From NCBI RefSeq assembly GCF_014217805.1, contig NZ_CP055156.1, positions 5,834,585-5,898,584 on the forward strand: 64,000 nt of DNA, in the 5' to 3' direction. The position numbers and the translations under genes are program-made. This stretch comes from Adhaeribacter swui. Its GTDB lineage: Bacteria; Bacteroidota; Bacteroidia; Cytophagales; Hymenobacteraceae. Positions 1-64,000 of the stretch are shown in pieces. How positions within the stretch are numbered: the first letter of the stretch is position 1; the number at the start of each line of letters is the position of its first letter. The notes beneath the pieces were generated by a model, which was not told the DNA's origin, did not search any database, and was given only the letters and a program-made list of their open reading frames with translations.

Positions 1-947
1 CTACTGGTTGCTATAATTTCCTCTACCTGAGCTTTAGCAACCGGTAATTTTATTTTTTTATTATTCACGCTGGCTTTTAACCAGCCCAGGTAATCTTTCT
101 GAATTTCCGGTGGCCAGTTTGCGTCCATTTGTCCGGCAGTATATTTGCCTTCGGCGGTACGAATATGGGCAAACATGTCTTCGAGGCGGGTTTTTTCAGA
201 TGCTTTCACTACTTTTTCGGCCAGGTGCGGCGGAATAAAAATCACTACCCCTTCTTTGCCCAACACCACATCGCCCGGCATTACCGTTACCTGCCGAATG
301 CGGGTAGGTTGGTTAATGCCCATGATCATGGTATTTAAATCGCTGCGCGGGTTATGGTAAGTAGGGGAATAACTAGTTACATAGGAAGTAAATCCACCCA
401 TGTCTTTCAGCCCTTCAATATCCCGGATGGCACCATCGTAGATAATACCATTCCCAGATCTCCGGTAAATATCGGCGGCTACGCGGTCGCCAATGGTGGG
501 GCCGTTTTTGTGCAAGCCAAACTGACTTCCCACATATACATCGCCTTTTTGCAATTGCTCTACTCCCCAAACGTTTTGGTTCCGGCGGCCTTCTTTTTTA
601 CCGCGCTCGTCTATTACTTTCCACATATCCGGGCGATACGGCATAAAAGTAGTGGTAAAAGCACGGCCAACCAGTACGCTGTCCGGATTAATCCGAACGG
701 GCCAGTCCTCCGCTAATTGGTAAGTAAATTGCGCACCCACCATCGTGGCCCAGGCTTCTTCAATACTTACTGCTTTCATGCGTTTCAGAATATCATCCGA
801 AACTTTAGGTCGGCCATCCGGGAAGCGCTCGCCTTTCCACTCAGGCGTAAGGAAATTTAATTCTTCTTTCGAAATCTGTTGCGCTTGCGTTAAAGAAACA
901 GGAATTAAAAAACAGGATAATAACAGTAGGGTAAATACTTTTTTCAT
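1..947 (-). CDS. Exported RraA-like / HMG aldolase-fold protein (partial)
   Basis: An open minus-strand frame starts at the ATG at 945-947 and runs off the left edge, so the C-terminus is missing. The first residues (MKKVFTLLLLSCFLIPVSL, then TQAQ) look like a Sec signal peptide, which places the protein in the periplasm or envelope. The core has the motifs of the RraA/4-hydroxy-4-methyl-2-oxoglutarate aldolase fold: GPTIGDRVAADI and, about 20 residues later, IIYDGAIRDIEG, whose DGxxRD is the metal/substrate signature. Family members are either RNase E inhibitors or class II pyruvate aldolases. The intact DGxxRD and the export signal favour an aldolase-like or sugar-acid role over RNase E control; this is inference. 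It lies downstream of the SusC/SusD operon, separated by a strong terminator, so it is probably transcribed on its own. Confidence 0.8.
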   Translation of the reverse strand, partial: MKKVFTLLLLSCFLIPVSLTQAQQISKEELNFLTPEWKGERFPDGRPKVSDDILKRMKAVSIEEAWATMVGAQFTYQLAEDWPVRINPDSVLVGRAFTTTFMPYRPDMWKVIDERGKKEGRRNQNVWGVEQLQKGDVYVGSQFGLHKNGPTIGDRVAADIYRRSGNGIIYDGAIRDIEGLKDMGGFTSYVTSYSPTYHNPRSDLNTMIMGINQPTRIRQVTVMPGDVVLGKEGVVIFIPPHLAEKVVKASEKTRLEDMFAHIRTAEGKYTAGQMDANWPPEIQKDYLGWLKASVNNKKIKLPVAKAQVEEIIATS

Positions 948-1079
948 TAGCCAGATAATCAAATGCGGGTACAAAACTTGCGCTAAACAGCAGTAAGGTA
1001 TAATAGCAATTCTATAGGAATTCTGTTGTTTTACCTTAAAACTGAATTAACCTTGATTTAAAGTTGATAGAAAAGGAAA

Positions 1080-1132
1080 AAATTTAAAAAACCGCCCGCT
1101 ACCTGTTGGCAAACAGGCGGTTTTTTAAATTT
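1080..1132 (-). terminator. Rho-independent terminator after the SusC/SusD operon
   Basis: The arms at 1080-1096 (A-tract, then ACCGCC) and 1116-1132 (GGCGG, then T-tract) pair perfectly over 17 bases. A smaller CCTGTT/AACAGG stem sits in the loop. It lies directly against the susD stop codon at 1133. Because one arm starts with an A-run and the other ends with a T-run, it could act in both directions. Confidence 0.85.
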
Positions 1133-2659
1133 TTATTTATCCCAAAACAAACGGGTACCCAGCACATTTGGCCCCATGCGCGTGATAGCTTCGTTCACGT
1201 TAGCCTGGTTCACCGATACTTCGCGGTTTGGATACACTAAGCGGCGGATAAAACCTCCTTTAACGGAAACATCTTCGCCCGGATAGTTAATAGGCTGCAA
1301 TCTTGGCAACTCGGTACGGCGGAAGTTAGCCCAAGCTTCGGACCAGCTCCGGAAAGAAGCTACCCAGTACTGCGTATTAATTTGCTCCAAAGCTGTTGCC
1401 GGGTCATATAAAATGCCCGGTTGTTGCACGTAAGCATTTTTTACTTCTTCGGGTATGTTAATGGTAGCATCATAACCTTTTAGTTGATCCATGTGACCTT
1501 TGATTCCATTTTCGTAATAGGTCTTGGCATCACCGTCAATAAATCCTCTTTGGGCTGCTTCGGCTAATAATAATTGGGTTTGGGCGAAGGTTACCAAAAA
1601 CTCCGGCGAATTTTGATTTAATACCGTATTGCGGCGGAATTGCGAATAGGCATCCAAAGAACCGCGATAACCCGGAGCTGTAGGCAAGGTTACATCGGAA
1701 TAACCGTAAGGCAGGCCAAACTGATCAGCCAAATTGGTATTCATCTCACCACCAGTATCGGAACCGCGTTGCGAATACCGCACTACAATGTAAGGCGACC
1801 GGGGATCGTTGTAAGTTTTCAGGAAATTAACGAATGGCTCACCGGCGAAGAAGTTAGCTCTTTCGGTAGCAGTAAGTCCGGCAGTGGTGGGGTGCACATA
1901 AGCCGGCGAGTTAAACCGCACGTAAGCATTATCATCGTTCGAAGCCATTAATGGACCAGCCACAGCTTTATCTACCCATTGGTCGGCTTTAGCCGGATCT
2001 AATTCGGTGAAGCGCATGGCTGCCCGCAACAAGATAGAGTTGCCTAATTTCTTCCACTTTTCAATGTTGCCGTTGTAGAAAATATCGCCTCCTACTACAG
2101 TTGGTTTAGCTGGATCCAGAGCCGCCGTAGCTTCTTCTAATTCCTTCAGAATATCATCGTAAATGGCTTTTTGGTCGTCGTACTTCGGCAGGTAAGTGCT
2201 TTCCAGAAAACCTTTACCGGCTTGGAAGTAAGGTACGTCGCCGTAGGTATCTACCAGCACAATAAAGTTGTAGGCCTTTAAAATCCGGGCCATGTTGTAG
2301 ATGTTACTCTGCGCCGGATCAGCCTTGGTTTTTTCAATAATGGCTACAGTATTGCGCACCGGTCCTTCGTACAAGCCGTTCCATAAAGAGCGGGTGTTGG
2401 CATCGTTGAGTACGTTGTGGTTACCAGCCTCTACTACCCCGGTAAAAGGCGTATTTACTTGTTGTACAATATTGCCTTCGTAAAAATGCATGGACTGGTT
2501 ACCCGATGCAAATTGGGCATTGTTTAACAAATAAACCGGATCGAGATCAGTAGCTTGGTTCGGGTTGGTATTAATTTCTTCGAAATCCTTGTCGCAGCTA
2601 CTCACGCTTAACAACAGAGCGGCAAAGGCCAGGGATATATATTTTTTCATGTAAATCAT
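1133..2659 (-). CDS. SusD/RagB-family nutrient-binding outer-membrane lipoprotein
   Basis: This is the surface glycan/nutrient-binding partner of the SusC transporter just upstream. The N-terminus has a lipoprotein signal with lipobox SVSSC (Cys22 of the long form). An internal ATG at 2650 gives a cleaner signal (MKKYISLAFAALLLS) and may be the real start. The mature part begins DKDFEEINTNPNQ, typical of the SusD-like_2 branch, and carries the helical TPR-like core segment YNMARILKAYNFIVLVDTYG with GDVPY. Length (508 aa) is normal for the family. It follows susC after a 6-base gap, so the two are one transcript ending at the hairpin at 1080-1132. No degradative enzyme sits beside the pair, so the substrate cannot be deduced. 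Confidence 0.93.
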   Translation of the reverse strand: MIYMKKYISLAFAALLLSVSSCDKDFEEINTNPNQATDLDPVYLLNNAQFASGNQSMHFYEGNIVQQVNTPFTGVVEAGNHNVLNDANTRSLWNGLYEGPVRNTVAIIEKTKADPAQSNIYNMARILKAYNFIVLVDTYGDVPYFQAGKGFLESTYLPKYDDQKAIYDDILKELEEATAALDPAKPTVVGGDIFYNGNIEKWKKLGNSILLRAAMRFTELDPAKADQWVDKAVAGPLMASNDDNAYVRFNSPAYVHPTTAGLTATERANFFAGEPFVNFLKTYNDPRSPYIVVRYSQRGSDTGGEMNTNLADQFGLPYGYSDVTLPTAPGYRGSLDAYSQFRRNTVLNQNSPEFLVTFAQTQLLLAEAAQRGFIDGDAKTYYENGIKGHMDQLKGYDATINIPEEVKNAYVQQPGILYDPATALEQINTQYWVASFRSWSEAWANFRRTELPRLQPINYPGEDVSVKGGFIRRLVYPNREVSVNQANVNEAITRMGPNVLGTRLFWDK

Positions 2660-2665
2660 AATTGC

Positions 2666-5600
2666 TTAAAGCTTAATGTTAATGTTTAAACCATAACTGC
2701 GGGTGGTAGGCAGGGCGTGCGCCTCTAAACCAGTGTTAAGGTCAGATGCGGAGAACTGTGTTTCCGGATCCAGATTGTCGACGTATTTTTTAATGATGAG
2801 CACGTTGTTTACAAAGGCATTCAGGGATAAACCTTTCACGAAAGATTTGTTCACGAACCGCGATAAGTCATAGCCTAAGGACAAGGTTCTCCAACGCACG
2901 AAGCTGGCGTTGTAAACAAATGGGGTGGTTACGTTTACACTGCGGTAGTTATTGTAAAATTCTTGGGCTGGTACCGGAGTAGTATTTGGCGTACCATCGG
3001 CATTTACCGCATCTGGCATTACTACACCACCTTCGCGGCCAACCAAAGATGCTTTGTGCAAGCCGTGACGGTACCAGTTAAAGTTAGAGTTAGAGATTAA
3101 CTTATGACCGGCTTTGAAATCGATCTGAGCAAACAAGCGGAATCCTTTAAAATTAACGGTGTTTAACCAACCGCCGGTGTGGGTAGGAATAGCGCTGCCA
3201 TAAGTTACCAGATTACCTTGTGAGAAACGGCCATTGGCAGTTTCTATCTGACCTTGCGCATTGCGTTTGTAATCAAAGCCGCGTAAGGAAGCTAAAGGCT
3301 TACCCACTTCGTGCGATACGTAACCGATGAAGGCACCTAAATCCTGGGCATTGGCCACATCAAAACGAGCTTGATTATTAGCTAACTCCAGTACTTCACT
3401 TTTGTTAATGGTAAAGTTAAAGGCACTGGTCCAGGTAATAGCATCGTTGCGTACGGGTTCTAAAGTTAATAAAGCTTCAATACCCTGGTTTCTTAATTTA
3501 CCTACGTTTACTTTGGTTTGGTTAAAACCAGACGTGTTCGAGATATCTACGTTCAGGATTTCATCTACAGTGTTTTTCCGGTAAACGCTAAAGTCTAAGT
3601 TAATGCGGTTATCCAGGGTTCTTAACTCAATACCAGCTTCGGCTTCGCGTACGCTTAGTGGGCGTAAATTCGGGTTCGGGCTAACAGAACCAGAGATGTT
3701 ACCTAAAGCGTAGTTGCTGCCATTTATTGATAATGGGTTGGCGTTGATGTTATAGAACAAAGCGTTAGAATACGGATCGGTGGCACCACCTACTTCGGCG
3801 TAAGCTACCCGCACTTTACCGTAGTTTAACCAGGCTGGCAAACTAGGGAACGCTTGGCTGAATACGAAGCTGGAGCTAATAGATGGATACAGGTAGTTAT
3901 TTGATTTTGGGTTTAACGTAGAGAACCAGTCATTACGGCCCGTTAAATTTAAAAACAAGTAATTATTGAACGAGAAATCAACGGTACCAAACAAGGAGTT
4001 AACCCGGTTCTGTGAATAAGAAGCTACCGGCTCTTTTACCTGGCCGTTGCCTATGGTATAGAGGTCGCGCACGTAGAAGTTAGTTACCGAAGTACCAATG
4101 CTGGTAGTTTTAATATCCATGGAGTTACCACCGAAAGTTGCATCAATACCAAACTTACCAAACTCGCGGTTAGCCCCGATTAAGAAGTCTAAGTTGCGCT
4201 CCCGGAAAGTATTCTCTCTCTGGTAGAAGTTACCGTTAAACCCGGTAGTTGCCGATACTAAGAAAGCGGTACCTGTAGGGCGGTTGGCATTGTACGGGTT
4301 GGTGAAATAATCCTGTCCTACCCGGCCTTGAGCGTATAACCACGGGGTAAACTGATAACGAATAGACGCATTACCAAAAATCCGGTCGCGGCGGTTTTCT
4401 TCTAAACGTTTGTTAATGGTCCAGTACGGGTTCGTCCGGTTAGTAAAACGGGAAGGGTGGATTTCGTTACCAGCGGCATTCTGATAAGCTGCTTCTAGCC
4501 AGGCTACATCAATACTGTTGGCAATGGTATAAACAGTTTGGTTAATGTTATAATCCTGCTGTGCTACTACCGGCGGGTTTTTGGTGTACTCGTTCGAATA
4601 GTTGGCGTTAAACTGAGTCGATAATTTATCCGTCAGGTTATAGGTTAAGCCAAAATTTAAAATTTTCTTGTTGTACTCCGAGTTCGGGATAATGCTGTTG
4701 GCATCGGTGTTGGCAAAAGATAAACGGAAGTTCCCTTTATCGCTGCCACCGCTTAAAGCAACGGAATTAGTCCAGGTGGTACCGGTGCGGTAAAAATCTT
4801 TTACCCGGTTTTTATACGGGCTGTACGGATGTAACTGACCATCTACCGCAATAGTAGGTTGGCCATCAAAGCGTTCGCCGAAGCTCCATGTACCGGTACC
4901 GGTAGATGGACCACGGGCTGCGTTCGGGCCGCCTTCAAGTACTTGCGGCCGGATGCCGTTTTCTCCCTGACCGTATTCATACTGAAAATCCGTATAATCT
5001 AAAGCTTGGTCGGCCTGGAAGTTAGAGTTAACCTCTACCCCAATACCAGTTTGGCCTTTACCCGATTTGGTAGTAATAATAATAGCGCCATTGGCTGCTC
5101 TAAAACCGTACAGTGCCGAAGCTGCTGCTCCTTTTAATACGGTCATGGACTCAATATCGTCGGGGTTAATGCTTTGCAAACCATCGCCGGTATCAGTACG
5201 GGCTTCACCGTTAAAGCCAGTGCCGCCGCTGTTGGCCGAGCCGCCGGTAGAGTTGTTAATCGGCACGCCGTTTACAATAATCAATGGCGAGTTATTTGCC
5301 CCAAAAGAAGCTTGGCCCCGGATCCGGATTTTAGAAGAACCGCCCGGACCGCTTGGTGGCGCTTGTACCTGTAAACCAGGCACTTTACCTACCAGGCTAT
5401 TACCCACGTTGGTAGTGCGGGTGGTAGTTAATTGCTCGGTATTTACCGTAGAAGTGGCATAACCTAATTTCTTGGCATCGCGCTTAATACCAAAAGCCGT
5501 TACAACTACTTCTTCCAGAGCTTCCGAATTTTCTTCCAGCACAATATTAATGGTAGTTTGATTGCCTACTGCAATTTCGCGGTTGGTGTAACCAATATAA

Positions 5601-5833
5601 CTAACTACTAAAGTGGCATTATCCGGAACGTTTAAACTAAATTTTCCTTCTGCATCGGTAGTAGTACCGGTAGTGGTGTTTTTAACCAGGATAGTTGCTC
5701 CGATAATAGCCTGCTTGTCTTTGGCCGAAGTAACGGTTCCGGTAATTTGCCTTCCTTGGGCCTGAACATTTATTGCCCCGAAGACTCCCAGGCAAAATGT
5801 TAGCAAGTAAAAAATGAGTCTAGATTTGTGCAT
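2666..5833 (-). CDS. SusC/RagA-family TonB-dependent outer-membrane transporter
   Basis: A 1055-residue TonB-dependent transporter of the SusC type. Residues 1-25 form a Sec signal ending INVQAQ. Residues about 28-110 are a carboxypeptidase-D-like regulatory domain (ITGTVTSAKDKQAIIGATI ... DAEGKFSLNVP ... SYIGY). A TonB box follows (EEVVVTAFGI), then the plug (KVPGLQVQAPPSGPGG, IRIRGQASFGANN, PLIIVNGVPI) and a 22-strand barrel ending in NINIKL. It has no STN domain, so it should not signal to an anti-sigma factor, and no sigma gene is adjacent. It is co-transcribed with the SusD gene 6 bases downstream. The 5' region is long and AT-rich with a possible promoter about 350 bases upstream. Confidence 0.95.
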   Translation of the reverse strand: MHKSRLIFYLLTFCLGVFGAINVQAQGRQITGTVTSAKDKQAIIGATILVKNTTTGTTTDAEGKFSLNVPDNATLVVSYIGYTNREIAVGNQTTINIVLEENSEALEEVVVTAFGIKRDAKKLGYATSTVNTEQLTTTRTTNVGNSLVGKVPGLQVQAPPSGPGGSSKIRIRGQASFGANNSPLIIVNGVPINNSTGGSANSGGTGFNGEARTDTGDGLQSINPDDIESMTVLKGAAASALYGFRAANGAIIITTKSGKGQTGIGVEVNSNFQADQALDYTDFQYEYGQGENGIRPQVLEGGPNAARGPSTGTGTWSFGERFDGQPTIAVDGQLHPYSPYKNRVKDFYRTGTTWTNSVALSGGSDKGNFRLSFANTDANSIIPNSEYNKKILNFGLTYNLTDKLSTQFNANYSNEYTKNPPVVAQQDYNINQTVYTIANSIDVAWLEAAYQNAAGNEIHPSRFTNRTNPYWTINKRLEENRRDRIFGNASIRYQFTPWLYAQGRVGQDYFTNPYNANRPTGTAFLVSATTGFNGNFYQRENTFRERNLDFLIGANREFGKFGIDATFGGNSMDIKTTSIGTSVTNFYVRDLYTIGNGQVKEPVASYSQNRVNSLFGTVDFSFNNYLFLNLTGRNDWFSTLNPKSNNYLYPSISSSFVFSQAFPSLPAWLNYGKVRVAYAEVGGATDPYSNALFYNINANPLSINGSNYALGNISGSVSPNPNLRPLSVREAEAGIELRTLDNRINLDFSVYRKNTVDEILNVDISNTSGFNQTKVNVGKLRNQGIEALLTLEPVRNDAITWTSAFNFTINKSEVLELANNQARFDVANAQDLGAFIGYVSHEVGKPLASLRGFDYKRNAQGQIETANGRFSQGNLVTYGSAIPTHTGGWLNTVNFKGFRLFAQIDFKAGHKLISNSNFNWYRHGLHKASLVGREGGVVMPDAVNADGTPNTTPVPAQEFYNNYRSVNVTTPFVYNASFVRWRTLSLGYDLSRFVNKSFVKGLSLNAFVNNVLIIKKYVDNLDPETQFSASDLNTGLEAHALPTTRSYGLNINIKL

Positions 5834-6417
5834 ACACTTTTTATTTAAATTAATTGAATGGTTTATTAACTAAAAGAATCTGTTGCTCGTCCGGTTACTT
5901 ACTTTTTGTTTTTAAACCCTTCTGTTGGCCTAGTTTTTTGTTATTGCGGCAGCCTTACATAAAAAGACAGCTTAAACTAATATAACCCTAAACGTAGCAG
6001 AAAGCGCTCTAACATCTTGTTTATATAATATTTAACTAAAATCCGGGTTTCACTAAAATATTATTTTTAAAAAAATACTATTGTTGAAAATTTAACTAAT
6101 TCGATGCTTAAAATTTGAAAAATAATTAATTTTAAGAAGCATTCTACCCTACTGTTTAGCAATTTTCTAAAACACGATCTAACAAATATATTACTTATTG
6201 TAAAAAATACAATAGTAAAAATTAATTAAATTTAGGTATAATTTATACTTCTAAGCAGATAGGGTATCACTTTACTGTTAGTATCATTTTAAGAAAAAAC
6301 AGCAATATGCCATCGTGTATATAAACCCTTAGAATAAGTGCAAAGGCACTCGGAAATACAATTTATAAAAGAAGGTGGGCTTTGGCGAAAATACGAATAG
6401 CTTCAAGGGGTAAAAGT
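5834..6417. other. Long AT-rich leader/upstream region of the susC gene
   Basis: This stretch holds no convincing gene. It contains one good match to the Bacteroidota promoter consensus on the minus strand (6183-6213), which would give susC an untranslated leader of about 350 bases. No clear riboswitch fold was recognised in the leader. Confidence 0.5.
6183..6213 (-). promoter_or_regulatory. Candidate Bacteroidota-type promoter for susC/susD
   Basis: On the minus strand, TATATTTG (6190-6183) matches the -7 consensus TAnnTTTG. ATTG (6213-6210), a 3-of-4 match to the -33 TTTG, lies 19 bases upstream, which is the expected spacing. This is a consensus match only, in very AT-rich DNA. Confidence 0.4.
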
Positions 6418-6455
6418 AAAAAGTCCGGCGTGGGTAAACCACACCGGACTTTTTT
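6418..6455 (-). terminator. Rho-independent terminator after the small acidic-protein gene
   Basis: AAAAAGTCCGG pairs with CCGGACTTTTT, extended by GTG/CAC across one bulge around the loop GGTAAAC. It lies 26 bases downstream of the stop codon of the minus-strand gene starting at 6879. Confidence 0.8.
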
Positions 6456-6480
6456 AAAATAATACGTTAGTTACGGCAAA

Positions 6481-6879
6481 TTAAGCTTTCCAAACTTCCT
6501 TCCGCACGTTTTTACCAACAGATAAAACCAAACGCGTTGGGTTAGGTACTAAAACTAACCGGGCTTCCCGGTCCGGGTATTCTTCCGTATCTACCCAAAC
6601 CCCTTCTTTCGCCGAAATCGTGGTGTTATCGTCGGTGGCCAGTTGGGTGGGCAAATAAGCAGTTGGCAATAAAACATCCGTATCCGGACAAACTTTATCG
6701 TGTACCTGGGTTAAAATATCTTCTAAATAATCGCCAAATCTTTCATTAAAATCATCTTCCAGATCGTGCAGTTCTTCTTCCACTTCATCGTACCGGTCAT
6801 CGTCGTAAGTGAGCTGCCCTAGTTCCTGCTTTTTTTGAATAATGGCTACAAGGGATGAATTTAATTCATTCGTGTTCAT
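6481..6879 (-). CDS. Small acidic conserved-looking hypothetical protein
   Basis: I do not recognise this 132-residue protein. The N-terminal two-fifths is highly acidic and predicted helical, possibly coiled-coil (YDDDRYDEVEEELHDLEDDF). The remainder reads as a compact beta-rich domain with PTAYLPTQ, GVWVDTEEYPDREARLVLV and LSVGKNVRKEVW. There is no signal peptide or membrane segment, so it is probably cytoplasmic. It stands alone, with its own terminator at 6418-6455 and 580 bases of gene-free DNA upstream. Clean codon usage, an ATG start and the dedicated terminator support a real gene. Function unknown. Confidence 0.75.
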   Translation of the reverse strand: MNTNELNSSLVAIIQKKQELGQLTYDDDRYDEVEEELHDLEDDFNERFGDYLEDILTQVHDKVCPDTDVLLPTAYLPTQLATDDNTTISAKEGVWVDTEEYPDREARLVLVPNPTRLVLSVGKNVRKEVWKA

Positions 6880-7460
6880 GTGTGCATGCTATGATTTCTA
6901 CAAATTTTAAAACATGTATCAGCAATTGCAAGTAAATACCAAATAATTTAAAACGGCAATCCGCATGTTGCAAGGTATTTTAAGCAAATATTTACTTTAA
7001 AAAATTAAGTAAATTTTACCTTTATAGGCGCCTGCCCGGGGAGCATAACCTTTAAACCTCTTTTAAAAAAGCAATTACGGTAATAGCTACTATCCGGTTT
7101 AAAATATAAAATTTTTAAAATTTTGCTAAATCCGGCAACTGCCAAGCTGATAGGTTTTAATATTTACTTTTAAACTTAGGTTTTTATATCCGGATGGCGT
7201 TAAATTTCGTACAGTACACACCCAGAATGAAACAGATTTATATAGCAGCATTTTTTAATTTTGTTTCGGTAAAAAATTGCCCGCTTTAGTTACCTTGGTT
7301 GGTATAACCGAAAGTTTCTTTTGCGGCGCGTATAAAGTTGCCAGATAACTAAATTAACTTAATTTTTTCTCATTACTTAATAGTATATATAAGATTACTG
7401 GTTTGCGTATAACTAGTATAAAAAACGATTTATATCCACATTCTAATTTTAAATAAAACT
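6880..7460. other. AT-rich divergent intergenic region
   Basis: It separates the minus-strand acidic-protein gene from the plus-strand phosphoglucomutase gene, so it must carry both promoters. A TTTTTAAAATTTT-type block occurs near 7110. I found no open frame, hairpin with a T-run or exact promoter consensus. Confidence 0.4.
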
Positions 7461-9194
7461 ATGATTGACCCAGCTATCCAAAGTAAAATAGACGCCTGGT
7501 TAAACGGACCCTACGACGATGCCACCAAAGCGCAAATTCGGGAACTCATGACCGGTACCCAAAACGAGTCGCTAACCGATGCCTTTTACCGCGACCTGGA
7601 ATTTGGTACGGGGGGCCTCCGGGGCTTAATGGGGGTAGGTAGCAACCGCATGAACCGGTACACTTTGGGAGCCGCCACACAAGGATTAAGCAATTATTTA
7701 AAAAAATCATTTCCGGGCGAGCAAGTGAAAGTAGCCATTGCCCACGACAGCCGTAATAACAGCCCCGAGTTTGCCCAAATTGTAGCCGATGTTTTTAGCG
7801 CCAACGATATCAAGGTATTTTTCTTTGAAGAATTGCGCCCTACGCCGGAGCTATCTTTTGCCATTCGGCACTTAGGCTGCCACAGCGGCGTGGTTTTAAC
7901 GGCCTCACATAATCCCAAAGAATACAACGGCTACAAAGCTTACTGGAACGATGGCGGCCAGGTAGTAGCTCCGCACGATAAAAACATTATTAACGAAGTA
8001 AACGCCATTACTTCCATCGAGGACATTAAGTTTACAGCCAAGCCCGAAAACATTCAACTGATTGGCAACGAGGTAGACGAAGCTTACCTGGAGCGGGTTG
8101 CCGGTTTATCTATCTCCCATGATGCCATTAAGCGCCAGCACGATTTAAAAATTGTGTACACGCCATTGCACGGCACCGGTATTACGCTGGTTCCCCGCAT
8201 TCTGGAGAAACTCGGTTTTACCAACGTTACCATCGTGGAAGAACAAGCCACCCCGGATGGTAATTTCCCGACGGTAATTTACCCCAACCCCGAAGAAAAA
8301 GAAGCCATGAGCCTGGCTTTGCAAAAAGCCCAGGAAATAGATGCCGATTTAGTGCTGGCCACCGACCCCGATGCTGACCGGGTAGGTATTGGCGTAAAAA
8401 ATATTCACGGCGAATTTGTGCTGCTCAACGGTAACCAAACCGGCAGTTTGCTTATTTATTATTTAGTAAAAGCCTGGAACGACGCGGGTAAATTAACCGG
8501 CAAAGAATTTATTGCCAACACCATTGTTACCACGGAACTCATGAACCGGGTAGCCGAAAAATACGGAGTAAAATCGTACCAAACACTTACCGGCTTTAAA
8601 TACATTGCCGAAGTAATCCGGGGCCTGGAAGGCAAAGAAACGTTTATTGGCGGCGGCGAAGAAAGTTACGGTTATTTAATCGGCGATTTTGTGCGTGATA
8701 AAGACGCCATTGCTTCCTGCGCCATGATTGCCGAAATGGCCGCCGTGGCCAAAGACCAAGGCAAAACCTTGTACCAGCTCATGATTAGCATGTACGAAGA
8801 GTTTAAGTTTTTTAAAGAAGACTTAATTTCTTTAACTAAAAAAGGCCAGCGCGGTCAGCAGGAAATTGCCGAAATGATGCAGGCCTTGCGCGACAATCCG
8901 CCACAGGTAATAAACGGCGCCCGGGTACACGAAATCCGGGATTATAAAACCGGCATTATTAAAAACCTGGAAACCGGTACCGAGCACACCATTGATATGG
9001 AACGCTCCAACGTGCTGCAGTTTATTACCGCCGATGGCTCTAAAATATCGGCCCGGCCATCCGGCACGGAGCCTAAAATTAAATTTTACTTTAGCGTGCA
9101 GCAAAAACTGCCTTCCGAAGCCGACTTCGATCGGGTAGATGCCCAGCTTACCCGCCGCATCCACGAGATAATTGCGGATATGCAGTTACGTTAA
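7461..9194 (+). CDS. pgm: Phosphoglucomutase / phospho-sugar mutase
   Basis: Interconverts glucose-1-phosphate and glucose-6-phosphate (or a related hexose/pentose phosphate) in the cytoplasm, linking glycolysis to polysaccharide and nucleotide-sugar synthesis. All four alpha-D-phosphohexomutase signatures are present: the phospho-serine loop TASHNPKEYNGYK (Ser149), the metal loop ATDPDADRVGIG near residue 300, the sugar-binding GGGEESYGYLIGD near 395, and the phosphate-binding SARPSGTEPKIKFY near the C-terminus. At 577 residues it matches the PgcA-like subfamily of phosphoglucomutases (about 580 aa), which also includes phosphopentomutase-like members. It has no close operon partner: the next gene begins after a terminator at 9216-9250. 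Confidence 0.93.
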   Translation: MIDPAIQSKIDAWLNGPYDDATKAQIRELMTGTQNESLTDAFYRDLEFGTGGLRGLMGVGSNRMNRYTLGAATQGLSNYLKKSFPGEQVKVAIAHDSRNNSPEFAQIVADVFSANDIKVFFFEELRPTPELSFAIRHLGCHSGVVLTASHNPKEYNGYKAYWNDGGQVVAPHDKNIINEVNAITSIEDIKFTAKPENIQLIGNEVDEAYLERVAGLSISHDAIKRQHDLKIVYTPLHGTGITLVPRILEKLGFTNVTIVEEQATPDGNFPTVIYPNPEEKEAMSLALQKAQEIDADLVLATDPDADRVGIGVKNIHGEFVLLNGNQTGSLLIYYLVKAWNDAGKLTGKEFIANTIVTTELMNRVAEKYGVKSYQTLTGFKYIAEVIRGLEGKETFIGGGEESYGYLIGDFVRDKDAIASCAMIAEMAAVAKDQGKTLYQLMISMYEEFKFFKEDLISLTKKGQRGQQEIAEMMQALRDNPPQVINGARVHEIRDYKTGIIKNLETGTEHTIDMERSNVLQFITADGSKISARPSGTEPKIKFYFSVQQKLPSEADFDRVDAQLTRRIHEIIADMQLR

Positions 9195-9215
9195 TTTTTT
9201 AAAATTTTAAATTTT

Positions 9216-9250
9216 AAGCCTGATGTGTTTTTCGCATCAGGCTTTTTGTT
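9216..9250 (+). terminator. Rho-independent terminator after pgm
   Basis: AAGCCTGATG (9216-9225) pairs with CATCAGGCTT (9235-9244), followed by a T-run. It lies 22 bases after the pgm stop codon. Confidence 0.9.
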
Positions 9251-9377
9251 TTATACTTTTTTATTAAATTTATAATAACAAGCACAAGCCAGTCACTACC
9301 CGGCATCCCCTACTTCGGAGAGGTTTACACCACTTTTTTAAAATTATTGCTTCGTTCCACTCATATCTTTTGTAAGC

Positions 9378-10151
9378 ATGTTACATCTAATAAACAAGAT
9401 TACTCCTGCCGGCCTGAAGAAGCGAGTTAATGTATTCTTACACCAGGGAGATAAATACTTTTGCCCTTTTTGCCACTACTCCTCTAAAAACTTAGCTCCT
9501 ATTGGGTTAGATATTCCGGTTAACCGGGAAAAACAAATTATTGGCGGCGGCCGAAGGTTAGGTGGTTGTTACCAATGCGGCTCTACCGACCGCGAAAGAT
9601 TAATTTACGCGTATTTAAAAGAAAAACTTTTGCTGTTTGATGCAGACAAGAACAAAAGCATTCTGCACATTGCTCCCGAAAAGCAGTTATCCCGGGTTTT
9701 ACTTAATTTTAACTTTCGCCAATACATTTGCGGCGATTTGTTTACCCCAGGATACAGTTACCCGCCGCACGTTCAAAACATGAATGTTTTAGACATACCT
9801 TATCCCGATGATACCTTTGACCTGGTTCTCTGTAACCATGTTTTAGAGCACGTTCCTCCGGATTTAGAAGCCATGCAAGAACTCAGACGCGTTTTAAAAA
9901 AAGAAGGTCAAGCCATTTTGCAGGTGCCTATTTCTAAGAATACAGCAAAAACATTTGAAGATTTCTCGATCTCCGATCCTCAACAAAGGGAAATAATATT
10001 CGGCCAAAAGGACCACATTAGAATTTATGGTCAGGACTACCCCCAACGACTAGAACAAGCCGGCTTTAAAGTAGCCCGACTAAACTTGTTTAACGAGTTT
10101 AGTCGCTACGGCATAAACCCGGACGAAGACCTTTTTATAGGCACCAAATAA
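9378..10151 (+). CDS. Class I SAM-dependent methyltransferase with zinc-finger-like N-terminus
   Basis: A 257-residue protein. The first about 75 residues carry two CxxC pairs (CPFC and CYQC), a zinc-ribbon-like module, then GSTDRERLIYAYLKE. The rest is a Methyltransf_11-type Rossmann fold with motif I replaced by the looser SILHIAPEKQLSRVL, followed by YICGDLF, FDLVLCNHVLEHVPPD (motif IV/post-IV) and ELRRVLKKEGQAILQVP. This architecture is frequent in cell-surface polysaccharide or glycan methylation clusters, but no glycosyltransferase is adjacent here, so the substrate is unknown. No signal or membrane segment is seen, so it is probably cytoplasmic. It stands between terminator-bounded pgm and the DUF2071 gene. 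Confidence 0.82.
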   Translation: MLHLINKITPAGLKKRVNVFLHQGDKYFCPFCHYSSKNLAPIGLDIPVNREKQIIGGGRRLGGCYQCGSTDRERLIYAYLKEKLLLFDADKNKSILHIAPEKQLSRVLLNFNFRQYICGDLFTPGYSYPPHVQNMNVLDIPYPDDTFDLVLCNHVLEHVPPDLEAMQELRRVLKKEGQAILQVPISKNTAKTFEDFSISDPQQREIIFGQKDHIRIYGQDYPQRLEQAGFKVARLNLFNEFSRYGINPDEDLFIGTK

Positions 10152-10258
10152 GTTTTATACTTCCGGTACATTTACTTTCCGGTTATCCTTTATAATAATT
10201 AAATCCTACTTCCTGAGATTCTTCGTATCTGGTAAAGGTAAACCACCCGTTATCTTAT

Positions 10259-10975
10259 ATGAGTTTTTTAACTGCTGAATGGCGCAAGCTGGCCATTGCA
10301 AATTACGAGGTAAACCCTACTGTACTCCAACCTTATTTACCTTTTGGCACCGAACTGGATTTTTGGGAAGACCAATGTTATGTAAGTTTAATTGGCTTCC
10401 GGTTCTTAAACACGCGCTTGTTAGACTTTAAAATCCCTTTCCACGTAAATTTTGAAGAAGTTAACCTGCGTTTTTATGTAAAAAGAAAAGTAAACCAGGA
10501 GTGGCGCCGGGGTGTGGTATTTATTAAAGAAATAGTGCCTTTACCTGCTTTGGCCCTTGTGGCTAACATTTTGTACAACGAAAAGTACGAAACCCGGCCG
10601 ATGCAATACCACTGGCGCGAGCAGGAAAACAACCAGGAAATAGCCTACCAATGGAAAATAAAAGGCAATTGGCAAGTAATAAGCCTATTGGCCAATAAAG
10701 AGGCTATCCCGATACCAATTGGTAGCAAAACGGAATTTATTTCGGAACATTATTGGGGATACGCCCAAGTAAATAATTTAAAAAGTAATCAGTATGAGGT
10801 TACCCACCCCCGCTGGCAGCAATACGCCGTTACAGATTACACCATCTCGGTAGACTTTGAACTGAACTACGGCAAAGCATTTCGTTTTTTAAATAATTGC
10901 GTTCCCAGCTCCGTTATGCTTGCCGAAGGCTCCGCAATAACCATCGAAAACAAAACCAATATTACCCCCAATTAA
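10259..10975 (+). CDS. DUF2071 (YqjF-like) protein
   Basis: A 238-residue protein matching the DUF2071/YqjF family: MSFLTAEWRKLAIANYEV at the N-terminus, then YLPFGTELDFWEDQCYVSLIGF, VNLRFYVKR, GVVFIKEIVPLPALALVAN and, near the C-terminus, a pair of tryptophan/tyrosine-rich strands. The family has an acetoacetate-decarboxylase-like fold, but its biochemical role is not established. No catalytic lysine could be assigned with confidence. Cytoplasmic (no signal). It follows the methyltransferase gene by 107 bases, so co-transcription is possible but not shown. Confidence 0.85.
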   Translation: MSFLTAEWRKLAIANYEVNPTVLQPYLPFGTELDFWEDQCYVSLIGFRFLNTRLLDFKIPFHVNFEEVNLRFYVKRKVNQEWRRGVVFIKEIVPLPALALVANILYNEKYETRPMQYHWREQENNQEIAYQWKIKGNWQVISLLANKEAIPIPIGSKTEFISEHYWGYAQVNNLKSNQYEVTHPRWQQYAVTDYTISVDFELNYGKAFRFLNNCVPSSVMLAEGSAITIENKTNITPN

Positions 10976-11119
10976 AAGCTGCGCCGTTTGCCACGCGTTA
11001 TTTACAGATTATCCAATATTTTATAATTATCTATATATCAGCAATATAGATTTAAAAATATTTATTTAAAACTAACAACTTTTATTGGGTTTTACCGGTA
11101 GCTTATACTTTAATAAACC

Positions 11120-11560
11120 ATGGAACTACAAACTATCCTAAGCACCGACAGCGCCGTTATACAGGTAAATCTGGCAAGTAGCTACATCGAGTTAGAATGG
11201 TTAACTCACCCGAGCAGCCAGGTTTTCCGGGAAGTAATTATCCAGGCTCAGACTTATGCCCAAGAGCATCATTTAACCAAATGGCTGTGTAATATTCAAC
11301 AAGCAGATTTTATAGAATCCGAGGACCAGAAATGGTTAGTAAAGCACGTATTTACCGCTTTCGACCCGGTTTTACACCATAACTATGCTTACATCATTCA
11401 GCCCCGGGTGTCAGAAGTAGTGAGCGCTTACCACATCCACGACTTAGTAGAATTAGACGCTAATCTCCAATCCAGAATAAAAGTAGCCATATTCGTAGAT
11501 ATCGATCACGCCCTCCAATGGCTGTTTGCCCCCATCTCCCAAAATGAACCATTTTCTTAG
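11120..11560 (+). CDS. Small STAS/SpoIIAA-like hypothetical protein
   Basis: A 146-residue soluble protein. It has alternating short strands and helices (YIELEWLTHPSSQVFREVI, then a helix, then KWLCNIQQADFIESEDQKWL) like the SpoIIAA-like/STAS group. Its layout is the same as that of the protein encoded at 63131-63580: a W-x-x-hydrophobic strand, a roughly 25-residue helix, a K-W/I-L-x-N strand, an EDQKWL or GPWLDACY helix, a YAYI or YLAW strand, and a final DIDHALQWL or SLPVAKEWL helix. The two are probably distant paralogues. The binding partner is unknown; STAS-type domains usually bind proteins or small ligands in signalling. No operon partner. Confidence 0.68.
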   Translation: MELQTILSTDSAVIQVNLASSYIELEWLTHPSSQVFREVIIQAQTYAQEHHLTKWLCNIQQADFIESEDQKWLVKHVFTAFDPVLHHNYAYIIQPRVSEVVSAYHIHDLVELDANLQSRIKVAIFVDIDHALQWLFAPISQNEPFS

Positions 11561-11903
11561 CCGGAAGAATCTACAACCAGATAGTAGCAAGTATTGTAAT
11601 CGGGAAGCCTTACATATTGAAGTAGCTTTGTCTTTAAATAGCCGCAATTGACATTCAATTGTATGGGATCTAGTATTACAGCAGAGAACAATCAAAGTTA
11701 AAACAAGGCAAGTTGCGGAGAGAGTTTGGAGAGAAAAGGAAAAATTTAAGACCTTCCCTGTTTATTCTTTTTAAGCAGAGTAACCGCGGATGCCGTAAAG
11801 GTTTGCGGGATAATAAATAGCCATATTTTTTAAAAATTATAATTTGAAGATGAATTGGATTTGGGTTGCAGGTTAGAAATTTAAAAAACGCTCGCCGTTA
11901 CGC
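11561..11903. other. Intergenic region between convergent genes
   Basis: It lies between the plus-strand STAS-like gene and the 3' end of the minus-strand dnaE-like gene. No convincing gene or strong terminator hairpin was found. A minus-strand open frame overlapping the STAS-like gene here is an antisense shadow. Confidence 0.35.
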
Positions 11904-14846
11904 TTAGCCGTACCGGGGATCTTTCTGGAAAGGGAGTTTGGCCATTTTTTCTACTTCCATGCTCGGGAAACCAAATTCTTCGACAATTTTGCCGTACAGC
12001 AGATAAATACCGTTGCCTTTAAACGGCCAGTGCTTGAGTGATTGCGGAAAGTGGACGGTATCGAAAAAATCGCCGCTGGCGTCCAGGAAAGTACCAAACT
12101 GCATCACTTCGCCTTTGATGGTGCGCACGTATTTGGTCGTCACTAAAACGCCCATCATGCGCACTTTCTGATTCAGGTGCAACAGCATGTTTTTGGTTTT
12201 TACATCGCCCCGATGTGGGGTTTGCAGCAAATCAAAATAAGTGCAGGTAACCGGGAAGCCCAGTAATTCCATTTCGTCGTAAGCGTCCTCAATGCGCGTG
12301 TGGCACAGGGTGGGCAGCGTAAACTGCCGGGCGGGTTCCCGGAATAATACATTTGCCGAGGGGTTCGTTACTTTATGCCCCAGTACCAGATGCGCTTCCC
12401 AGAGTAATTTTTTTTTATCCTGACCGGTAAACCGGAGTGCCTGCACCCGGATTAAAATTAACAATTGTTCCAGGGTAATTTGGGTGCGGGTAACAAAGTC
12501 TTCCAGGCTGGTATAAAGACCATTCTGCTCCCGTTCGGCCATAATGGTACTGGCTACTTTTTGCTCTAAATTCTGGATGTGAATAAAGCCCAGGTAAATA
12601 TCCTGCCCGTAAATGGTGGTGGTTACGTTACTGCGGTTGCAACAAGGCAAATGCATGGCGGCCCCAGCTTTTTGCGCTTGCTGCACGTACACCCAGGTTT
12701 TGTAAAAGCCGCCGAAGTTGTTGATTACCGCCACCATAAACTCCAGCGGGTAGTAGGTTTTTAAAAATAAGCTCTGGTAGCTTTCCACGGCGAACGAGGC
12801 CGAGTGCGCTTTGGAAAAAGAATAGCCGGCAAATGATTCTACCTGTCGCCAGACTTCCTTGATTAAGGCTTCGGGGTGGCCTTTGGCGCGGCAACTATCA
12901 TGAAATTTATTTACCAGTTTTTCAAATTCTTTCTTCGACCGGAACTTCCCGCTCATGGCCCGGCGCAACACATCGGCGTCCGATAAATCCAGACCGGCAA
13001 AATGGTGACAAATTTTAATCACGTCTTCTTGGTACACCATTACCCCATAAGTTTCTTTCAGTTGTTCTTCCATCACCGGGTGCAGGTACTGAATTTTATC
13101 TGGCTCGTGAAACCGCTGGATGTAGGCCCGCATCATGCCCGATTGCGCCACGCCTGGCCGGATAATGGAGCTGGCGGCTACCAGGGACAAATAATTATCG
13201 CAATGCAATTTTTTGAGTAAACCCCTCATAGCTGGGCTTTCGATGTAAAAGCAGCCAATGGTATCGCCGGATTTTAATTGTTGGCGGACCTTTTCATCGG
13301 TTTTAAACCGGGCAATATCGTGGGTATCGATGGTGATTTTTTGATTTTGCTGTACCAGGTTTTTGCATTCTTTAATGTGGCCAATACCGCGTTGACTCAG
13401 AATATCCAGCTTCTCGAAACCAATGCTTTCGGCAGTGTACATGTCCCACTGGCTGGTCGGGAAACCTTTGGGGGGCAAATCCAACGCGGTGTAGTTGGTA
13501 ATGGGAACTTCCGAAATAAGTACCCCGCCGGCATGGATGGAACGGAGATTCGGAAAATCCGAGAGCAAGCGACCGTACTGCAGAATTTTTTTGGTAATAT
13601 GGTCGGAGTTAGCGGCTGTGTGCGGGTTTTCGACCAGCGCATCTAATTCGGTTTTGGGTAAGCCGTATACTTTGCCCAGCTCGCGCAGAATAGAGTTATG
13701 CTGAAACGTACTCATGGCGCCCAGCAAGGCAGTGTAGCCGCGGCCATACCGTTTAAAAATATAATCCAGCACTTCGTCGCGTTCGTTCCAACTAAAATCA
13801 ATGTCAAAATCCGGCGGGCTCGTGCGCTTGGGATTTAAAAAACGCTCGAAATACAAGTCCAGCTCAATCGGGTCCACATCGGTTAAACCCAGACAATAAG
13901 CCACCACGCTATTGGCTCCACTCCCCCGCCCGATGTGATAATAGTTACGCTTGCGGGCATAAGTAACTACGTCTTCGGTAATCAGGAAATACGCGGCAAA
14001 ACCTAATTTATCGATGATGCCCAGCTCATGCTCTACGCGTCGTTTAGCTTCCTTGTTCGATGCGGTATACCTTTTTTGTAATCCATCCCGGGCTAATTTT
14101 TCCAGCAGCAATTTATCGTCGTAAGCGGTGTTGGTAAAATGGCGTTTGTTCTTGCGGCTCTCAAAATCGAACGTAAAAGTGGCTTGCTGCACTAATTTTT
14201 CGGTGTTCCGGATAAGTTCGGGAAAACGCTGGTATTGCGTCAGCAGCTTGGTGCAAGCATAAAAGCAAGCATCCTGGGCCACGCCATGTTCCGGCCTTAA
14301 CTGACTCAGCAAAATATTATTATCTACAGCCCGCAGATGCTGGTGCAGGTGGTAGCCTTCCTCGTTTTGGCAGGTGAATAGCGGCTGCATGAGTAGTTTA
14401 GCGCCTTGCTGTCGTAAATCCGAGAATACTAATTTATTTAAATCCTGGGGGCTAACGCCGATAAATTCATGCTCCTGGAGTTGCCTGTTTTTACCGGCGG
14501 CAAACGGGTAAATAATAATAGCCTGCGTAAAAGCTGGGGGCGCAGCGGGCAAAGGCTGATGCCGCAGCAAGTGGTAAGTTAAAAAACTGTTAAGTTCCTC
14601 AAAGCCTTTTTGGTTTAAAGCCAGGCCGGTATACAGCAACTGGTTATCGCGCCGAAACTCCATACCCACCAGCGGCTGAATGTTTTGCGCCAGGCAAGCT
14701 TTAATAAAAGGAAATACACCCGAAGTGTTGTTAATATCGGTTAAGGCTAAAGCTTTATACCCCTGAGCCCGGGCTTCGGCGGCTAAGTCTTCTACCGACA
14801 GGGTGCCGTAGCGCAAACTATAATACGAATGGACAAATGCCAGCAT
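11904..14846 (-). CDS. dnaE2: DNA polymerase III alpha-type error-prone polymerase (DnaE2-like)
   Basis: A C-family replicative-type polymerase of 980 residues, shorter than housekeeping DnaE (about 1160 or more) and close to the DnaE2/ImuC group. In order: PHP domain (residues 1-about 70 and onward; FVHSYYSLRYGTLS, ALALTDINNTSG), palm with HIGRGSGANSVVAYCLG and catalytic PPDFDIDFSWNERDEVLDY (Asp348/Asp350), fingers (GAMSTFQHNSILRELG, HAGGVLIS, YQEDVIKICHHFAGL, GYSFSKAHSASFAVESYQ) and a C-terminal OB domain (KVRMMGVLVTTKYVRTIKGE). The PHP signature TDHxN is TDINN here, so the first domain has probably lost its metal site. The gene starts 10 bases after the DinB gene and shares its transcript. 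By analogy with DnaE2, it would extend from damaged templates during translesion synthesis. Confidence 0.9.
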   Translation of the reverse strand: MLAFVHSYYSLRYGTLSVEDLAAEARAQGYKALALTDINNTSGVFPFIKACLAQNIQPLVGMEFRRDNQLLYTGLALNQKGFEELNSFLTYHLLRHQPLPAAPPAFTQAIIIYPFAAGKNRQLQEHEFIGVSPQDLNKLVFSDLRQQGAKLLMQPLFTCQNEEGYHLHQHLRAVDNNILLSQLRPEHGVAQDACFYACTKLLTQYQRFPELIRNTEKLVQQATFTFDFESRKNKRHFTNTAYDDKLLLEKLARDGLQKRYTASNKEAKRRVEHELGIIDKLGFAAYFLITEDVVTYARKRNYYHIGRGSGANSVVAYCLGLTDVDPIELDLYFERFLNPKRTSPPDFDIDFSWNERDEVLDYIFKRYGRGYTALLGAMSTFQHNSILRELGKVYGLPKTELDALVENPHTAANSDHITKKILQYGRLLSDFPNLRSIHAGGVLISEVPITNYTALDLPPKGFPTSQWDMYTAESIGFEKLDILSQRGIGHIKECKNLVQQNQKITIDTHDIARFKTDEKVRQQLKSGDTIGCFYIESPAMRGLLKKLHCDNYLSLVAASSIIRPGVAQSGMMRAYIQRFHEPDKIQYLHPVMEEQLKETYGVMVYQEDVIKICHHFAGLDLSDADVLRRAMSGKFRSKKEFEKLVNKFHDSCRAKGHPEALIKEVWRQVESFAGYSFSKAHSASFAVESYQSLFLKTYYPLEFMVAVINNFGGFYKTWVYVQQAQKAGAAMHLPCCNRSNVTTTIYGQDIYLGFIHIQNLEQKVASTIMAEREQNGLYTSLEDFVTRTQITLEQLLILIRVQALRFTGQDKKKLLWEAHLVLGHKVTNPSANVLFREPARQFTLPTLCHTRIEDAYDEMELLGFPVTCTYFDLLQTPHRGDVKTKNMLLHLNQKVRMMGVLVTTKYVRTIKGEVMQFGTFLDASGDFFDTVHFPQSLKHWPFKGNGIYLLYGKIVEEFGFPSMEVEKMAKLPFQKDPRYG

Positions 14847-14856
14847 ACGTTGTTTT

Positions 14857-16023
14857 TTATCTTAAACCTGATTTTAACCCTACCGCCCGCTGCACCGCCG
14901 TGTCGCCGTAACGTACCCGGATTTTATCCATGGCCTGGTAGAGGTTCGCCATTTCGGCGGTATCTTCAAATAAATCAATCTGCTGAAAACCCTGCACCAA
15001 ATTGCTCAACCGCACGCCCAGCAGCCGGATAAGCAAGCGCCGGTTATATAATTTTTGAAAAAGTTCTTTCGCTTTGCGGATTAAAACGTGGTCGGCGGCA
15101 TTGTACGGAATGGTGAGTTGCTGGGTGTGCGTATCGAAGTTGGCGTACCTGATTTTTACCGTAATGCAACCTGCCAGCTTGCCTTGTTTGCGTAGTTCAA
15201 AGGCCAAACCTTCGGTCATGGAAACGAGCAAATTGTTGAGTTTACCAATATCGGTGGTGTCGGTACTGAAGGTTTGCTCCGTGCTGATGGACTTTTGCTC
15301 GGAGTAAGGAACCACGGGAGCCCCGTCGATGCCGTTGGCTTTTTCCCAGATGCTCACGCCTTCTTTGCCCAGTACTTTCTGCATCATTTCTACCGGAATC
15401 ATGGTGAGCACCTCAATGGTGGGAATGCCCATGTTGCGCAAAAGCTGATAATTTTTTTGCCCCACGCCCGGTATTTTTTTAATGGAAAGCGGCGCCAGAA
15501 AAGGCTTTACTTCCGCGGAGCGTACCTGCATTTTACCGTTGGGTTTCGCCTGCCCCGTCGCAATTTTAGATACCGTTTTGTTGATGGATAAGCCAAAAGA
15601 AATGGGCAAGCCGGTTTCCTTGATGATTAGATTCCGGAGCTCGTTGGTCCACTGCCAGGTACCGTGAAACCGGTCCATGCCGCTCACGTCCAGGTAATGC
15701 TCGTCGATGGATGATTTTTCGTAAACTGGCGCCTTCGCCGCAATTACCTGGGTAACGTCCGTAGAATACTTACTGTAAGCTTCCATGTCGCCGCGCAGTA
15801 CAATGGCTTCCTGGCAAAGCTGCCGGGCCATTTTCATGGGCATGCCGGCGTGTACCCCAAAATACCGCGTTTCGTAACTGCAACTAGCCACCACCCCCCG
15901 GTCCGACATTCCTCCCACAATCACGGGTTTGCCCATTAGCTGGCTGTTGCGCAGCCGCTCCACCGATACAAAAAAGGTGTCCAGATCAAAATGGGCAATG
16001 GTTCGCTGGTCGTTGAGTAGCAT
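14857..16023 (-). CDS. dinB: Y-family translesion DNA polymerase (DinB/Pol IV type)
   Basis: A 388-residue Y-family polymerase. The catalytic carboxylates are present: HFDLDTFF (Asp13, with Phe18 at the usual steric-gate position) and SSIDEHYLD (Asp107/Glu108). Later come the helix-hairpin-helix IKKIPGVGQKNYQLL and a little-finger domain (ISTEQTFSTD ... ITVKIRYANFD). Near the C-terminus QIDLF (348-352) matches the beta-clamp-binding consensus QLxLF. An intact active site separates it from ImuB, the catalytically dead relative usually paired with DnaE2. It is first in an operon with the DnaE2-like gene (10-base gap) and is divergent from an XRE regulator across a 151-base region with palindromes. 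Role: lesion bypass, with damage-linked mutagenesis inferred. Confidence 0.93.
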   Translation of the reverse strand: MLLNDQRTIAHFDLDTFFVSVERLRNSQLMGKPVIVGGMSDRGVVASCSYETRYFGVHAGMPMKMARQLCQEAIVLRGDMEAYSKYSTDVTQVIAAKAPVYEKSSIDEHYLDVSGMDRFHGTWQWTNELRNLIIKETGLPISFGLSINKTVSKIATGQAKPNGKMQVRSAEVKPFLAPLSIKKIPGVGQKNYQLLRNMGIPTIEVLTMIPVEMMQKVLGKEGVSIWEKANGIDGAPVVPYSEQKSISTEQTFSTDTTDIGKLNNLLVSMTEGLAFELRKQGKLAGCITVKIRYANFDTHTQQLTIPYNAADHVLIRKAKELFQKLYNRRLLIRLLGVRLSNLVQGFQQIDLFEDTAEMANLYQAMDKIRVRYGDTAVQRAVGLKSGLR

Positions 16024-16058
16024 ATAATCAAGAAGTTAGAAACCTACCTGGTACTGCA

Positions 16059-16111
16059 TTTGGTAAAATGATTAGTTTTTAAGCAAATATTTTTGGTAAA
16101 ATGTAACCAAA
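16059..16111. promoter_or_regulatory. Candidate XRE operator: paired TTTGGTAAAATG boxes
   Basis: TTTGGTAAAATG occurs twice in direct orientation (16059-16070 and 16092-16103), 33 bases apart (about three helix turns). The second copy is also the left half of an inverted pair, TTTGGT-N8-ACCAAA (16092-16111). A -7-like TATTTTTG (16088-16095, plus strand) overlaps the second copy and could serve the XRE gene. It lies between the divergent dinB and XRE genes. Confidence 0.5.
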
Positions 16112-16141
16112 TAAATCATACTTGCGCTATATTTAACTAAT

Positions 16142-16165
16142 TATTTTAGCATTTATACTAAAATA
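16142..16165. promoter_or_regulatory. Candidate second operator palindrome upstream of the XRE gene
   Basis: TATTTTAG and CTAAAATA form a perfect 8+8 palindrome separated by 8 bases. This is the same N8 spacing as the TTTGGT/ACCAAA pair 30 bases away, as expected if one dimer binds both. It ends 9 bases before the ATG of the XRE gene, so binding there would block transcription or translation initiation. Confidence 0.45.
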
Positions 16166-16174
16166 CCTAGGAAC

Positions 16175-16480
16175 ATGTTTCTACCCTCGAACTTAAAATG
16201 GTTACGACAGTTGAAAAAAAAGACGCAGGAAGACGTAGCGTTTGCCTTAAACATCAAACGCTCGACGTACAGCGGTTACGAGAATGGCGTGGGCGAACCG
16301 AGCCTGGATAAGCTAATCCTGTTGGCTAATTATTTTAAAATTACCCTGGATGGGTTAGTAGCCCAGGATTTAAGAGAAATAGCTATTAGCCAGCTCCCCC
16401 GCACCGACGGCACCCTGGAAAATCCGGCCTGGAAAAACGCCGTACCATTTCCCTCCATGCGTGTGCACCGGGAAGAGTAA
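16175..16480 (+). CDS. XRE-family HTH transcriptional regulator
   Basis: A 101-residue DNA-binding protein. Residues about 6-60 are a Cro/CI-type helix-turn-helix (LKWLRQLKKKTQEDVAFAL ... RSTYSGYENGVGEPSLDKL). The roughly 40-residue tail has no recognisable peptidase or ligand domain, so it is not LexA and cannot self-cleave like LexA. It is divergent from the dinB-dnaE operon and convergent with the SRAP gene, whose stop lies 6 bases beyond its own. Palindromes in the shared upstream region suggest that it represses itself and/or the polymerase operon. What would relieve repression after damage is not visible. Confidence 0.88.
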   Translation: MFLPSNLKWLRQLKKKTQEDVAFALNIKRSTYSGYENGVGEPSLDKLILLANYFKITLDGLVAQDLREIAISQLPRTDGTLENPAWKNAVPFPSMRVHREE

Positions 16481-16485
16481 AATTT

Positions 16486-17181
16486 TTAAAAAAGATTCAA
16501 TTGCTCGGGTAAAGCAGGCCAGGTATACGGCTCCAGAATATCGGGCTCGTTATAACCCGGCGTGTTTATTTTTTTAGAAATGGTATAAGCCGTCATTTGG
16601 TCGGCGGGAAAAGCTTTAATCTGGTCCAGGTAATTCTGGCTCTTGGAATAGTATTGCAGCCAGACCATTTCTTCGCCGGGCGGCAAAATAGCGGGCATAC
16701 GGTCATGCAAGGATCTTATGAGTTCATTAGGGTCCAGCGTAATCACGCTGAAGAAAGTAGCTTCCTGCCCGGTCTTCGAGTTTATTTTCTTATCCCATAA
16801 ACCCGCCATGGCAAATACATCCTTATCTTTTAACTCCAATCGGTACGGAATTTTAAAATTTTTCTGCACCGTTTGCCATTCGTAAAAGCCATCAACCAGA
16901 ATCAGACAGGTTTGCCCTTTTTGCAACAATTGCGTGTAATAGCTCCAAAGCAGGAGCTTATCCTGCCGGGAGTTACTGAGCAAATCGTTTTTGCCATTAA
17001 TCACCATCGGAATGCCCCAGGCTAAAGATTGCAGCTTGTCCGGTTGTTCACTGGTAATAACGGGTAAGTTTTGGGAAGGCACCGCATTGTAAACCGGCTC
17101 CAGATCAGCCTCGTTGATATAAGGCGCAAACCGATGTTCTACCGGTACTCTTTTCTTGGTTTGAGAAGCCCGTCCGCACAT
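16486..17181 (-). CDS. SRAP-domain protein (YedK/HMCES type), abasic-site shield
   Basis: A 231-residue SOS-response-associated peptidase family protein. Family knowledge: Cys2 forms a thiazolidine crosslink with abasic sites in single-stranded DNA. The active-site set is visible: MCGR with Cys2, YNAVPSQ (Asn32), SNSRQD (70-72, matching the family NARxE segment), DGFYEW with Glu101, and SLHDRMPAIL with His159. The last five residues are QLNLF (227-231), a match to the bacterial beta-clamp-binding consensus; human HMCES carries a C-terminal PCNA-binding motif in the same place. It is convergent with the XRE gene and close to dinB-dnaE, a neighbourhood known for this family. Confidence 0.93.
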   Translation of the reverse strand: MCGRASQTKKRVPVEHRFAPYINEADLEPVYNAVPSQNLPVITSEQPDKLQSLAWGIPMVINGKNDLLSNSRQDKLLLWSYYTQLLQKGQTCLILVDGFYEWQTVQKNFKIPYRLELKDKDVFAMAGLWDKKINSKTGQEATFFSVITLDPNELIRSLHDRMPAILPPGEEMVWLQYYSKSQNYLDQIKAFPADQMTAYTISKKINTPGYNEPDILEPYTWPALPEQLNLF

Positions 17182-17471
17182 GGTTTACTAGGTCGTTGTA
17201 GTTTAGGAGGAAAGACACAAAATTGTAATAGCAATTTACCGAATTACAGATTAAATATCAATTACATTCTAGTTTCACAATACTCAATTGTGCGGTATCT
17301 CAATTCAATGATTTAGATTTAAAGCAGGAATAGAATATCTTAATTTAAGTAAAAAATTTCTACTCATTTCCGGAGAAGCCATTAAAAAAGGCTAAAAACA
17401 AAACAAGGTGATCACGAAGATAAAGTTTATCCTATCTTTTACCATCATAGTATTCAAGCTATTTGCAAGCT

Positions 17472-18953
17472 TTACTGACTGCTTACATCAAGCCCTTGCC
17501 AGGGCAAATATGGTTCGGTTAAAATAGAGGGGTCGTAGCCTTCCCGGAAACCCTGATCGTATTTTACTAAAAAGCGTTCGAGTTCCTGCACAGTTTTCGG
17601 GTGGTCGCGGTAGGCATACTGCGCGGTACGGGCTACTTTTCTAAAATAATTAGGCTGAATTTTTTCGGTATTATTCATTTTCTTCTCGCCCAGCATGTAG
17701 GGCACCATAAACAAAATAGCTTTTTCTAAGCTTTTACCGTCTTCTTCCAGGGTCCAGAGGTTAATGCCCTGGATAGATAAAATACGCGCCAGCCGTACCC
17801 AGGCTTGTAAGGCTTTGTTGCTGTACATGTTGGGTTTAGCCCGATCCAATTCGTGTTCCAGACCGCCATCGGCGTTCATTTCGTCGGATAAGCGTTCTTT
17901 AATGCGGGGCAAACGTTGGCGGGCATACGAGGTATCGCCGCCGTAAATAGCAAAGGCCGCCCGCATGCTTTCGTAGATCACCCCAATGTTGCCAACGGTT
18001 CTTTTATCGGCTTGTTTACCGGTGGGGCTGTTGGCCATCCAATCGGCCATATCGGCGAACCATTTCCGGATCTGGCGGTCGAACTCGGGCGTGTAGTGCT
18101 TGCTGGTTTGCAGCAGCAACAAGGCATCCACAATATCCACGAGCTTCTCTCCTTCTACGGCCGTTTCTATCCGGATTTTCTTTTTCCCCGGTATGAGTTG
18201 GGCGTAATCCAGATTAGGGTTCATGCGGGTAGCCGGATCCAGAAAAAATTGCTGGCAGTACTCAATGGCGCGGGCCGCAAACTTTTCTTTTTCTACGGGG
18301 TCGCTGCTGGCTACGTAAGCCAAGGCTAAATCCGGCACCACTTTACCGATGCCTTTTTGCAGCTTTTCGGTGTCGCCAATTTTTTTGCTTAAACCGTTGC
18401 CTTTGCCATCTATTTTTTCCCAGCTGCCATCGGGTTGCTGATGCCAGTAAGGGGCCACGGTATTAAAATTGTGCTTATCGTCGGTATCTACCATGTAGGT
18501 TTTGGTGGTAATTACCTGAATGGGTTGCTGCAAGGCTTTGTACCCGTTGGTAATGGCTTTTTCTACTGCTTTGCTCAAAAGCAGATTACCGGAAGAAGCA
18601 GCCCGCAAATTTTTGTTTAATAAGGCCGTATTGGTCATTACGCCGCGGGCACCTGGCTTAACCGGTACGTCGGGTAATTTTTTACCGGAAGGAGTTATTT
18701 TTTTAAATTTTGTGGTGTCTTGCGCTGCCTGGCGTTTCGGTACCTGCTTTAAAGCCAACGTTTCCGGAAGAGCCGGTGTTTCCTGGGCAACCAGCCGGGT
18801 TGCTGTATTTACTTGCGGAGTAGAATCGGGCAAAAGTTTAATATCGGCAGTTGAAGGCAAAGCAGTAGCGCTTTGATTATTTTCCGTTTTTTTTTCGAAA
18901 GTACAAGCAATGGTTAAATCAAAGCAAAGTAAAAGCAGAGCAAATTGTTTCAT
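17472..18953 (-). CDS. Alginate-lyase-superfamily (PL5-like) lipoprotein
   Basis: A 493-residue probable lipoprotein (lipobox TIAC, Cys17). Residues about 20-130 are low-complexity and rich in Thr/Pro/Lys. From about 150 it follows the PL5 alginate lyase fold: VDTDDKHNFNTVAPYWHQQ (matching the DYxSxGPYWWPDP segment), KLQKGIGKVVPDLALAYV, then GGLEHELDRAKPNMYSNKAL (matching the ELERT/TRALxY segment). The catalytic NNH motif expected before the tyrosine helix reads GNIGVIYESM (Asn322-Gly324), so the active-site histidine appears to be missing. It may be a binding protein or use other residues. No polysaccharide-degradation neighbours; it stands alone. Confidence 0.72.
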   Translation of the reverse strand: MKQFALLLLCFDLTIACTFEKKTENNQSATALPSTADIKLLPDSTPQVNTATRLVAQETPALPETLALKQVPKRQAAQDTTKFKKITPSGKKLPDVPVKPGARGVMTNTALLNKNLRAASSGNLLLSKAVEKAITNGYKALQQPIQVITTKTYMVDTDDKHNFNTVAPYWHQQPDGSWEKIDGKGNGLSKKIGDTEKLQKGIGKVVPDLALAYVASSDPVEKEKFAARAIEYCQQFFLDPATRMNPNLDYAQLIPGKKKIRIETAVEGEKLVDIVDALLLLQTSKHYTPEFDRQIRKWFADMADWMANSPTGKQADKRTVGNIGVIYESMRAAFAIYGGDTSYARQRLPRIKERLSDEMNADGGLEHELDRAKPNMYSNKALQAWVRLARILSIQGINLWTLEEDGKSLEKAILFMVPYMLGEKKMNNTEKIQPNYFRKVARTAQYAYRDHPKTVQELERFLVKYDQGFREGYDPSILTEPYLPWQGLDVSSQ

Positions 18954-19274
18954 AGGAATCAGTATAACACCAAACCAGCCTTTTCGGTTGAGATTTACGC
19001 GAAAAAATTATACCAGAATTAAATCTTTTCTTTTTTAAATCTAAAACATGGCATACAATCTTCTAACGATAAAGCAACGTGAAGTAAGGTAAATAGCACT
19101 ATATTTCTTTAGTTAGCCTACGAACAAAGTACCGGTTCTCTTATTTTTTGCAGTTAATTGCTTGTAATAACCGATCCTGGTACGGGGTATACCAACAACA
19201 GATTTTATACGCTTCACATTACCACTACCCCAAACCAGGAACCGGTATCATCTTTATCCTGGATAAATTTTAAT
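18954..19274. other. Intergenic region
   Basis: The minus-strand lipoprotein gene should have its promoter here, and the membrane-protein gene ends at its right side. No gene, exact promoter consensus or strong hairpin was seen. Confidence 0.35.
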
Positions 19275-19565
19275 TTAACTGCCGGCAAACGGTGTTCCCA
19301 GTATTCCTACTGCCAGTTCTAACCAAATCAGGGCCAAGGCCACAAGAATAGCGGCGCAAATAACTACCCGGCGATTGATTGTACTTACCTTTCTTATTAC
19401 CAGTGCGCATAAAAGCCCCGTGCCGAGCAACAATACAGCGGCCACTATAAAATCGAACAAGGACCAGTTTACTTCTGCAGTAAATTGCATGGCCACGAAA
19501 GGGATAAACAACAGCAGCGCTACTATGAGCACCATGCTCCATAATCTTTTGTTTTGCATAATCAT
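19275..19565 (-). CDS. Small membrane protein (three predicted helices)
   Basis: A 96-residue hydrophobic protein with three predicted membrane spans (MVLIVALLLFIPFVAMQF, FIVAAVLLLGTGLLCALVI, VVICAAILVALALIWLEL) joined by short loops. I cannot assign a family. It follows the DUF4153-like gene by 115 bases on the same strand, so it is probably the last gene of that cluster. An overlapping minus frame at 19270-19542 is less hydrophobic and Cys/Arg-rich, so it was taken as a shadow. Confidence 0.7.
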   Translation of the reverse strand: MIMQNKRLWSMVLIVALLLFIPFVAMQFTAEVNWSLFDFIVAAVLLLGTGLLCALVIRKVSTINRRVVICAAILVALALIWLELAVGILGTPFAGS

Positions 19566-19680
19566 CTGTTATTAAATTTTTAAAATTTTAGAATTCCAAT
19601 CCTATAAAATCAGGCATCTTATTTATACTGTATTACCTGAATCACTTTATTAATACTGTTTTTTTAATTCATTTCACTTG

Positions 19681-20925
19681 CTATTTAAAGTTGAAAAGTA
19701 AAGGAAAAATGAAAACTACGATTAATGTCCAGATAAAGTAAATGGGCAAGTACCTTGCAATGGCTTGACCTACTGCGCTAATAGCAACTTTTTGGGTAAT
19801 GTTTTTATAAAGCATAACCGTTATTAGAAGCAGATGAACCATTATTAAAACATTAGCGCCCAGCACCGCCACGCGGTTCGGCGTAATCCCCCACTCCACT
19901 AAACGAAATAATATGGCCGATAACGCAATGCCATTTACCACTACCGTAACAAAAGCCAGTAGCAAAAGCACGCCGGTGTTTAAAGGAGCAATGGGTTTAT
20001 TTGAGCTTTCGGCCACAGAAAAGAATATTAAAGCCATTACCCCCATTAAAAGTAGGTTAAACAGCAACAGAAATTCGCGGTCGTTGTAAGGGTCTTTGCC
20101 CGAAAAGATAATGGCACCCAAATAAATAACCAGCATTACGAGTACCAACGGGCTGAATACTTTGGCAATAACCGGTGACACTTTGTTTACCAGTTGCGGG
20201 TTAGTCTGGGTAAGGTGGGTGGCTACAATAGGCACGGCGGGCAATCCAAAAGCAGCAACGTATTTAAAATAAAACTGATCGATGGGTAAGTTTATCAGTA
20301 AGAATAAATTTATGGTGATCGCCGTCATAATAACGCCAGCAATTCCCAGAAGCGCACACATTACAGCCAAATCGCCGTTGAAACGCAAAAAATCCAGCCG
20401 TTTTTGGGTTGAACGAAAATCGTCGCCGGCAAACGAAACTCCCAAAACGGCCCATAGCAACAAAGGCAAATGGATGCAGGCTAAAATTAAAGTATCGCTT
20501 TCGGGTTGGTGGGGCAATAAGTTAATGTATACCAAACAAACAAGCAGAACTCCAGCCAGGAACGCTTTCTTGTTACCAGGAATTTTGTTTTTCCAGACAA
20601 AATAAGCTGCTAAAAACGGGAACACGATAAAGCCGATATTACGCGGATAAAAGAATTCTTCGCTAACAGCGAAAATTGCGGGCCATTTAGCCAGCAAACC
20701 CGCCAGCAAACAGGCCAGCACCACAAACTTAAGTTCTTTAGCGGATCCCCAGGCTATTTCGTCGGTTTCGTAACGCAACCTTTCGTACCAGAAGTTGGCC
20801 AGTACATTATTGTTTAATTGGGGGTAAATCTCCTGAAATTGTTGCTTAAAAGCGGCTTTATTGTTTCGGTATAGCTGCTCCAGTTGCGCTGGGTCGTGGA
20901 GGTGAGCTAAAATGTCGTCGCGCAT
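19681..20925 (-). CDS. DUF4153-like polytopic membrane protein
   Basis: A 414-residue inner-membrane protein. A soluble N-terminus of about 65 residues (ending LRYETDEIAWGSAKE) precedes about ten or eleven predicted membrane helices. The layout and the segment LLWAVLGVSFAGDDFRSTQKRLDFLRFNGDL resemble the DUF4153 family, which has no defined function. It is flanked on the same strand by small membrane proteins (54 bases upstream, 115 downstream), suggesting one operon and perhaps one complex. No transporter signature or catalytic motif was recognised. Confidence 0.78.
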   Translation of the reverse strand: MRDDILAHLHDPAQLEQLYRNNKAAFKQQFQEIYPQLNNNVLANFWYERLRYETDEIAWGSAKELKFVVLACLLAGLLAKWPAIFAVSEEFFYPRNIGFIVFPFLAAYFVWKNKIPGNKKAFLAGVLLVCLVYINLLPHQPESDTLILACIHLPLLLWAVLGVSFAGDDFRSTQKRLDFLRFNGDLAVMCALLGIAGVIMTAITINLFLLINLPIDQFYFKYVAAFGLPAVPIVATHLTQTNPQLVNKVSPVIAKVFSPLVLVMLVIYLGAIIFSGKDPYNDREFLLLFNLLLMGVMALIFFSVAESSNKPIAPLNTGVLLLLAFVTVVVNGIALSAILFRLVEWGITPNRVAVLGANVLIMVHLLLITVMLYKNITQKVAISAVGQAIARYLPIYFIWTLIVVFIFPLLFNFK

Positions 20926-20979
20926 GGCTAAATTTTAAAAATTTAAAAAATGATACTGAGGTAAGTATATGCTTATTGT

Positions 20980-21303
20980 TTAATCCCAGTGCCCCGTTAC
21001 ACTCAGGGCCGCAATTAAACTTAGCCACAATATCAAGCAATAAACCAAGGCGCAGCTTATATTTACGAGCCATTTTCTCCCATTGCTTCCTTGTCGCGCT
21101 GGCTCCACCAGGTAGTAAATTATTCCGCCAATAGCGCCACCTACCGAAACCGTAAGCAAAGGTAACAACACCCAAGCTCCATAATCCACGTCCATAGCCT
21201 GTAATTGCACAATAAAAATAGTAACGAGCCCAAGCGCAATTAAGGCTCCTTGTCCAGCACGTTTACCTACTGTTTGGGTCTGAATTTCTCTGGGAGTCAT
21301 CAT
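20980..21303 (-). CDS. Small membrane protein upstream of the DUF4153-like gene
   Basis: A 107-residue protein with a short polar N-terminus (MTPREIQTQTVGKRAG) and three predicted membrane helices (GALIALGLVTIFIVQL, WVLLPLLTVSVGGAIGGIIYYL, ISCALVYCLILWLSLIAAL). Not assigned to a family. It is probably the first gene of a three-gene membrane cluster running to 19275. Confidence 0.72.
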   Translation of the reverse strand: MMTPREIQTQTVGKRAGQGALIALGLVTIFIVQLQAMDVDYGAWVLLPLLTVSVGGAIGGIIYYLVEPARQGSNGRKWLVNISCALVYCLILWLSLIAALSVTGHWD

Positions 21304-21771
21304 AATGGGATACTGGTTTTAGAATTAAAAATAAATAACAATCAATAAAAGAACTTTGCTTTACAAAGTATAGAATCAAAAAAATTTCTGCTCACTGCTT
21401 TAATCCCAAGTCATGTATCAGCCTTTTAAATTATTCCAAATTAGAAGGTAGATACATAACTTGCTTTAACTTAATGTTAATTGCCTAATTTTTTAAAATA
21501 AGTAATTCCTAATCTCTCAGCGCAACTGTATCGGTAATCATACTTCCAAACGCAAAAATCAAAACCATCTCACCAGCAGAAACTATGTTTAGGTTATTCA
21601 GTGGTTAAATACTAACGAAACAATGCCCTTGCTCTGATTTTACCTGAACATTTTAGCTGATATACTTTAAAAATAATATTAAAGTACTTTGCACTTCAAA
21701 GCTACTGATTGATAACGTATTTACAAGCAAGATGGTTAATATATTTTTTTATTTATCAAGTTGGGCTTATC

Positions 21772-21801
21772 TATAAATAAGCCTTTAAAGGTTTATTTAT
21801 A
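21772..21801. repeat. Near-perfect 30-bp palindrome
   Basis: TATAAATAAGCCTTT and AAAGGTTTATTTATA abut with no loop and differ by one mismatch pair. It overlaps the stop of a short minus-strand frame (21797-21979) and could be that frame's terminator or a protein-binding site. Confidence 0.5.
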
Positions 21802-21979
21802 AAATTATAAACAAGTTGAAAGCTCTCGGAGCGAGTTTTGAAGCATTTTTTATCTTGTATAGTAGTACTAAACCTGGCAATGGGTTTTCGTCCCAATTAA
21901 TACCGGCCATCTCCCCGCATTTTAGCAGCAAAAAATCTAAAAGTTCTTTTAATGAATAAATATAAATAGCGGACACCAC
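21797..21979 (-). CDS. Possible small ORF of unknown function
   Basis: A 60-codon frame starting with GTG. The composition is protein-like (IYSLKELLDFLLLKCGEMAG, then INWDENPLPGLVLLYKIKN), but the protein is unrecognised. A palindrome sits at its 3' end. It could be a gene remnant. Confidence 0.25.
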   Translation of the reverse strand: MVSAIYIYSLKELLDFLLLKCGEMAGINWDENPLPGLVLLYKIKNASKLAPRAFNLFIIL

Positions 21980-22135
21980 GCCCTTATAAGTATAGTGCTA
22001 ATTATTCTTATTTATTTAAATAGCAGGTCTGCGAGGCGCCGCGTATTTTAAACTTTATTCATTAATATTAGCTCCAGAAAAACTTTACATCTGGGTATTT
22101 GTAATTTTACCAAAACAAATTCTTACAACGCTACT

Positions 22136-23215
22136 ATGATCCCGGCTATTTTCGACCAATGGAGCCAATCCAGCAAAAAGGTACTGTATATCTTTAATCT
22201 GCAAAGCAAACAGTTTGATTACCTCAGTACTGCCTTTGAGTTTATTTGGGAAATAAACCGGGATTTAATTTTAAAAAATCCCGGGCAACTCTTTGCGCTG
22301 GTGGAAGAAGATGATCGCGAGGCCGTCGGATTACGTTTCGAGAAAGCCTGCCAGGGCAATGCTTGTGAAATTGAATTTGGTTTAGAGTTTCCGGATAAAC
22401 GCTTGAAGCAGGTAAAAGTAGATGCCCAACCCATCGCGGACGGATCTGGCACGCTTACACACTTAATGGGCTATGCCGAAGACGTTACCCAACAAGCCCA
22501 ATACCGCGAGCACTTGCTGGAGTTTGGCCGCAAAAAAAATAACGTATTGCAGGTGGTAGCCCACGATTTACAGGGCCCTTTAGCTATTATGAAAGGCGTA
22601 ACTTCTTTACTGAGTATGGACCATGCCGAGGGCCGTTACGAAGAAATTGCCAATTACACCGAGTTAATCGACCGGGCTTACGAAGATTGCTTAAAATTAA
22701 TAAAAGAAGTATTACAGGACGAACATATAAAGTCGGCGGGCACCCCGGTTAAAAGAAAACGGTTTGATGCCGTAGAAAAAACCCGTCAAACCGTGGAGTA
22801 TTACATTAAATCTCAGGTAGTAAAAGTGCCCATTCTGGTAGAAAGTCCGGAAGACAAAATAATTGTGGAGCTGGATGAGATGAAGTTTACCCAGATTTTA
22901 AATAACCTGATAACAAATTCGATAAAATTTACTCCGGCAAACGGAAAAATTTCGCTCGTTTTAAATACACATGGTTCTGATTTTATATTAACGCACACCG
23001 ATACGGGTATTGGTATTCCGGAAGAAATACAACCTTACTTGTTTGATAAGTACAGCAACAAGGCCCGCAGAAATGGCTTAAACGGCGAAGAACCCAATGG
23101 CATTGGCTTGTCTATTATTAAAGATCTGGTAGAAGTACAAGGCGGGCGAATAGCCCTGAAAAGTCAGGAAAATAAGGGCACTACTTTTACTTTAACTTTT
23201 CCGTTGCTGGCTTAA
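22136..23215 (+). CDS. PAS-domain sensor histidine kinase, soluble and orphan
   Basis: A 359-residue kinase with no membrane segment. Residues about 15-125 form a PAS-like domain. A HisKA dimerisation helix follows with the phospho-acceptor in VVAHDLQGPLAIMKGV, then an HATPase domain: N box ILNNLITNSIKFT, G1 HTDTGIGIPEE, F box YLFDKYSN and G2 NGIGLSIIKDLVEVQGG. All boxes needed for activity are present. There is no response regulator nearby, so the partner is unknown. Being cytosolic, it probably senses an internal signal or another protein through PAS. The gene is monocistronic and followed by a MITE-like element. Confidence 0.9.
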   Translation: MIPAIFDQWSQSSKKVLYIFNLQSKQFDYLSTAFEFIWEINRDLILKNPGQLFALVEEDDREAVGLRFEKACQGNACEIEFGLEFPDKRLKQVKVDAQPIADGSGTLTHLMGYAEDVTQQAQYREHLLEFGRKKNNVLQVVAHDLQGPLAIMKGVTSLLSMDHAEGRYEEIANYTELIDRAYEDCLKLIKEVLQDEHIKSAGTPVKRKRFDAVEKTRQTVEYYIKSQVVKVPILVESPEDKIIVELDEMKFTQILNNLITNSIKFTPANGKISLVLNTHGSDFILTHTDTGIGIPEEIQPYLFDKYSNKARRNGLNGEEPNGIGLSIIKDLVEVQGGRIALKSQENKGTTFTLTFPLLA

Positions 23216-23263
23216 TTTGATCGAGGCACCGGCGTTATTTGCCGTTAATTTTTTAAATATTAG

Positions 23264-23448
23264 TTTGCAATGCTGGCCGCTCTCCGGCCGGTACTACCAT
23301 TTCCTACGGGTTGCACTAAGTGGTAGTACAACTAATACTCGGGGCGAGTTCTGGCAATTAAAGGCAAATGGTAGCCCAGACTTTTGTTCGTGTCCCTGTG
23401 CGCAGATACTGTAAACGGAACTGCGGAGAGCGGGAGCAGCATTGCAAA
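23264..23448. mobile_element. MITE-like element with about 23-bp imperfect terminal inverted repeats
   Basis: The left end TTTGCAATGCTGGCCGCTCTCCG (23264-23286) is the inverse of the right end (CGGAGAGCGGGAGCAGCATTGCAAA, 23424-23448), with TTTGCAATGCTG and GCTCTCCG exact. Inside is a perfect 9-bp inverted pair, GTACTACCA/TGGTAGTAC (23291-23299, 23321-23329). No transposase and no convincing ORF are present, and the element is GC-richer than its surroundings. It lies 48 bases after the histidine kinase stop. No clear target duplication was found. Confidence 0.55.
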
Positions 23449-24044
23449 GAGTTACAAGACGCCGGATTAAGCTATTCGATTTAACTTTAGTCTAGCCAAG
23501 CCAAATACCAAACTTTTTTATTTCAAGCACCTTAATTGCAGCGACTTATTTCTTCAGTTACTTATTCTTATTTTTTAAAAAATCAGCTTTTCAATTTTTA
23601 TAAAAATCCAACTTTATATCCCAGCCTTTGCGTTTTTTAAAATTGCGATAGTACTTGTTGTTCCTCAGATATTTTTTTTAAAACACCTCGAAAGAAATTA
23701 CTATTGTTTACAACAAAACAGGTACTATCACCCGAACTTTCGTTTATATATTCTGTAGAGCTGCCATTTGTTACCCTGTATTTTAATTTTTTGTTTTTTT
23801 ATCTGAGTTTAGGCGTTTTTGTCTTCTCTAATGAAAGCAAATGAAGATATGCTGATTGCGATAGCTTTTCAATGAAGTATGGCCCACTTAAGAAATAAAT
23901 AAATTCTATAACTTTCCGGATATTTAGGAAAACAGAAGGCAATTTACTAACCAGAAAGGATAATTGTACTTTTTCCCCGGACGCGTATTGTTCTTCCTCT
24001 GAGCTGGAGTAGCAGATTTTATAAGGAATCTTATAAATTAAATT
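23449..24044. other. AT-rich intergenic region
   Basis: Gene-free DNA between the MITE-like element and the 3' end of the anti-sigma-like gene. Long T-runs and short AT palindromes are present, with no ORF, terminator hairpin or recognisable RNA. Confidence 0.35.
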
Positions 24045-24875
24045 TTAAAATTCTTCCAGCCACCGGGCTGCTTCTTGGCTGCCTTCGGCTTTTGTTTTTA
24101 CTACCTGTTGTAAAACTTGTTTGGCTTCGTGCTGGTCTCCGGGCTGGTTCCGCAGCATTAAGGTTACTGCTTGCAGGAAAAGTCCGGGATTGTCCGACGA
24201 TTCTTGTTTATGAGCTAGTTCGGTAAACTCCCGCAAAGCCTGGTCATACGCTTTAGTTCGCAGGTAAACCATCCCCGTATATTTTTTTGCCGCTTCATCA
24301 TCCGGATGAGTTTTTAATAATCCCTGAAAATAACGCAAAGCCGAATTAAATTCCTGATTGTTGAAAGCTGTAATGCCGGCCTCTAAACTATCCAGGCCTG
24401 GATTTTTCACGGTATATCTTCCGGCTAAACCAAATTGCAGGGTATCTTCGGGCACGCTAACTGTTTGGTTTATGTGTTGCAAATTTTCTTTCACGTAAGC
24501 ATTTGCCAGGTACTGCACATCGGCTGTTGACCGGAAAAAGGCAAAATACGTAACCAACAACAGTACAGCGCTGGCAGCTACGGCCGTAAGTATTTTGAAA
24601 ATATTCCGGGAATACAGCGGCACCACTTTAGCTACTGCTTGTGGCTCATTTTCAAAATATTTATTATTTAAGTTACTTAAGGTGCTTTTCAGGGCATTAT
24701 TCTGTAACTTGTATTTTTCGTAGCCCCGCATATCGGCATCAATGGTACGGTACATTTGCAACGCACTTTGCAGTTCTGGATCGGTAGTTAAATCCGCTTC
24801 AAACTGTTTTTTATCGCTCGGACTCATTTCGTTATTTAAGTAAGCTTCTATTTTCTCTAAATAATCTGTATTCAT
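24045..24875 (-). CDS. Membrane TPR protein, putative anti-sigma factor
   Basis: A 276-residue single-pass protein. The N-terminus (YLEKIEAYLNNEMSPSDKKQ, then FEADL) looks like the sigma-binding start of Bacteroidota anti-sigma/'zinc-finger-less' proteins. A membrane helix lies near residues 92-115 (ILTAVAASAVLLLVTYFAFF), and the periplasmic part is TPR-like (GITAFNNQEFNSALRYFQGL, TGMVYLRTKAYDQALREF). It begins 4 bases after the sigma-factor stop, so translation is probably coupled. This pairing is how membrane anti-sigma factors are usually encoded. Direct sigma binding is inferred. Confidence 0.75.
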   Translation of the reverse strand: MNTDYLEKIEAYLNNEMSPSDKKQFEADLTTDPELQSALQMYRTIDADMRGYEKYKLQNNALKSTLSNLNNKYFENEPQAVAKVVPLYSRNIFKILTAVAASAVLLLVTYFAFFRSTADVQYLANAYVKENLQHINQTVSVPEDTLQFGLAGRYTVKNPGLDSLEAGITAFNNQEFNSALRYFQGLLKTHPDDEAAKKYTGMVYLRTKAYDQALREFTELAHKQESSDNPGLFLQAVTLMLRNQPGDQHEAKQVLQQVVKTKAEGSQEAARWLEEF

Positions 24876-24879
24876 TACA

Positions 24880-25449
24880 TTACCATTTCAAAGTATTAAA
24901 CTGCGGGTCGCGCTTTATTAGATTAATTAATTTATCCATACAACCCACCTTTTTTTTGCGGGCAAAGGCGTAACTTATTTGTAAATCCTCGGCTACTTCT
25001 TCCATGGATTTTCCGCTCCAGTTTAACCGGAGCAGTTCGGCGCATTTGCCGCCTAGTTCGTCTAGTTTCTCATTCAATAATTGTAGCCGTTGCTCCTGTA
25101 TTAGGCATTCTTCGGCCAGTTGCAAGCTGTCTTCTCCTATTTCCATTTCTTCGGGGTCTGTTACGGAAGAATGTGACTTTTTCTTGTTTAAAACTTTAAG
25201 CCAAAGATTCTTACAAATAGAATAAATAAAGGCATCAAAAGGGCAAGACAAAATAAGCCCCTGCGTTTTTGCTCTGTGCGAAATAGCCAATAAAGCTTCC
25301 TGAAAAATATCACCCGCCTCGGCTTCCGTACCATTATTTTTTATAACCATCCACTTAATTTTGCCGGAGAACCTTCGGTAAATTTCTTCTACCAGAATTT
25401 CGTTGTTAGATACTAAGGCTTCGATGTATTTTTGATCTGGATGTTTCAT
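24880..25449 (-). CDS. ECF-type sigma-70 factor
   Basis: A 189-residue alternative sigma factor. Region 2 covers about residues 18-85 (EEIYRRFSGKIKWMVIKN, EAEAGDIFQEALLAISHRA, FDAFIYSICKNLWLKVLN). A polar linker follows, and region 4 lies near 130-180 (LGGKCAELLRLNWSGKSMEE, then VAEDLQISYAFARKKK), a helix-turn-helix for the -35 element. It is coupled to the membrane TPR gene that follows and is about 440 bases downstream of the exported M48-type protease gene on the same strand. Genes of that protease and of the divergent CHAT protease are candidate targets, but this is untested. Confidence 0.88.
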   Translation of the reverse strand: MKHPDQKYIEALVSNNEILVEEIYRRFSGKIKWMVIKNNGTEAEAGDIFQEALLAISHRAKTQGLILSCPFDAFIYSICKNLWLKVLNKKKSHSSVTDPEEMEIGEDSLQLAEECLIQEQRLQLLNEKLDELGGKCAELLRLNWSGKSMEEVAEDLQISYAFARKKKVGCMDKLINLIKRDPQFNTLKW

Positions 25450-25889
25450 CCAGCGTAAATTATGTAAAGTTTTAATGTTTATAAAATGAGTGGCTGTAAA
25501 ATCATCCAGAAAGTTAGGCTTACAACCTTATTTCGTAATTGTTAATTATTAAAAAATTTTAAAATATAAACTCTATTAACTTTGGCGGAAAACCAGCACC
25601 AATCAATCTTACATACTTTTAACGGCCGGTTTGTTACCGCTACAATAAAAATTTTTAAAAAAATTGCTTGAGTTTGAATTTGTTATTTTAGGTTTAGGTG
25701 AGTGGCAACTACGAATTATCCTGCTTAGCAATAAAACCAGTGGACTTGTAAAAAGCGTAACAAAGACTTTAAAATGAACAAAGTATATTTTGTACGTACA
25801 AAAAAATACAACCTTTTTTCCGGCGTAATCAGGCCAAAAAAAAGGCTGTAGTCTAGCTAATATTAAATTAAAAACGGCGTTGTTTTGCC
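25450..25889. other. Intergenic region upstream of the sigma-factor gene
   Basis: It must contain the promoter of the sigma/TPR pair and the end of the M48-type gene. No exact promoter consensus was found. A Cys/Phe-rich minus-strand frame (25609-25917) overlaps the protease gene and is not credible. Confidence 0.35.
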
Positions 25890-27557
25890 TTACAAGGTGC
25901 GGCCATATACCAGCCAACTGTTTACCCGTTTACTTTTATCCAGCAGAAACGCTATTTTATTTTCAGGGTAAACCAGGTAATCGCCGGTAGCACCCGAAAA
26001 GCTATAGGCCGGATCGCCGTACTTATTTTTTAAATTTTCCAGCGAGGTACCTCGTTTTATTTTGCGGGCCGTAGGGTGATTGTAGTTTTCCTGAGTTAGG
26101 TGCACCAGGTAATGGCGGTTCGCATTTTGGATACCCAGTTGCAGGTAATCATTTTGCTCACTCCATTGAATAACCAGCGCGGGGTTTTTGTTTACGGCTA
26201 CGCGCGGAGTTTGGGCCGGCAAAGGTGCGCTAATAGGCTGGTTTCCTATTTTTTCTTTCATTCCAGACCGGGTGGTATGCAGCGCAGCTTCTTCCTGAAA
26301 CCAGCTCATGATCCAGGTAGTTAAACTACCGGCCAGCGATTCATTCATTCTACCAAATAGTTCCAGGTTATACTGCGCTTTATAGGCGCCTTTCTGCTGG
26401 GCTAGTTCAAAATCTTTTTTGGCTTTAACTAACTGGTTATCTTTATAATAAGCAATAGCCCGAACCGCATGAGCATTGCCCGTGATCGTGGCGGGTTTTA
26501 ACTCGTTTATAATGCCAATGGCCGCGGGTTGGTTGCCTTGCAACGAATAAATACAAGCCAGGTTAATGTACGCCGGCACATAGCTTGGATCAATTTCCCG
26601 CGACTTTTCGGCGTTGCGCCGCGCATCCGTTAATAAATCTTCTAACTGTTTATTATTGTAAGCATCGGGCATATCGCGGCGGGCAGATGCCAAACGGCTA
26701 TTGGCGTCTAACTCTACTGGGTATACAAAGCCAGGCTGCTCTTGCTTATTATAAATTTGCAAGGCCAGTTGCAGCTTGGCCGCCGCTAAATTATTGATGA
26801 TTTCCCGGCTCGGAAACTGGTTGGCCAGATAATCGAAACACTGGGCGGCCGGCCCAAACTCCTGAATCAAATAAAGAAACAAACCTGACTTAAACACCGC
26901 CACCATTTTAATGGCTTCTTTTTGCTTTTCGGCGTAAATGGCTTTACGTTCTTCTTTGGTAGGATATCCCTCCAGGTGGTTTGCCAGATTAAAATGTTGG
27001 TAAATTAAATCCAGTACCCGCGGAAAAACCCGAGCCGTAGCAAAACCGGATAATTCGCCGTAAAAGCAACCGTAAAAATCGGCCGCCGACTCAAACTGCC
27101 GGATGCTTTCTTTAGAAGTTGTGTTATTTGCAATGCCAAAAGTAAAATACCAATCGTGGTTTTTGTAATGATGCGCTAACTCGTGGCTAAGCAAAACGGC
27201 CAATGCATTCAGCGAATCCTGTTGTAATTTCCGGCATAAGTCGTATACTTCTTCGTCCAGTTGAATAACCGGTTGACTGCCCGGGCGGTATTGCGCTATT
27301 ACTTTATTTTTTTTAGAACTGCGGGCTACTATTTCCAGGCGGGGCTGCGGACGAGTATCGGCAAAAGCATACGTTAACCGGTCGAACACCTGGTGCGCTA
27401 CCTGGTACTTAGGCGATGCAACCGACAATAATTCCTGGCTATTGGCTTTTACTGCTATTACGGTAAAAAGCAAGCTAAAGCAAAGGCTCTTCCGGAAACC
27501 AGATAAATGACGATTTTTAAAAAAAAATAAATTTCGGGTATGTAACTGTATTTTCAT
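25890..27557 (-). CDS. Exported M48-type zinc metalloprotease with TPR region
   Basis: A 555-residue envelope protein. A basic N-terminus and hydrophobic stretch (SLCFSLLFTVIAVKANSQE) form a Sec signal. The gluzincin site is HELAHH (His125, Glu126, His129), with the third zinc ligand probably Glu156 in FESAADFYG, which is the M48 arrangement. Residues about 215-400 are TPR-like helices (SREIDPSYVPAYINLACIYS, QPAAIGIINELKP, AVRAIAYYKDNQLVKAKKDF). The C-terminal 90 residues form a beta-rich domain. The BepA-like combination of M48 and TPR suggests a periplasmic chaperone/protease for envelope proteins. It is divergent from the CHAT protease gene (227-base gap) and upstream of the ECF sigma pair. 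Confidence 0.83.
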   Translation of the reverse strand: MKIQLHTRNLFFFKNRHLSGFRKSLCFSLLFTVIAVKANSQELLSVASPKYQVAHQVFDRLTYAFADTRPQPRLEIVARSSKKNKVIAQYRPGSQPVIQLDEEVYDLCRKLQQDSLNALAVLLSHELAHHYKNHDWYFTFGIANNTTSKESIRQFESAADFYGCFYGELSGFATARVFPRVLDLIYQHFNLANHLEGYPTKEERKAIYAEKQKEAIKMVAVFKSGLFLYLIQEFGPAAQCFDYLANQFPSREIINNLAAAKLQLALQIYNKQEQPGFVYPVELDANSRLASARRDMPDAYNNKQLEDLLTDARRNAEKSREIDPSYVPAYINLACIYSLQGNQPAAIGIINELKPATITGNAHAVRAIAYYKDNQLVKAKKDFELAQQKGAYKAQYNLELFGRMNESLAGSLTTWIMSWFQEEAALHTTRSGMKEKIGNQPISAPLPAQTPRVAVNKNPALVIQWSEQNDYLQLGIQNANRHYLVHLTQENYNHPTARKIKRGTSLENLKNKYGDPAYSFSGATGDYLVYPENKIAFLLDKSKRVNSWLVYGRTL

Positions 27558-27784
27558 TTTTACCTAAGCTTCGTTCACCTACCATTTCTGTTTAAAGTTA
27601 AACCAGGCAAGATACTTTAAGTCCATGAACCTGCTTTTTTTCAAATAGCTAATTTAGCTTCAATGACTTACAATTTATGGTAAATTTTTTATTTTAAATA
27701 GGAATAAGCAGTTTAAATTATTACTTTTCTACTGGTATATTCAAATTTGGCAAGTATTTAAACTACTACCCGGTATTTACCCCG

Positions 27785-30700
27785 ATGAAGTTTTTTTTAG
27801 CAGGTTTCTTTCTTTTGTGTGGCATTACATTACAGACTGTTTGGGCGCAAAAACTGCCATCACAAACCGAAATAAACACGGCCCGCCAGTATTACCAGCA
27901 AGCCGAGGCCTTCGAACAAAAAGGAAACTACAGCGCCTCAGTCCCACTTTTTAATCAGGCATCTGTTTTATTTCAGAAAAATAAAAAATGGGCCGAAAAA
28001 ATAGATTGCGACAATAAGCTTTCGCGGAGTTTATATTTGGTTGGTAAATACCCCGAAGCCTTAGAAAAAGCCAACCAAACATTAAAAGAGATATTTACTA
28101 AACAACCTATTGATTCCAGCAAGGCCATTTCCACGTATATTACGTTGGGCCATGTGCATTTAATAAAAGCCGAGTACCCGCAAGCCTTAAATTACCAGCA
28201 AAAGGCTTTGCTCTTGCGGATAGCCACTCTGGGGCAGCTCCATCCGGATGTAGCCGATTCTTATAATTTAATCGGTAACATTTACTTCGGGCAGGGCGAA
28301 TACCCCAAAGCGTTAGAATACCACCAGAAATCGTTAAAAGTTAGGCGCGCTACTTTAAACGAAACACACCTAGGAATAGGTAATTCGTATTATTATATCG
28401 GCAACGTTTATTTTATAACGGGTCAGTACGATAAAGGTCTGGAATACCATTTAAAAGGATTACAGATCCGGAAAGCTGCCCTGGGCGAAATCCATCTGGA
28501 TGTAGGTAATTCTTTAAACAGCATCGGCAACAACTACCATTATAAAGGCGAGTACGATAAAGCCCTGGAGTATCACCAGAAGGCCTTGCACATCCGGCGT
28601 ACTTTATTCGGTGAAAACCACCCGAGTGTTGCCGGTTCTTACAACAATATTGGCAACGTGTACCACCTTACCGGGGAGTTTGACAAAGCCTTGGAATACC
28701 ACCAAAAAGGATTGCAAATCCGGCTAGTGGTTTTTGGCGAACAACACCTGGACGTAGCCGACTCTTACCACGTTTTCGGCAATTTATACAGCGAAAAAGG
28801 CGACTACGATAAAGCGTTAGAATATTACCAGAAATCGTTGCAAATCAGAAGTTCCATTTTACCGGAAATGCATCCCGGCAGGGCCAGTTCGCACCAAACC
28901 ATCGGGAGCATTTACCTGATTAAAGGAGAATCCAGCAAAGCTTTAGAATACTACCAGAAAGCCCTGCAAATCCGGCGGGTGGCCCTGGGCGAATCGCACC
29001 CGCACGTGGCCACTTCTTACAACGATATAGGCAATGTTTTTGAATTAAGAAAAGATTACAAAACAGCTTTAGAATACCACCTGAAAGCCCTGCAAATAAA
29101 ATGTTCTGGGTTGGGCGAAAAACATCCCAAAGTAGCCGATGCTTACTATAATTTAGGCAACGTATACTTAATGCAAGGTGATTATGAAACAGCCTTGGAT
29201 TACCATCAAATGGCCCTTTTAATCCGGCGTTCGGTATTTGGCGAAAACCACCCCAGCATTGGCGAATCATACACGCAACACGGTATTTTATACCTGGCCA
29301 AAAAAGATTATGCCAAAGCCGCGGCTTACCACAACCAGGCTTTACACCACTTTTTAAAAATTTTTGGCACATCGCATCCCAGCGTAGCCGATTCTTACAA
29401 CCAATTAGGAAAAGTATATGCCCAGCAAGGACAGTTGCGAAAAGCATTGCAATTGTATCAGCAAGCTATTATCGCGAACGTACCCGCCTTTCAGGATACC
29501 CTGGTTGCTCGCAATCCTATTCTGGCGGGGCAAACTAAACCATATTTAACTTCTAAAACCTTGCTTGTTTCGTTACGAACCAAGGCCAAAGTGCTGGAAA
29601 CCTCGTTTAATCAATCGCACGATACTACCGACCTGCTAGTAGCTTACCAAACTGCCTGCCTCACCGATTCTTTAGCCAACAAAATTCAGCGAAACCAGGA
29701 AAGTGAAAGCGATAAGGTGGCCTTTAACGCCAGCACCGTAGAGCTTTACCAACAAGCTTTGCCTTTATGTTTAAAATTGTATAACCTAACCCGACAACAA
29801 ACTTATCTGGATAAAGCTTTTTACTTTGCGGAACGCGGAAAATCCAGCGTGTTACTTTCTTCTTTGCTGGAGTCTAAAGCAAAAATTTTTGCGGGCATTC
29901 CCGATTCGTTGTTACAACAAGATCAAAACTTACGCAGCCAGCTAGCCCAGTATACCCAACACTTAGCTAAAGAATTAAACAAAGGCACGGAAGCAGACAG
30001 CGCAAAACTAATAAGCTACCAAAACCAATTATTTAATGCGCACCGCCAAAAAGAAAAACTGGTAAACCAATTCGAAGAATTTTATCCCCGGTACTACGAT
30101 TTAAAGTACCAGGCCGCGGTAGTTTCGCCGCAGCAGTTGCAGGAAAAACTAACTGACCGGACGGTAGTGCTGGAGTATGCCCTGAGCCCAGATGCGCTGC
30201 AGGTATTTATGTTGGGCAATCACTTTTTTGAGGTAAAATCCATCCCCATCGACAGTCTTTTTGAACGACAACTAGATGCTTTCCGGGATGCCATTGTTTT
30301 AAAAGACGCCGATCTGTACCGGCAAGTAGCTTATAAACTGTACCGGATATTAATACCTTCGTCTATTCCGGCCAATACAAAATCTTTAATTATTATACCG
30401 GACGGGAAATTAAATTTATTTCCGTTTGAAGCGCTACTCACCCAAGCCGGCAAAGTGAAACTTAATAGATCGGGGGCTTACTTGCTGCATAAATACAACG
30501 TAAGTTATGCGTATTCGGGGCGCTTGCTTTACGAACGGTTAATGCAAACCAAAGAAACTACCGCGAAGCATTTGTTAGCCTTGGCGCCAGTATTTGCAGA
30601 TTCAATGTTGAGCCATTCCGCAGCTACCAGCAAAATTAAATTGGGAAGCAAGCAACACTACGCGCTTCATCAGGAAATTACCCGAATCGGCACCCAAATA

Positions 30701-31285
30701 GCAGAAGAGCAACCTATTATGCCGCTGCTGGCTTCGGAAGGCGAGGTCGAAACTATTGGGCAATTGTTCCGGGCCAAAGGAGCCAGGGCGCAAGTATACT
30801 TGTACCAAAAAGCCACCGAAGATCATTTAAAAAGTCCGGATATTAGCCAGTATAATTACCTGCACCTGGCCACCCACGGCTTCGTGAACCAAACCTTTCC
30901 GGAATTATCTGGTCTAATGCTGGCTCAAAACAACCCTGGTCCGGAAGATGGCATTTTGTATACCGGCGAAATTTATAATTTACATTTAAATGCCGATTTA
31001 GTAACCCTTTCGGCTTGTGAAACCGGATTAGGGAAATTAGCGCAAGGCGAAGGCGTTATTGGCCTAAGCCGGGCTTTATTGTTTGCGGGCGCCAAAAACA
31101 TCGTTGTTTCTTTATGGAAAGTGTCCGACGAATCTACGGCTAACTTAATGAAATACTTTTACCAGGCCCTTTTAGCCGGCAAGGATAAAGCCACTGCTTT
31201 ACAAATTGCAAAACGCAAACTGATAAACCATAGCTCCTACCGCTCGCCTTTTTACTGGGCTCCTTTTATTTTAATCGGGAAATAG
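27785..31285 (+). CDS. Exported TPR-CHAT caspase-like protease
   Basis: A 1166-residue protein. Residues 1-21 are a Sec signal (FFLAGFFLLCGITLQTVWAQ). Residues about 30-570 are TPRs, with ten 42-residue units of the TPR_12 kind (core EYxKALEYHQKALxIRRxxxGExHP) plus a partial eleventh. A helical linker of about 200 residues follows. The C-terminal CHAT domain (about 800-1166) has the caspase-type dyad: LHLATHGF with His1031 and TLSACETGLGKLAQGEG with Cys1078, then LSRALLFAGAKNIVVSLWKV. CHAT proteins are caspase-relative peptidases; cytosolic ones cleave gasdermins or act in type III-E CRISPR. The signal peptide here points to the periplasm instead. Substrate unknown. Divergent from the M48-type gene. 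Confidence 0.9.
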   Translation: MKFFLAGFFLLCGITLQTVWAQKLPSQTEINTARQYYQQAEAFEQKGNYSASVPLFNQASVLFQKNKKWAEKIDCDNKLSRSLYLVGKYPEALEKANQTLKEIFTKQPIDSSKAISTYITLGHVHLIKAEYPQALNYQQKALLLRIATLGQLHPDVADSYNLIGNIYFGQGEYPKALEYHQKSLKVRRATLNETHLGIGNSYYYIGNVYFITGQYDKGLEYHLKGLQIRKAALGEIHLDVGNSLNSIGNNYHYKGEYDKALEYHQKALHIRRTLFGENHPSVAGSYNNIGNVYHLTGEFDKALEYHQKGLQIRLVVFGEQHLDVADSYHVFGNLYSEKGDYDKALEYYQKSLQIRSSILPEMHPGRASSHQTIGSIYLIKGESSKALEYYQKALQIRRVALGESHPHVATSYNDIGNVFELRKDYKTALEYHLKALQIKCSGLGEKHPKVADAYYNLGNVYLMQGDYETALDYHQMALLIRRSVFGENHPSIGESYTQHGILYLAKKDYAKAAAYHNQALHHFLKIFGTSHPSVADSYNQLGKVYAQQGQLRKALQLYQQAIIANVPAFQDTLVARNPILAGQTKPYLTSKTLLVSLRTKAKVLETSFNQSHDTTDLLVAYQTACLTDSLANKIQRNQESESDKVAFNASTVELYQQALPLCLKLYNLTRQQTYLDKAFYFAERGKSSVLLSSLLESKAKIFAGIPDSLLQQDQNLRSQLAQYTQHLAKELNKGTEADSAKLISYQNQLFNAHRQKEKLVNQFEEFYPRYYDLKYQAAVVSPQQLQEKLTDRTVVLEYALSPDALQVFMLGNHFFEVKSIPIDSLFERQLDAFRDAIVLKDADLYRQVAYKLYRILIPSSIPANTKSLIIIPDGKLNLFPFEALLTQAGKVKLNRSGAYLLHKYNVSYAYSGRLLYERLMQTKETTAKHLLALAPVFADSMLSHSAATSKIKLGSKQHYALHQEITRIGTQIAEEQPIMPLLASEGEVETIGQLFRAKGARAQVYLYQKATEDHLKSPDISQYNYLHLATHGFVNQTFPELSGLMLAQNNPGPEDGILYTGEIYNLHLNADLVTLSACETGLGKLAQGEGVIGLSRALLFAGAKNIVVSLWKVSDESTANLMKYFYQALLAGKDKATALQIAKRKLINHSSYRSPFYWAPFILIGK
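28150..29470 (+). repeat. Tandem 126-bp coding repeats (TPR array)
   Basis: The CHAT gene contains about ten in-frame units of 126 bases, each encoding a 42-residue TPR. The consensus KALEYHQKALQIRR recurs with limited drift. Such arrays vary in copy number by recombination between units. Confidence 0.85.
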
Positions 31286-31654
31286 CAAAAATTATTTTAT
31301 CTATCTAACCTGCAACATCGCTGTGATTTTTTAAAATTTTTAAAATTTACTTGGGCCAGATTAATTAAGCTACCTCGTATTTTAATTTTTTTCGAAAAGT
31401 GTCGCCGTTGGAAATATTCTCACCACAATACTTCTGGCACAATACCTAGCTAATGCTTTTCATGACAAACTTTACAAAGCTAAACAACTTATAATCTGGC
31501 CGTTATTTAAATAACAAGATACCAGCTTCTGATATAATCAAATTGTTTCTTGCCTTGTTGCCTCTCTGTTTAAATAAATCTTTCATGGGTTTACAAATCT
31601 CGCTACATTCAAGTTTTAGTTCGGCTTCTCACCAAATTTTTAAATTTTAAAATA
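31286..31654. other. Intergenic region
   Basis: It lies between the CHAT and S15 hydrolase genes, both plus strand. Two TTTTTAAAATTTTTAAA-like blocks occur (near 31327 and 31636), the second just before the next start codon. No hairpin terminator or promoter consensus was found. Confidence 0.35.
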
Positions 31655-33568
31655 ATGCGATTAAAGCTACTCTTCCTCTTCGTGATCGGCGTACTGATTA
31701 CTGTAAATGCGCAGGCTCAAACCCCGGCAGTGAAGCTTACCGCCGAGCAAAAACAAGATAGTTTGTACCTGGTGCAAAACTACCAATGGCGCAAAGAAAT
31801 GATACCCATGCGCGACGGAGTAAAATTATACACCGAAATACTGGTACCCAATAATGCCGGGCCGAAGCAGCAATATCCTTTTTTAATGATCCGGACGCCG
31901 TATAATGCTACGCGCTTGTACAGCCGGGTTTATACCGCGCCTAGTTTTGCCCGCCTGCTGCGCGAAGGTTTTATTTTGGTAGAACAAGATGTCCGCGGCC
32001 GCTGGCGCTCCACGGGCAAATTCGACCACGAACGTCCCCTGGTAGCTAACGCCGAAAAGAAGAAACAAAAACAACCCGACGAAGCCACCGATACGTACGA
32101 CGCGATTGACTGGCTGCTGAAAAATATAAAAGGCAATAACGGCAAAGTGGGCATTCACGGTGTATCATATCCGGGGTTTTATGCCACGGCCGCGGCTATC
32201 AGCAATCATCCGGCATTAAAAGCGGTATCGCCGCAGGCGCCGGTAACGGATTGGTTTATCGGTGACGATGTGCACCACAAAGGCGCTTTTTTCTGGATGG
32301 ATTTTTTTGATTTTCTGCCGCGCTTTAACCAAGACACACCCGACAAACCTGCCACCCGTACCTTTGGCGTAACCAATAGTAAAAACCGGAACAATTACGA
32401 TTATTTTTTAAATACCATTCAAACGCCCAAGCGCGCCAATACTGAATTTTTTAAAGACAGCATTCCGTTCTGGAACGATATACTGGCCCACCCAGATTAC
32501 GACAGTTACTGGCAAAGCCGCAATCCGCTTTCGCACGCGAAGAACTTAAAACCTACATTGCTAACCGTAGGCGGCTGGTACGATGCCGAAGATTTATACG
32601 GGGCTTTGGAAACCTACGAGAAACTGGAAAAACAAAACCCGCGGGCAGATAACAAATTAGTAATGGGTCCGTGGTGTCACGGTTGCTGGTGGTCCGAAGC
32701 AAGTTCGTTAGGCGATATTTCGTTTGGAGCGCCTACCGGCCAATTTTATCTGGATAGCTTGTTTCTACCTTTCATGAATTACCATTTAAAAAACCAAGGC
32801 AATGCGCCTGAACTTGCCGAAGCCACTATTTTCCAGACCGGTACCAATCAATGGCGCAAATTTGCTAACTGGCCGCCAGCTAACCTGCAAGAACGTAGCC
32901 AGTATTTATTACCAAACAACCAACTAGGCTTCTCCGCTCCTACCGTTACCAATGCCTTCGCCGAATACGTTTCGGACCCGGCCAAACCCGTACCTTATCA
33001 AGGCCCCGTACACCGGACCCGCACCCGCGAATACATGCTCGATGATCAACGGTTTGCCGCTACCCGGCCCGATGTATTAACGTTTACCTCCGAGCCACTT
33101 TCCAGCGATTTAACTTTAGCGGGTCCCATTTTAGCCGATTTGCGCGTGAGCCTGAGTACCACCGATGCCGATTTCGTGGTAAAATTGATTGATGTGTACC
33201 CGGAAGATACCCCTGATTCGGTGGCGGCTCCAGACCGCACGGTTAACATGAGTGGCTACCAGCAACTGGTGCGCGCCGAAATTATGCGGGGCAAATACCG
33301 GAACAGTTTCGAAAAACCAACGGCCTTTCAGCCCAACACTGTTACACCAGTTAAATATGAAATCCCGGATTTGCTGCATACTTTTAAAAAAGGCCACAAA
33401 GTGATGGTGCAGATTCAAAGTTCCTGGTTCCCACTCTCGGACCGCAATCCGCAGCAGTTTATGAACATCTACGAAGCCGAACCCAAAGATTACCTTAAAT
33501 CCACCATCCGGGTATACCACGATGCCCAAAATGCCTCGCGTTTACAAGTAAAGGTGCTGGAAAAGTAA
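31655..33568 (+). CDS. Exported X-Pro dipeptidyl-peptidase S15 / CocE-type hydrolase
   Basis: A 637-residue secreted alpha/beta hydrolase. Residues 1-22 are a Sec signal (LFLFVIGVLITVNAQAQ). The catalytic core shows RTPYNATRLY, EQDVRGRWRSTGKF, the nucleophile elbow GIHGVSYPGFYA (Ser171), GGWYDAEDLYG (acid) and GPWCHGCWW (base His). The C-terminal 230 residues form the jelly-roll domain typical of the family (LTFTSEPLSSDLTLAGPI ... DFVVKLIDVYPED ... YQQLVRAEIMRGKYR). Family members cleave X-Pro dipeptides or glutaryl/cocaine-type esters and amides, so the exact substrate is open. Standard length, no operon partner. Confidence 0.92.
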   Translation: MRLKLLFLFVIGVLITVNAQAQTPAVKLTAEQKQDSLYLVQNYQWRKEMIPMRDGVKLYTEILVPNNAGPKQQYPFLMIRTPYNATRLYSRVYTAPSFARLLREGFILVEQDVRGRWRSTGKFDHERPLVANAEKKKQKQPDEATDTYDAIDWLLKNIKGNNGKVGIHGVSYPGFYATAAAISNHPALKAVSPQAPVTDWFIGDDVHHKGAFFWMDFFDFLPRFNQDTPDKPATRTFGVTNSKNRNNYDYFLNTIQTPKRANTEFFKDSIPFWNDILAHPDYDSYWQSRNPLSHAKNLKPTLLTVGGWYDAEDLYGALETYEKLEKQNPRADNKLVMGPWCHGCWWSEASSLGDISFGAPTGQFYLDSLFLPFMNYHLKNQGNAPELAEATIFQTGTNQWRKFANWPPANLQERSQYLLPNNQLGFSAPTVTNAFAEYVSDPAKPVPYQGPVHRTRTREYMLDDQRFAATRPDVLTFTSEPLSSDLTLAGPILADLRVSLSTTDADFVVKLIDVYPEDTPDSVAAPDRTVNMSGYQQLVRAEIMRGKYRNSFEKPTAFQPNTVTPVKYEIPDLLHTFKKGHKVMVQIQSSWFPLSDRNPQQFMNIYEAEPKDYLKSTIRVYHDAQNASRLQVKVLEK

Positions 33569-33694
33569 ATTTTTTAAAAATGCTGTTTTTGCAGAGGCGG
33601 TATTTTTATATAATGATTTTAAACAGATTGAACTCTAGATCATGTACGGTGGAAGCAAGTTTTTTCTTTGGAGCCTTTTCAAGTCTCCAGGCTG

Positions 33695-33840
33695 TGGTGC
33701 TATCTAACTGGCTAACTACAAGATTTTGCCTCGTGGCCGGCGGGCCTCATTTGGCTCTTTCGGACGGTCTAAGCTTCCTTTGCTCGTGCCTCGCAATGCT
33801 GCGCACCGGAACCTTAGAAGGTCCTCAACAGCCAAACTGG
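33695..33840 (+). repeat. Dispersed non-coding repeat, copy A
   Basis: GC-richer than its surroundings. TGGTGCTATCTAACTGGC through TTGCCTCGTGG and CGGCGGGCCTC to AGCCAAACTGG matches the reverse complement of 34051-34231, in the same order. Copy A lacks about 35 bases present in copy B. The open frame here (33580-33849) is low-confidence and not called a gene. Confidence 0.7.
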
Positions 33841-34050
33841 GGTCAGTAGCGCTTAGCTTTGGTTTTTACTTTTTAAAATATTATTAAATTGTATGAAGCC
33901 ACATTTATTAAATATGTTAAGAGAGGGAAGCGGAATAAGGAAGTTTAATTCCATTAACTCTTGTAATTTTTAGCCGCCAATTAAACCCATTTTTCTTATT
34001 CTTAATTATACAAGACTTGGAAGAAAAGCAGCGACTACAAGCAAAAATAC

Positions 34051-34231
34051 CAGTTTGGCTCAAGTGCACCTGCTAGGATTTCGGTTTTGCGCAGCAAAAT
34101 TCAGCAAACGGAGTTGAGGAAACAGAATAGCGGCATCTCCTCCCCTGTTTTAGCTTGCCTTTAGGTGGAGGGGTAAACGAGGCCCGCCGACCACGAGGCA
34201 AATCTTTTAACTTGCTAGTTAGATAGCACCA
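34051..34231 (-). repeat. Dispersed non-coding repeat, copy B (inverted relative to A)
   Basis: The reverse complement aligns with copy A over TGGTGCTATCTAACT, TTGCCTCGTGG, CGGCGGGCCTC, TGCTGCGCA and GAGCCAAACTGG. Its middle part (34132-34183, GTTTTAGCTTGCCTTTAGG) also matches copy C at 59711-59763. Together A and B make a long imperfect inverted repeat between the S15 and S8/S53-like genes. Confidence 0.7.
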
Positions 34232-34299
34232 AAACATGAAGGCGGGAAGCAACCTTAAAGAAGATAAATTGTTGCTGCCGGAATAAAAATTTAAAATAA

Positions 34300-34345
34300 A
34301 GCCACCTGGCTCCCGAACAATAAAGGAAGCAGGTGGCTATTTAAA
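34300..34345 (-). terminator. Terminator after the S8/S53-like protease gene
   Basis: AGCCACCTG (34300-34308) pairs with CAGGTGGCT (34330-34338), and AT-rich sequence flanks the stem on both sides. It lies 12-57 bases beyond the stop codon of the minus-strand gene. Confidence 0.7.
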
Positions 34346-34356
34346 TTTTTAAAAAT

Positions 34357-37170
34357 TTACTTTACTAAACGTAGTTTTTGGTGCAGACTGGTTTTACTCG
34401 TTACTAAACGGCTAATGTACCAACCGCCCGGTAAGGAGTTCCCGTTTAACACGTACTCGTATTGTTTGCCCGCAACAGCTTCGCCGTTATGCAATACCGC
34501 TACTTGTTTCCCATTTAAGTTGTAAATAATCAGGGAAGCGTTGTCGGTGGTGGGCACGCTAAAGCTAAGCCGGGCTTGTTGCGCAAATGGGTTCGGCGCA
34601 ACGCTTAGCTGCGCATCCTGAGCACGCACCGTACTGTTAATTACCCGGAAGTTGATGGTTAAAGAGCCGCCTACCTGGCCGCGAGCCTTTGCATAAGGAT
34701 AAATACCGGCAGTTAACGTATAATCGCCTGGTTTAAACGAAATACTCTGCCCGGAGCTGCCCGCTAAGTCGTAGGTATTAATATTCTCAACGGTAGTATT
34801 CCCGTTTAAATCAAATTGTACACTGCCCACTACCACCGGGTTGGTTACCGCCCGGATGTTTAAATCGGCTGGCAAAGTCGCCAGGTCCAGTTCCGTGTTT
34901 TCTTTTAATTCCCGGATTACATTACCGTCGCTTACATGGTACAACTCAAAGCGTACAATTTTTTCTTCTACCGCCCGAAAGCTGATGGTTGAAGGCACGC
35001 CTTCGTTGCCCTGGCCTTTGGCTTGCGAGTAAGGCACGGCGGTTAAGGTGTAACTGCCTTCAGTTAATTTAAAAAATTCAGCCATAGCCCCGGGATAAAC
35101 ATAAGGCAATTTGTTTTCAATAACTTGGTTATCATTAAAATCGATTAAAACACTGCCTATTTTGGCCGGACCGGTACGCGCCTGAATGTACACGTTACGC
35201 GAAGGTAACCGGGTCAGGTTTAAGACATCGCCGGTATGTAATACTTGAATAATCTGCCGGGAATCGGCATCTATTAGCACAAAATCCAGGATGCGGGGTT
35301 TGGCAACGCGGGCAATGGCTTTTTGCGCGTTTATGTAGCCGTAACCGGTTTCATAGTCAAAGCCGGGTTCGTTCATGTTCAGGGCGGTTTGCTGCAGGGC
35401 CGTTTTAATTTGGTCGGCATTTAAATTATTCCCGTTGGCCTCCTGCATCAGGGCGGCTACGGCCGCTACGTGCGGAGCCGCCGCCGATGTACCAAAAAAG
35501 TAAAATTCGTCTAAGAAAGAATCTCCGAAGAAAGTGTTATTTACCCCATCGGGAGCCATAACTTCGGGTTTGCGCCGGATGAGCCGCGACCGTGATTTTC
35601 CGTTTTTATCGAATAAAATAGGCGTGCCGCCCACCGAAGAAAAACTTTCAGCTACGGGCGTAGAAATTCCGTAAGCCGGGGTATCCATAAAAAATACGGC
35701 TCCGGTAGTTATAGCACCAGCCGCGTTATTGTGCCCGTAAATGGTGCTGCTACTGGTATGGTATTCTTCGATAGAAATATCGTTGTTATCTTTAAAAACC
35801 ACGTATTTCATGGTACCCGGACCAACAGCCGGACCGTCGAATTTATCGATGAGGAGGTTAAAGTAATTACTATCGTAAGAACCATCGTTAGTAAAAGACA
35901 TTATCTCGACGGGGTCGCTGCCCTGGTTGGCGTAAACCGAAGAAGCCACTACATCAGTAGTGTCTTCGGTGAGCAGGTAAATATCTAGATCTGTTTTAGC
36001 GCCCTCGCTTGCCCCATTGCCCACGGAATAAAATGGTTCGCTGTATTGAAAAGCAAAAATAATGGTGGCGCCCAGGGGCACGTATATCTTCTGCGTTAGA
36101 TCTTTTTTCTTACCAGCCGGAGCGAAATTATGCGCATTTTTTACCTTTTGCGACCCAAAAGAAGACTTACTGCCAAAGTAAGCCACTCCGCCGGATTTAA
36201 AAGGTGCCTGATATGATTCGCGCCCATTATTACCGGCGGCCGTAAAGTAGCTGGCACCCGCTTTTTTAACTGAATCTACGGCTTGGGCAATAATACCATC
36301 CTGAAACATGGGCTCAGCCAGGTAAGTAATATCGTCGGTGATTACATTACAACCCGCTTTTTGTAAATCCAGAATACCCTGGGCAAAACTGGCTTCGCCA
36401 AAATTGGCGGAGTAAAAAGCTAATTCGGCACCCGGCGCTAAATCATGCACAATTTCGGCCATAGCCCGCCCTTCGTCGCTTCCAAAATCGGCGGCTTCGT
36501 CCAGCAAAACTTCTACGGGCGTGGTAAAATTATTCGGATTGTTTTTGCCGGGTAAGTCACCGGATTTAACGCCCTGATCGGCGCCGCCTAACGCATTATA
36601 GCTATCCGAAATAATGCCTACTTTGCTGCCTTTACCGGTAATTACCTGTTGTTTCCGGGCTTCGTCGGTGTACAGCGCCCGGGCTCCCTGCGAAGTTGTT
36701 TTACCAATTTTAGAAATAGGTTTATATGCGGGCCGGGCCGAGCGCAAACTTTTAAGTTTAGCAATTTTATCCAGGTTCGCAATGGGCACCACGCCCGATA
36801 CCATGCGGCCAAAAGAAGCCGATTGGGTCATGCCTAGGGCTTGCAAATCCGCGAGTAATTGGGGTGTAGAATTTTCCGAGAGGGCTTCTATTACTACGTA
36901 ATTACCTTTTACCTGCAACAAACTTTTATTGGTACGGGGTGCAACCAAGGGCGCTGCCGCATTATTCTGGCGGGCTGCCTGTTGGGCTTTTAAAGTAGCT
37001 AGTTCCGGCCCGATTTTGCGTAAAGCCTGGTTAGGCGCCATTTTTAAAGATGGCTTGCCTGCGTTTGGAGAGCGTTGCGCCTTAGTGGCCGAAATGGTTA
37101 GAGCAAAGAAAAAAAAGCATAAAAAAAGCCGGTTTAAAACCGTTAATAAGGGAGGGTACAGGTTGGTCAT
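34357..37170 (-). CDS. T9SS-exported subtilisin/sedolisin-like serine protease
   Basis: A 937-residue secreted protease. Residues 1-31 are a signal (FLCFFFFALTISATKAQ); residues about 85-150 are an inhibitor-like prodomain. The catalytic domain (about 165-610) shows GSKVGIISDSYNALGG (Asp189), SDEGRAMAEIVHDLAPGAE (Glu233), NVITDDITY (Asp280), YFTAAGNNGRE (Asn314) and FFGTSAAAPHVAAVAAL (Ser562). The subtilisin HGT box is replaced by DEGRAM, so Glu233 probably takes the base role, as in sedolisins. Two beta-sandwich repeats follow (about 640-840), and the last 80 residues are a type IX sorting domain (VAPNPFAQQARLSFSV ... GWYISRLVTSK). It is exported through the outer membrane and either anchored or released. 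Confidence 0.88.
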   Translation of the reverse strand: MTNLYPPLLTVLNRLFLCFFFFALTISATKAQRSPNAGKPSLKMAPNQALRKIGPELATLKAQQAARQNNAAAPLVAPRTNKSLLQVKGNYVVIEALSENSTPQLLADLQALGMTQSASFGRMVSGVVPIANLDKIAKLKSLRSARPAYKPISKIGKTTSQGARALYTDEARKQQVITGKGSKVGIISDSYNALGGADQGVKSGDLPGKNNPNNFTTPVEVLLDEAADFGSDEGRAMAEIVHDLAPGAELAFYSANFGEASFAQGILDLQKAGCNVITDDITYLAEPMFQDGIIAQAVDSVKKAGASYFTAAGNNGRESYQAPFKSGGVAYFGSKSSFGSQKVKNAHNFAPAGKKKDLTQKIYVPLGATIIFAFQYSEPFYSVGNGASEGAKTDLDIYLLTEDTTDVVASSVYANQGSDPVEIMSFTNDGSYDSNYFNLLIDKFDGPAVGPGTMKYVVFKDNNDISIEEYHTSSSTIYGHNNAAGAITTGAVFFMDTPAYGISTPVAESFSSVGGTPILFDKNGKSRSRLIRRKPEVMAPDGVNNTFFGDSFLDEFYFFGTSAAAPHVAAVAALMQEANGNNLNADQIKTALQQTALNMNEPGFDYETGYGYINAQKAIARVAKPRILDFVLIDADSRQIIQVLHTGDVLNLTRLPSRNVYIQARTGPAKIGSVLIDFNDNQVIENKLPYVYPGAMAEFFKLTEGSYTLTAVPYSQAKGQGNEGVPSTISFRAVEEKIVRFELYHVSDGNVIRELKENTELDLATLPADLNIRAVTNPVVVGSVQFDLNGNTTVENINTYDLAGSSGQSISFKPGDYTLTAGIYPYAKARGQVGGSLTINFRVINSTVRAQDAQLSVAPNPFAQQARLSFSVPTTDNASLIIYNLNGKQVAVLHNGEAVAGKQYEYVLNGNSLPGGWYISRLVTSKTSLHQKLRLVK

Positions 37171-37413
37171 AGAGGTGCGTAAAGTTTAGAGTACATAATG
37201 TTTTGCATGTATTAATTTTTAGTTTAGGACGTAAATTTTATATAAGGCACATTCCCGGTTCAGGTAAATAACAACTAACTTTATATTAAGATATACTTTT
37301 AACCACAACTTTATAAAGGCTATAGCACCCCAATTGCCTAGCTTTTAACCTGGGGCTTTGGTGTTTATATTATTTTAAATTTAACTGCACTTTATACAGC
37401 AACAAGCCCTTGA

Positions 37414-37431
37414 CCTTTAATTAATTAAAGG
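37414..37431. promoter_or_regulatory. Perfect 18-bp palindrome, possible protein-binding site
   Basis: CCTTTAATTAATTAAAGG reads the same on both strands with no loop. It sits about 245 bases upstream of the protease start on the minus strand. Its function is inferred only from symmetry. Confidence 0.3.
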
Positions 37432-38022
37432 CTTAACTGATTTCACAAAGTAAATTGATTTTGCCCGAAACCAAAGAAGTTAAAAAATATTATGCCCTGA
37501 ATAACAGGTATAATTGTAATGTACATACTTCTGAACCCGAAAATAGTTAGTTATTTTTTGGCAAAAGAAGCGAGAAAATTTTGCTCTACCAGCATGTGCT
37601 CCAACCTAAGTAAAAAAAGAAGTTCGCCGATAAAAAACAAAAGAAGGTACCCACGCTTGTTTACCAGTTAGCTACCTTAAATGTTTATTTACACACGCCG
37701 CTTCAATGGGAAAAATCTCCCTACTACACATAGAAGGATGTTTGTATTTCAACTTAGCAGGTATTATTTAATTTGCTCCATTGATTCATTAATTTTTTAA
37801 AAATTTACTTTTCCGCAGTACTTATTCCTCCCATCACAAGAGAAATAAAGCTTTTATCCCGCTGAATAACTATAGCTTCTGCCTTGATTTTACCAGTTTT
37901 GGTTGGATTATTAATCATTTATTAATCCTGGGCTAATTTTTCGGTAACAACCACATTCTAATTTCGCCGGCTTTAAAACTGTAAGCAGCGATGTTGAATG
38001 CTTCTGCAATTCAGATAAATAC

Positions 38023-38030
38023 TAATTTTG
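38023..38030 (+). promoter_or_regulatory. Candidate -7 promoter element for the glycerophosphodiesterase gene
   Basis: TAATTTTG matches TAnnTTTG. It lies about 125 bases before the chosen ATG. No well-spaced TTTG was found upstream, so support is weak. Confidence 0.3.
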
Positions 38031-38156
38031 TGGTACGCAAAAAATTTAAATTTTTAAAATTTGTTTGGATTGACGCCCTGCATGCTACGGGAGTGCTACA
38101 CTTTTTATACTTTAGAACTTCTTTTTAAATTTTTAAACTTCAACTTATTTCGGCTC

Positions 38157-39209
38157 ATGAAGAAATTCTTTTTTCTTATTTTGTTGCAACTAGCATTTTT
38201 ATCCGTGAACAGCTTCGGACAAACCAAAGAACAATCTCCGCTTTATCTTACAAATTATACTTTTTCGGATAAGCAACCCGAGGTGGGCCAAGTTAAACTC
38301 CGGGCAGGGAATGGTTCTCAAATTAAAGCCATTACTTTAAGCGGTCCGCAGGCCGGAATTTTTAAAATAAGCAAAGATAACAAGTTAACTATTCGCAAAG
38401 AAAAACTGCAACCGGGCCAGAACTGGGCCGATGTGGTGGTATCGGCAAAAACAACGAACGGTAACGTAAGCGCTAACTTCCGGGTAGTAAAAGATGCTTT
38501 TATCCGGAATAAAGTGGTAGCGCACCGGGGCGCCTGGAAAAACACGGGCGCGGCCGAAAACTCAGTGGCAGCTCTAAACCAAGCGGTTGCGCTGGGTTGC
38601 GAAGGCAGCGAATTCGATGTGCGCATGTCTGCCGATTCGGTTTTGTTTATTAACCACGACCCCGATATTCAAGGACTCTCTGTTGCTAAATCTACTTCAG
38701 ATCAATTAAAAAGCGTAAAGCTGAGCAGCGGCGAAAACCTGCCTACCCTGGAAGATTACTTAGTAGCCGGCATGAAGCAAAATAAAACCAAGCTGGTACT
38801 GGAGATTAAAGCTTCGGAATTAGGTAAAGAAAATTCGCTGGCGGCTACCCGCAAAATTGTGGCCCTGGTCGAAAAACTACAAGCCTCTGCCTGGGTAGAT
38901 TACATTAGTTTTGACTATGAGGTGTGCCAGGAATTAATGAAGCTGGCGCCCTACGCCCATGTAGCTTATTTAAACGGCGACAAATCGCCAGCCGAATTGG
39001 CTCAAGCTAAGTTTTATGGGTTGGATTATCATTTTAGTGTATTACAGAAAAACCCCGATTGGATAAAACAAGCGCAACAAAACAAATTAACCATCAACGT
39101 CTGGACGGTAAATGATAAAGCTGTTATGGAAAATCTGTTGAAAGAAAACGTGGATTTTATTACTACCAACGAACCCGAAATGCTTTTAAACCTAATTTCT
39201 GTAAAGTAA
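38157..39209 (+). CDS. Exported glycerophosphodiester phosphodiesterase
   Basis: Hydrolyses glycerophosphodiesters (lipid head-group leftovers) to an alcohol and glycerol-3-phosphate. The ATG at 38157 is chosen over the longer frame from 38061 because it begins a clean Sec signal (MKKFFFLILLQLAFLSVNSF). Residues about 25-115 form a small beta domain resembling cadherin-like modules. The GDPD TIM barrel (about 120-350) has VVAHRGAW (His-Arg), AENSVAAL, EGSEFDVRMSAD (Glu/Asp metal ligands), INHDPDIQG (His general acid) and, at the end, TINVWTVNDKAVMENLL and VDFITTNEPE. The length (350 aa) is usual once the extra domain is counted. Periplasmic; monocistronic. Confidence 0.93.
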   Translation: MKKFFFLILLQLAFLSVNSFGQTKEQSPLYLTNYTFSDKQPEVGQVKLRAGNGSQIKAITLSGPQAGIFKISKDNKLTIRKEKLQPGQNWADVVVSAKTTNGNVSANFRVVKDAFIRNKVVAHRGAWKNTGAAENSVAALNQAVALGCEGSEFDVRMSADSVLFINHDPDIQGLSVAKSTSDQLKSVKLSSGENLPTLEDYLVAGMKQNKTKLVLEIKASELGKENSLAATRKIVALVEKLQASAWVDYISFDYEVCQELMKLAPYAHVAYLNGDKSPAELAQAKFYGLDYHFSVLQKNPDWIKQAQQNKLTINVWTVNDKAVMENLLKENVDFITTNEPEMLLNLISVK

Positions 39210-39234
39210 AAGCAATGCTGGGCTGTTCTGGATT

Positions 39235-39260
39235 TTAGATGCTAGATATTAGATGTTAGA
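39235..39260. repeat. Short direct repeat TTAGATGxTAGA
   Basis: TTAGATGCTAGA (39235-39246) and TTAGATGTTAGA (39249-39260) differ at one base. They lie just after the diesterase gene. Confidence 0.5.
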
Positions 39261-39425
39261 CTTTGGTCGTAAAAGCTGTTTAGAATTTTAAATAACATCG
39301 AAAATCATCGCCATGGGTGGTGTCTTTACCACCAATTACCGGGCATCTCACCAAAATACGGATGGTATAAACCTTAAAGGCAATTACAATTAATAAACTT
39401 TACAAGCTAAAAAGCTTTTAAAATA

Positions 39426-39493
39426 AAAGGCAGCAAAAACGTTTTCGCTAGATAGTTTTCTTACTACTAATGCGCAACGTTTTTACTGCCTTT
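39426..39493. terminator. Long inverted repeat between convergent genes
   Basis: AAAGGCAGCAAAAACGTT (39426-39443) and AACGTTTTTACTGCCTTT (39476-39493) pair at 17 of 18 positions around a 32-base loop. It lies between the plus-strand diesterase (ends 39209) and the minus-strand sulfatase (ends 39535), so it may terminate both. No long T-run follows. Confidence 0.5.
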
Positions 39494-39534
39494 CATCTTC
39501 CTATCAGGTTGGCCAACTATTTTTTAAATTTTTT

Positions 39535-40944
39535 CTATTCCATCGCCAACAACGGAAAATCTTTGTTCGGAACATGTTCCCGTGCCATGAGGTTAGCTAT
39601 TTGCTTGACTATTTCCGGATGTGCTGCACTAATATCATTTTTCTCGCCCGGATCGTTAGCTAAGTTAAATAATTGAATGGGGCCGTTGCGGTCTTTCTTT
39701 ACGTTTAATCGTACGCCTTTCCAATTACCCAGTCGCACGGCTTGCCGCCCCCCGTCTTCGTGAAACTCCCAGTACAAAAATTCGTGAGCCGTTTGTTTTC
39801 CTTGGTTCCGTATGGTTGGTAAAATCGAAATTCCGTCCAGGTTCTTAGGTAACGGTTGATTTACGAGTTGGGCAAAAGTGGGCATAAAGTCCCAGGCAGC
39901 CCCCACAAAATCCGATTGCCGGGCTTGTTTAATGACGGCTGGCCAGCTTACAATCATGGGTACCCGGATGCCGCCTTCGTATAAATCGCGCTTAATGCCC
40001 CGGAAGCCACCACTGCTGTTAAAATACTCCAGTTGGTTCCCTCCTTCGCGGTGCGGGCCGTTATCGCTGGTAAAAACAATTAATGTATTTTTATCTAATC
40101 CTAAAGTTTTAAGCTGACTCACTACTTGCCCTACGTAATCGTCGAGGCGGGTAACCATGGCCGCGTAGGTAGCCCGGGGGTAAGCTTGGGGCTGGTAGCC
40201 CACGCCATTCCAGGTAGCCGGCACAGTTTGGGGCTGCTCGTTGAATTGCTTTTTGTAAAATTTTAAATTTTTATCATCTGCTGGCAATTGCAAAGCAGCG
40301 TGCGGTAAAGTATAAGCCAGGTACAAGAAAAAAGGTTTTTTACTATTCGCCGCCAGAAAAGCCAAGGCTTTTTCCTGAATCAGTTCGGGAGCATATTGCG
40401 GCTGAACCGTGGGCGTATTCGTTAAATTAACCCGTTGCTGATTATGCCACAAATGACTTGGAAAGAAATTATGCGATTGCCGCTGGCAATTATACCCGTA
40501 AAACTGGTTGAAGCCTTGTTTATTGGGCTCGCCCGGCGAACCCGGAAAACCCAACCCCCATTTGCCAAACAATCCCGTAGCATAACCCGCTTTCCGGAAC
40601 AGCTCAGCCGTGGTAAAAACAGAATCCGCCAGCGGAAACTGACCTTCGGGTTGGATCTCGTAATTGCCGCGAACCGGTGTATGGCCCGTATGTTTGCCGG
40701 TTAACAGAGCCGCCCGCGATGGGGCGCACACCGAGGTACCCGCGTAAAATTGCGTAAAGCGTATACCATTTGCCGCTAATTTATCAATGTTGGGGGTTTT
40801 AATTAATTTCTGACCGAAAACGCCAATATCGCCGTAACCTAAATCGTCGGCCAAGATAAAAACCACGTTGGGTTTATTTTGGGCAAAGCTGGTGAAGGCG
40901 CCAAGTACAATTAAAAAGAAGCAGCTTATCTTTTTCAGCATCAT
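39535..40944 (-). CDS. Exported sulfatase (S1 family, arylsulfatase A-like)
   Basis: A 469-residue exported sulfatase. Residues 1-21 are a Sec signal (CFFLIVLGAFTSFAQ). The formylglycine site is Cys73 in SVCAPSRAALLTGKHTGH (C-x-P-x-R). The metal site includes the paired aspartates in FILADDLGYGDIG (33/34) and, later, VFTSDNGPHREGG. The C-terminal domain has the usual DGRQAVR/WKGVRLN strand pattern. It needs a formylglycine-generating enzyme, which is not in this window. It follows the other sulfatase gene by 12 bases on the same strand, so the two are one operon. Substrate: a sulfated carbohydrate, not identifiable from sequence. Confidence 0.93.
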   Translation of the reverse strand: MMLKKISCFFLIVLGAFTSFAQNKPNVVFILADDLGYGDIGVFGQKLIKTPNIDKLAANGIRFTQFYAGTSVCAPSRAALLTGKHTGHTPVRGNYEIQPEGQFPLADSVFTTAELFRKAGYATGLFGKWGLGFPGSPGEPNKQGFNQFYGYNCQRQSHNFFPSHLWHNQQRVNLTNTPTVQPQYAPELIQEKALAFLAANSKKPFFLYLAYTLPHAALQLPADDKNLKFYKKQFNEQPQTVPATWNGVGYQPQAYPRATYAAMVTRLDDYVGQVVSQLKTLGLDKNTLIVFTSDNGPHREGGNQLEYFNSSGGFRGIKRDLYEGGIRVPMIVSWPAVIKQARQSDFVGAAWDFMPTFAQLVNQPLPKNLDGISILPTIRNQGKQTAHEFLYWEFHEDGGRQAVRLGNWKGVRLNVKKDRNGPIQLFNLANDPGEKNDISAAHPEIVKQIANLMAREHVPNKDFPLLAME

Positions 40945-40956
40945 GTGTTACATAAC

Positions 40957-42486
40957 TTATTTACTAGCTAACAACTTTTTAGCGTCCTCGTCCTCGTATT
41001 TATTAATTAAGCTAGTCAGTTGATTTTGCAATGTAGCGGTAATTTTTTCGTAGCCTTTCTGGCCATATATGTTATGCATCTCCTGGGGGTCTTTTTGCAG
41101 ATCGTAGAGTTCCCAGCTTTCTACGCGCTTATAAAACCGGATAAGTTTATACCGGCTGGTTTTTACGCCAAAGTGCGGCGAAACAGCGTGTTCACCATTT
41201 TCATAGTAATGGTAATAGAGAGCTTCGCGGCCTTTGGAATTATTATTTTTTAAAATTGGTAAAAACGATTGGCCTTGCATCTGGTGAGGTACCGGCAAAC
41301 CGGCGGCTTCCAGCATGGTAGGGGCAATATCCAGGTTCATGACCATGTCGTTAGAAACCGTGCCGGGTTTTATTACTCCCGGGTAACGCATTACCATTGG
41401 GGTCCGGAACGATTCTTCGTACATAAACCGCTTATCAAACCAGCCGTGCTCGCCCATGAAAAAACCCTGATCCGATAAATAAATCACAATGGTGTTATCG
41501 GTTAATTGATGTTTATCCAGGTAATCTAAAGTACGGCCAATGCTGCGGTCCAGGGAGGCGGCAGTGCTCAGGTAGTCGCGCAGGTAGCGCTGGTATTTCC
41601 ACTCGGTTAAGGCCCGGCCGGTTAAGTTACGGGCTTGTAAATCAGCTTGAATGGGTTGGTAATACGCATCAAATTTAGCACGTTGGGCGGCGTTCATGCG
41701 GGTAATGGTGCCGTCTTTAATTTCTTCGCCGGCCGGAAACATTTTTAAATCGTAGCCCATCAGCATGGTTTTTTCTACACTCATATCCTGCACCCGGGCG
41801 GCCTCACGGTTTTGGTAGGTGTCGTAAAAGTTAGCCGGAACGGGAAAGGTAACTTTATCAAACCGCCCCATATCTTCGGGAGCGGGCAACCAGGTACGGT
41901 GGGTAGCTTTATGGCCCACTACCAAACAGAAAGGTTTTTCGGGGTTGCGCTTCTCCAGCCAATTTTCGGCCACGTCAGCCGTTATATCCGATACGTACCC
42001 TTCTATCTGCTTCTGGGTGCCATCCATCATTAAAAAATCCGGGTTGTAATAGTGGCCCTGGGCGGGCAGAATTTGCCAGAAGTCGAAGCCCTGCGGCTGG
42101 CTTTCTAAATGCCACTTGCCTACCCAGGCCGTTTGGTAGCCGCCGGCGCGTAATTGTTTAATAAAAGTATCCTGACTACCGTCGAAATGCGAATTTTCGT
42201 TGTCTTTAAAGCCGTTTTTGTGGCTGTACTTGCCCGTTAAGAGTACCGCCCGACTAGGCCCGCAAATAGAATTGGTAACGTACGCTTTTTTAAAAATTGC
42301 ACCTTCCCGGGCAATACGATCGATGTTGGGGGTTTGCATTAATTTGCTGCCGTAGGCGCTGATGGCCTGGTAAGCGTGGTCGTCCGAAACGATTATTAAA
42401 ATATTAGGTTGTTTCTTTTTCTGCTGCGCAAAAATGGATAAGCTGGTAAAAAGGCTCAGTACTAATAAAAATAATTGTTTCCTCAT
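40957..42486 (-). CDS. Exported sulfatase (S1 family, GlcNAc-6-sulfatase-like)
   Basis: A 509-residue exported sulfatase and first gene of a two-sulfatase operon. The signal is MRKQLFLLVLSLFTSLSIFA. The nucleophile is Cys75 in NSICGPSRAVLLTGKYSHKNG (C-x-P-x-R), the metal aspartates are in IIVSDDHAYQAI, and the late metal motif is YLSDQGFFMGEHGWFDKRF. Features such as GYQTAWVGKWHLES, PQGFDFWQILPAQGHYYNP and RYKLIRFYK resemble N-acetylglucosamine-6-sulfatases (S1_11-like). Two sulfatases together suggest removal of two sulfate positions from one glycan. No glycoside hydrolase is adjacent, so the target glycan is unknown. Confidence 0.92.
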   Translation of the reverse strand: MRKQLFLLVLSLFTSLSIFAQQKKKQPNILIIVSDDHAYQAISAYGSKLMQTPNIDRIAREGAIFKKAYVTNSICGPSRAVLLTGKYSHKNGFKDNENSHFDGSQDTFIKQLRAGGYQTAWVGKWHLESQPQGFDFWQILPAQGHYYNPDFLMMDGTQKQIEGYVSDITADVAENWLEKRNPEKPFCLVVGHKATHRTWLPAPEDMGRFDKVTFPVPANFYDTYQNREAARVQDMSVEKTMLMGYDLKMFPAGEEIKDGTITRMNAAQRAKFDAYYQPIQADLQARNLTGRALTEWKYQRYLRDYLSTAASLDRSIGRTLDYLDKHQLTDNTIVIYLSDQGFFMGEHGWFDKRFMYEESFRTPMVMRYPGVIKPGTVSNDMVMNLDIAPTMLEAAGLPVPHQMQGQSFLPILKNNNSKGREALYYHYYENGEHAVSPHFGVKTSRYKLIRFYKRVESWELYDLQKDPQEMHNIYGQKGYEKITATLQNQLTSLINKYEDEDAKKLLASK

Positions 42487-43007
42487 TTGTAAGTTATTGG
42501 TTAGGTAATTAGCTACACTGCCGGATATATCTAGATTTTTAGCTCCGGGAATCTGTAAATTTTTAAAATTTTAATTTTCCGGCCGAAATATAAACAAATG
42601 TTCGATAAAGCAGGAGCCCCTATTTTGGTATAATACCCGCACTACCATGCTCGCAGGGAACTTACCAGTAGGAATCTAGTGATTTTTTTTTAGCAGTTTG
42701 GTTAATTCAGTTTTTCCTTACTCGGGGCTCATTAAATTAAAATTTATTTATTCGTATTCTGGATTATTTGTTGGAACTGGGCTTTTTGTTGGTGCGTGCT
42801 TAATAGCAAAAGCAAACCTAACCCTTACTCCTGCTCGATTAAGGCAGAGCGTATTACGTTACCCGCAAACTAAACACATACTTTTTAATCGACTAGCCTT
42901 TATTAATTTGCTAAAAATTTAAAATTTAGTTTGCTTATTTAAAGTAATGCTAATATTTTATGGTTGTAATATACATTTTGCACATAATTTAACCCGCAAG
43001 CCAATAC
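42487..43007. other. Divergent intergenic region
   Basis: It carries the promoters for the sulfatase operon (minus) and the sigma/SusC locus (plus). A plus-strand frame at 42698-42922 has poor composition and no start support. No exact promoter consensus or clear hairpin was found. Confidence 0.35.
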
Positions 43008-43559
43008 ATGACTACCAGCTCAGTTGATATGGATTTAGAAACCGTGTTTAATGCCCACTTCAGAAAATTGGTTTATTTTTCCTTTCAAATTGTAGCTAAC
43101 AAAGAAACTGCTGAAGATATTGTGCAGGAAATCTTTCTGAAATATTACAAGAATCAGGAAGGAGAAAATGCCCATGCTGCAATTAATAATTTGCTTCCTT
43201 ATTTGTACAGTTCTGTAAAAAACGCCAGCCTCAATGCCTTACGACATCATAAAGTAGAGGCAAAATACTTAGAGCAAGTAGCTGTTTCGGAAGTGGATGA
43301 AGATTATATTGCCACCTCTATAACTAGGGCCGAGGTAATAGCGGAGTTACATTTAGCTTTAGAAGCTCTTCCGGAGGGCTGCAAAAAAATTTCGTATTTA
43401 AGCTTTATTGAAGAAAAGAAAAATCAGGAAATTGCCCAGGAGTTGGGTATTTCGGTTGCTACAGTTAAGTCCCAAAAGCAACGTTCGCTGCAATTACTTC
43501 GCCTCCGGTTAAAACCCGAAATATTCGGTGCAATCCTACTTATCTTCCTTTCGGAATAA
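43008..43559 (+). CDS. FecI-like ECF sigma factor (SusC-linked)
   Basis: A 183-residue ECF sigma factor. Region 2: FNAHFRKLVYFSFQIVANKE then TAEDIVQEIFLKYYKNQE. Region 4: LPEGCKKISYLSFIEEKKNQ then EIAQELGISVATVKSQKQRS. This is the family of sigma factors expanded in Bacteroidota that pair with FecR and STN-bearing SusC. It is first in a locus running to 57024. In the standard model, ligand on SusC signals through STN to FecR, which frees this sigma factor to transcribe the SusC operon. Confidence 0.92.
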   Translation: MTTSSVDMDLETVFNAHFRKLVYFSFQIVANKETAEDIVQEIFLKYYKNQEGENAHAAINNLLPYLYSSVKNASLNALRHHKVEAKYLEQVAVSEVDEDYIATSITRAEVIAELHLALEALPEGCKKISYLSFIEEKKNQEIAQELGISVATVKSQKQRSLQLLRLRLKPEIFGAILLIFLSE

Positions 43560-43740
43560 ATTTATTAACTTATTACGCTAGCAAATACTTTCCCATATTG
43601 CCCTTCCTGCTTTTAAACCTATGTACTGGTTGCTTTTAGCGGACTTCCTTTTAGTTCTTCAGCTTTTTTTAAAAAAATAACTTTCAAGCTATTCCATCCA
43701 ATTGCAACAGGAGTGTGTCTTAATAAATAGAAGCACACTT

Positions 43741-44937
43741 ATGGAAAACAAGCGAGATCCTTTTGCAAATGCCATCTTCATTATGAAGTACCTGCGCGGG
43801 GAATTAAATTCTTCGGAAGAGGAGGCAATAATAGGGTGGTTAAACCAGAGTAAAGCCAATACAGCCTTTCTTCAAACAATTCAAGATGAGGAGAAACTTA
43901 AGGCAGAGCTGGATTTTTATGCTTCGATTGATACCCAAAAGAATTGGCAGCAATTAGTAGAAAAATCGCAGCCGGAAAATAGAATTAGAAAGCTTTGGCC
44001 TAACCCATCCATTTTTAAATATGCGGCTGTCTTTCTGTTGGTTGCCTTGTCGTTTTTAGCAGTTTATGTAAGTAAAAAACAGCCCAACATAGCTTTACAT
44101 CCTGCTATTTCTGCTGAGTTACCAGAAATTAAACCCGGTAAGAACCAAGCCAAACTCACCCTGGCCGATGGCACCGAATTAATACTCGATGAAACCAAAG
44201 ATGGAATATTACGAGCTAACGACCAGATTAAAATAACCAAACTAAACGGCAGAGTAGTTTACCAATTTATGGGTAAGCCGGCTGCCGGTAGGGCTTTGGA
44301 ATACCATACTATTTCCACACCTAAAGGAGGACAATACCAGCTTTCTCTCCCGGATGGCACCCAGGTTTGGCTTAATGCTGCCTCTACTTTGCGATTTCCG
44401 GTAGCTTTTACCTCAAGCGAACGCCAAGTTACTTTAATCGGCGAAGGGTATTTTGAGGTAGCCAAAAATAAGAAACAACCTTTTAGAGTAACTGCCAACG
44501 CTATTATCGTGGAGGTGCTGGGTACCCACTTTAATGTTAAAGCTTACTCTGAGGAAGGTGTAACCAGAACCACTTTATTGGAAGGCTCGGTTAAAGTAAA
44601 CAAGGCCGCTGAGGGATTAATATTAAAACCAGGCTTCCAGGCCATAACAGACCAAGAAGCTAAAATAAAAACAACCACCGCTGATCTGGATCAGGTAATA
44701 GCCTGGAAAGAAGGTTATTTTCAGTTCGACAATGAAGATTTTAATGCTATAGTGCCCCAACTGGAAAGATGGTACGATGTAGAATTTACTTATCCGCCCA
44801 CCATTGGTTCCTGGAAATTTGCCGGTGCTATTCCGCGCAATACCAATCTTAACCAGGTACTACAAATGTTAGAATTATCCGGTTCAATTAAATTTAAGCA
44901 AGCAGGAAGGAGGATTATGGTAGAACCCAAAGAATAA
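43741..44937 (+). CDS. FecR-family anti-sigma factor
   Basis: A 398-residue inner-membrane regulator. The ATG at 43741 is chosen over the upstream TTG at 43702 because the protein then begins directly with the cytoplasmic sigma-binding part (DPFANAIFIMKYLRGELN). A membrane helix lies near residues 90-112 (YAAVFLLVALSFLAVYV). The periplasmic FecR domain follows (YHTISTPKGGQYQLSLPDG ... EGYFEVAKNKKQPFRV ... VLGTHFNVKAYSEE ... LLEGSVKV). The C-terminal DUF4974 (about 320-398) ends FKQAGRRIMVEPK and probably contacts the SusC STN domain. It lies between its sigma factor and the SusC gene. Confidence 0.92.
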   Translation: MENKRDPFANAIFIMKYLRGELNSSEEEAIIGWLNQSKANTAFLQTIQDEEKLKAELDFYASIDTQKNWQQLVEKSQPENRIRKLWPNPSIFKYAAVFLLVALSFLAVYVSKKQPNIALHPAISAELPEIKPGKNQAKLTLADGTELILDETKDGILRANDQIKITKLNGRVVYQFMGKPAAGRALEYHTISTPKGGQYQLSLPDGTQVWLNAASTLRFPVAFTSSERQVTLIGEGYFEVAKNKKQPFRVTANAIIVEVLGTHFNVKAYSEEGVTRTTLLEGSVKVNKAAEGLILKPGFQAITDQEAKIKTTTADLDQVIAWKEGYFQFDNEDFNAIVPQLERWYDVEFTYPPTIGSWKFAGAIPRNTNLNQVLQMLELSGSIKFKQAGRRIMVEPKE

Positions 44938-44963
44938 ATACGTTTTTCGGCTTAAAATAAAAA

Positions 44964-44991
44964 TACCGGTAGTGCGCCAACACCACCGGTA
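44964..44991 (+). promoter_or_regulatory. Hairpin between the anti-sigma and SusC genes
   Basis: TACCGGTAGTG and CACCACCGGTA pair with one bulge on each side around a 6-base loop. No T-run follows, so it is more likely an mRNA-processing or stability element that separates the regulatory genes from the transport genes than a terminator. Confidence 0.4.
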
Positions 44992-45057
44992 ATGAAAAGG
45001 CTGAATAAAAATACCTTAGCAAAAGAATACTAATACTTCACCTTAAAAAACAAATTT

Positions 45058-48000
45058 ATGCAATTAAATCGACTCTTTCAGAGTGGAACGCTTCCTTATT
45101 TCTATCCACCCAAACCATTTTTAATTATGAAGCTTGTTATTTTACTAACAGTTATCTGTCTGCAGGTAAGTGCTAGAGCAGTTTCACAACAAATCACCAT
45201 TTCGGAGAATAATATTTCTTTAGAAAAGGTATTTAAATCATTACGGAAGCAAACCAACTATTCTTTTTTCTACAAAGTTGATTTACTACAAAAAGCCCGG
45301 CCAGTAAATCTGCACCTTAAAGAAGTAACCTTGGAAGAAGCTTTAGAAAAATGCTTCGAAAACCAACCCTTTACTTATGAAATTTTAAATAAAACGGTTG
45401 TAATCAAACCCAAAGAAGTAAGTAAACCTGAAACCCAAAATTCAGCCTCTAAAGCCAGTGTAGATGTAACCCTTACCGGAAAAGTAACTTCCGAGTCTGG
45501 GGAGCCTTTAATTGGGGTAACGGTAGTGCTAAAAGGCACCTCCACAGGAAGCAGTACGGATGTTTCTGGCAATTACTCGTTAGTTGTACCTGATAATAAG
45601 GGCACTCTGGTTTTCTCTTACATTGGTTTTCTATCGAAAGAAGTTGTTATAGGTAATGCAACTACCCTTAATGTAACATTAGCCCCGGATGTAAAAGCTT
45701 TAAGCGAGGTGGTAGTAGTTGGTTATGGTACAGTAGAAAAGAAAGAAATAACGGGAGCTGTTAGTAGCGTAAGTGGCAACGAAATAAAAAATATGCCAGT
45801 TAGAAGTGCTTCTGATGCCCTGCAGGGAAAAGCAGCTGGTGTAATGGTAACGCAAAGCAGTGGCAGCCCAGGCTCTATGGGCGTTGTTCGCATTAGAGGT
45901 ATTGGTTCTGTAAACGGCAGTAATGATCCTTTATATCTGGTAGATGGGTTACCACAAAGTAGCATTGGGTGGTTAAACCCTAATGATATTGAATCGATGG
46001 ACATTCATAAAGATGCCTCGGCCGCAGCTATTTATGGCTCCCGGGCATCGAATGGGGTAGTTATTATCACAACAAAAAGAGGAAGCAAAACAGAGCGTCC
46101 AATAAGTGTTTCGTATGATGCTTATTATGGATTTCAATCGGCATGGAAAAGGCCGCACATGCTTAATGCTGAAGAATTTATAGAATATAAAAACCGGGCT
46201 GCTCAGGCAGTAAATGCGCCGCTTCCTTCTCATTTTTCTACTCCGGCCCGCATTGATGAAGTATTACGTTTTGTTAATGCCAACTCAGGTCCTGGTGGCA
46301 ACGATTGGTGGGCAAAAATTATTGACAACCAAGCGCCCTTGCAAAACCATAACCTTTCTTTTTCTGGCGGCAGTAAAAATCTAGGCTATTCTTCTTCTTT
46401 AGGCTACATGGACCAGAAAGGTATTGTAAAGGGCTCCGATTATAACCGGATTTCCTGGCGTACTAATCTGGATGCCCAGTTATCAGAAAGAATAAAGTTC
46501 GGTACTAACTTCGCTATAGTTTATGAAAGCCGCCGGAATATTGATGAGAACAACCCTTATACGGGTACCATCTTTAGTGCAATGACTGCTGATCCAATCA
46601 CTCCGGTTTATCGCAATAATTTAAAAGAGGTGCCCTCTTTCATGGAAAACATTCTGGATGGGTACGAGGCCAATAACCCATTCTCACAGTATGCCGGGGT
46701 TTTATACTCCAACAAACCTAACCCGGTGGCTCAGATAGAAAGAATGCGCCAAAGCATTTGGGAAGGAATTAACTTTAAAGGTGGGGCCAATGCAGAATTT
46801 AAAATTCTGGATCCGCTGGCTTTTCGAAGTAATTTTGGTTTAGATATCCGGCGGGATTTATCTCGCGGATTTACGCCCCGCTACGATTTAGATCCGGAAG
46901 AGAGAAGCGTTTTAAATTCAATTAGTAATTATTCCTGGTGGACCAATTACTTTATTTGGGAAAACACCTTAACCTTCGACCGAACCTGGGGAAACCATCA
47001 TGTGACAGCTTTAGCCGGTGGGTCAGCAGAACTTACCAAGGCCTTAGAATACGGAGCCTCCAAGCAAGGTTTAGTGAATAACGACGAAGATATGCGCATC
47101 ATAAATGCCGCAACTATCAACCCGGGCGCATCTGGGTTTTCCGGATCTAATTCCCTGGCTTCTTACTTTGGTCGTATTAGTTACAATTTTGCTGATAGAT
47201 ACATTTTAACCGCTAATATTCGTCGCGATGGCACTTCCCGATTTGCTAAAGAGAACCGCTGGGGCACCTTCCCCTCCGTTTCCGGAGCCTGGCGGTTTAC
47301 GGAAGAAGAGTTTTTACAAGCTGTAATCCCAGCCTGGTTTAACAGCGGGAAATTAAGAGGCAGTTATGGCTTAATTGGCAACCAGAATATTGGGAGCGGA
47401 GCCTATCTTTCTACATACGGAAATACCAGCCGCTATTTATTTGGCGATGTTAATACGGCTTATTTAGGCGCCGGTCGCACCTCTATTGGTAACCCTAACT
47501 TACAGTGGGAAACATCTAAACAGGCCGATATTGGTTTAGAATTAGATTTCCTGAACGGAAAAATCGGGTTTGTGGCCGATTACTTTAACAAGCAAGTAGA
47601 TGACATGCTGATGATTGTACCACTGCCTACTACCATGGGCTATCCTAATTTCCCGTGGTCGAACGCTGGAAGTATGGTTAACAAAGGTTGGGAGTTCCAG
47701 ATATCTCATAAAAATAAATTAGGCGCCTTTAATTATAGCGTGCTGGCCAACATTTCTACGTTCAAGAATGAGGTACTTACATTAGGAGGTGGTGAACCCA
47801 TCTACTCCACTGCCCATTTAGGAGAAACCATAACCAAAACCGAAGAAGGCATGCCGGTGGGTTATTATTTTGGTTGGCTTACCGATGGCATTTTTCAGAC
47901 CCAGGAAGAAGTAAACAATAGTCCGCAAAAAGGTCTTTCTACTCCCGGTGACCTGCGCTTTAAAGATATAAATGGTACCGATGCCAACGGCCGGATAATA

Positions 48001-48552
48001 CCCGGGCCAGATGGTATCTTAAATGCCAGTGACCGGACTTTGATCGGCAACCCTTGGCCAGATTTTGTGTATGGCCTTACCTTAAATGCAGCTTATAAAG
48101 GCTTCGATGTCAATTTATTTTTCCAAGGTTCGCAGGGTAATGATGTCATGAATATTCTGCGATACGATACCGAAGCAGGTACTGGCTGGTATAATGCGCC
48201 TAAGGGATTTCTGGACAAAGCTTGGAATGGCCCTGGTAGTACGAACGAACACTATAAGGTTTCTCAGAATGCAGGACTTAACACCAATGTGTCGAATTAT
48301 TTTGTTGAAGATGGTTCTTACCTGCGTTTAAAGAATATTCAGATCGGCTATAACCTGCCCGCAAAGTGGCTTAACCAAGCAAGAGACCAACAACTCCGGT
48401 TTTTTGTGGGCGCTCAGAACTTGTTAACCTTTACCAAATACTCCGGGTTAGACCCCGAAATCGGGTCTTATGATCCAAAGCTTACCGGCATCGATCAAGG
48501 GTATTATCCACAAGCCAGAACGTTTATGTTCGGGGTAAATGCTAAATTTTAA
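45058..48552 (+). CDS. SusC-family TonB-dependent transporter with STN signalling domain
   Basis: A 1164-residue outer-membrane transporter. The long N-terminus before the hydrophobic stretch (MKLVILLTVICLQVSARA, from residue 24) is usual in this branch, so the start at 45058 is kept; 45127 is an alternative. Residues about 45-110 form the STN domain (ENNISLEKVFKSLRKQT, FFYKVDLL, VTLEEALEKCFENQPFTY). A carboxypeptidase-D-like domain (about 135-215), TonB box (SEVVVVGYGTVEKKEITG), plug (VRIRGIGSVNGSNDPLYLVD) and barrel follow. The STN domain ties it to FecR and the sigma factor just upstream. It is co-transcribed with the SusD gene 26 bases downstream. Confidence 0.95.
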   Translation: MQLNRLFQSGTLPYFYPPKPFLIMKLVILLTVICLQVSARAVSQQITISENNISLEKVFKSLRKQTNYSFFYKVDLLQKARPVNLHLKEVTLEEALEKCFENQPFTYEILNKTVVIKPKEVSKPETQNSASKASVDVTLTGKVTSESGEPLIGVTVVLKGTSTGSSTDVSGNYSLVVPDNKGTLVFSYIGFLSKEVVIGNATTLNVTLAPDVKALSEVVVVGYGTVEKKEITGAVSSVSGNEIKNMPVRSASDALQGKAAGVMVTQSSGSPGSMGVVRIRGIGSVNGSNDPLYLVDGLPQSSIGWLNPNDIESMDIHKDASAAAIYGSRASNGVVIITTKRGSKTERPISVSYDAYYGFQSAWKRPHMLNAEEFIEYKNRAAQAVNAPLPSHFSTPARIDEVLRFVNANSGPGGNDWWAKIIDNQAPLQNHNLSFSGGSKNLGYSSSLGYMDQKGIVKGSDYNRISWRTNLDAQLSERIKFGTNFAIVYESRRNIDENNPYTGTIFSAMTADPITPVYRNNLKEVPSFMENILDGYEANNPFSQYAGVLYSNKPNPVAQIERMRQSIWEGINFKGGANAEFKILDPLAFRSNFGLDIRRDLSRGFTPRYDLDPEERSVLNSISNYSWWTNYFIWENTLTFDRTWGNHHVTALAGGSAELTKALEYGASKQGLVNNDEDMRIINAATINPGASGFSGSNSLASYFGRISYNFADRYILTANIRRDGTSRFAKENRWGTFPSVSGAWRFTEEEFLQAVIPAWFNSGKLRGSYGLIGNQNIGSGAYLSTYGNTSRYLFGDVNTAYLGAGRTSIGNPNLQWETSKQADIGLELDFLNGKIGFVADYFNKQVDDMLMIVPLPTTMGYPNFPWSNAGSMVNKGWEFQISHKNKLGAFNYSVLANISTFKNEVLTLGGGEPIYSTAHLGETITKTEEGMPVGYYFGWLTDGIFQTQEEVNNSPQKGLSTPGDLRFKDINGTDANGRIIPGPDGILNASDRTLIGNPWPDFVYGLTLNAAYKGFDVNLFFQGSQGNDVMNILRYDTEAGTGWYNAPKGFLDKAWNGPGSTNEHYKVSQNAGLNTNVSNYFVEDGSYLRLKNIQIGYNLPAKWLNQARDQQLRFFVGAQNLLTFTKYSGLDPEIGSYDPKLTGIDQGYYPQARTFMFGVNAKF

Positions 48553-48578
48553 AAATTTTTAAAATTAGGAATATCGTT

Positions 48579-50177
48579 ATGAAAAAGCTGACATATATAA
48601 TAACCTTATGTTTTTCTTTAGTCTGGACTGCATGTTCAGACGACTTTCTGGATCAACCACCTCTGGGTAATCAAACAGATGAAAATTTTTATTCTTCATC
48701 CGATGCAGGCTATAAAACATTGCTTAATGTTTACTTGGGTTTTTATGATTTTTGGGGATATCAGGCGGCCCGGGCTGAATTAGGCAATATGGCCACCGAT
48801 GATAGTGACAAAGGCGGCTCTGATGCAGGAGACAGGCCATTTGTAACAGACCTGGGCTTTGGGCGCGCCTTATCTAATAACGAAACCCTGCAAGGTTTTT
48901 GGGCTGCGTGCTACAAAGCTATCGGAAATAGCAACATTGCCTTAGAAAAGCTAACCGTTACCCCGCTCCTGGATGCGCAAGGCAACCCATTAGCGGAAGA
49001 AGTAAAGCAACGCTATTTAGCAGAAATTCGGTTTTTAAGAGCTTACTTTTATTTAGATTTAGTCCGGACTTTTGGTGGTGTTCCTTTAATAACAAAAACC
49101 TTATTAGTAGAAGACAGAACTTCGATTAAACGGGCTACGGCCGAAGAAGTATTTGCTTTTATTGATGAAGAGTTAACAGCTGTTGCGAATGAGCCAAACT
49201 TACCTTCCAGTAACGCAATACCTGCTTCAGAACTAGGAAGGGTTACTAAAGAAGCAGTTTGGGCCTTACAAGCCAGAGCTTATTTGTTTTTTGCAAAAGA
49301 TAATAAGGACTTATACCCCAAAGCAAAAGATGCGGCTAAAAAAGTAATAGATTCTAAAGCATTTGCATTACATCCGCAGTACCAAGAAATATTTTTACAG
49401 GACGGGTACAAAACCAAAGAAGCTGTTTTTTCCATTATAATGGGCGATAATCCGGCTGCATTTATTTATGGCAGCACCATTCCCGTTTATACTTCGCCGC
49501 GTGGCACCACTGGTGGCTGGGGATTTGATGTACCAACGCAAGACTTAGTGAATGAGTTTGAGGAAGGCGATCCGCGTTTATTATACTCGGTACTAAGTCA
49601 GGGAGATATTTTCCCCAAAAGCGGTTCCGGACAGGAAGTTTTAGACTTTTCTGCTTATCCTAACAACGGTTACCATAACCGCAAGGTTTATCTTCCGGAG
49701 TCACGGCGTGGTCAGGGTTGGGGAAACGATGCCTGGACGTATCATCCAATCCGGTACGCCGATGTATTATTAATGTATGCGGAGGCTTTGATAGAAAGTG
49801 GCGGAGACAGACAAGAAGCCGCTAATTACATAAACATGGTTAGACAACGCGCCAGTAATTCCCGCAGAGAAGATGTAGAAGCCATTAAACGCTTAATAGA
49901 AATACCCAATGTACCCTTGGCCGAGGTTAAAGTTTCTGATGATTTGCAGAAAGCTTTACGCCATGAAAGAAGAGTGGAGCTGGCGTTAGAATATCACCGG
50001 TTATATGACCTTATCCGATGGGGATTATTGGCCAAAACCATGAATGAATATTCCAACAAACCTGGTTCTAATGGGAAAGGCGCTAATTTCAAGAAAGGAA
50101 TAAATGAAGTGTTTCCTATTCCCCAAATTGAAATAGAACGTTCGGGAGGATCTATCGTGCAAAACCCGGGTTATTAA
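48579..50177 (+). CDS. RagB/SusD-family nutrient-binding lipoprotein
   Basis: A 532-residue outer-membrane lipoprotein (signal LTYIITLCFSLVWTACS, Cys19) beginning SDDFLDQPPLG, the classic RagB/SusD start. The TPR-like helical core includes YLAEIRFLRAYFYLDLVRTF with GGVPL, and the C-terminus has YADVLLMYAEALIESGGDRQ, RHERRVELALEYHRLYDLIR and INEVFPIPQIEIE. It forms the lid on the SusC gene product encoded immediately upstream. It differs in subfamily from the other SusD in this window (1133-2659), so the two systems probably take different substrates. Confidence 0.95.
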   Translation: MKKLTYIITLCFSLVWTACSDDFLDQPPLGNQTDENFYSSSDAGYKTLLNVYLGFYDFWGYQAARAELGNMATDDSDKGGSDAGDRPFVTDLGFGRALSNNETLQGFWAACYKAIGNSNIALEKLTVTPLLDAQGNPLAEEVKQRYLAEIRFLRAYFYLDLVRTFGGVPLITKTLLVEDRTSIKRATAEEVFAFIDEELTAVANEPNLPSSNAIPASELGRVTKEAVWALQARAYLFFAKDNKDLYPKAKDAAKKVIDSKAFALHPQYQEIFLQDGYKTKEAVFSIIMGDNPAAFIYGSTIPVYTSPRGTTGGWGFDVPTQDLVNEFEEGDPRLLYSVLSQGDIFPKSGSGQEVLDFSAYPNNGYHNRKVYLPESRRGQGWGNDAWTYHPIRYADVLLMYAEALIESGGDRQEAANYINMVRQRASNSRREDVEAIKRLIEIPNVPLAEVKVSDDLQKALRHERRVELALEYHRLYDLIRWGLLAKTMNEYSNKPGSNGKGANFKKGINEVFPIPQIEIERSGGSIVQNPGY

Positions 50178-50294
50178 CCCTCCCATGTAGCTGCCTGAGG
50201 ATAAGGAGAGAAAATTTTATATTATTTCTTCTTATCCTTGGGTATAGCTTACTATTTTTAAAAGCATCTATTAGCAGCAGTTTATTAACTTAAT

Positions 50295-53200
50295 ATGAAA
50301 TTAAGTCTTATTATTGTATCCTTATTTATTTGCCTTTCCGCGTGTAATTCCACCTCTAAACGTTCGAAAACGAATATACTTCTACATACAGAAGCGGGCG
50401 GAGCAAAATTTGAAAAATCGTTATCACAGACCGTTGAAAAAGCAGGCTGGCACTATACCAAGGCACCTGATTTAAATTATTTTCAAGAAGATTCGCTCCA
50501 GCAATACAGCAGTATTTTTGTTGACTTTTCTACTCTTAATAAATTAGATTATAAAGCAATAAATGCCTTAAAGCGCTATTTAGAAGCCGAAGGGGGAGGA
50601 ATTGTGGCGATAAAGGATACCTTGCTCACCCAAAAAGAATGGCCTTGGCTCCAAGCCTGGAACGAGTTGCCTACTGGAGTAGACCAGAAACAAGATGCAG
50701 GAAATTTAAAAATTTTAAATCAGGATTTTACCGGCGATGATTTACAAAAGTCTTTGGCCTACGCAATTGGCAATAATAGATTGCCTGATTACAGTAAAGC
50801 TACTACGCTGGCAGTACCAGAGGCAAGTCGATATACGTATCAGGTATTAGCCCAAGGTTTAGACGAACCCATGCAGTTGGCAATACTTCCTAATAACGAT
50901 GTTTTGTTTGTAGAGCGGAAAGGGGCAGTTAAACTTTACAGTGCTACAAAAAACCAAACCGAGACAATAGCAAATTTTGATGTATTTAGTGGTATTGAGG
51001 ATGGTTTGTTAGGCGCAGCACTTGACCCGGATTTTAAAAATAATAATTGGGTTTACTTTTATTATGCAGTAGCCGGAGATAAAGCTATTAACCGTTTATC
51101 CCGGATGGAGTTAAAAGAAGGTAATCTGCTGCGAGCTACTGAAAAAACCTTATTAGAAATTCCTACCCAAAGGCAATACTGCTGCCATTCTGCGGGATAC
51201 ATTCAATTTGGCCCCGATGGTTTGCTCTATCTTTCTACGGGAGATAATACCAATGCCGAAGAAACGGAAGGCTACATTCCCATTGATGAGCGCCCCGGAA
51301 GAGCCCTGGCCGATGACCAGGCAACAGCTGCCAATAGTAATGATTTAAGAGGAAAGATATTAAGAATAAAGCCAGAGCCAAACGGCACCTACTCCATTCC
51401 GGAAGGTAATTTATTTCCTAAAGGAACACCGAAGACCAGACCCGAAATTTATACCATGGGCCATCGTAATCCATACCGTTTTACCGTGGACATGAAAAAC
51501 AACTATGTTTATTGGGGCGATATAGGTCCCGATACCAAAGTACCCTCTTCGGAAGGGACATTGAGTTTTGATGAAGTAAACCAGGCTAGAAAACCAGGCT
51601 TTTTCGGTTGGCCTTATTTCTTAGGCAACAACGAGGCCTTTCCTTATTACGACTTTGCCACCAAGAAAGAAGGCCCTAAGTTCAATCCTTCCGTACCAAT
51701 TAATAACTCTCCTAATAATACCGGCATTAAAAATCTACCACCCGCCCAACCAGCCATGATTTGGTACGGAGATGGCAATTCAAAAAAATTTCCTTTGGTG
51801 GGTAAAGGAGGTGAAAGTGCCATGGCTGGCCCGGTTTATTATTCTGATTTATTTGCGGATGCACCATTTAAGTTGCCCCCCTATTATGATGAAAAGCTTA
51901 TTATCTATGATTGGGTAAGGCGCTGGTTTATGGCTGTAACCTTTGATAAAGATAAAAACTTTTTACGTATGGAGCCATTCCTGGATCATCTTCCGTTTAA
52001 TGCTCCCACTGATATAAAGTTTGCAACGGATGGTGCCATCTATATTCTGGAGTATGGAACAAATTGGTTTGCCAAGAACACAGATGCACAACTAATCCGA
52101 ATTGAATATTCTGAAGGAAATCGTAAGCCCTTAGCCAAAATAAATACCAGTAATTTGTATGGAGCAGCTCCTTTCAAATTGCAACTTTCTGCTGCTGATT
52201 CCAAGGATTTTGATAAAGAGGATTCTTTAGAATACAAATGGTTAATAGAAGGAAAAGAATTAAAAGGAGAAAATATTTCGCACACCTTTAATAAACCAGG
52301 CGTTTACAAGGTGGCTTTAACCGTAACCGACAATCATGAAGAAACCGGCACCTCGAATGTAGAAATTAAAGTGGGCAATGCTCCACCAGTTGTTGATATT
52401 ATAACAGCCGCTAATCAGAGTTTTTACTGGAACAATACTGTATTAGACTATAAAGTACAAGTAAGCGATAAAGAAGATCAACGGATAGATACTAGTAAAG
52501 TTAATATTAGTTTAAATTTCCTCCCCCGCGGAAAAGATATTGCAGTTGCTTTGACCAATCCGCAAACTTCCAATAACCTGCAATTTGTTAAAGGCCAGTA
52601 TTTATTAAATAATCTGGATTGTAAAGCGTGTCATTCTGTAAATCAGGTATCAGTAGGACCTGCCTATTCTGCTATTGCAGCAAGGTATACTGGAAAGGCG
52701 GAAATGGTTGATAAATTAGCGCAAAAAGTTATAAAAGGCGGAAGTGGTAACTGGGGCAAAAGAATGATGTCTTCGCATCCGGATTTGGCGGCTGAAGATG
52801 CCAAAGAAATCGTGAACTATATCCTGTCCTTAAACCAGGGCAATCAATCACTCCCGATGCAGGGAGCCGTGACACTGAAAGACCATCTTGGCAAAGGTAA
52901 TGAGGGCTCTTATCTATTAATGGCCAATTATACCGATAAAGGCGCAAATAAAATAGAACCGCTTTCGGCACGCAGTTATATAACCTTACGCAATCCTTTG
53001 GTGCAAATTGAAGATTATGATGGCGGTAATATTACCCTCAGAACGGTTACTACCGAATTTCTCACTTACTCCAGTGTACGGCATGGGAATTTTGTAAAAT
53101 TTAATCAAATAGATTTTACAAACCTGAAGAATATAAAATACCGGTTGTTTAAACGAGGCGTTGGTGGAAAAATTGAAGTACGTTTAGGTAAAATAGATGG

Positions 53201-53384
53201 ACCTCTTGTGAGTACAATTTCTATTCCGGCGGGTCAGGCAGCCGATGAAAAAACTGGATGGACCGAAATGGTAGCTTCTTTAAAAGAGACAAAAGGAAAA
53301 CATGATCTATTTTTAATTTTTGCTAAAGAGAAGGACACTTCAAGCAATCTCTTCGACATCGACTGGCTTTATTTTTCTAATTAA
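50295..53384 (+). CDS. Multidomain lipoprotein: ThuA-like, PQQ sugar dehydrogenase, PKD, cytochrome c, CBM-like
   Basis: A 1029-residue lipoprotein (LSAC, Cys17). Residues about 25-180 look like a shortened ThuA-type domain (YSSIFVDFSTLNKLDYKAIN, YLEAEGGGIVAIKD). About 190-610 is a soluble-glucose-dehydrogenase-type beta-propeller (LAILPNNDVLFVERKGAVKL, FGPDGLLYLSTGDNT, TMGHRNPYRFTVD). About 620-700 is a PKD domain. About 765-860 is a c-type cytochrome with haem site CKACH (Cys776-His780) and a probable Met ligand in RMMSSHPDL. The last about 150 residues are CBM6-like (QIEDYDGGNITLR ... NLFDIDWLYFS). Likely periplasmic oxidation of a sugar or polyol, with electrons leaving through the attached cytochrome. 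Fourth of the transport genes after SusD. Confidence 0.88.
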   Translation: MKLSLIIVSLFICLSACNSTSKRSKTNILLHTEAGGAKFEKSLSQTVEKAGWHYTKAPDLNYFQEDSLQQYSSIFVDFSTLNKLDYKAINALKRYLEAEGGGIVAIKDTLLTQKEWPWLQAWNELPTGVDQKQDAGNLKILNQDFTGDDLQKSLAYAIGNNRLPDYSKATTLAVPEASRYTYQVLAQGLDEPMQLAILPNNDVLFVERKGAVKLYSATKNQTETIANFDVFSGIEDGLLGAALDPDFKNNNWVYFYYAVAGDKAINRLSRMELKEGNLLRATEKTLLEIPTQRQYCCHSAGYIQFGPDGLLYLSTGDNTNAEETEGYIPIDERPGRALADDQATAANSNDLRGKILRIKPEPNGTYSIPEGNLFPKGTPKTRPEIYTMGHRNPYRFTVDMKNNYVYWGDIGPDTKVPSSEGTLSFDEVNQARKPGFFGWPYFLGNNEAFPYYDFATKKEGPKFNPSVPINNSPNNTGIKNLPPAQPAMIWYGDGNSKKFPLVGKGGESAMAGPVYYSDLFADAPFKLPPYYDEKLIIYDWVRRWFMAVTFDKDKNFLRMEPFLDHLPFNAPTDIKFATDGAIYILEYGTNWFAKNTDAQLIRIEYSEGNRKPLAKINTSNLYGAAPFKLQLSAADSKDFDKEDSLEYKWLIEGKELKGENISHTFNKPGVYKVALTVTDNHEETGTSNVEIKVGNAPPVVDIITAANQSFYWNNTVLDYKVQVSDKEDQRIDTSKVNISLNFLPRGKDIAVALTNPQTSNNLQFVKGQYLLNNLDCKACHSVNQVSVGPAYSAIAARYTGKAEMVDKLAQKVIKGGSGNWGKRMMSSHPDLAAEDAKEIVNYILSLNQGNQSLPMQGAVTLKDHLGKGNEGSYLLMANYTDKGANKIEPLSARSYITLRNPLVQIEDYDGGNITLRTVTTEFLTYSSVRHGNFVKFNQIDFTNLKNIKYRLFKRGVGGKIEVRLGKIDGPLVSTISIPAGQAADEKTGWTEMVASLKETKGKHDLFLIFAKEKDTSSNLFDIDWLYFSN

Positions 53385-53422
53385 GAGTAAACGGCTGTTT
53401 TTCTATCCTCTAAAAATAGATT

Positions 53423-54652
53423 ATGAAATTCTCTATTAGAATACGCTTGTCCATACTCATGCTGCTCGAGTACTTTGTATGGGGTGCTTGGTACGTTACC
53501 ATGGGCACTTATCTATTAACGTCCTTAAAGGCAGATGCTATTCAGGTTGGTACGGCTTACGCCAATCTTTCTATCGCCGCTATTATTTCCCCCATATTTA
53601 TTGGCCTGATTGCCGATCGTTTTTTTTCTGCGCAAAAAGTATTGGGATTATTGCATTTACTGGGCGCTTGCACCCTGTATTATATTAGTACCGTAAAGCA
53701 TTTCGAGGAGTTCTGGTGGCTGATACTTTTATATACGCTGCTGTACATGCCTACTATGTCGCTGGCAAATGGTATATCTTTCTCCCAGATGAAAGATCCT
53801 GGCAAAGAGTTTCCTTCTGTTCGCGTGTTAGGCACGGCCGGTTGGATTGCCGCGGGTCTTTTAATTGGGTTTATGGATATGGAAGGATCATCTCTTACTT
53901 TTCGCATAGCGGCGGCATGTTCTTTGGTGTTAGGTGTTTTTAGTTTTTTCCTGCCCCATACTCCTCCCCAAAAAAGAAGCGCCAGCTTATCCTCCATTTT
54001 AGGATTAGAGGCGTTAGTTCTTTTCAAAGACCGATCATTTATTGTTTTCTTTCTTACTTCTATTGCGGTTTGTATACCGCTGGCATTTTATTACAACTTC
54101 ACCAATCCGTTCTTAAATGACTTGGGCGTGAAAAATGCCGCCGGTATCATGACTCTTGGTCAGGCTTCCGAATTTCTTTTTATGTTATCAATGCCTTTAT
54201 TTTTTAGCAGGTTTGGAATAAAGAAAATGATGCTTTTGGGCATTTTTGCCTGGATAATCCGGTATATGCTTTTTGCATTTGGCAATAATGAAACAGAAGC
54301 TTGGATGTTATACAGCGGGATTATTTTACACGGAATTTGCTATGATTTCTTTTTTGTAACAGGTCAGATTTATATTGATAGAAGAGCGGAACAATCCATC
54401 CGGAATGCAGCCCAAGGCATGATCACCTTTGCAACTTACGGCATCGGGATGTTAATAGGGTCTTATATTTCGGGCTTTGTAACCGAAAAGTTTGTCTCTC
54501 CCAAAGGCAGCCTCTTAAATTATGATTGGCAATCCGTGTGGCTAAGTCCCGCTACCATCGCCATGGGGGTAGGACTGTTATTTTTAATTTTTTTTAGAGA
54601 AAAAACAATCCAGTCAATCAGCCAAAAAAGGGCGATTAAAACACCGGTTTAA
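53423..54652 (+). CDS. NHS-family (nucleoside:H+ symporter-like) MFS permease
   Basis: A 409-residue inner-membrane permease with about 12 helices. MLLEYFVWGAWYVTMGTYLL near the N-terminus, PIFIGLIADRFFSAQKVLG after helix 2 and FPSVRVLGTAGWIAAGLLIG in the centre are typical of the NupG/XapB nucleoside:proton symporter family. Many Bacteroidota members sit in sugar loci and probably carry other sugar-like substrates. It begins 38 bases after the PQQ/cytochrome lipoprotein gene and would import the product of that enzyme (inference). Confidence 0.88.
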   Translation: MKFSIRIRLSILMLLEYFVWGAWYVTMGTYLLTSLKADAIQVGTAYANLSIAAIISPIFIGLIADRFFSAQKVLGLLHLLGACTLYYISTVKHFEEFWWLILLYTLLYMPTMSLANGISFSQMKDPGKEFPSVRVLGTAGWIAAGLLIGFMDMEGSSLTFRIAAACSLVLGVFSFFLPHTPPQKRSASLSSILGLEALVLFKDRSFIVFFLTSIAVCIPLAFYYNFTNPFLNDLGVKNAAGIMTLGQASEFLFMLSMPLFFSRFGIKKMMLLGIFAWIIRYMLFAFGNNETEAWMLYSGIILHGICYDFFFVTGQIYIDRRAEQSIRNAAQGMITFATYGIGMLIGSYISGFVTEKFVSPKGSLLNYDWQSVWLSPATIAMGVGLLFLIFFREKTIQSISQKRAIKTPV

Positions 54653-54787
54653 GTTGCATTATAATAAGCACCCGGTTTGTGGTACTTATTGCCTATTCTA
54701 TATTCCTGACTAATCATCATTCCCGAATAGTTAAAAACTATAGCGGGTTACTTAATAATTTTTTAACCTAGTATATCACATTTTTTT

Positions 54788-55870
54788 ATGTTTAATAACA
54801 CAGAACGTTTACGTATCCTGGTTGTGGGATGCGGCAACATGGGAGCATCGCATGCCTGGTCTTATCATACCTTAGACGGATTTGAAATTTGCGGCCTGGT
54901 TTCTACCGGTAAAAGCAAAGAAGTTTTAAACCAGAAGCTAGGTGGCGGCTATCCCTTATTTAATAACTTCGAAGAGGCGTTGAAAAATACAAATCCTGGG
55001 GCTGTTTGTATTTCTACGTATCCCGATACCCATGAAAGTTACGCCATTAAAGCACTGGAAGCAGGTTGTCATGTATTTATAGAAAAACCTTTAGCCAACT
55101 CCGTCGCAGGAGCCGAACGCGTGGCTCAGGCAGCCAAAAAAGCTAAAAAGAAGTTAGTAATAGGCTACATTTTACGTCATCATCCTTCCTGGGAACGCTT
55201 TATCCAATTAAGTCAGGAACTGGGTAAACCGCTGGTTATGCGGATGAATCTGAACCAACAAAGCCACGGCGATAAATGGGCTGTTCACTGCAATTTAATG
55301 AAAAGCCTGAGCCCAATTGTTGACTGCGGTGTGCACTATATTGATGTCATGTGCCAAATGACACGTTCTAAACCAATGCAGGTGAGTGCTATTGGGGCAC
55401 GGCTAACGGATAAGATTCCCGCTGGAAATTACAATTATGGCCAATTACAAATTAGATTCGAGGATGGGTCTGTGGGCTGGTACGAAGCGGGCTGGGGGCC
55501 AATGATCAGTGAAACCGCTTTTTTTGTAAAAGACGTGATTGGGCCCAGAGGTTCTGTATCCATTGTGGCCAAAGAGGCAGGAGCAAATGGAAATTCCGAT
55601 TCTATTGAGGCGCATACAAAAACAGAATCACTGCGCTTTCATCATGCCGAACTCAATAAAGAAGGTCAATTCCAGAAAGAAGATCAATGGATAAACCTCG
55701 AAGACGAACCCGACCATCAGGAGCTTTGTAATCGGGAACAGCGCTTTTTCTTAAAATCTATACAGGAAGATATGGATTTGAGCGACCACATCCAGGATGC
55801 CATTAATAGTTTGCGAATAGCATTTGCCTGTGATGAATCTGTAAGAACCGGCCAAGTAATTACCTTATAA
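54788..55870 (+). CDS. Gfo/Idh/MocA-family NAD(P)-dependent oxidoreductase
   Basis: A 360-residue cytoplasmic oxidoreductase. The Rossmann start is LRILVVGCGNMGASHAWSYH; the conserved EKP motif is HVFIEKPLANSVAGAERV. The catalytic Lys/Asp/His set of the C-terminal domain is suggested by LMKSLSPIVDCGVHYIDVMC. Family members oxidise or reduce sugars, inositols and their derivatives. No signal peptide, unlike the next gene. It is in the sigma/SusC locus, 135 bases after the permease gene, and probably acts on the imported compound. Confidence 0.92.
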   Translation: MFNNTERLRILVVGCGNMGASHAWSYHTLDGFEICGLVSTGKSKEVLNQKLGGGYPLFNNFEEALKNTNPGAVCISTYPDTHESYAIKALEAGCHVFIEKPLANSVAGAERVAQAAKKAKKKLVIGYILRHHPSWERFIQLSQELGKPLVMRMNLNQQSHGDKWAVHCNLMKSLSPIVDCGVHYIDVMCQMTRSKPMQVSAIGARLTDKIPAGNYNYGQLQIRFEDGSVGWYEAGWGPMISETAFFVKDVIGPRGSVSIVAKEAGANGNSDSIEAHTKTESLRFHHAELNKEGQFQKEDQWINLEDEPDHQELCNREQRFFLKSIQEDMDLSDHIQDAINSLRIAFACDESVRTGQVITL

Positions 55871-55974
55871 AAATTTAAAATTACTTCTTTGGCCGGGTGT
55901 TTCATTCCGGAATCACTTATAGAAAGAAGGGTTGTTTAATCTATGGCAACAGCCATATTAGTAAAAATAGCTTA

Positions 55975-57024
55975 ATGAAGAAACATACTAATCGCCGTAA
56001 ATTTTTAAAAATTACCACCGTTGCCGGTATTGGACTGGCTGTTACCAAAAATGCCTTATATGCCAAAGAATCCGTAGCAGCAGAAACCAAAGTCGGAATC
56101 ATAGGTTTAGATACAGAGCATAGCGTAAAGTTTACGCAAGCTTTAAATGACCCGAACAAAGGCGCTGACTTAGCAGGTTTCCGGGTTGTTGCCGCATACC
56201 CGAAAGGCAGCAACGACATTGAATTTAGTTTAAAGGTGATGCCAACTTTTACGGCAGAAATGAAAAAGATGGGTATCGAGATTGTTGATTCTATCGATGC
56301 CCTACTTTCAAAGGTAGATGTGGTATTGTTAGAAACTAATGATGGCCGGTTGCATTTAGAACAAGCTTTGCCCGTAATTAAGGCGGGCAAGCCGCTTTTC
56401 ATAGATAAGCCAATTGCAGCCTCCTTAGCCGATGCTTTGTCCATTTTTGAGGCCGCTGCGCAACACAAGGTACCTGTATTTTCGGCGTCTTCTTTAAGAT
56501 ACATGGATAGTGCCCAGCAAATTGTGAAGGGAAAAATAGGTAAAGTTATGGGAGCCGATACGTATAGTCCTGCCGTAATAGAAAAAACCCACCCTGATCT
56601 ATTCTGGTATGGTGTTCATGGTGTAGAAGCGCTCTTCACTGTGATGGGTACTGGCTGCAAGAGTGTACAGCGATATTACACCGAAGGCACGGATGTAGTA
56701 GTTGGCCTCTGGGAAGATAACCGTATCGGAACATTTAGAGGTATACGAACAGGCGCCCAGGATTTTGGAGGAAATGCCTTCGGAGAAAAAGGAATTGCTG
56801 TTGTTGGCCCTTGGGAAGGCTACAGATCCTTGGTTGTAGAAATAGTAAAGTTTTTTCGTACAGGCCAGGCGCCAGTAAGTTCGCAGGAAACTTTAGAGAT
56901 ATTCGCCTTTATGGAAGCAGCCGAAGAAAGCAAAAATAACGGAGGTGCCGCAGTAAGCTTGGCGAGTGTAATGCAAAAAGCACGAAAACCCAAAAACAGG
57001 CAAAAAGGTGTTTCTAAAAAATAA
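55975..57024 (+). CDS. Tat-exported Gfo/Idh/MocA-family oxidoreductase
   Basis: A 349-residue protein. The ATG at 55975 is chosen because it begins a twin-arginine signal (TNRRKFLKITTVAGIGLAVT); the frame extending up to 55897 adds unlikely sequence. The cofactor domain is KVGIIGLDTEHSVKF, with GxxGxx relaxed to GIIGLD, and the family EKP motif is DKP in PLFIDKPIAAS. The signal predicts folding with its cofactor before export to the periplasm. Last gene of the locus, followed by a terminator at 57036. Pairing a cytoplasmic and an exported oxidoreductase with a PQQ dehydrogenase suggests sequential oxidation on both sides of the membrane. Confidence 0.88.
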   Translation: MKKHTNRRKFLKITTVAGIGLAVTKNALYAKESVAAETKVGIIGLDTEHSVKFTQALNDPNKGADLAGFRVVAAYPKGSNDIEFSLKVMPTFTAEMKKMGIEIVDSIDALLSKVDVVLLETNDGRLHLEQALPVIKAGKPLFIDKPIAASLADALSIFEAAAQHKVPVFSASSLRYMDSAQQIVKGKIGKVMGADTYSPAVIEKTHPDLFWYGVHGVEALFTVMGTGCKSVQRYYTEGTDVVVGLWEDNRIGTFRGIRTGAQDFGGNAFGEKGIAVVGPWEGYRSLVVEIVKFFRTGQAPVSSQETLEIFAFMEAAEESKNNGGAAVSLASVMQKARKPKNRQKGVSKK

Positions 57025-57035
57025 TATCATTTAAG

Positions 57036-57066
57036 TAGTAAGGCTTCTGCGGCCTAAGCCTTACTA
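57036..57066 (+). terminator. Terminator ending the sigma/SusC/oxidoreductase locus
   Basis: TAGTAAGGCTT (57036-57046) pairs perfectly with AAGCCTTACTA (57056-57066) around a 9-base loop, 12 bases after the stop codon, followed by AATCTTTCTT. Confidence 0.75.
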
Positions 57067-57127
57067 AATCTTTCTTAGATAATATTATTTAACTTCCTGT
57101 TCTTTCTAGCTTTGTCCATAATTTTTC

Positions 57128-57162
57128 AAGAATCTAACCAGTTACCTACTGGTTAGATTCTT
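57128..57162. terminator. Second perfect hairpin downstream
   Basis: AAGAATCTAACCAGT and ACTGGTTAGATTCTT pair over all 15 bases around a TACCT loop, with a T-run shortly after (57171 onward). It is probably a second, backup terminator, and could act in either direction. Confidence 0.7.
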
Positions 57163-57605
57163 CTGTAATTTTTTAAATTTTTCAGAATAACGGGATAGAA
57201 AAAATCAGCTTATTTCTTCTCCCAACCATTTATTCCGGAAGAATCTATTTGGCTATATCGCGAAATAGTTTCTTTCGGAATAACCCAAATAAATAAGTAA
57301 AATCACCCGCAACCTATTATGTTATAGCTACGATTACGGCTATTGGCTGTTTGTATTAGATAGGTGCTTCCCTTAAACAGTAGTTAAATACTATTTCCAT
57401 TTCCCCTGAAAATTTTAATTTTTTAAATTTTCTTATTTCTGGGACTCTTCCCTTACATAACCGTGTCTATTTAACAATTTCAGTCTAATACTAACTAGAA
57501 ACCTTCATAATCAAATAATAAACAGGTAATAATAAAATAATACTGATAAAGCAAATTGGCCCGGAAGGATTTAAAAGAAATCTACATTAAAGCACCAGGT
57601 TGTAA

Positions 57606-59357
57606 ATGGAAATACTATCCACCGAAGAATTTGCCAAATCAAATACTTTTTTAAAAAAAGGGATCAGCTACTTAAATCCGTGGCTGATGCGCTTGCTGCA
57701 ACTAGACCAAATAAATCAAATTTACCAGCAATCCAGCACCCTGCACGGCTTACCTTTTGTGGATTCTATTCTGGAGAAATTGCAGGTTCAGTACGAAATA
57801 GAGCCGCGGGAGCTTGCCCGCATTCCAACCCAAGGGGCGTTTATTGCTATTGCCAACCACCCTTACGGCGGTTTAGATGGTTTGCTACTTTTAAAGATAC
57901 TCGCCACCATCCGGCCCGAATTTAAGCTCTTAGCTAATCCAATTTTAAAAAAGCTGCCCAATATGGAAGAGTTTTTTATTCCGGTTAATCCTTTTAAAAC
58001 GGCCAACCAAAACCACGTGCCCGGTGTCCGGAAAGCCTTGCGTTTGCTCCAGAACGATGTACCAATTGGCATGTTCCCGGCCGGAGAAGTTTCCAGTTGG
58101 CAAACAAACACCCGGAAAGTGATGGATCCGGAATGGCATGCCGGATTGGCAGGTTTGATTAACAAGGCCCGCGTACCGGTGGTACCTATTTACTTTAGCG
58201 GCGGTAATAGTTTGTATTTTAATTTATTGGGCTTTTTGCATCCTTTTTTGCGCACCTTGCGGCTACCCGCCGAATTATTAAATAAAGAAGGTATAAACGT
58301 TAAAATACGGATTGGCAAACCCCTTACTTACGCCGAACTTATCCGTCTGCCGCAAACCGAATTGTTACCTTTTCTGCGCGCGAAAACCTATGCCTTAGGA
58401 ACCAGCTTTTTTAAAAAAAGTTATTATGGACTACCTAAGCTACCATTTCCCACCGCTAAAACTTTGGTTCCGGAAACTGATGCTACTTTAATTCAACAGG
58501 ATATTGACCAGCTTAACACTAAAAACCTGTTATTCACGCACCAGCACTACCGTGTGTATCTGGCCTCCAGCGCCCAAATACCACACGTTTTACGGGAAAT
58601 TGGCCGCTTGCGCGAAATTACTTTCCGGGAAGTAGGCGAAGGGACCAACCAAGAAACTGACCTGGATGCTTTTGACCAGCACTACGAACACTTATTTTTG
58701 TATGATACCCGCACCCGCTTAATTATTGGGGCTTACCGGCTGGGTCATGGCAAAGAAATTTTTCAGCAGTTTGGCAAACAGGGTTTTTATCTGCACTCGC
58801 TTTTTAAAATTAAAAAGCATTTTATTCCCATTCTGGAGCGATCGCTGGAGTTAGGTCGTTCTTTCGTCCGAGCGGAATACCAAAAGCAAACCCTGCCTTT
58901 GCTACTGCTCTGGAAAGGCATTGCCCTGTATTTAGTTGATAAGAAACACTGTCAGTATTTACTGGGGCCCGTAAGTATCAGCGATTGTCTTTCTACTACG
59001 TCCAAGAGTATCATTGTTGAATTTATCCGGGAACATTTCTTTGATCATGATTTAGCGTCGCTGGTTGTGCCCCGGAAAAAGTTTCGCTACCGGCGTTCTT
59101 CTTATTATTCCGAAAATGTGCTGCACAAGAACATCCAATCGGTAAAATCACTCGACGAACTGATTGCCGAAATAGAACCTAAACACCTGCGGTTACCTAT
59201 TTTATTAAAAAAATACCTGCAGCAAAACGCAAAAATCATTGGCTTTAACATCGACCCGAAATTTTCTAATTCGCTGGATGGTTTTCTGGTTATGTCGGTG
59301 CACGATTTATCGGATACCGCAAGGGCATTACTCGATCGCATTAGTTTGGAACACTAG
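57606..59357 (+). CDS. olsF: Bifunctional acyltransferase, probable ornithine-lipid synthase (OlsF type)
   Basis: A 583-residue two-domain protein. The N-terminal half (about 1-280) is a PlsC/OlsA-type O-acyltransferase with AIANHPYGGLDGLLLL (His-x5-Asp), FIPVNPFKT, MFPAGEVSSW and PVVPIYFSGGNS. The C-terminal half (about 310-500) is an OlsB-type GNAT N-acyltransferase (IGRLREITFREVGEGTNQET, YDTRTRLIIGAYRLG, GRSFVRAEYQKQTLPLLLLW). This fusion is the known OlsF arrangement: the GNAT part N-acylates ornithine and the PlsC part adds the second chain. Ornithine lipids replace phospholipids when phosphate is short. It lies upstream of two phosphoesterases. Amino-acid specificity is inferred from the fusion only. 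Confidence 0.8.
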   Translation: MEILSTEEFAKSNTFLKKGISYLNPWLMRLLQLDQINQIYQQSSTLHGLPFVDSILEKLQVQYEIEPRELARIPTQGAFIAIANHPYGGLDGLLLLKILATIRPEFKLLANPILKKLPNMEEFFIPVNPFKTANQNHVPGVRKALRLLQNDVPIGMFPAGEVSSWQTNTRKVMDPEWHAGLAGLINKARVPVVPIYFSGGNSLYFNLLGFLHPFLRTLRLPAELLNKEGINVKIRIGKPLTYAELIRLPQTELLPFLRAKTYALGTSFFKKSYYGLPKLPFPTAKTLVPETDATLIQQDIDQLNTKNLLFTHQHYRVYLASSAQIPHVLREIGRLREITFREVGEGTNQETDLDAFDQHYEHLFLYDTRTRLIIGAYRLGHGKEIFQQFGKQGFYLHSLFKIKKHFIPILERSLELGRSFVRAEYQKQTLPLLLLWKGIALYLVDKKHCQYLLGPVSISDCLSTTSKSIIVEFIREHFFDHDLASLVVPRKKFRYRRSSYYSENVLHKNIQSVKSLDELIAEIEPKHLRLPILLKKYLQQNAKIIGFNIDPKFSNSLDGFLVMSVHDLSDTARALLDRISLEH

Positions 59358-59470
59358 TGCTTTCTGCTCAATTTTAATTGTAGAAGTATTGGTTGTATCA
59401 AAAAATTAATTTGTTATAAATTATACACTTTTGTACCCGCTTCAAATATTCAGATCAAATATTACCAATA

Positions 59471-59512
59471 AAAAACTCCCTTTCTAAAATAAGACTTAGA
59501 AAGGGAGTTTTT
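59471..59512 (+). terminator. Perfect 17-bp-stem terminator after olsF
   Basis: AAAAACTCCCTTTCTAA (59471-59487) pairs perfectly with TTAGAAAGGGAGTTTTT (59496-59512) around an 8-base loop, ending in a T-run. It is symmetric enough to act in both directions. Confidence 0.88.
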
Positions 59513-59582
59513 ATGTGATTAAATTACTTAAACCAGTAAACCCAAACACCAAAAGTAAGATACTTGCTAAATAAAATCCTCT

Positions 59583-59615
59583 ATTTGGTAAATATTTGGT
59601 AAATATTTGGTAAGT
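59583..59615. repeat. Three tandem copies of ATTTGGTAAAT
   Basis: Units of 11 bases at 59583-59593, 59594-59604 and 59605-59615; only one base differs, in the third. The core TTTGGTAAA also occurs twice in the dinB/XRE intergenic region (16059 and 16092). Confidence 0.65.
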
Positions 59616-59710
59616 AGTTAAATAGAAGCAACAATTTCCAGTCTGGTTAGTGAAGCCCTTCTAAAGTTTCATTGTGCCATATTTCGCAAAGAAGCAAGCA
59701 TATAGGATTG

Positions 59711-59763
59711 TGCATTTCCCCCTTGTTTTTAGCTTGCCTTTAGTGCGGTGGGATAAACATGGC
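59711..59763 (+). repeat. Dispersed non-coding repeat, copy C (fragment)
   Basis: TTTTTAGCTTGCCTTTAG with flanking TGCATTTCCCCC and GGATAAACATGGC aligns with 34132-34183 of copy B (GGCATCTCCTCCCCT, TTTTAGCTTGCCTTTAGG, GGGTAAACGAGGC). It shares only part of copy B. Confidence 0.55.
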
Positions 59764-59780
59764 AAAGCACCTGAAGGTAT

Positions 59781-61244
59781 TTAAACTTTTAAGGTAATCG
59801 TTTCGGAATATTTATTTTGAAAACGGTCTGTTACTTCCACTTTAATCTCTTTAGCGTTGGCCGAAGGTTGCGCGGCAAATAAGTGATCGGTGAGTACGGG
59901 TTCGATTCCTTCTTGTTTTACCGGAAGTTTATCGCCTAGTTGTTGCTGCACTGCTAAAGGGTCATAACCGGTAAACTGAGTCATCGGGCCTTTTTTAACG
60001 CCGTCTTCGTACCACTCTACCTGCCATTTCGCATCCCAGTTCCAGACGTTCACAATTACATCGTTCGGCCGGTCGGTGGCGCTGCCTTTGGGGTATATAC
60101 GCAACTGGTAATTCCGTTCTTGCCCGGTACCTTTATAATACCAGCTTAGTTCGTCGCCGTTTACTTCGTATACGCCGTAGCCGTTGGGTGTGCCATCCTG
60201 ACAAATATCACCGCTCCACCAGGCGCCGCACACCGTGCCGTGGTTATGCTCCATTATATTATCTTTTTCCCAGGTTTCGCTATAATGGGTGTGGCCCGAC
60301 AGAATGTGGGTTTTAAACGGTTGCAGTAATTTATACAAATGGTCGCGGTTGCTAACTACGCCACCAATAGGTTCTTCTTTGGCATTGTTTCTTTTCTGCG
60401 ACCGGTTATTAGTAGGGATATGCAATGAAACCACCACGGTGCTGCCCGGCGTTACGAATTTTAAATCCTGCTCCAGCCAGTTTAACTGATTTTCGGTGAG
60501 GTAACCAATATACCGGTGCCCGGCACCCAGAAAGAATACATCATCGAGAACTACATAATGAATTTTGCCCTTGTTAAACGAGTAATACGTTGGCCCAAAT
60601 AAAGATTTAAATTTTTTCTGCGATTGATCGTCGGTGCGGGCCGAGTAATCCATGTCGTGGTTGCCGATTACCTGAAAAAAAGGTGCCCCGGTAATTTCTA
60701 CGGCTTTCATGTAATCCGTAAATAATTCAAATTTATCGAATATCAGGTCGCCGCAGCCAATGCCATGCACCGGCACATTACCCAGCGACTTAACCACCGC
60801 CGCCGTATCTGGCGCCGATTGGGTTACGAGCTTCTGGGCATCTTCTTCTTTTCTTATTTGCGGATCGGCCCACAGTATAAAGGCATGTTTTGTGTCATCC
60901 TGCTTGCTCTGAACCAAGTTAAAATCCACATTTTGCGTTTGTTTCGGAAGGGGTTGATAAAACCGGGCAATGCCTTTTTCGTGCGGAATCTGGTAACCCG
61001 AAGGCAAAGAAATAAAAACAAATTCGGCGTTGGAATGCGGCGATAAACGGTAATTGCCTTTGCTGTCGGTTTGAGTAACATTAAAACCATCGCTTACCAC
61101 TACTTTAGCAATGCCTTTTCCGTTTTCGTGCACTTTACCCTGAATGGTGGCAGTTAGTGGCGGAGCAGCCAATAAGTTGGTAACGGGCAATGCGGTGGTA
61201 GCACCTACTAAACCTAAGCTTTTTAAAAAATTTCGTCTGAACAT
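59781..61244 (-). CDS. Tat-exported calcineurin-like metallophosphoesterase with N- and C-terminal domains
   Basis: A 487-residue exported enzyme. A twin-arginine-like signal (FRRNFLKSLGLVGATTALPV) leads into a beta domain at about 30-110 (MetallophosN-like; IQGKVHENGKGIAKVVVSDG). The calcineurin-like core follows (about 120-360): GDLIFDKFELF, FFQVIGNHDMDY, VVSLHIPTN and HILSGHTHYSETW give the metal-ligand Asp/Asn/His set. The C-terminal domain (about 380-487) is MetallophosC-like. The first core aspartate is in LWADPQI rather than the common D-x-H. Substrate: a phosphomonoester or diester. Convergent with olsF; divergent from the NPP-type gene across 529 bases. Confidence 0.87.
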   Translation of the reverse strand: MFRRNFLKSLGLVGATTALPVTNLLAAPPLTATIQGKVHENGKGIAKVVVSDGFNVTQTDSKGNYRLSPHSNAEFVFISLPSGYQIPHEKGIARFYQPLPKQTQNVDFNLVQSKQDDTKHAFILWADPQIRKEEDAQKLVTQSAPDTAAVVKSLGNVPVHGIGCGDLIFDKFELFTDYMKAVEITGAPFFQVIGNHDMDYSARTDDQSQKKFKSLFGPTYYSFNKGKIHYVVLDDVFFLGAGHRYIGYLTENQLNWLEQDLKFVTPGSTVVVSLHIPTNNRSQKRNNAKEEPIGGVVSNRDHLYKLLQPFKTHILSGHTHYSETWEKDNIMEHNHGTVCGAWWSGDICQDGTPNGYGVYEVNGDELSWYYKGTGQERNYQLRIYPKGSATDRPNDVIVNVWNWDAKWQVEWYEDGVKKGPMTQFTGYDPLAVQQQLGDKLPVKQEGIEPVLTDHLFAAQPSANAKEIKVEVTDRFQNKYSETITLKV

Positions 61245-61773
61245 GTTTTTAGTTTTTAATGGCAGATAATAATTATAGCAATTAACCTGAAATCAGTAAC
61301 AGAAATAATGGAGGCTGCCCGCCAATTTATTGCGGCAAATGCTTGGCAAGCCAAATTTCGTCGGGCAAATGTAGCTGGCCGCTACCAACGGTTTTAAAAT
61401 CAAATTAAAATTTACAAAAGATTAACTTTCAGATTACTAAAATTTAAAAAAAACATAACAATCCTTTAATATCCGATTTTTGCTACTGATAAAAATGAAT
61501 AAACCCGTTAAAAATCAAGGCCTAGTCTGCCAAGCGCAAAGATTATCTTAAACCAAGCCTACGCGCTAAGTGCCATGTTATAATAAGCTGGCTATACTAA
61601 TTTTAGAATATCAAATAGAAGAGGCAAACTAACATATTTTTAAAATGCATTAACCGGAAACTCATAAACTTACCGAAATAAAGTACCGGGTAAGCCGTTA
61701 GGCTGTTTATTTAAAAAACTTAGCTTTGTAGCCAGTATAAAACTTAGTAAGTACCAAGGCAATCGTTACTTTC
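61245..61773. other. Divergent intergenic region between two phosphoesterase genes
   Basis: It carries both promoters. TACATTTG on the minus strand (61373-61366) and TAGCTTTG on the plus strand (61721-61728) are exact TAnnTTTG matches without well-placed -33 elements. No gene seen. Confidence 0.4.
61721..61728 (+). promoter_or_regulatory. Candidate -7 promoter element for the NPP-type gene
   Basis: TAGCTTTG matches TAnnTTTG, placing a start of transcription about 40 bases before the ATG at 61774. No strong -33 TTTG was found. Confidence 0.4.
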
Positions 61774-63021
61774 ATGCATTTACATTTTATATACGTACTC
61801 GTGGCACTCCTTATTTGTACGGGGCCCAATACCAGCAACAAGGCAATTGCCCAAAACCGCCAGAAGAAAGCGGTATTTATTATTGTGGATGGTATTTCGG
61901 CGGATGTGCTGGAAAAACAAAACACCCCTAATCTAAATAAAATTGCGGCTTTGGGCGGCTACACCCGAGCCTACGTGGGTGGCCAACGAGGCGGCTATTC
62001 CGAAACGCCTACTATATCCGCCGTAGGTTATAATAGTTTACTAACCGGCACCTGGGTAAACAAACATAATGTTTGGGACAATGAAATTTCGGCTCCTAAC
62101 TACTATTATCCTACTATTTTCCGGTTATTCAAAACGCAGTACCCCGAGAAAAAGACCGCTGTTTATTCTACCTGGCTCGATAACCGCACTAAATTAATCG
62201 GCGAAGGCTTGCCCCAAACGCGAAATTTGCAATTAGATTATCACATCGATGGCTTTGAGCTGGATACAATTCAATTTCCGCACGATAAAGAACACAACTA
62301 CATCCACCAGATTGATGAACATGTAGCCAACGAAGCCGCCCGTTATATTCGCGCTGAAGCCCCGGACTTATCCTGGGTGTACCTGGAGTATCCCGACGAT
62401 ATGGGCCACCGCTACGGCGACGATGAAAAATTATACCAGGCTGTTGAAATAGCCGATAACCAGATCGGGCGCATTTGGCAGGCCATTGAACACCGCCAGC
62501 AAAACTACCCCGAAGATTGGCTCATCGTAATTACCACCGACCACGGCCGCGATGCCCAGGGCAAGCACCACGGCGGGCAATCAGACCGCGAACGTACCAC
62601 CTGGATCACCACCAACGCCAAAGATTTAAACGCGCACTTTAAGCAGCAACCCGGTATTGTAGATATTATGCCTAGCCTGGCCCGTTTTTTAAAAATTTCT
62701 ATTCCCCAACAAAATGAAATGGAAGTAGATGGCGTCTCTTTTATTGGTAATGTTTCTATTGTCAAACCCACTGCTTCAGTGCAAAATAATAAACTGGATA
62801 TAAGCTGGCAGATTTTGGACCCAAAGGGAGATGTTAAAATTTGGGTAAGCACCACTAACAACTATAAAACCGGGGGCCAAGATGAATATAAGCTTATGAA
62901 AACAGTTCGCGTAAAAGACCAGAAAGCCACCATTAACTTAACTTCTAGGCCATCTAATTTTTACAAAATAGTACTGGAAGCCCCGTATAACATAGCTAAT
63001 ACCTGGCTGATAGTTAAATAA
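61774..63021 (+). CDS. Exported NPP-type alkaline phosphatase-superfamily phosphodiesterase
   Basis: A 415-residue exported enzyme. The N-terminus is a Sec signal (FIYVLVALLICTG; cleavage probably after AIAQ). Metal site 1 starts VFIIVDGISADVL. The nucleophile is the Thr in SETPTISAVGYNSLLTG, placing it in the nucleotide pyrophosphatase/phosphodiesterase group rather than the Ser-type alkaline phosphatases. Later metal ligands are in LEYPDDMGHRYGDD and VITTDHGRDAQGKHHGG. The last about 80 residues are a beta domain (fibronectin-like) without a sorting motif. Substrate: a nucleotide or lipid-derived phosphodiester; alternatives cannot be separated by sequence. Confidence 0.9.
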   Translation: MHLHFIYVLVALLICTGPNTSNKAIAQNRQKKAVFIIVDGISADVLEKQNTPNLNKIAALGGYTRAYVGGQRGGYSETPTISAVGYNSLLTGTWVNKHNVWDNEISAPNYYYPTIFRLFKTQYPEKKTAVYSTWLDNRTKLIGEGLPQTRNLQLDYHIDGFELDTIQFPHDKEHNYIHQIDEHVANEAARYIRAEAPDLSWVYLEYPDDMGHRYGDDEKLYQAVEIADNQIGRIWQAIEHRQQNYPEDWLIVITTDHGRDAQGKHHGGQSDRERTTWITTNAKDLNAHFKQQPGIVDIMPSLARFLKISIPQQNEMEVDGVSFIGNVSIVKPTASVQNNKLDISWQILDPKGDVKIWVSTTNNYKTGGQDEYKLMKTVRVKDQKATINLTSRPSNFYKIVLEAPYNIANTWLIVK

Positions 63022-63052
63022 CTTAGTGATTACAAGCCAATACCAAACTATA

Positions 63053-63093
63053 AAACCAAGAACGCCGGTATTAAGTACCGGCGTTCTTGGTTT
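63053..63093. terminator. Bidirectional terminator between convergent genes
   Basis: AAACCAAGAACGCCGGTA (63053-63070) pairs with all 18 bases of TACCGGCGTTCTTGGTTT (63076-63093) around a 5-base loop (TTAAG). It lies 32 bases after the NPP-type gene and 38 bases beyond the stop of the minus-strand STAS-like gene. Confidence 0.85.
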
Positions 63094-63130
63094 GTAACTA
63101 CAGGTTAGTTACTAATTTTAAAAATTAGTT

Positions 63131-63580
63131 TTAACAAACAGACTTTAACCATTCTTTAGCAACTGGTAATGATTGAAACGTACTAATTTGATTTTTAATG
63201 GCCAGACTAGTAGCTTCTAATGTTTGTTCGGTAGAGTATTGGCTGTACGGGTTAGGAGATTGAATCCAGGCCAAATAATTTAAGCCGGCCTCCGTAAGTT
63301 GCGGTAATAACTCGTCGGCCACATAATAACAGGCATCCAGCCACGGGCCTTTCACCTGGTGGTTATTATTTAAAATTTTACTGCAGTTTTTTTCTTTCAA
63401 AAAACCTAAAATTTTCTGACTCCCCTGTTGTATGGTATGTAAGTTTTGCGAACCTATCCAATCCACATAAATCCACTGATGCTCAGCATCATACCAAATC
63501 TCAACGTAATCAGAACAAAACAACAAATCTTTCGGTACCCGGGCGTTACTTCCTCGAATAGTATCCATTAAAACAACCAT
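63131..63580 (-). CDS. Small STAS/SpoIIAA-like hypothetical protein
   Basis: A 149-residue soluble protein; the ATG at 63568 (Met5) is an alternative start. Alternating strands and helices (YVEIWYDAEHQWIYVDWIG, HTIQQGSQKILGFLKEKNCS, ILNNNHQVKGPWLDACYYVA, LNYLAWIQSP) and a final helix SLPVAKEWLKS match the layout of the protein at 11120-11560. Related proteins are common, uncharacterised and often present in several copies in Bacteroidota, to my knowledge. The family is tentatively STAS/SpoIIAA-like; the role is unknown. Monocistronic. Confidence 0.68.
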   Translation of the reverse strand: MVVLMDTIRGSNARVPKDLLFCSDYVEIWYDAEHQWIYVDWIGSQNLHTIQQGSQKILGFLKEKNCSKILNNNHQVKGPWLDACYYVADELLPQLTEAGLNYLAWIQSPNPYSQYSTEQTLEATSLAIKNQISTFQSLPVAKEWLKSVC

Positions 63581-63879
63581 AAGCGTAGATTTAGAGCGTC
63601 GTAATTAGTTCATTATAAGTATTAATACTGTAAATATAAATTATTTGTTCTAATTAAACCACAATTTTTCTACGAAAAAGCCTAATAACTCATCCGTAAT
63701 TATGCGCTTCAGTATTTTTCACATATTATTTTTTTATTTTTCTAAGGAAATCAGTAAAACAATAAACGTAATTCATTAAAAGTTAGATTTTTAAAAAAGC
63801 AAAGTTTAGAGATCTAGAATCAGGCTTATCTTGCTTCATCACTGGTATGCAACTACTACTAAATGTTGTATCGAAAAAC
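63581..63879. other. Intergenic region
   Basis: AT-rich DNA between the STAS-like gene and the terminator of the rightmost gene. No gene or consensus promoter was seen. Confidence 0.35.
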
Positions 63880-63922
63880 AAAAAATCCCCATTCTTGCTG
63901 TTAGCAAGAATGGGGATTTTTT
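63880..63922 (-). terminator. Perfect 20-bp-stem terminator for the gene at the right edge
   Basis: AAAAAATCCCCATTCTTGCT (63880-63899) pairs with all 20 bases of AGCAAGAATGGGGATTTTTT (63903-63922) around a 3-base loop (GTT). It lies 23 bases beyond the stop of the partial minus-strand gene. Confidence 0.88.
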
Positions 63923-63944
63923 AAATTTTTAAAATTTTAAATAA

Positions 63945-64000
63945 TTATTGCTGCAGAATAACTTTTTGCTGATAGCTTTTACCAGCGGTTGTTACCCGCA
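63945..64000 (-). CDS. C-terminal end of a T9SS-sorted protein (partial)
   Basis: The minus strand entering from the right edge is open for 17 codons ending RVTTAGKSYQQKVILQQ and a TAA at 63945-63947. This is the last strand of a type IX secretion sorting domain (G-x-Y-x-x-K-V-x-L pattern), like the end of the protease at 34357-37170. The rest of the protein lies outside the window. Confidence 0.7.
   Translation of the reverse strand, partial: RVTTAGKSYQQKVILQQ

Follow-up and report, generated by a model that had tools for sequence, protein, structure and literature searches.

A C-terminal QLNLF motif, predicted to bind the beta-clamp, in an SRAP protein of Adhaeribacter swui and its recurrence among SRAP proteins

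The window analyzed here, a stretch of 64,000 nucleotides of the A. swui genome, carries a gene for an SRAP (SOS response-associated peptidase) protein close to a small helix-turn-helix (HTH) gene and two polymerase genes (Table 1). The HTH gene lies between dinB, from which it diverges, and the SRAP gene, with which it converges. Directly downstream of dinB is a second polymerase gene, which we call DnaE2 only on account of its size, its pairing with DinB, and the description in PMC12926913. Adjacent Y-family and DnaE2-type polymerases are also a feature of the DnaE2B-PolY-RecA module of Bacteroidetes (PMC12926913), to which we liken the window by this adjacency and not by an assignment of its DnaE2 to the DnaE2B group. 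As described in the available sections of that paper, however, SRAP is not listed among the components of the module, and the window SRAP stands beyond the convergent HTH gene. The same sections report that UmuC-like polymerases are specifically linked with SRAP-related proteins; they treat the clamp motifs of polymerases, and their two mentions of SRAP come without a clamp motif. Enrichment of SRAP genes near polB2 is described in PMC11791011.

Table 1. Coordinates of the SRAP gene, its neighbors, and the predicted clamp motifs in the window
Feature	Position	Strand	Description
SRAP gene (SOS response-associated peptidase / YedK-HMCES family)	16486..17181	-	231 aa; Pfam PF02586, E 3.9e-45
QLNLF, predicted beta-clamp-binding motif	16489..16503	-	SRAP residues 227-231, extreme C terminus
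DinB / Y-family polymerase gene	14857..16023	-	388 aa; Pfam IMS, IMS_C
QIDLF, DinB's own clamp-type motif, internal	14968..14982	-	DinB residues 348-352
DnaE2-type error-prone polymerase gene	11904..14846	-	980 aa; Pfam PHP, DNA_pol3_alpha, finger, HHH_6
Small XRE-type helix-turn-helix gene	16175..16480	+	101 aa; Pfam HTH_3

Between dinB and the HTH gene we noted an inverted repeat, TATTTTAG-N8-CTAAAATA (16142-16165), and two exact copies of TTTGGTAAAATG located 33 bases apart (16059-16070 and 16092-16103); in the window, TTTGGTAAAATG has seven matches with at most one mismatch, compared to 1.4 expected. The inverted repeat and the TTTGGTAAAATG copies are possible operators of the HTH regulator. 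As operators common to the HTH gene and the SRAP gene the repeats were rejected, the palindrome having matched only itself within the window.

The translated SRAP open reading frame (ORF) ends in ...PALPEQLNLF, with the stop codon at 16486-16488. An earlier note on this DNA had placed QLNLF at the last five residues of the SRAP protein and a QIDLF motif in the neighboring DinB, and both are found where it put them; only the span that it quoted for QLNLF, 16486-16500, is off by one codon (3 bases). The Pfam SRAP match covers residues 1-206 (154.4 bits; cutoff, 27.1), leaving QLNLF outside the matched domain. In an alignment of 405 SRAPs, C2, N70, E101, and H159 of the window protein fall into the conserved catalytic columns. 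N70, E101, and H159 are conserved in 404, 403, and 403 of the 405 sequences, respectively, and the 405/405 of Cys2 is uninformative, being the entry condition for this alignment. The hallmark residues of SRAPs given in the available part of PMC3765255 are Cys2, a central Asn and Glu, and a C-terminal His. Since the active-site residues are present, the abasic-site chemistry of the window SRAP should be intact. An AlphaFold2 model of the protein has a pLDDT of 93.2, falling to a mean of 81 over residues 221-230 and to 63 at the last residue, 231. The value of 81 and a short helix modeled at residues 225-228 leave room for a tail that is ordered or packed in part.

The best PDB matches of this model in Foldseek were the SRAP domain of HMCES, BT_1218, and YedK. 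Human HMCES shares the fold of the window SRAP (E = 7e-19 to 6oov) and also has a proposed C-terminal clamp motif, either a PIP box or an APIM (PMC8053108, available sections). In line with the eukaryotic parallel drawn in the earlier note, this paper mentions a suggestion that HMCES moves along with forks while attached to PCNA through a C-terminal PIP box; it argues that the motif fits an APIM better and notes an RPA2-binding-like motif overlapping it. Moreover, the HMCES motif is PCNA directed and PIP/APIM-like, whereas that of the window SRAP is of the bacterial beta-clamp type: the PIP-box consensus given in PMC8053108, Qxx[aliphatic]xx[aromatic][aromatic], does not fit a protein that stops at QLNLF. 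E. coli YedK has the SRAP fold in common with the window protein but ends in ...GAELIQPV, without a clamp motif.

By pentapeptide comparison, QLNLF fits the clamp consensus, published as QL[S/D]LF or QxxLF (PMC12309361), in its QxxLF form. According to the available part of PMC3716654, the identical pentapeptide occurs in E. coli UmuC (Pol V) as 357-QLNLF-361, where it was seen bound to the clamp; it is internal in UmuC and C-terminal in the window SRAP, and the two proteins are unrelated. A near-identical motif, QLSLF, lies at the very C terminus of B. subtilis PolC and has measured DnaN binding (PMC12309361, available part), although PolC is a replicative polymerase and the window SRAP belongs to a repair-shield family. 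The words “clamp” and “PCNA” do not occur in the text of PMC3765255, and among the matches listed in the openly licensed full-text literature we found no report that a bacterial or archaeal SRAP carries a clamp motif.

One DnaN match was present in the A. swui genome. At 25 positions taken to represent the peptide-groove region, this protein is identical to E. coli DnaN in 15 (R152, V170, T172, D173, G174, H175, R176, L177, P242, V247, N320, V361, M362, P363, and L366) and differs in 10. The differences include L155M, R246N, S346A, and V360L, with the alignment gapped around 344-346. In E. coli, R246 of the clamp is the residue touched by Phe-361 of UmuC (PMC3716654, available part).

The recurrence of the motif was examined across the family. 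A set of 577 loci yielded 517 complete SRAPs, of which 478 were unique, falling into 261 clusters at 70% identity. The pattern was Qxx[LMI]F, its F being the final or penultimate residue of the protein; the background consisted of 2,346 neighboring non-SRAP ORFs of at least 150 aa from which HMM-matching ORFs had been removed. The QxxLF ending was found in 39/261 SRAP clusters and in 5/2,346 background ORFs, placing its odds in SRAPs at about 80 times those in the neighboring ORFs; the corresponding Fisher value, 5e-35, is overstated, since related sequences are not independent. A terminal [LMI]F in the same two positions was found in 70/261 clusters compared to 44/2,346 background ORFs. Given such a terminal LF, a Q stands three residues before the L in 39 of the 70 SRAP clusters (5/44 in the background), and the residue in the middle is one of S, T, D, and N in 53 of the 70 (14/44 in the background). 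In clamp motifs, the middle residue is most often S and then D (PMC3716654, available part); at the level of sequence, both the Q and the middle-residue preferences of LF-ended SRAPs are those of clamp motifs. This leaves 31 of the 70 LF-ended clusters without the Q, and for these clamp binding is a less satisfactory explanation.

With a looser pattern, 39 matches were observed among 220 unique SRAPs, compared to 0.43 on average and never more than 4 when the last 25 residues were shuffled 1,000 times. The excess is tied to the extreme end of the protein: [LM]F occupies the last two positions in 68/220 SRAPs versus 22/1,142 background ORFs, and two residues further in the excess is small (5/220 versus 5/1,142), where this background, like the other earlier ones, still contained some SRAPs with missed starts, four of which were recognized; the counts against the 2,346 HMM-filtered ORFs are to be preferred. 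The stretch after the RMP motif has a median of 67 residues in QxxLF SRAPs (n = 38) and of 58 residues in SRAPs that lack both QxxLF and LF (n = 164). Because of this longer stretch, the predicted clamp-type motif appears to be situated on an added C-terminal arm.

The ending is a minority trait, absent from 222/261 clusters (85%) and also from the tails of both E. coli YedK and SPbeta YoqW. By group, with each cluster assigned to the group of its first member, it was found in 10/99 clusters of Bacteroidota, 14/53 of named genome contigs, 8/27 of Alphaproteobacteria, 6/23 of Thermoplasmatota, and 1/36 of viral contigs, and in none of those of Myxococcota (0/7), Gemmatimonadota (0/14), haloarchaea (0/1), and others (0/1). 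Relatives of the window protein are overrepresented in the Bacteroidota and named-contig sets; in a phylum-wide sample of Bacteroidota, 3/84 unique SRAPs had QxxLF under the looser pattern and 28/84 had LF-like ends. We judged the alphaproteobacterial sample to be the fairest, as it spans 58 genomes across the class, 31 of them with an SRAP; 30 of 37 places were read, giving 27 further unique complete proteins. Counted as unique proteins, 2/21 SRAPs in the Gemmatimonadota sample and 0/29 in the Myxococcota sample carry QxxLF, and the named contigs include a Myxococcales case ending in KQGRLF and a Gemmatimonadota case ending in DQLGLF (L124 and L122, respectively). Phages as the source of the motif were considered and rejected, with QxxLF in only 5/104 unique viral-contig SRAPs, namely, Empedobacter-like ones and one other.

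In a FastTree phylogeny for which the last eight residues had been removed, the 39 QxxLF tips fall into 28 separate all-QxxLF clades and require at least 25 changes, although the tree is rough (116/258 inner branches are weak) and does not distinguish gain from loss of the motif. Shuffling the labels 200 times gave a mean of 36.7 changes and a minimum of 30. The window SRAP falls into a supported clade of three sequences, all of which carry the motif. Three QxxLF-bearing SRAPs from Saprospiraceae group with this clade, but without starred support.

The two nearest orthologues found keep the motif. The SRAP from a genome of the same genus (G024, locus L042) is 65% identical and ends in PKQLSLF; it keeps the motif despite a deletion of three residues in the linker immediately preceding it, and a locus of 13 kb around it showed no counterpart of the DinB, DnaE2, or HTH genes of the window. 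The other, from Adhaeribacter terrigena, is 45% identical and ends in PEQLSMF (L075, the same stretch as L045); there, the gene order is DnaE2-DinB-HTH-SRAP, with a relative of the window's HTH protein (53% over 74 aa) at the same place. Three positions of the motif show synonymous codon differences among the orthologues.

The earlier note had also supposed that the SRAP protein might share the clamp with the adjacent DinB. Among the 233 clusters (of 261) whose flanks reached 1.2 kb or more on both sides, QxxLF was present in 4/35 with a Y-polymerase or DnaE2 within 1.4 kb and in 33/198 without (p = 0.62). A wider search for a Y-polymerase within 3.5 kb, with a shorter flank where the sequence ended sooner, gave 2/33 compared to 24/135 (p = 0.11), and a tie of the motif to these polymerases was rejected at both distances. 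The A. swui genome itself provides a further case against it, as a second SRAP on a 117-kb contig immediately precedes DinB and DnaE2 in the same orientation and ends in LKAIDCFPV, without the motif. Because linkage to DinB does not predict the motif, a special sharing of the clamp between SRAP and DinB is unsupported. The DinB and DnaE2 of this plasmid array (L033, G000:C2:32000-47000) are 81% and 72% identical to the window copies, respectively, and ORFs resembling IS transposases by eye lie near it. The order SRAP, DinB, DnaE2 recurs in five genomes of the same genus, with gaps of about 0.15 to 0.5 kb in G003, G029, and G009 and an SRAP-DinB gap of about 1.1 kb in G014 and G019. G003 also contains a second such array, in which the three genes are present only as fragments (L035:6787-8968).

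Across the A. swui genome, Q[LF]x[LF]F followed by TRR (a codon set that includes TGG, so that such a place need not be the end of a gene) occurs at 59 places, compared to 20 for the reversed pattern. The 30 of these that were checked, the SRAP site being among the other 29, yielded one doubtful ORF of 121 aa.

Archaea, which use PCNA as their sliding clamp, provided a matched comparison. All eight haloarchaeal plasmid SRAPs read, out of 59 matching records, terminate in QSGLGEF followed by two or three further residues, a match to the PIP-like pattern Qxx[LIM]xxF; being close relatives in a single cluster, they count as one event. The genome of Haloferax volcanii likewise contains an SRAP family match. 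Overall, the PIP-like pattern was found in 3/261 SRAP clusters and 13/2,346 background ORFs, and outside the haloarchaeal cluster it is not clearly commoner than in the background. Among Thermoplasmatota, 20/30 unique SRAPs have LF endings, nine of them QxxLF. FEN1-family matches were located in 13 of 14 genomes of this group, and the 11 with complete C termini are without exception PIP-like: four have QKNLFDF, three have QRRLDMF or QMRLDMF, and QTSLFSF, QRSLEDFI, QKSLEDFF, and QIRLDFF occur once each. In G554, G660, and G674, the SRAP ends in QKNLF and the FEN1 of the same genome in QKNLFDF, a correspondence that could reflect misbinning if these are metagenome bins, as the two named Thermoplasmatota records are. 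Judged by their sequences, the archaeal SRAP tails look PCNA directed. Two Thermoplasmatota genomes, G561 (L473) and G623 (L475), have four and three SRAP-family matches, respectively, several of them side by side.

Taken together, we regard it as probable that the window SRAP, like YedK and HMCES, is an abasic-site crosslinker and that it has a C-terminal arm whose QLNLF docks in the groove of DnaN. In such a scheme, the last five residues of a short added arm would occupy the peptide groove, and the clamp would keep SRAP in place both at stalled forks and at primer-template junctions. Should an abasic site in the template strand then bring a polymerase to a halt, Cys2 could cap the lesion covalently before cutting or bypass. 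The motifs of DinB and SRAP in A. swui should be directed to the same DnaN groove, and DinB, through QIDLF, might compete with SRAP for the two grooves that a DnaN dimer offers, or share them with it. Binding to DnaN, recruitment to forks, and any interplay or competition with DinB are what we infer from these sequences.

Three alternatives were considered. The C-terminal hydrophobic pair might be a degradation signal or adaptor site through which an AAA+ protease pulls SRAP off after crosslinking, in which case the resemblance to clamp motifs would be superficial. Removal of crosslinked SRAP would presumably be required, and the LF-ended clusters without Q agree with a bare hydrophobic signal; such a signal, however, gives no reason to expect the Q in 39 or the S/T/D/N in 53 of the 70 LF-ended clusters, nor the PIP-box resemblance of archaeal tails, and we consider it quite unlikely. 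Alternatively, the tail might bind another partner, for instance, the neighboring DinB-DnaE2 or RecA, as a regulatory subunit, given the specific link between UmuC-like polymerases and SRAP-related proteins (PMC12926913, available sections) and the pairing of SRAP with DinB-DnaE2 in both the window and A. terrigena. Against this stand the frequency of QxxLF, no higher beside Y-polymerases or DnaE2 than elsewhere, the motifless SRAP in the tight array of A. swui, and the 65% identical orthologue that keeps the motif where none of these neighbors was found, which together make a partner of this kind very unlikely. Finally, short C termini vary, and a QxxLF ending could be functionless drift, a reading to which the rarity of the motif and the small size of the window's supported clade lend some weight. 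The enrichment over neighboring ORFs, the distribution over separate clades, and the retention of the motif despite changed codons and linker argue against this reading and render drift highly improbable.

Docking on the clamp by the window SRAP may be one case of something wider, and we give a little less than an even chance to the proposal that tethering to the clamp by a C-terminal hook is a general trait of SRAPs in all three domains, one that has been acquired or lost repeatedly, with the hook matched to the type of clamp present (QxxLF for DnaN and PIP-like forms for PCNA). If this was the case, the abasic-site shield would be a replisome component, and hookless E. coli YedK would be an untypical model; of the studied models, neither YedK nor YoqW has a tail motif. 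A clamp hook would offer bacterial SRAP a direct route to abasic sites in single-stranded DNA at forks and would predict which species have a fork-tethered SRAP. It would also mean that shielding and mutagenic bypass contend for a single clamp, here in a genome encoding DinB and DnaE2 as well.

Two ORFs near other SRAP genes were noted in passing. In a Haloplasmataceae bin, the ORF beside SRAP (L103:7675-8568, minus strand), by eye a radical-SAM protein resembling SplB, has a clamp-type ending, VKQLSLFD. In a Saprospiraceae bin, an ORF about 6 kb from the SRAP gene (L083:13726-14295, minus strand) ends in AQGSLF and resembles, by eye, a methylated-DNA cysteine methyltransferase (PCHRV).
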